DNA of 11,877 nt, from contig JAUXIR010000018.1 of the NCBI GenBank assembly GCA_030620915.1, positions 1 through 11,877 of the forward strand, in the 5' to 3' direction. Below are positions 1-11,877 of this stretch, in pieces. How positions within the stretch are numbered: position 1 is the stretch's first letter; each line of letters begins with the position of its first letter. The stretch is from Geopsychrobacter sp. Its GTDB lineage: Bacteria > Desulfobacterota > Desulfuromonadia > Desulfuromonadales > Geopsychrobacteraceae. The notes beneath the pieces are model-generated. The model ran no database searches. It was not told the origin of the DNA and saw only the letters and a program-made list of their open reading frames with translations. Made by a program: the position numbers and the translations under genes.

Positions 1-229
1 GATCTGCCTTGTCGAGTGAGCTGCCGACTTCCTGCCCGAGCAGGGCACCGGCCAGGGTGCCGATGGCTACGGCAACCAATTGGCCATGACCTTGGCCGAC
101 CTGCGCGCCGAGCAGGGCACCGGCCCCCGCTCCGAGAAGGGTCCCGGCCTGCTGCTTCGGTCCGGGGTTCGAGGCACAGCCGGCAAGCATCAGAGTGAAA
201 ATCGTGAAGATGATATATAGTTTCTTCAT
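1..229 (-). CDS. Glycine-zipper outer-membrane lipoprotein, C-terminus outside window
   Basis: The reading frame starts with ATG at 229 (minus strand), preceded by AGGAG seven bases upstream, and runs open for 76 codons to the window edge. The first 18 residues are a lipoprotein signal peptide: MKK, a hydrophobic core, then the lipobox LAGC with Cys18 as the lipidated residue. The mature part is a glycine/alanine-rich segment in which GALLG occurs twice (about residues 37-41 and 61-65). This is typical of the glycine-zipper 2TM family related to the rickettsial 17 kDa antigen and SlyB/YmgG-like proteins, which sit in the outer membrane and affect envelope integrity. It lies 59 bases downstream of the DCC gene on the same strand, so the two may be cotranscribed. 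The family call rests on the signal and zipper only; the C-terminal domain is not visible. Confidence 0.85.
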   Translation of the reverse strand, partial: MKKLYIIFTIFTLMLAGCASNPGPKQQAGTLLGAGAGALLGAQVGQGHGQLVAVAIGTLAGALLGQEVGSSLDKAD

Positions 230-288
230 GTGCAAACTCCTGTACGAAGATCCTCCTGCAGTTGTCAAACAGGCATCAATACATTCAT

Positions 289-693
289 TCAGTGCAAGCC
301 GCAACTGCCGTGATGGCAGTCCGTGCTGGGAAACAGGTGGCGAAGACGGGCAAGGGTGGCATAGCCGAGGTCGGCACCCTGGCGGACTCCCGGCAAGCTG
401 ACCGCCTGTCCGAGCAGGCTGTAGAGGGGTGATTCGGGCAAGGCGCTCCAGATACGGGCAAAAGCGGCCACTCCGGTATAGAACTGGCCCGCTGAATCGC
501 GCACGTGTAGTTCCCGCGTGAACTCAGCTAAACTGCGGTCATGGTCGGTGGCAATGAAGCCGGGGGCGCTGATATCGATAAACTGCAGTCGGTCTGCAGA
601 TTCACGACGCTGGTAGACCTGCATTTCACGGCTGCAGACCCTGCAGCTGCCATCGTAGAAGATCTGAAGCGGAAATTTCGAACTGCTTGCCAT
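289..693 (-). CDS. DCC family (DUF393) thiol-disulfide oxidoreductase-like protein
   Basis: This 134-residue protein carries the family signature near its N-terminus: YDGSCRVC at residues 13-20, with Asp14, Cys17 and Cys20 forming the DCC motif. The family, typically about 110-140 residues, is predicted to have a thioredoxin-like redox site, but few members are characterised. The rest fits the fold, including an internal GVAAF and a following IWSALP segment. An extra Cys pair lies at the C-terminus (Cys126 and Cys131, in DCHHGSC), which could be a second redox or metal site. The start at 693 is supported by AAGGAGG a few bases upstream. No signal peptide is seen, so it is probably cytoplasmic. 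The substrate is unknown. Confidence 0.87.
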   Translation of the reverse strand: MASSSKFPLQIFYDGSCRVCSREMQVYQRRESADRLQFIDISAPGFIATDHDRSLAEFTRELHVRDSAGQFYTGVAAFARIWSALPESPLYSLLGQAVSLPGVRQGADLGYATLARLRHLFPSTDCHHGSCGLH

Positions 694-1025
694 GGCGACC
701 TCCTTTTCCTGTCATCATAACAGAGGCCTGCCTTTGCTGCAGGGGTGACTCCCTCTTCCCCCCCCTCGCATTCGTTACCCATCCATCAGCAAGATGGCGT
801 CAGCGACTTCGCTCAAACTTTTGCGTTAATCCATCGCCAGTTTCTGCATACGGCGACAGGCTTCATATAACAGGACAAATCCCCAGGGCTGAACAACAGA
901 GTCAATGAGGTGCGGCTTTTTTATCCACGCAGGTTGGCATCCAGCTTATTGCTGGAGTAGGATGGGCGCTTCATTTCGTGATTATGTTCCTATTCTTATT
1001 GTTACCCTCCGGCGATAGGAAAGCG
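694..1025. other. Divergent intergenic region between DCC and NlpC/P60 genes
   Basis: These 332 bases separate two divergently transcribed genes and hold no convincing coding sequence. A C-rich tract lies around 756-767. On the minus strand a TATGAT-like -10 lies about 20 bases before the DCC start, but I see no good -35 at the right distance. On the plus strand a plausible promoter with an inverted repeat in its spacer sits at 934-963. The remainder is unexplained. Confidence 0.5.
934..963 (+). promoter_or_regulatory. Candidate sigma-70 promoter with inverted repeat in the spacer
   Basis: TTGGCA (934-939) resembles a -35 and TAGGAT (958-963) a -10, with an 18-base spacer. The spacer contains a perfect six-base inverted repeat, TCCAGC-TTATT-GCTGGA, at 940-956, which could be an operator or a chance hairpin. 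The promoter would give a leader of about 55 bases to the NlpC/P60 gene. The -10 matches only four of six consensus positions, so this is tentative. Confidence 0.35.
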
Positions 1026-1877
1026 ATGCCCGATTCAACCTTTACCACCCTGCATATTCGCTACTTCTGCGCCTTGCTGCTGCTATTGTCACTGAGTGCC
1101 TGTGCTGCTCCGCTGACTTCTCCGCCGGCCGCCCCAACTCCACATCGTCCTTCCGTTGTCAACGACCCGATTGCCGGTTTGATTAATGACGCACCAGCGG
1201 GCCTAGCTGCTTCTGCCGAAAATTTATCCCCACTCGAAAAGATGGGCTTCAGCATCCAGATTGGTGCTTTTGCGCAGGTTGAAAATGCCGCCCGACTCGA
1301 AGGTTTTCTCGATGCCAAGGGGGTTGATGCCTACTATTTTCGTGATCCGGCAGGGCTCTTCAAAGTGCGATTCGGTAATCATCCAAACTATGCCGATGCA
1401 CGGGCACAGGCTGAAACACTGCAGCGACAGGGGGTAATCGAACGCTACTTTATTGTTATTCCGGAAAGCTATAGCGCGTCACAAATCAAGCGCAGCGGAC
1501 AGGGAAGTTTGCGTGATGAACTGGTCAATTCTGCACGTCATTTTATCGGTGTGCCCTACCTTTGGGGAGGAGAGACAAGCAAGGGGTTTGATTGCAGCGG
1601 TCTGACCCTGGTTTGTTACCGGATAAACGGGCTGAATCTGCCGCGAAATTCGAGGTCACAATTCCGCAAGGGGCGTCGAGTGGCAAAAGCCCAATTACAG
1701 AAAGGGGATCTGGTCTTTTTTGCCACCCAGGGTGGAAGCCGGGTGACCCACGTCGGAATCTACATTGGTCAGGGGCGTTTTATTCATGCCCCACGGACGG
1801 GCAAAACGGTGCGGGTCGCGGACCTCTCCGCGAAATATTGGTCAAATTTCTATGTGGGTGGCCGCAGCTACCTGTAG
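1026..1877 (+). CDS. SPOR-NlpC/P60 lipoprotein, probable peptidoglycan endopeptidase
   Basis: I place the start at ATG 1026 because AGGAA lies five bases upstream and the resulting 283-residue protein begins with a proper lipoprotein signal ending in the lipobox LSAC (Cys26). An upstream in-frame ATG at 978 has no ribosome site and would bury the signal peptide. A proline-rich linker (about 28-45) follows. A SPOR domain (about 74-149, beginning FSIQIGAFAQ) should bind denuded septal glycan. Then comes an NlpC/P60 cysteine peptidase domain (about 163-283). Its catalytic Cys190 lies in FDCSGL, His242 in VTHVGIYIG, and a third polar residue, His254, in FIHAP. Family knowledge predicts cleavage of stem-peptide bonds (gamma-D-Glu to diamino acid, or related). 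The SPOR domain suggests action near the division site. All catalytic residues are present, so an active enzyme is expected. It is not obviously linked to the respiratory genes downstream. Confidence 0.93.
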   Translation: MPDSTFTTLHIRYFCALLLLLSLSACAAPLTSPPAAPTPHRPSVVNDPIAGLINDAPAGLAASAENLSPLEKMGFSIQIGAFAQVENAARLEGFLDAKGVDAYYFRDPAGLFKVRFGNHPNYADARAQAETLQRQGVIERYFIVIPESYSASQIKRSGQGSLRDELVNSARHFIGVPYLWGGETSKGFDCSGLTLVCYRINGLNLPRNSRSQFRKGRRVAKAQLQKGDLVFFATQGGSRVTHVGIYIGQGRFIHAPRTGKTVRVADLSAKYWSNFYVGGRSYL

Positions 1878-1903
1878 GTATTTTGCCAGCAAGCTTAATC
1901 TAC

Positions 1904-1983
1904 TCAAATAAGAGTTGACCCGGTTGTCCGGCAGCCGTAAGATATTAAATCTGATATATATTAATTCAAATAGGAATTGACCC
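1904..1983 (+). repeat. Pair of 18-base imperfect direct repeats, each with TCAA-N7-TTGA dyad
   Basis: TCAAATAAGAGTTGACCC (1904-1921) and TCAAATAGGAATTGACCC (1966-1983) match at 16 of 18 positions and lie 62 bases apart. Each contains the dyad TCAA-N7-TTGA. The first copy contains the putative -35 of the regulator promoter; the second contains the ribosome-binding site and ends at the base before the start codon. They could be paired operator sites for autoregulation, or a small local duplication. Confidence 0.5.
1915..1943 (+). promoter_or_regulatory. Candidate sigma-70 promoter for the regulator-torD operon
   Basis: TTGACC (1915-1920, five of six -35 matches) is followed after exactly 17 bases by TAAGAT (1938-1943, four of six -10 matches). 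Transcription would begin near 1950, giving a leader of about 34 bases. The position in a 106-base gap just upstream of the regulator, together with the spacing, makes it credible. Confidence 0.5.
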
Positions 1984-3687
1984 ATGGCGCTCCCCTTTCT
2001 GGGTGACCGAAAACTCTTCGAACAACTCCCTCAGGCGGCCTTGCTGCTCGATCTGCAGGGGCAGGTGTTGGCAGCGAATACGCAGGCCTGTCGCTTACTG
2101 GCGACTGATGAGAAGGGTTTGCTTGGTCGTCATGCCGATGAGGCGACCGGATTTTCGGTGCTGGCAGAGAGCTGCCCGCTCGAAGAGGTGATTCAGCACG
2201 GAAGAGGTTTGCACCACCTCGAAATTGAAGGCCGGAGCGAGGGTCTGCCGTTGGTGGTTGAATTAACCCCGCTGCTTGGGGATGACGGCCAATGCGTGGC
2301 GCTGCTGGAATCATTTCGCGAGGCGCCGGTGATCCATGAAATGTCGGCCCGCTTGCAGCGTAAGCAGGCGAGCCTACAGGTTGAGATGGACCGTTCGCGC
2401 GCCCTGGTCGATTCCATCGCTGACGGCATCTATACCGTTGATACCTCCATGCGGATCACGGCCTTCTCCCGCAGCCTGGAACGGATGACCGGCTATGCCG
2501 AAGAAGAAGTTCTGGGCGCGCGCTGCCGCGATGTGTTGCAGACCAATGTCTGCGATACCGACTGTCCTCTGCGCTGGACCCTGGAGAACGAAAAGCCGAT
2601 CCAGAACTGTCGCGTCTCCCTGGCCAGTCGCACCGGGGAAGGGATCTCGGCTTTCATCTCATCCGACCTGTTACGCGACGCCGAAGGTCAAATTTGCGGT
2701 TGTATCGGGATTGTGCGTGATCGTTCCGAGGTCGAAAAACTGAAGCAGCGCCTGGGCGACAGCCTCTCCTTCAGTGATTTTGTCGGCAAGAGTAAGTCGA
2801 TGGTCGAACTCTTCGAACGAGCCGACAATGTGGCTGCTACCAATGCCACGGTATTGATTCAGGGCGAGAGCGGCACGGGAAAAGAGATCATGGCACGGGC
2901 GATCCATTACCGTTCAGCACGCCGCACACATCCCTTTATCCGGGTTAACTGTGCCGCGCTGACCGACAGCCTGCTTGAAAGTGAACTCTTCGGCCACGAC
3001 CGGGGGGCTTTTACCGGTGCGATCAGAGACAAGCCGGGGCGTTTCGAACTGGCCGATGGCGGCACCCTTTTTCTTGACGAGATCGGTGATACCTCGGTCG
3101 CCCTGCAAGCCAAACTGTTGCGCGCCCTGCAGGAGCGTGAGTTTGAGCGAGTCGGCGGGGTCAAGACGATCAAGACCGATGTCCGTGTGATCGCCGCATC
3201 CAATAAGGACCTGCGCCACGAGGTTGCCGCAGGCCGTTTCCGCGAGGACCTCTATTACCGCCTCTGTGTCGTCCCCTTGCATCTGCCGCCCTTGCGTGAG
3301 CGCAAGGAGGATATTCCCCTGCTAACGGAGGCTTTCATCGAAAAGTTTAATGCGCGGGAGGAACGAATCGGCGAGGTTTCAACCCGAGCCATGGCCCTGA
3401 TGATGGGATACGATTGGCCGGGGAATGTTCGTGAACTCGAAAATGCGATTGAGCACGCCTATGTCACCAGCACCACCGGACGCGTCGAAAGATGCTTTCT
3501 GCCCACGGTGCTGCAGGGCCGAGTCATAGGGCCTGGCAGCCTGGAAGATGGGTCTGCCGGGGAGGGATCTGAGGAGTTGCTGCAGGTGTTGGAGCGCTGT
3601 CGCTGGCAAAAAAGCGCCGCTGCGCAGGAACTGGGGATCAGTCGCACCACCCTGTGGCGCCGGATGAAGGATTCGGGTCTGATTTAA
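1984..3687 (+). CDS. Sigma-54-dependent transcriptional activator with two PAS domains
   Basis: This 567-residue bacterial enhancer-binding protein activates RNA polymerase carrying sigma-54 by ATP hydrolysis. Domains in order: PAS-like region 1 (about 12-110); a short helical linker (about 118-138); PAS 2 (about 139-246); AAA+ domain (about 265-500); a Fis-type helix-turn-helix (about 531-565, SAAAQELGISRTTLWRR). The AAA+ domain has Walker A GESGTGKE at 294-301, the sigma-54-contacting loop GAFTGA at 341-346 and Walker B GGTLFLDEIGD at 359-369, all intact. PAS 2 has a cluster of cysteines (181, 190, 194, 209, 238, 240) that could bind metal or sense redox state. There is no receiver domain, so it is probably a one-component sensor. 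The start has AGGA eight bases upstream. It shares a likely operon with torD (61-base gap) and probably controls the cytochrome-porin-molybdoenzyme genes. The sensed signal is not known. Confidence 0.95.
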   Translation: MALPFLGDRKLFEQLPQAALLLDLQGQVLAANTQACRLLATDEKGLLGRHADEATGFSVLAESCPLEEVIQHGRGLHHLEIEGRSEGLPLVVELTPLLGDDGQCVALLESFREAPVIHEMSARLQRKQASLQVEMDRSRALVDSIADGIYTVDTSMRITAFSRSLERMTGYAEEEVLGARCRDVLQTNVCDTDCPLRWTLENEKPIQNCRVSLASRTGEGISAFISSDLLRDAEGQICGCIGIVRDRSEVEKLKQRLGDSLSFSDFVGKSKSMVELFERADNVAATNATVLIQGESGTGKEIMARAIHYRSARRTHPFIRVNCAALTDSLLESELFGHDRGAFTGAIRDKPGRFELADGGTLFLDEIGDTSVALQAKLLRALQEREFERVGGVKTIKTDVRVIAASNKDLRHEVAAGRFREDLYYRLCVVPLHLPPLRERKEDIPLLTEAFIEKFNAREERIGEVSTRAMALMMGYDWPGNVRELENAIEHAYVTSTTGRVERCFLPTVLQGRVIGPGSLEDGSAGEGSEELLQVLERCRWQKSAAAQELGISRTTLWRRMKDSGLI

Positions 3688-3748
3688 TCGGAAAACATAA
3701 ATCCCTGATTTACCTAACAAAAGCGAAATCAAAGGAGTTGGCGAAGCC

Positions 3749-4348
3749 ATGTTTGAAAACCATCAACGTCAGGATCTGTATCGTTTTTTTGCCCGAATTT
3801 TCAGCTATCCCGATGGTTCATTGATCGAGGATCTCTCGACAGAGCTTGCGGCGACGGCTGACCTGCTGTCGGTAAGCGTACCTCAGCTGAACCCTTCTCC
3901 TGACTTAGTCGAGCTTCAGGTTGCTTATACCGAGCTCTTCATCAGTCGGCTTGGTGGTGTGCCGGCCCCTCCCTATGGCTCGGTCTATCTCGAAGAAGCG
4001 GGGCAGTTGATGGGGCAAACGACGCAGTGTGTTTTGCGTGCCTACGAAGGGGAGGGTTTGAATCACGAAGTGGGGGGCGAGCCGCCCGATTTCATAGCGA
4101 CAGAGATGGAGTTTCTCTATTTTCTGGTCGGGCAGGAGATCGATGCGCTGTCAGGCAATGATCTGGAGCTCGCACGTGCCGCCCGCCAGAAGCAGATAGA
4201 CTTCTGCCACACCCTGCTGCAGCCCTGGATCAAGCAGTTTTCCCTGCGCGTCCTGCAGACCGAGAGCGCCGCCGAACCTTACCGCTGGTCGGCTGAGATG
4301 TTGATTGAGTTCTGCCGTCACGAGGAAGAGCTGTACGGAGTGGACTGA
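3749..4348 (+). CDS. TorD/DmsD-family molybdoenzyme-specific chaperone
   Basis: The 199-residue product is the usual length for TorD-family cytoplasmic chaperones, which bind the Tat signal of an apo-molybdoenzyme, help insert the bis-MGD cofactor and hold back export until folding is done. Family landmarks are visible: an N-terminal helical LYRFFARIFSYPD segment (11-22), PPYGSVYLEE (74-83) near the loop where family members have P-PY-S-Y, and the hallmark EPPDFIATEMEFLYFL (111-126). AAGGAG lies eleven bases before the ATG, slightly long but unambiguous. It follows the regulator and is closed by a strong terminator, so chaperone and regulator are probably made together ahead of the structural operon. 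Its client is most likely the Tat-exported molybdopterin protein at 7169-9370. Confidence 0.92.
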   Translation: MFENHQRQDLYRFFARIFSYPDGSLIEDLSTELAATADLLSVSVPQLNPSPDLVELQVAYTELFISRLGGVPAPPYGSVYLEEAGQLMGQTTQCVLRAYEGEGLNHEVGGEPPDFIATEMEFLYFLVGQEIDALSGNDLELARAARQKQIDFCHTLLQPWIKQFSLRVLQTESAAEPYRWSAEMLIEFCRHEEELYGVD

Positions 4349-4382
4349 CCGTTCATCTGGTTCGCTGGTTGCTGAAGCCGCG

Positions 4383-4416
4383 GGCGCCTGAGATTTCTTC
4401 TCAGGCGCCTTTTTCT
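4383..4416 (+). terminator. Rho-independent terminator after torD
   Basis: A perfect 11-base-pair stem, GGCGCCTGAGA / TCTCAGGCGCC, with a five-base loop (4394-4398) is followed by five T residues and then CT. It lies 35 bases after the torD stop and should end the regulator-torD transcript. Confidence 0.93.
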
Positions 4417-4486
4417 ATGCTTTTTCTGCAGATATTCCCCCCCTCCGCAATGAGACCGCCCCAAGGCCTGCAACAATACGTTTCAC

Positions 4487-4501
4487 GAAACCAAATGTTT
4501 C
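4487..4501 (+). promoter_or_regulatory. Palindrome GAAAC-N5-GTTTC, copy 1 (candidate enhancer site)
   Basis: GAAACCAAATGTTTC is a 15-base dyad with perfect five-base arms. The same architecture recurs at 4570-4584. The left arm also pairs with GTTTC at 4480-4484. It is proposed as a binding site for the Fis-type domain of the activator encoded just upstream. Confidence 0.5.
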
Positions 4502-4569
4502 ATCTGGCTAAAACCTTCGCCTAATAACCGTATCGGCAGAGATTTCCCTCATTTTGGAAATAAACATTA

Positions 4570-4584
4570 GAAACATTCTGTTTC
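4570..4584 (+). promoter_or_regulatory. Palindrome GAAAC-N5-GTTTC, copy 2 (candidate enhancer site)
   Basis: GAAACATTCTGTTTC is the second copy; here the arms extend to six bases (GAAACA/TGTTTC). Its centre is 83 bases from that of copy 1, close to eight helical turns, so both sites would face the same side of the DNA. It lies about 90-160 bases upstream of the weak sigma-54 promoter candidates, a normal enhancer distance. Confidence 0.55.
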
Positions 4585-4723
4585 GTTTTTTAAAACAAGA
4601 ACCTCCCCTATTCTGGGCACAATGCGATAAACACAGGACTTAACCTGAAATATTCAAGTTGGCATATATCGTGATAGTACTATATTGAAAGATTTCGATA
4701 TTGCGTAAACCATATTCATTCTC

Positions 4724-4739
4724 TGGTGGCCCGCTAGCC
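4724..4739 (+). promoter_or_regulatory. Weak sigma-54 (-24/-12) promoter candidate
   Basis: TGGTGGCCCGCTAGCC has the key GG (4725-4726) and GC (4737-4738) dinucleotides at -24/-12 spacing but poor flanking matches. A second candidate, at 4660-4675, has a better -24 half (TGGCA) but GA instead of GC at -12. I expect a sigma-54 promoter in this gap from the context, but neither match is convincing. Confidence 0.25.
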
Positions 4740-4851
4740 AATTCTTGCAGGCAAATATTGCATTAATGGCGAGACAATGATATTAACGGCTGCGAATGTT
4801 GATTCGCTCATTTGCGGCACAAACATCCTAAATGTAAAGAAGGAGCAGAAA

Positions 4852-5175
4852 ATGAAATTGATGAAGGTTCTGATCGTGATGATGCTGGTGGTATTTGCCT
4901 CTACGGCGGTGCTGGCTTCAGAAGGTGGTAATTCGCGTAAGGGAAAATACCTCTACAAGAAAAGTTGCAAGACCTGCCATGTTGAAGGCGCTGAAGGCAG
5001 CGAGCTGACTCCGCTGTCGAAGACCCAGAAGCAGTGGGACCGTTTCTTTGAGAAGAACAAGCATAAGAAAAGTCCTGATGCCTGGAGCAAGTTCTCCGAC
5101 AAGGACATCAAGGACGTCAATCAGTTCCTGTTTGACCACGCCGTTGACTCTGATCAGCCTGAAACCTGCGGTTGA
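4852..5175 (+). CDS. Small periplasmic monoheme c-type cytochrome
   Basis: The start at ATG 4852 is chosen because AGGAG lies six bases upstream and the 107-residue product then begins with a clean signal peptide, MKLMKVLIVMMLVVF, with likely cleavage after VLA (residue 22). An in-frame ATG at 4777 has no ribosome site. One heme-attachment motif, CKTCH, is at residues 39-43 in a GKYLYKKSCKTCH context typical of class I-like cytochromes. The mature protein contains no methionine, so the sixth heme ligand cannot be Met. His71 and His96 are candidates, or the site is open. The protein is very lysine-rich and ends PETCG with a lone Cys106. It lies first in the structural operon, 38 bases before the outer-membrane protein, and probably moves electrons in the periplasm. 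I cannot assign a named family. Confidence 0.9.
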   Translation: MKLMKVLIVMMLVVFASTAVLASEGGNSRKGKYLYKKSCKTCHVEGAEGSELTPLSKTQKQWDRFFEKNKHKKSPDAWSKFSDKDIKDVNQFLFDHAVDSDQPETCG

Positions 5176-5213
5176 GCAGAGATTTTAACTCTTTTTATCT
5201 GGAGGTATTAAAG

Positions 5214-7025
5214 ATGCAAAAGTTTTTGACCCTGTTGATGGTTTTGCTGCTGTTGGCTCCTGCCACGGTCATGGCAGCGACTGTCGACGACCTGCAAGAA
5301 CAGCTCGATGAGCTCAATGATCGTCTTTCGCAAGCCGAGCGTCATGTCGCTACCGACCGGATCAGCTGGTACGGTGACCTGCGGGTCAAGGCCGACACCG
5401 TCCACTACCAGGATCTGACCTACAATCCCGGCATCAAGGTTGATTTCGATGACTTTGCCGCCAAGGCATTTAACCCGGCCTCCGGCTTCACCACCCAGTT
5501 GACCGACGCGGGCGGCAACCCCTTGACTTTTGCTACCCCTGCGGGCAGTCAGGCCGAGTCTCTTGCGGGCATGTTTGCAAGTATGGACCCCAGCGGCTTA
5601 AGCCTTGGCAACCAACTTTCTCCCTTGACCAGCATGTTGCTCCAGCCCCAGAACGCCCAGTTGTTGGGTAACCTCTTGGCGGGCGGACCGTCCGCCCTTA
5701 TGACCGGCGTGACCCCGATGCCTTTTGCAGCCGGTCCGTCAACTGGCGACCTCAACAACGACATCCTCTACACCACCCGTCTGCGTCTGGGCATGAAGGC
5801 CAAGGTGTACGATAACGTCAACTTCTCCGGCCGTCTCAACATGTACAAGAACTGGGGTGATTCCACCGGCGTCAAGGTATTCGACTCCTGGAACTCCTTC
5901 ACCATGGACGGCACCAACTCCGGCAATACCAGTGGTGACTTCCTCCGTGTCGAGCGTGCCTACTTCGACTGGAAGAATATCGCCGACAGCAACTTCTATC
6001 TGTCGATCGGCCGTCGTCCCTCGACCTACGGCCCACCCACCCAGTTTCGCGAGAACGAGAAACGCGGCGGCACCCCCAGCGGTCATCTGGTCAACTTCAA
6101 CTTCGACGGCGTCACCATCGGCTATAAGCTCGGCGAGATCACCGGCGTCGAAGGCCAGGTTGTGCGCTTCTGTTACGGTCAAGGCTTCGAGTCCGAGTTC
6201 GGCAACGGCGAGCTCTTTAACACGATTGACACCGAAGACGTACACTTGGGCGGCTTTAACATCGACGCCATCAACGACGGCACCAACTTTCTGCAGTTCA
6301 CCCTGTTTCGGGCCCAGGACGTCACTGACGGCTTCAAGGGCTTAATGGGTTTCCCGAATCAGTTCGCTCCGGTGTTCGCCCCGACCCTGAACGAGGACCT
6401 GCAGAAATTCCCGACCTTCAACTTCGTGACCCGTGTTCAGCCTAGCACCAACATCGGTCACATTAACCTTGGCGGCGTTGGCTTCATCCGCGAAGAGGAG
6501 AACGGCATCAACTGGTTCGCCTCCTTCGGTTGGACTCAGGCCGATCCCAATGGCAAGGCCGGCATGTTCGGCGGTCTCCTTTCCGATGCCGTCTTTGAGG
6601 CAAATTTGAATGAGGCCGGTGACGAAATCATCATGGCTGCTGCACGCGCTGATAGCACAAAAAAGCGCGACGGTTACTCGGCCTATGTTGGTATTCAGAT
6701 TCCTGCCCCTATGGGTAAGTTCGGTCTCGAGTACAACTACGGTTCTCAGTACTGGACCCCATTCACTCAGGCGCAGGACGATATCGTCGGCAGCAAACTG
6801 GCCACCCGTGGTCATGTCGGCGAGGCTTACTACATCGTACAGGTCAACCCCAAGATGTTCATCAAGCTGGGTGGCCTCTACTATGACTACGAGTACACCA
6901 ACAGTGGCTCCCCAGTCGGCGCCCCTCAAAAGGTTGAGGACGTGATTGCCGGGACTGCATTCTCCATGCTGCCCGTAATCGACACCGTATGGAACGCCAA
7001 TGCGTCTCTGACGGTTAAGTTTTAA
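5214..7025 (+). CDS. DUF3373-family outer-membrane beta-barrel (porin-like) protein
   Basis: The start at ATG 5214 has GGAGG eight bases upstream and gives 603 residues. A signal peptide (1-21, ending VMAA) is followed by a short coiled coil (about 24-44, DDLQEQLDELNDRLSQAE), then ISWYGDLRVKAD, a common beginning of barrels in this family. Conserved-looking segments include LRVERAYFDWKNI, GRRPSTYGPPTQFRENEKRGGTPSGHLVNFNFDG and VTDGFKG. Alternating strands continue to a C-terminal SLTVKF with the terminal Phe expected for assembly by the BAM machinery. Family members occur in Desulfuromonadales and Campylobacterota. Their function is unknown or porin-like, by analogy to anion channels near metal or oxyanion reductases. 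A roughly 110-residue insertion (about 68-178), rich in Gly, Pro, Ala and Leu, separates the first two strands and may be a plug or surface loop. It is cotranscribed with the cytochrome. Pfam membership is from memory of the motifs. Confidence 0.85.
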   Translation: MQKFLTLLMVLLLLAPATVMAATVDDLQEQLDELNDRLSQAERHVATDRISWYGDLRVKADTVHYQDLTYNPGIKVDFDDFAAKAFNPASGFTTQLTDAGGNPLTFATPAGSQAESLAGMFASMDPSGLSLGNQLSPLTSMLLQPQNAQLLGNLLAGGPSALMTGVTPMPFAAGPSTGDLNNDILYTTRLRLGMKAKVYDNVNFSGRLNMYKNWGDSTGVKVFDSWNSFTMDGTNSGNTSGDFLRVERAYFDWKNIADSNFYLSIGRRPSTYGPPTQFRENEKRGGTPSGHLVNFNFDGVTIGYKLGEITGVEGQVVRFCYGQGFESEFGNGELFNTIDTEDVHLGGFNIDAINDGTNFLQFTLFRAQDVTDGFKGLMGFPNQFAPVFAPTLNEDLQKFPTFNFVTRVQPSTNIGHINLGGVGFIREEENGINWFASFGWTQADPNGKAGMFGGLLSDAVFEANLNEAGDEIIMAAARADSTKKRDGYSAYVGIQIPAPMGKFGLEYNYGSQYWTPFTQAQDDIVGSKLATRGHVGEAYYIVQVNPKMFIKLGGLYYDYEYTNSGSPVGAPQKVEDVIAGTAFSMLPVIDTVWNANASLTVKF

Positions 7026-7036
7026 TAGAATAATTC

Positions 7037-7075
7037 GGGGAGGGAGGAGTTCGCTCCTCTCTCCCTACTTTTTGC
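7037..7075 (+). terminator. Terminator or attenuator between porin and molybdoenzyme genes
   Basis: A GA-rich arm (7037-7049) pairs with a CT-rich arm (7054-7066) over 13 positions, with two G-T wobbles, around a TTCG loop. The stem is followed by AC and five T residues. It sits 11 bases after the porin stop. It should reduce transcription into the molybdoenzyme genes, giving more cytochrome and porin than enzyme or requiring a second promoter. Confidence 0.8.
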
Positions 7076-7117
7076 TTCTCAACATTCAAGTATCTATATT
7101 GTTGGGTTAATAGTTGA

Positions 7118-7147
7118 GCCGGTTATTTGTGTTTAAGATTAACCGGC
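7118..7147 (+). repeat. Inverted repeat just upstream of the molybdoenzyme ribosome site
   Basis: GCCGGTTA (7118-7125) and TAACCGGC (7140-7147) are perfect eight-base arms around a 14-base AT-rich spacer. The structure ends about ten bases before AGAGGAG (7156-7162). It could be an operator for a local promoter or an RNA hairpin that protects the transcript or modulates translation. No strong -35/-10 pair is seen in this 93-base stretch. Confidence 0.55.
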
Positions 7148-7168
7148 AAGTCGAAAGAGGAGTCTGAC

Positions 7169-9370
7169 GTGGCACGACTGATCGATAAAAAACTGAGTCG
7201 TCGGCGTTTTCTGGGTACCTCAAGTTGTGCTCTGGCTGTAGCAACAGTCGGTTCACAGACCACGGTACTCAAGGCGCTGGCCAGCTCTGGCAAGGTCACA
7301 ACGTCGCAGGGTGCAGGGACTAAGGATGTCTTTACCTCCTGCGGCATGTGTGTCAACAAGTGTGGAGTTATCGCCCGGGTTCGTGACGGTCGCATCCACA
7401 AGCTGGATCCGAACCCCGAATTCATCAAGAGTCGCGGCATGCTCTGCGCGCGCGGCAACGCCGGGGTTAAGGTCATCTATGATGCGGATCGTTTGAAGTA
7501 CCCCCTGATCCGCGTCGGAAAGCGCGGTGAGGGTAAATGGCGCCGCGCCAGCTGGGACGAGGCACTCGACCTGGTGGCGAAGAATATGAACGAGATCGCC
7601 GAAAAGTATACCCGCGCCGGGGTGATGTTCGCCTCGACCGAGGGAACCTTTCAGGAGCATTTTTTCCTGCAGATGGCCGAGTGTTATGGTTCGCCGAATA
7701 CAGTGCGCCACCCAAGCCTCTGCCTGACCTCCAATATTCAGGGCTTCGGTGCAACCTACGGCACCAACCCGACGCCCGATGTGCTGAATGCCGATTACAT
7801 CATCATGTCGGGATCCAACCGCAGCGAGGCGCTGATCACCCCCGATTCGATCGATCAGCTCAAGGGTGACGGCGGACGCCGCAAGCTGGTCTATCTCGAC
7901 CCGCGTTTCACCAAGACGGCGGCCAAGGCTAACGAATGGTACCCGATCAAGCCGGGCACCGATATGGCGTTTATCCTGGCGATGATCAACGTAATCGTCG
8001 GCGAAGGCCTTTCCGCTAAGGAGTTCGTCGAGGAGAGGACCGTCGGCTTCGACAAGCTCGTGCCCCACGTCAAGCCCTACACCCCGGAGTGGGCGGCCAA
8101 GGAATGCGAAATTCCGGCAGCAGATATCCGCCGGATCGCGCGTGAGTTTGCTGCGGCGGCGCCCAAGGCGGTCTACTATCAGGGCCGTCGTTCCTCCTTC
8201 TTCGACAATGATACCCAGATGCGCCGGGCGATGGCGATCTTGAACGCGATCATCGGCAACTGGGATACCGAAGGCGGGATGGTACCGAACAGCAAGATCA
8301 AGCTGGCCAAGCATGACTACCTGGCCCCCTGGTACGATGATGTCCCCGAGCGTCTCGACAAAGGCAGTGCGGTCTTTCTGTCGGAGAAGGACGGTTCCTG
8401 GGCCAACTTCCGTGATCGGGTGTTGGAGGCCAAGCCCTATCCGGTCAAGGGGATGATGATCTACAAGCAGAACGTGCTGGTGTCGGTCCCCAACCGCGCC
8501 AAGACCCTCAAGATGATGGATCAGATGGATTTCATCTGCACCATCGATATCGCCATGAGCGACACCGCCTGGTATTCAGACGTGGTGCTGCCTGAGGCGA
8601 CCTATCTCGAGCGCCAGGATCCCCTCGAGTCATTGGCCGGGATCCTGCCGGTGGTTGCCTTCCGTCAGCCCTGCGTAGAGGCGATGTTCGAAAGCAAGCC
8701 GAACCTCTGGATCATGCAGAATCTGGCCAAGCGCCTCGGGTCCGAGGTTGCCGAAACCTTCGATTTCACTATGGATGAGCATATCCATCATCAGGTGAGC
8801 AAGAACCCCCGGATCCTGAAGGATCTCAAGACTAAAGGGGTGCACTACATGAAGGTTCTGCCGACCTACGGCCTGACCACTGGCAAGCGCCTCAAGACCA
8901 AAACCGGCAAGATCGAGATCTATTCGGCAAATTATGCCAAGAAGGGTCTCGACCCGCTACCGGTTTATACCCGGCATGAGGATGTGCCGGCAAACAAGTT
9001 CCGTCTGCTGGTCGGGCGCAGCGCTTTCTTCACCCATGGAACCACGGCTAACAACGCCTACCTGCATGACATCATGCCGGAGAATACCCTGTGGCTGAAC
9101 ACCCTGTCGGCAAAAAAGATGGGCCTCCGTCACGGGCAGATGGTCAAGGTTAAGAGCAAGGTCGGAGAAGGGACCCTCAAGCTTGAGGTCACTGAAAAGA
9201 TTCGCCCCGACTGTGTCTATATGGCGCACGGCTTCGGAGTTATCTCCAAGGGACAGTCGTTGATCTTCGGCCGTGGGGCCAGCGATGCTGCCTTGATTGA
9301 GGAGAAGGTCGAGCCGATTTCCGGCAATATCGCCATGCACCAGACCTTCGTAGAGATCAGCCCCGCCTAA
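7169..9370 (+). CDS. Tat-exported molybdopterin oxidoreductase, catalytic subunit (PsrA/PhsA-like CISM family)
   Basis: The start is GTG 7169, with AGAGGAG six bases upstream, giving 733 residues that begin with a twin-arginine signal, SRRRFLG at 10-16. An upstream ATG at 7127 would lie within the inverted repeat and lacks a ribosome site. The mature protein opens with a [4Fe-4S] motif, Cys58-x2-Cys61-x3-Cys65-x27-Cys93 (last part MLCARGNAG). Cys185, in HPSLCLTSN, is at the position of the molybdenum ligand, as in sulfur and arsenic reductases rather than the Ser of DMSO reductase or the Asp of respiratory nitrate reductase. Further cofactor-binding segments follow (GSNRSEALITPDS, YLDPRFTKTA). 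The C-terminal dinucleotide-binding domain starts near residue 610 (RLLVGRSAFFTHGTTANN). The protein should act in the periplasm with the ferredoxin and NrfD subunits encoded next, and TorD is its probable chaperone. The electron acceptor cannot be assigned: polysulfide, thiosulfate, tetrathionate, arsenate, selenate and antimonate are candidates, and reverse (oxidative) operation is possible. Confidence 0.93.
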   Translation: MARLIDKKLSRRRFLGTSSCALAVATVGSQTTVLKALASSGKVTTSQGAGTKDVFTSCGMCVNKCGVIARVRDGRIHKLDPNPEFIKSRGMLCARGNAGVKVIYDADRLKYPLIRVGKRGEGKWRRASWDEALDLVAKNMNEIAEKYTRAGVMFASTEGTFQEHFFLQMAECYGSPNTVRHPSLCLTSNIQGFGATYGTNPTPDVLNADYIIMSGSNRSEALITPDSIDQLKGDGGRRKLVYLDPRFTKTAAKANEWYPIKPGTDMAFILAMINVIVGEGLSAKEFVEERTVGFDKLVPHVKPYTPEWAAKECEIPAADIRRIAREFAAAAPKAVYYQGRRSSFFDNDTQMRRAMAILNAIIGNWDTEGGMVPNSKIKLAKHDYLAPWYDDVPERLDKGSAVFLSEKDGSWANFRDRVLEAKPYPVKGMMIYKQNVLVSVPNRAKTLKMMDQMDFICTIDIAMSDTAWYSDVVLPEATYLERQDPLESLAGILPVVAFRQPCVEAMFESKPNLWIMQNLAKRLGSEVAETFDFTMDEHIHHQVSKNPRILKDLKTKGVHYMKVLPTYGLTTGKRLKTKTGKIEIYSANYAKKGLDPLPVYTRHEDVPANKFRLLVGRSAFFTHGTTANNAYLHDIMPENTLWLNTLSAKKMGLRHGQMVKVKSKVGEGTLKLEVTEKIRPDCVYMAHGFGVISKGQSLIFGRGASDAALIEEKVEPISGNIAMHQTFVEISPA

Positions 9371-9397
9371 GGGGTCAGCTGTTAAGGAGTGGAAAAG

Positions 9398-9952
9398 ATG
9401 AAAAATAAACGCTTCGCCATGGTCCTCGACACCCGGCGGTGCATCGACTGCAAGGCCTGTACGGTGGCCTGCAAGGCAGAAAACGATGTCCCTCTGGGGC
9501 CCGAGAACTATCGCAACTGGGTGGGTGAGGAAAAGTTACGTGGTAAATATCCGAACCTCGGACAGAGCAATACCCCCTGTCAGTGTCAGCACTGCGGCAA
9601 TCCGCCCTGTGCTCACGTTTGCCCGACCAAAGCCACCGAGGTCAACTCGGACGGTATCGTACACGTCGTGGCCGACAAGTGTATCGGCTGCAAGTACTGC
9701 ATGACCGCCTGCCCCTACAATGCTCGTTATTACAACGAGGAGACCGAGGCGGTCGACAAGTGCACCTTCTGCACCCAGCGTATCTACGCCGGGCGCCTGC
9801 CGGCCTGTGTTGAAACCTGTCCGACCAAGGTCCGGGTTTTTGGTGATCTTAACGATCCGAACAGCGAAGTTTCCAAGCTTCTGACCAAGTACCCCTCGCG
9901 GGTCCTTAAGGAATCTCAGGGAACCAAGCCGTATCTGATCTACATAATTTAG
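9398..9952 (+). CDS. Four-cluster ferredoxin subunit of the molybdoenzyme (PsrB/NrfC/DmsB-like)
   Basis: The start is ATG 9398; AAGGAG at 9384-9389 overlaps an in-frame GTG at 9389, which therefore cannot be the start. The 184-residue protein has 17 cysteines in the four-cluster pattern: 15-18-21-25; 63-66-71-75 (with Cys61 extra); 95-98-101-105; and 122-125-137-141. This supports four [4Fe-4S] clusters forming a wire between the membrane quinone site and the catalytic subunit. There is no signal peptide, so it is expected to cross the membrane together with the Tat-targeted catalytic subunit. The C-terminus GTKPYLIYII resembles other beta subunits of this family. It is 27 bases after the catalytic gene and 10 before the anchor gene, so it clearly belongs to one operon. 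Confidence 0.95.
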   Translation: MKNKRFAMVLDTRRCIDCKACTVACKAENDVPLGPENYRNWVGEEKLRGKYPNLGQSNTPCQCQHCGNPPCAHVCPTKATEVNSDGIVHVVADKCIGCKYCMTACPYNARYYNEETEAVDKCTFCTQRIYAGRLPACVETCPTKVRVFGDLNDPNSEVSKLLTKYPSRVLKESQGTKPYLIYII

Positions 9953-9962
9953 GAGAGGATCC

Positions 9963-11108
9963 ATGACTCTGTTAAAACATCGTCCAAGCTTCAAACTCTG
10001 GGTAGGGGTGCTCGCCATCGGCGTGGTCATCGGTATCGCCGGTGCCCTTAATGTGCTGCTCAATGGGCACTCCGCAGTCTACAACGTCACGCGCGAAATC
10101 CCCTGGGGCATCCTGATTGCGACCTACGTCTTTCTGGTGGTCTCAAGCACCGGGCTCTGCCTGGTCTCGAGTCTCGGCCACGTTTTCGGGATTGAGAAAT
10201 TCGATTTTATCGGCAAGCGCGCCATCATCCTGGCGATACTGACCCTGCTCTGCGGCTTCGGTGCCATCGGCATGGAGTTGACCCATCCGATCCGCATGGG
10301 GCTCTACACGATCCTCAGCCCTAATTTCTCCTCGCCGATCTGGTGGATGGGCACCCTCTACGGCCTCTATCTGGTGCTGCTCTGTGCGGAGCTCTTCTTC
10401 CTGATGAAGGGAATGCACAAGGGTGCGTTCGCCATGGGCATGATCGGTTTTATTGCCGCGATCACCGCTCACTCCAATCTGGGCGCGGTCTTCGGTCTGC
10501 TTGAGGCCCGCCCCTACTGGCATGGCTCGTTCCTGCCGATCTATTTCATCGTCTCGGCACTGGTTTCAGGAGGCGCGATCGTCAGTATGATCGTTTACTT
10601 CAACCACAAGACGACTGGGGAGCCGATGCCGCAGAAGTACGAGGATTTCATGGGCACCCTCGGCAAGCTGCAGGCACTCTTTCTGCTGATTCTGGTCTTC
10701 TTTGTGGTATGGAAGATTATTCCCGGACTCTACGGTCATCCGCCCGAGAAATATGAAGCGACAGTCGCAGTTTTGTCCGGACCCCTGGCATTCAACTTCT
10801 GGTTCTTTGAGGTGATGCTCGGCCTGGCCATTCCGGTCATCCTGCTGCTGAACAAGAAGACCCGTACCCCCTATGGGGTGATGATGGCCGGGCTCTCGTC
10901 AACCGTCGGGATCTTCTTCATGCGTTACGACCTGGTAATTGCCGGTCAATTGGTCAGCATGCGCGAAGGGACTGCCGATCTGGTGGGCGGTCTGTTGCAG
11001 TACAGCCCCTCGGTAACCGAAATCGCGATTGTGATTGGTGCCATCAGTACCTGTCTGTTGTTGTACACCATCGCCGAACGGTTACTGCCGCTTGAAAGCG
11101 ATCATTAG
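9963..11108 (+). CDS. NrfD/PsrC-family quinone-interacting membrane subunit
   Basis: This 381-residue integral membrane protein has about ten hydrophobic segments (near 12-33, 47-70, 86-104, 125-147, 155-172, 188-212, 234-256, 272-296, 302-320 and 353-371). Family landmarks are REIPWG (44-49), MELTHP (104-109), SPIWWM (124-129) and the conserved AHSNLGAVFG...ARPYWHG block (169-188). NrfD/PsrC proteins carry a menaquinol site and no heme, and pass electrons to the adjacent ferredoxin subunit. AGGAG overlaps the stop codon of the preceding gene and lies seven bases before the ATG, indicating tight translational linkage. It is the last gene before a strong terminator. Confidence 0.94.
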   Translation: MTLLKHRPSFKLWVGVLAIGVVIGIAGALNVLLNGHSAVYNVTREIPWGILIATYVFLVVSSTGLCLVSSLGHVFGIEKFDFIGKRAIILAILTLLCGFGAIGMELTHPIRMGLYTILSPNFSSPIWWMGTLYGLYLVLLCAELFFLMKGMHKGAFAMGMIGFIAAITAHSNLGAVFGLLEARPYWHGSFLPIYFIVSALVSGGAIVSMIVYFNHKTTGEPMPQKYEDFMGTLGKLQALFLLILVFFVVWKIIPGLYGHPPEKYEATVAVLSGPLAFNFWFFEVMLGLAIPVILLLNKKTRTPYGVMMAGLSSTVGIFFMRYDLVIAGQLVSMREGTADLVGGLLQYSPSVTEIAIVIGAISTCLLLYTIAERLLPLESDH

Positions 11109-11154
11109 GGTACCATCGGACAGGCTCGCCCAGGCGACCTGCCCTTACCTCCTT

Positions 11155-11181
11155 GGCCGGCCTTCGGGCCGGTCTTTTTTT
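11155..11181 (+). terminator. Rho-independent terminator of the molybdoenzyme operon
   Basis: GGCCGGCC / GGGCCGGTC pairs over eight base pairs (one G-T) around a TTCG loop closed by C-G, the very stable UUCG tetraloop in RNA, followed by seven T residues. It lies 46 bases after the NrfD stop. Confidence 0.92.
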
Positions 11182-11206
11182 AAGTTGCCTGGCGTCACAA
11201 CTGAGA

Positions 11207-11235
11207 TTGCCTGCATTTTTTAGATAGATTATGCT
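11207..11235 (+). promoter_or_regulatory. Candidate sigma-70 promoter for the small ORF
   Basis: TTGCCT (11207-11212) and TATGCT (11230-11235) are separated by exactly 17 bases; each matches consensus at four of six positions. It lies just after the preceding terminator and would give a leader of about 15 bases before the ATG at 11257. Confidence 0.35.
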
Positions 11236-11256
11236 TAGGAAAAAGGAGAATGCATT

Positions 11257-11409
11257 ATGGATCTGCTTTGGTTGCTCGGTATTATCGTTGGTTGGATTGT
11301 GTTGAACCGCTGGGTTTTGCCCCGCATGGGGGTTCAAACCTGAATGTCTGCCTCCTGTAGTCCTCCCGTGCGGAAGACCGATGAAGATACGCCTGAAAAT
11401 CCCGAATAA
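11257..11409 (+). CDS. Candidate small membrane-anchored selenoprotein (in-frame TGA at 11341)
   Basis: ATG 11257 follows AGGAG at 11244-11248, eight bases upstream. The first 28 codons give a short, almost purely hydrophobic helix, DLLWLLGIIVGWIVL, followed by NRWVLPRMGVQT. TGA at 11341-11343 would then stop translation. However, the same frame stays open for 21 more codons to TAA at 11407-11409, encoding MSASCSPPVR followed by an acidic, hydrophilic tail. Read as selenocysteine, the product is 50 residues: a single N-terminal membrane anchor, then Sec29 and Cys34 as a U-x4-C pair, then a charged tail. A bidirectional terminator starts two bases after TAA, which fits TAA as the true end. A weak stem-loop follows the TGA. 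If TGA is a real stop, the gene is a 28-residue membrane peptide (11257-11343). I do not recognise a characterised function; a redox role is inferred only from U and C. Confidence 0.6.
11346..11378 (+). other. Weak SECIS-like stem-loop after the TGA codon
   Basis: GTCTGCCTC (11346-11354) can pair with GCGGAAGAC (11370-11378): seven pairs and two mismatches around a 15-base loop. It begins two bases after the TGA, and its loop lies about 11-26 bases downstream, within the range for bacterial selenocysteine insertion elements. The fold is weak and was judged by eye, so it supports the selenoprotein call only modestly. Confidence 0.3.
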
Positions 11410-11411
11410 AT

Positions 11412-11447
11412 AAAAAGCGGGCCCGTTTAAGACAGGCCCGCTTTTTT
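11412..11447. terminator. Bidirectional terminator between convergent genes
   Basis: AAAAAGCGGGCC (11412-11423) and GGCCCGCTTTTT (11435-11446) pair perfectly over 12 bases around an 11-base loop. The T run serves the plus-strand small ORF, and the A run becomes a T run for the minus-strand zinc-ribbon gene that ends at 11492. Confidence 0.93.
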
Positions 11448-11491
11448 AAATTGGTGCGTCACTTATGCCTACGCCATGGCACTCTTTTCAC

Positions 11492-11827
11492 TTAGCGCAG
11501 GCCGGTTCCGCAACGGGGACAGGTCAGTATGATATTGGCCGAAATCTTGTCGCCGCAGGTCGGACAGTTAAACCAATGCCTGCATGAGCGGCACTGCTGT
11601 TCGGAAAGGCCCTGCTTCTTCTTACACTTGGGACAACGGCGATACTCCTTGCGTTGGCCCAGGTAATCCTCAAAGAAGAGCCCACAACGCGGACAGTCTT
11701 CAGCGTCAGGTCTGGTAATGTCCGTCTCACAGCCGTGCAGTGGGCACTTAAAAACCGTTTTACAGCTTGAACACCAGTATTTGCCTTTAAGTACAGCCTT
11801 ACAACTCGGACATGTTTTTTCCGGCAT
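11492..11827 (-). CDS. Small protein of four tandem zinc ribbons
   Basis: ATG 11827 is preceded by GAGGGAG six bases upstream; a GTG one codon earlier is less likely. The 111-residue product has 16 cysteines that fall into four CxxC...CxxC-type sets: 6/9/19/22, 28/33/45/48, 65/68/79/82 and 88/91/103/106. The second set begins with a CxxxxC. It therefore looks like two double-zinc-ribbon units binding four zinc ions. It is rich in Lys and Arg, has no signal peptide or membrane segment, and should be cytoplasmic. Such ribbons bind nucleic acid or protein partners; no specific function can be assigned. It converges on the small ORF and shares its terminator. The upstream promoter is not clear within the 50 bases left in the window. 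Confidence 0.88.
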   Translation of the reverse strand: MPEKTCPSCKAVLKGKYWCSSCKTVFKCPLHGCETDITRPDAEDCPRCGLFFEDYLGQRKEYRRCPKCKKKQGLSEQQCRSCRHWFNCPTCGDKISANIILTCPRCGTGLR

Positions 11828-11877
11828 CACTCACTCCCTCTTTCACAACCTAAAATCCCAGTCGACTCGGCAGCGCC

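Follow-up and report, generated by a model that had tools for sequence, protein, structure and literature searches.

Candidate family of very small membrane selenoproteins with a U-x4-C motif in Desulfobacterota and Planctomycetota

The window, by which we mean the whole 11,877-nucleotide stretch of Geopsychrobacter DNA analysed, carries near one end of its forward strand a small gene hidden from gene finders by a mid-gene 'stop' codon that is very probably read as selenocysteine. An ATG at 11257 is followed by 28 codons, a TGA at 11341–11343, a further 21 codons and a TAA at 11407–11409, and the product encoded by 11257–11409 is MDLLWLLGIIVGWIVLNRWVLPRMGVQT-U-MSASCSPPVRKTDEDTPENPE with U written for the TGA. 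The predicted coding sequence (11257–11406, + strand) specifies a 50-residue selenoprotein of 28 residues, Sec and 21 residues, and is backed by the ORF itself and by its presence in 50/60 and 166/395 genomes. A Shine-Dalgarno sequence, AAGGAG (11243–11248, +), lies 8 nt 5' of the start codon, and, judged by eye, most of a set of 30 relatives have a similar purine-rich stretch ahead of their start codon. The putative selenocysteine (residue 29; 11341–11343, +) is assigned from the conservation of the TGA and from the Cys found at this site in relatives, and the partner Cys codon of the U-x4-C motif (residue 34; 11356–11358, +) is invariant in a 23-row alignment. These coordinates bear out an earlier note made from the window sequence, which had described the ribosome site, the 28-codon ORF to the TGA and the 21 codons to the TAA; its placing of the recoded residue next to a Cys does not hold, as four residues separate U29 from C34. 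Two bases past the TAA, as the note also had it, begins a terminator stem (11412–11446; −21.4 kcal/mol, z −5.02, 0/200 shuffles as good), which is listed here without a strand, was reported on the minus strand by the terminator scan and lies between the selenoprotein gene and a convergent gene (11492–11830, − strand) for a 112-residue zinc-ribbon-like protein. A neighbour of the latter type was seen at 7/65 loci, at varied distances.

Upstream lies an operon, separate from the small gene (7127–11108, +), that profile matches identify as encoding a PhsA/PsrA-like molybdopterin oxidoreductase, a 4Fe-4S protein and an NrfD membrane protein (PF03916, 114 bits); the PhsA model was matched at 539 bits, below its cut-off of 694. 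Before 7127 come a TorD-like chaperone (3749–4348), a small cytochrome c (4777–5175) and a DUF3373 protein (5172–7025), and a sigma-54 activator is encoded further upstream at 1984–3687. A DCC1-like thiol-disulfide oxidoreductase (PF04134, E 7.5e-24) is found at 289–693 on the minus strand. Because the upstream operon ends with its own terminator (11155–11182, +; −17.2 kcal/mol, z −3.52), situated between the operon and the selenoprotein gene, the latter is probably transcribed independently; a scan of 11050–11500 detected no sigma-70 consensus promoter. An NrfD cluster occurs at 6/65 loci, of which L037 and L124 belong to the genus of the window. Given this frequency and the intervening terminator, we regard a functional link to the NrfD/polysulfide-reductase-like operon as a hint only. 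At L098, L103 and L112, from three other families of the phylum, an upstream NrfD gene lies 0.66–0.9 kb from the Sec codon, and a short gene separates the two. A scan of 42 neighbours yielded three of the MerR type, which probably include these short genes.

A six-frame search placed the gene in 50 of 60 genomes, namely the source genome and 49 of 59 relatives, with one TGA inside each match and, in one match, a TAG as well. The other ten relatives gave no match in the six-frame search or in a profile re-search; three of the ten are rated less than 89% complete, so that absence of the gene and an assembly gap are indistinguishable there. In a phylum-wide sample of 395 genomes, a 23-member profile detected the gene in 166, source genome included, and among the matches listed a TGA lies inside each except that of G366, which ends at residue 28. 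Carriers of the family among 18 loci include Geopsychrobacter, Desulfuromonas, Syntrophobacteraceae and Desulfobacteraceae as well as Planctomycetales and Singulisphaera.

The codon at the site was read directly, codon by codon, with a pattern that requires a Cys 4–8 residues downstream; counts of stops within matches also take in end stops. All 85 distinct Desulfobacterota sequences have TGA, and the 60 distinct Planctomycetota sequences divide into 40 with TGA and 20 with Cys. Neither TAA nor TAG, which the earlier note would have taken as speaking against recoding, occurs at the site in any of the 145 distinct sequences (125 TGA, 20 Cys), and the stop that ends the gene varies among 108 distinct relatives (TAA 42, TGA 42, TAG 23, one not reached). 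Five motif matches with T, P, G, G and S at the site were dropped as other-frame chance matches, and a false motif match (L118) and a copy of the window (L003) were removed from the locus set. One locus, L222, has Cys at the site although its match was counted with one TGA. By genome, 23 Planctomycetota matches comprise 17 with TGA, three with Cys and three (G488, G615 and G622) whose codon was unreadable by the pattern. One Planctomycetota genome, G453, carries both a TGA copy and a Cys copy (L046 and L174), the Cys copy lying near an SQR/NDH-2-like flavoprotein.

Sequence is conserved on the far side of the TGA as well. The next residue is M or L in 93 of the 108 distinct relatives, and a Cys follows 4–8 residues past the site in all 108, the search pattern itself requiring that Cys. 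The residues between Sec and Cys number four in 101 relatives, five in six and eight in one. The Sec-rich 23-row alignment has W13, W19, L21, P22, G25, T28, U29 and C34 invariant. The eight-residue spacing belongs to L112 (U-MSPGNGRS-C, at 5087), and a divergent member, L054 (at 6001), has the TGA without a Cys at +5 (GTU-MAPPRS). Because both sides of the TGA are conserved and continued in Cys-containing homologues, the frame from 11257 to 11409 is more than chance. The conservation downstream whose absence, according to the earlier note, would refute recoding is present, in the M or L that follows the TGA and in the Cys invariant in the alignment, and the note's proposal that the TGA is recoded is supported.

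A search of the protein database with the protein sequence from the window alone gave no match. A family profile, in contrast, found 1345 database proteins at E ≤ 0.01 from 2797 candidates, so the empty single-sequence search is a matter of shared words. Among the best 120 of the 1345, which are those listed, 113 have Cys at the site, two have W, one R and one G; two (P0111 and P0115) stop just before the site, and one departs from the motif. The second Cys is present in 117 of the 119 listed matches that show the motif. Homologues with Cys at the TGA position, proposed beforehand as a check, exist both in the 20 Planctomycetota sequences and among these proteins. Sequence comparison shows that the in-frame TGA occupies a coding position, which Cys takes in other relatives.

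A putative SECIS hairpin of the bacterial kind lies downstream (11360–11378, +), with an apical loop, CGUGC, 26–30 nt from the T of the TGA. It is a signal of the family, and the copy in the window is itself weak and not significant alone (−5.5 kcal/mol, z −0.40, 56/200 shuffles as good, one mismatch). Among 97 non-redundant TGA members, the stretch 15–42 nt past the TGA was predicted to fold into a more stable structure than 150 protein-preserving resamples, at a mean z of −2.02 and with 92/97 below the mean of their resamples; the wider stretch of 3–48 nt gave −1.15 (83/97). Under this synonymous null, in which codon usage was pooled over the family and not per genome, two upstream windows that served as the control gave z values of 0.07 and −0.22. 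The loop of the strongest hairpin (windows starting 9–32 nt after the T) lies at 20–29 nt in 96/97 and at 15 in one; bacterial SECIS elements have their apical loop ~16–37 nt from the UGA. In four subgroups of 17, 13, 10 and 7 sequences, the common helices were paired in 91, 78, 74 and 81% of cells and exceeded all 500 resamples in each, the helices having been derived from the same sequences that were scored and some pairs being often broken in two subgroups. One Cys member, L049, retains the hairpin of its TGA relatives and looks like a recent Sec-to-Cys change. Across the family, then, the TGA is trailed by a predicted hairpin of the bacterial SECIS kind.

We also searched for the selenocysteine machinery. 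In the source genome, an assembly of 2.04 Mb with an estimated completeness of 70%, one contig carries both selB (347.8 bits, over the cut-off) and selD (343.1 bits). The latter reads SGUAAKI across an in-frame TGA, which we take to be the known Sec site of SelD. By such a reading of this locus (L159, contig C335, next to selB), selenophosphate synthetase would itself be a selenoprotein. Of the machinery that the earlier note had listed, selB and a TGA-bearing selD were detected, and selA and selC (a tRNA-Sec over the cut-off) were not, in an assembly that is 70% complete. A search of the 60 genomes gave a tRNA-Sec over the cut-off in 52, the source genome not among them. In the phylum sample selA is present in 354/395 genomes, with 158/166 that have the gene compared with 196/229 that do not (Fisher p 0.002), so that selA is common among genomes lacking the gene too. 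In Planctomycetota, the TGA codon was read in 20 genomes, and selA was detected in 16 of these and not in the other four. It was found in 0/4 Cys-only genomes, a split whose chance is 70/10626, ~0.007. Genomes G488, G615 and G622, all with selA, were dropped here for their unreadable codon, and the figures before dropping them were 19/23 and 0/4, a difference that left our assessment as it was. Thirteen of the 20 listed Planctomycetota genomes without a family match have selA. Overall, we are almost certain that the gene encodes a selenoprotein.

The product has a simple predicted build. In an AlphaFold2 model (mean pLDDT 72.3; 91, 88, 70, 58 and 55 per successive ten residues), a single transmembrane helix spans residues 2–23 (11260–11325, +), and the tail is of low confidence. 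Acid residues precede the helix and Arg/Lys residues lie at and past its end. By the positive-inside rule, this arrangement suggests a cytoplasmic tail. We consider a membrane-anchored redox pair to be likely on the basis of these features of the protein.

In-frame fusions to a thioredoxin domain with WCGPC were found at four loci of one Planctomycetota order, with Cys at the site in L214 and L216 and TGA in L233 and L241, and the fused domains matched PF00085 at E 1.3e-28 to 2.7e-32. A search with the L214 module returned six proteins: one 100% identical protein of 162 residues that is probably L214 itself, four further Cys-type fusions of 163–171 residues with PF00085, and a 99-residue protein that matched no Pfam domain. 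Of all the evidence here, these fusions are the most direct link between the U/C pair and thiol chemistry, and they agree with a cytoplasmic tail.

The neighbourhood of the gene differs between lineages. No conserved operon around it was found in Desulfobacterota in a set of 65 loci, seven of them from Planctomycetota, and recurrent neighbours are restricted to parts of that set; across 77 loci that include Planctomycetota, the nearest neighbour is on the same strand upstream in 48 and downstream in 33. Probes for sulfur genes detected no SQR, MBL-rhodanese, TauE, YeeE, rhodanese, YgaP-TM or thioredoxin near 58 Desulfobacterota loci, and ArsR at two of them (L094 and L107). At 51 Planctomycetota loci they found ArsR at 14, zf-HC2 anti-sigma-like proteins at 13, YgaP-TM at 11 (two of them through rhodanese proteins), MBL-rhodanese at 10, SQR-like proteins at 9, TauE at 8, YeeE/YedE at 4 and thioredoxin at 5, two of the last being fusions and the fusions L214 and L216 lying outside the count; L218, L219 and L221, which have no motif match, were left out of these neighbour counts (37-locus set). 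A sulfide/persulfide neighbourhood is thus present at part of the 51 Planctomycetota loci and absent at the 58 Desulfobacterota loci. At the Cys loci L161 and L162, the order is TauE/SafE, an MBL-rhodanese (persulfide-dioxygenase-like), the small gene and an SQR-like flavoprotein. Among 69 Planctomycetota neighbour proteins, Pfam matches comprised Rhodanese 13, zf-HC2 11, HTH_5 10, Lactamase_B 9, YgaP-like_TM 9, Pyr_redox_2 8, TauE 6, Sulf_transp 6 and DsrE 2; these proteins were chosen for the recurrence of their clusters, and independence cannot be assumed between related Planctomycetota loci, which makes the figures counts and not a test. The zf-HC2 anti-sigma-like gene lies directly upstream of the small gene at its 13 loci (L163 and 12 among L205–L237), and several of these loci continue with a YgaP-like TM gene and a cytochrome-bd-like or HlyD-like gene, an unnamed recurrent cluster.

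The best explanation overall, to which we assign a probability of about 0.7, is a membrane-anchored selenol/thiol redox protein that probably serves sulfane sulfur. One N-terminal transmembrane helix would anchor a short cytoplasmic tail, in which Sec29 and Cys34, lying close to the inner membrane surface, would constitute a selenenylsulfide/dithiol redox pair. From the Planctomycetota gene context and the fusions, we infer that this pair may exchange with, and be reduced by, thioredoxin, and that it may act in sulfide or sulfane-sulfur (persulfide) handling, for example as an acceptor, at the membrane and close to sulfide:quinone oxidoreductase, of sulfane sulfur or electrons that would then go on to rhodanese, persulfide-dioxygenase-like or thioredoxin partners. 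On function, the earlier note had gone no further than the redox pair, and the links to sulfur genes and thioredoxin are new here. For the sulfane-sulfur role taken separately, which this same context and these fusions suggest, we consider the odds to be even. Many Desulfobacterota are sulfur or sulfate respirers, and in this phylum the same reactions would be directed at free (poly)sulfide at the membrane, which is the weakest step of the proposal. Still more tentative is a selenocysteine relay for sulfane sulfur at the membrane, in which the one-helix UX4C protein, as a selenoprotein frequent in Desulfobacterota yet missing from catalogues, would become a selenopersulfide or selenenylsulfide on the cytoplasmic side and shuttle sulfur or electrons between the sulfide enzymes of the membrane and thioredoxin or rhodanese, the Cys version doing likewise in the sulfide-oxidising operons of Planctomycetota.

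Instead of serving sulfur, the protein could be a selenol reductant of the membrane that works in general oxidative defence or in a disulfide relay. The zf-HC2 anti-sigma-like genes just upstream at 13/51 Planctomycetota loci speak for such a function, as do matches of 11/69 neighbour proteins to the RsrA model (best E 1e-8) and the CcdA-like and TlpA-like genes, named from sequence by eye, near a few loci of the window's class; against it, SQR, MBL-rhodanese, TauE and sulfur-transport genes recur in differing orders in Planctomycetota, and we hold this function to be unlikely while giving it some weight. A further alternative, also unlikely, is metal or metalloid binding (Cu, Zn, Hg or As) by Sec29 and Cys34, which would make the selenoprotein a small membrane chaperone or the partner of a sensor and not a carrier of sulfur or redox equivalents. 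The variable Sec–Cys spacing leaves room for a metal site, some Cys-form tails have extra Cys residues, HlyD-type proteins lie nearby and ArsR/SmtB-type regulators occur at 14/51 Planctomycetota loci, but the thioredoxin fusions and the SQR, MBL-rhodanese, TauE and YeeE neighbours fit sulfur. Since the ArsR proteins match metal-sensor models and also the BigR model NF040642 (10/69 proteins, best E 5.9e-14), they do not decide the ligand.

The remaining alternatives concern the codon itself. Reading of the UGA as a residue other than Sec, such as Trp by read-through or a suppressor, would accommodate the W at the site in P0001 and P0003, which most likely arose when a gene caller translated TGA with a different code table; with Cys as the replacement in 113/120 listed relatives, a SECIS-like hairpin present and selA in 0/4 Cys-only genomes compared with 16/20 with a read TGA codon, it is very improbable. 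That the TGA is a true stop, releasing a 28-residue membrane peptide from 28 codons with a good ribosome site and leaving 3' untranslated sequence behind, is scarcely credible, for although P0111 and P0115 stop just short of the TGA position, the truncation expected of a gene caller, the protein sequence behind it is conserved and continued by Cys homologues, two natural fusions run from the TGA into a whole thioredoxin domain, and none of the 145 distinct sequences has TAA or TAG at the site, the end stop by contrast being variable.

We rate the selenoprotein reading as pointing to a new family of unusual build, relative to the curated libraries and to Table 1 of a 2026 inventory. No curated family was matched over cut-off in Pfam-A or in NCBIfam release 20 (best E 0.049 and 0.042, respectively); Pfam Arabinose_trans and MRAP and NCBIfam PRK13454 appeared below the cut-offs and look like chance. 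Neither the PDB sequences at E ≤ 1 nor, within the window, Rfam at gathering thresholds gave a match. That inventory (PMC13188914) sets out 119 bacterial selenoprotein families or subfamilies with motifs in its Table 1, in which, some rows having no motif, no row is recognisable as a small UX4C membrane protein. Supplementary tables apart, the description of the protein as undescribed stands in that no Pfam or NCBIfam model matches it and no row of that table is recognisable as it. A family found in 166 of 395 genomes of a phylum and in a second phylum, yet lacking a Pfam or NCBIfam model or a recognisable row in the table, suggests that very small selenoproteins escape catalogues compiled from long ORFs or from Cys homologues that are annotated. 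The coexistence of TGA and Cys versions within one Planctomycetota order, together with four Cys-only genomes without selA, offers a natural test of Sec retention, and the thioredoxin fusions and sulfide-gene neighbours make the sulfane-sulfur role testable.

Several known systems invite comparison. Sulfide-oxidation operons of the cst/BigR kind comprise an ArsR-type regulator, TauE, rhodanese, persulfide dioxygenase and SQR, and these gene types surround the small protein at some Planctomycetota loci; to our knowledge, a small UX4C/CX4C protein is not a named part of such operons. The FeoB-associated Cys-rich membrane protein, of ~50 residues with one N-terminal helix and a Cys motif behind it, resembles the family in plan only, and the family has no Pfam match. 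The YgaP-like TM domain (PF11127), which occurs beside or fused to rhodanese, is likewise a small membrane protein of the same sulfur-gene neighbourhoods, but it is a separate neighbouring gene (for example, at L163, L209, L210 and L212), and the family has no Pfam match to PF11127. Nearest by motif is TsoA (LULAxC, NF045695), in which a Cys also follows Sec closely and for which an ArsR/SmtB-type regulator model, TsoR, exists; its motif is L-U-L-A-x-C, with three residues between, compared with T-U-[ML]-S-x-x-C, with four, in the family. NF045695 was not among the NCBIfam matches of 23 members at E ≤ 1; TsoB and TsoR, models of the same series in that library, were matched in a separate search with neighbour proteins. 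The three hypothetical proteins in a table of the deep-Sep paper (PMC12013277) have the motifs GUxG, GxU and none given. Most characterised selenoproteins have thioredoxin-like folds (PMC13188914), and unlike these, the 50-residue protein has, in its model, no folded part beyond one helix. With the bacterial selenoproteins of that inventory, as its Table 1 presents them, it nevertheless shares the in-frame TGA, a hairpin just downstream, Cys homologues and a U...C motif, and of the Sec machinery genes selB and selD were detected in its genome.
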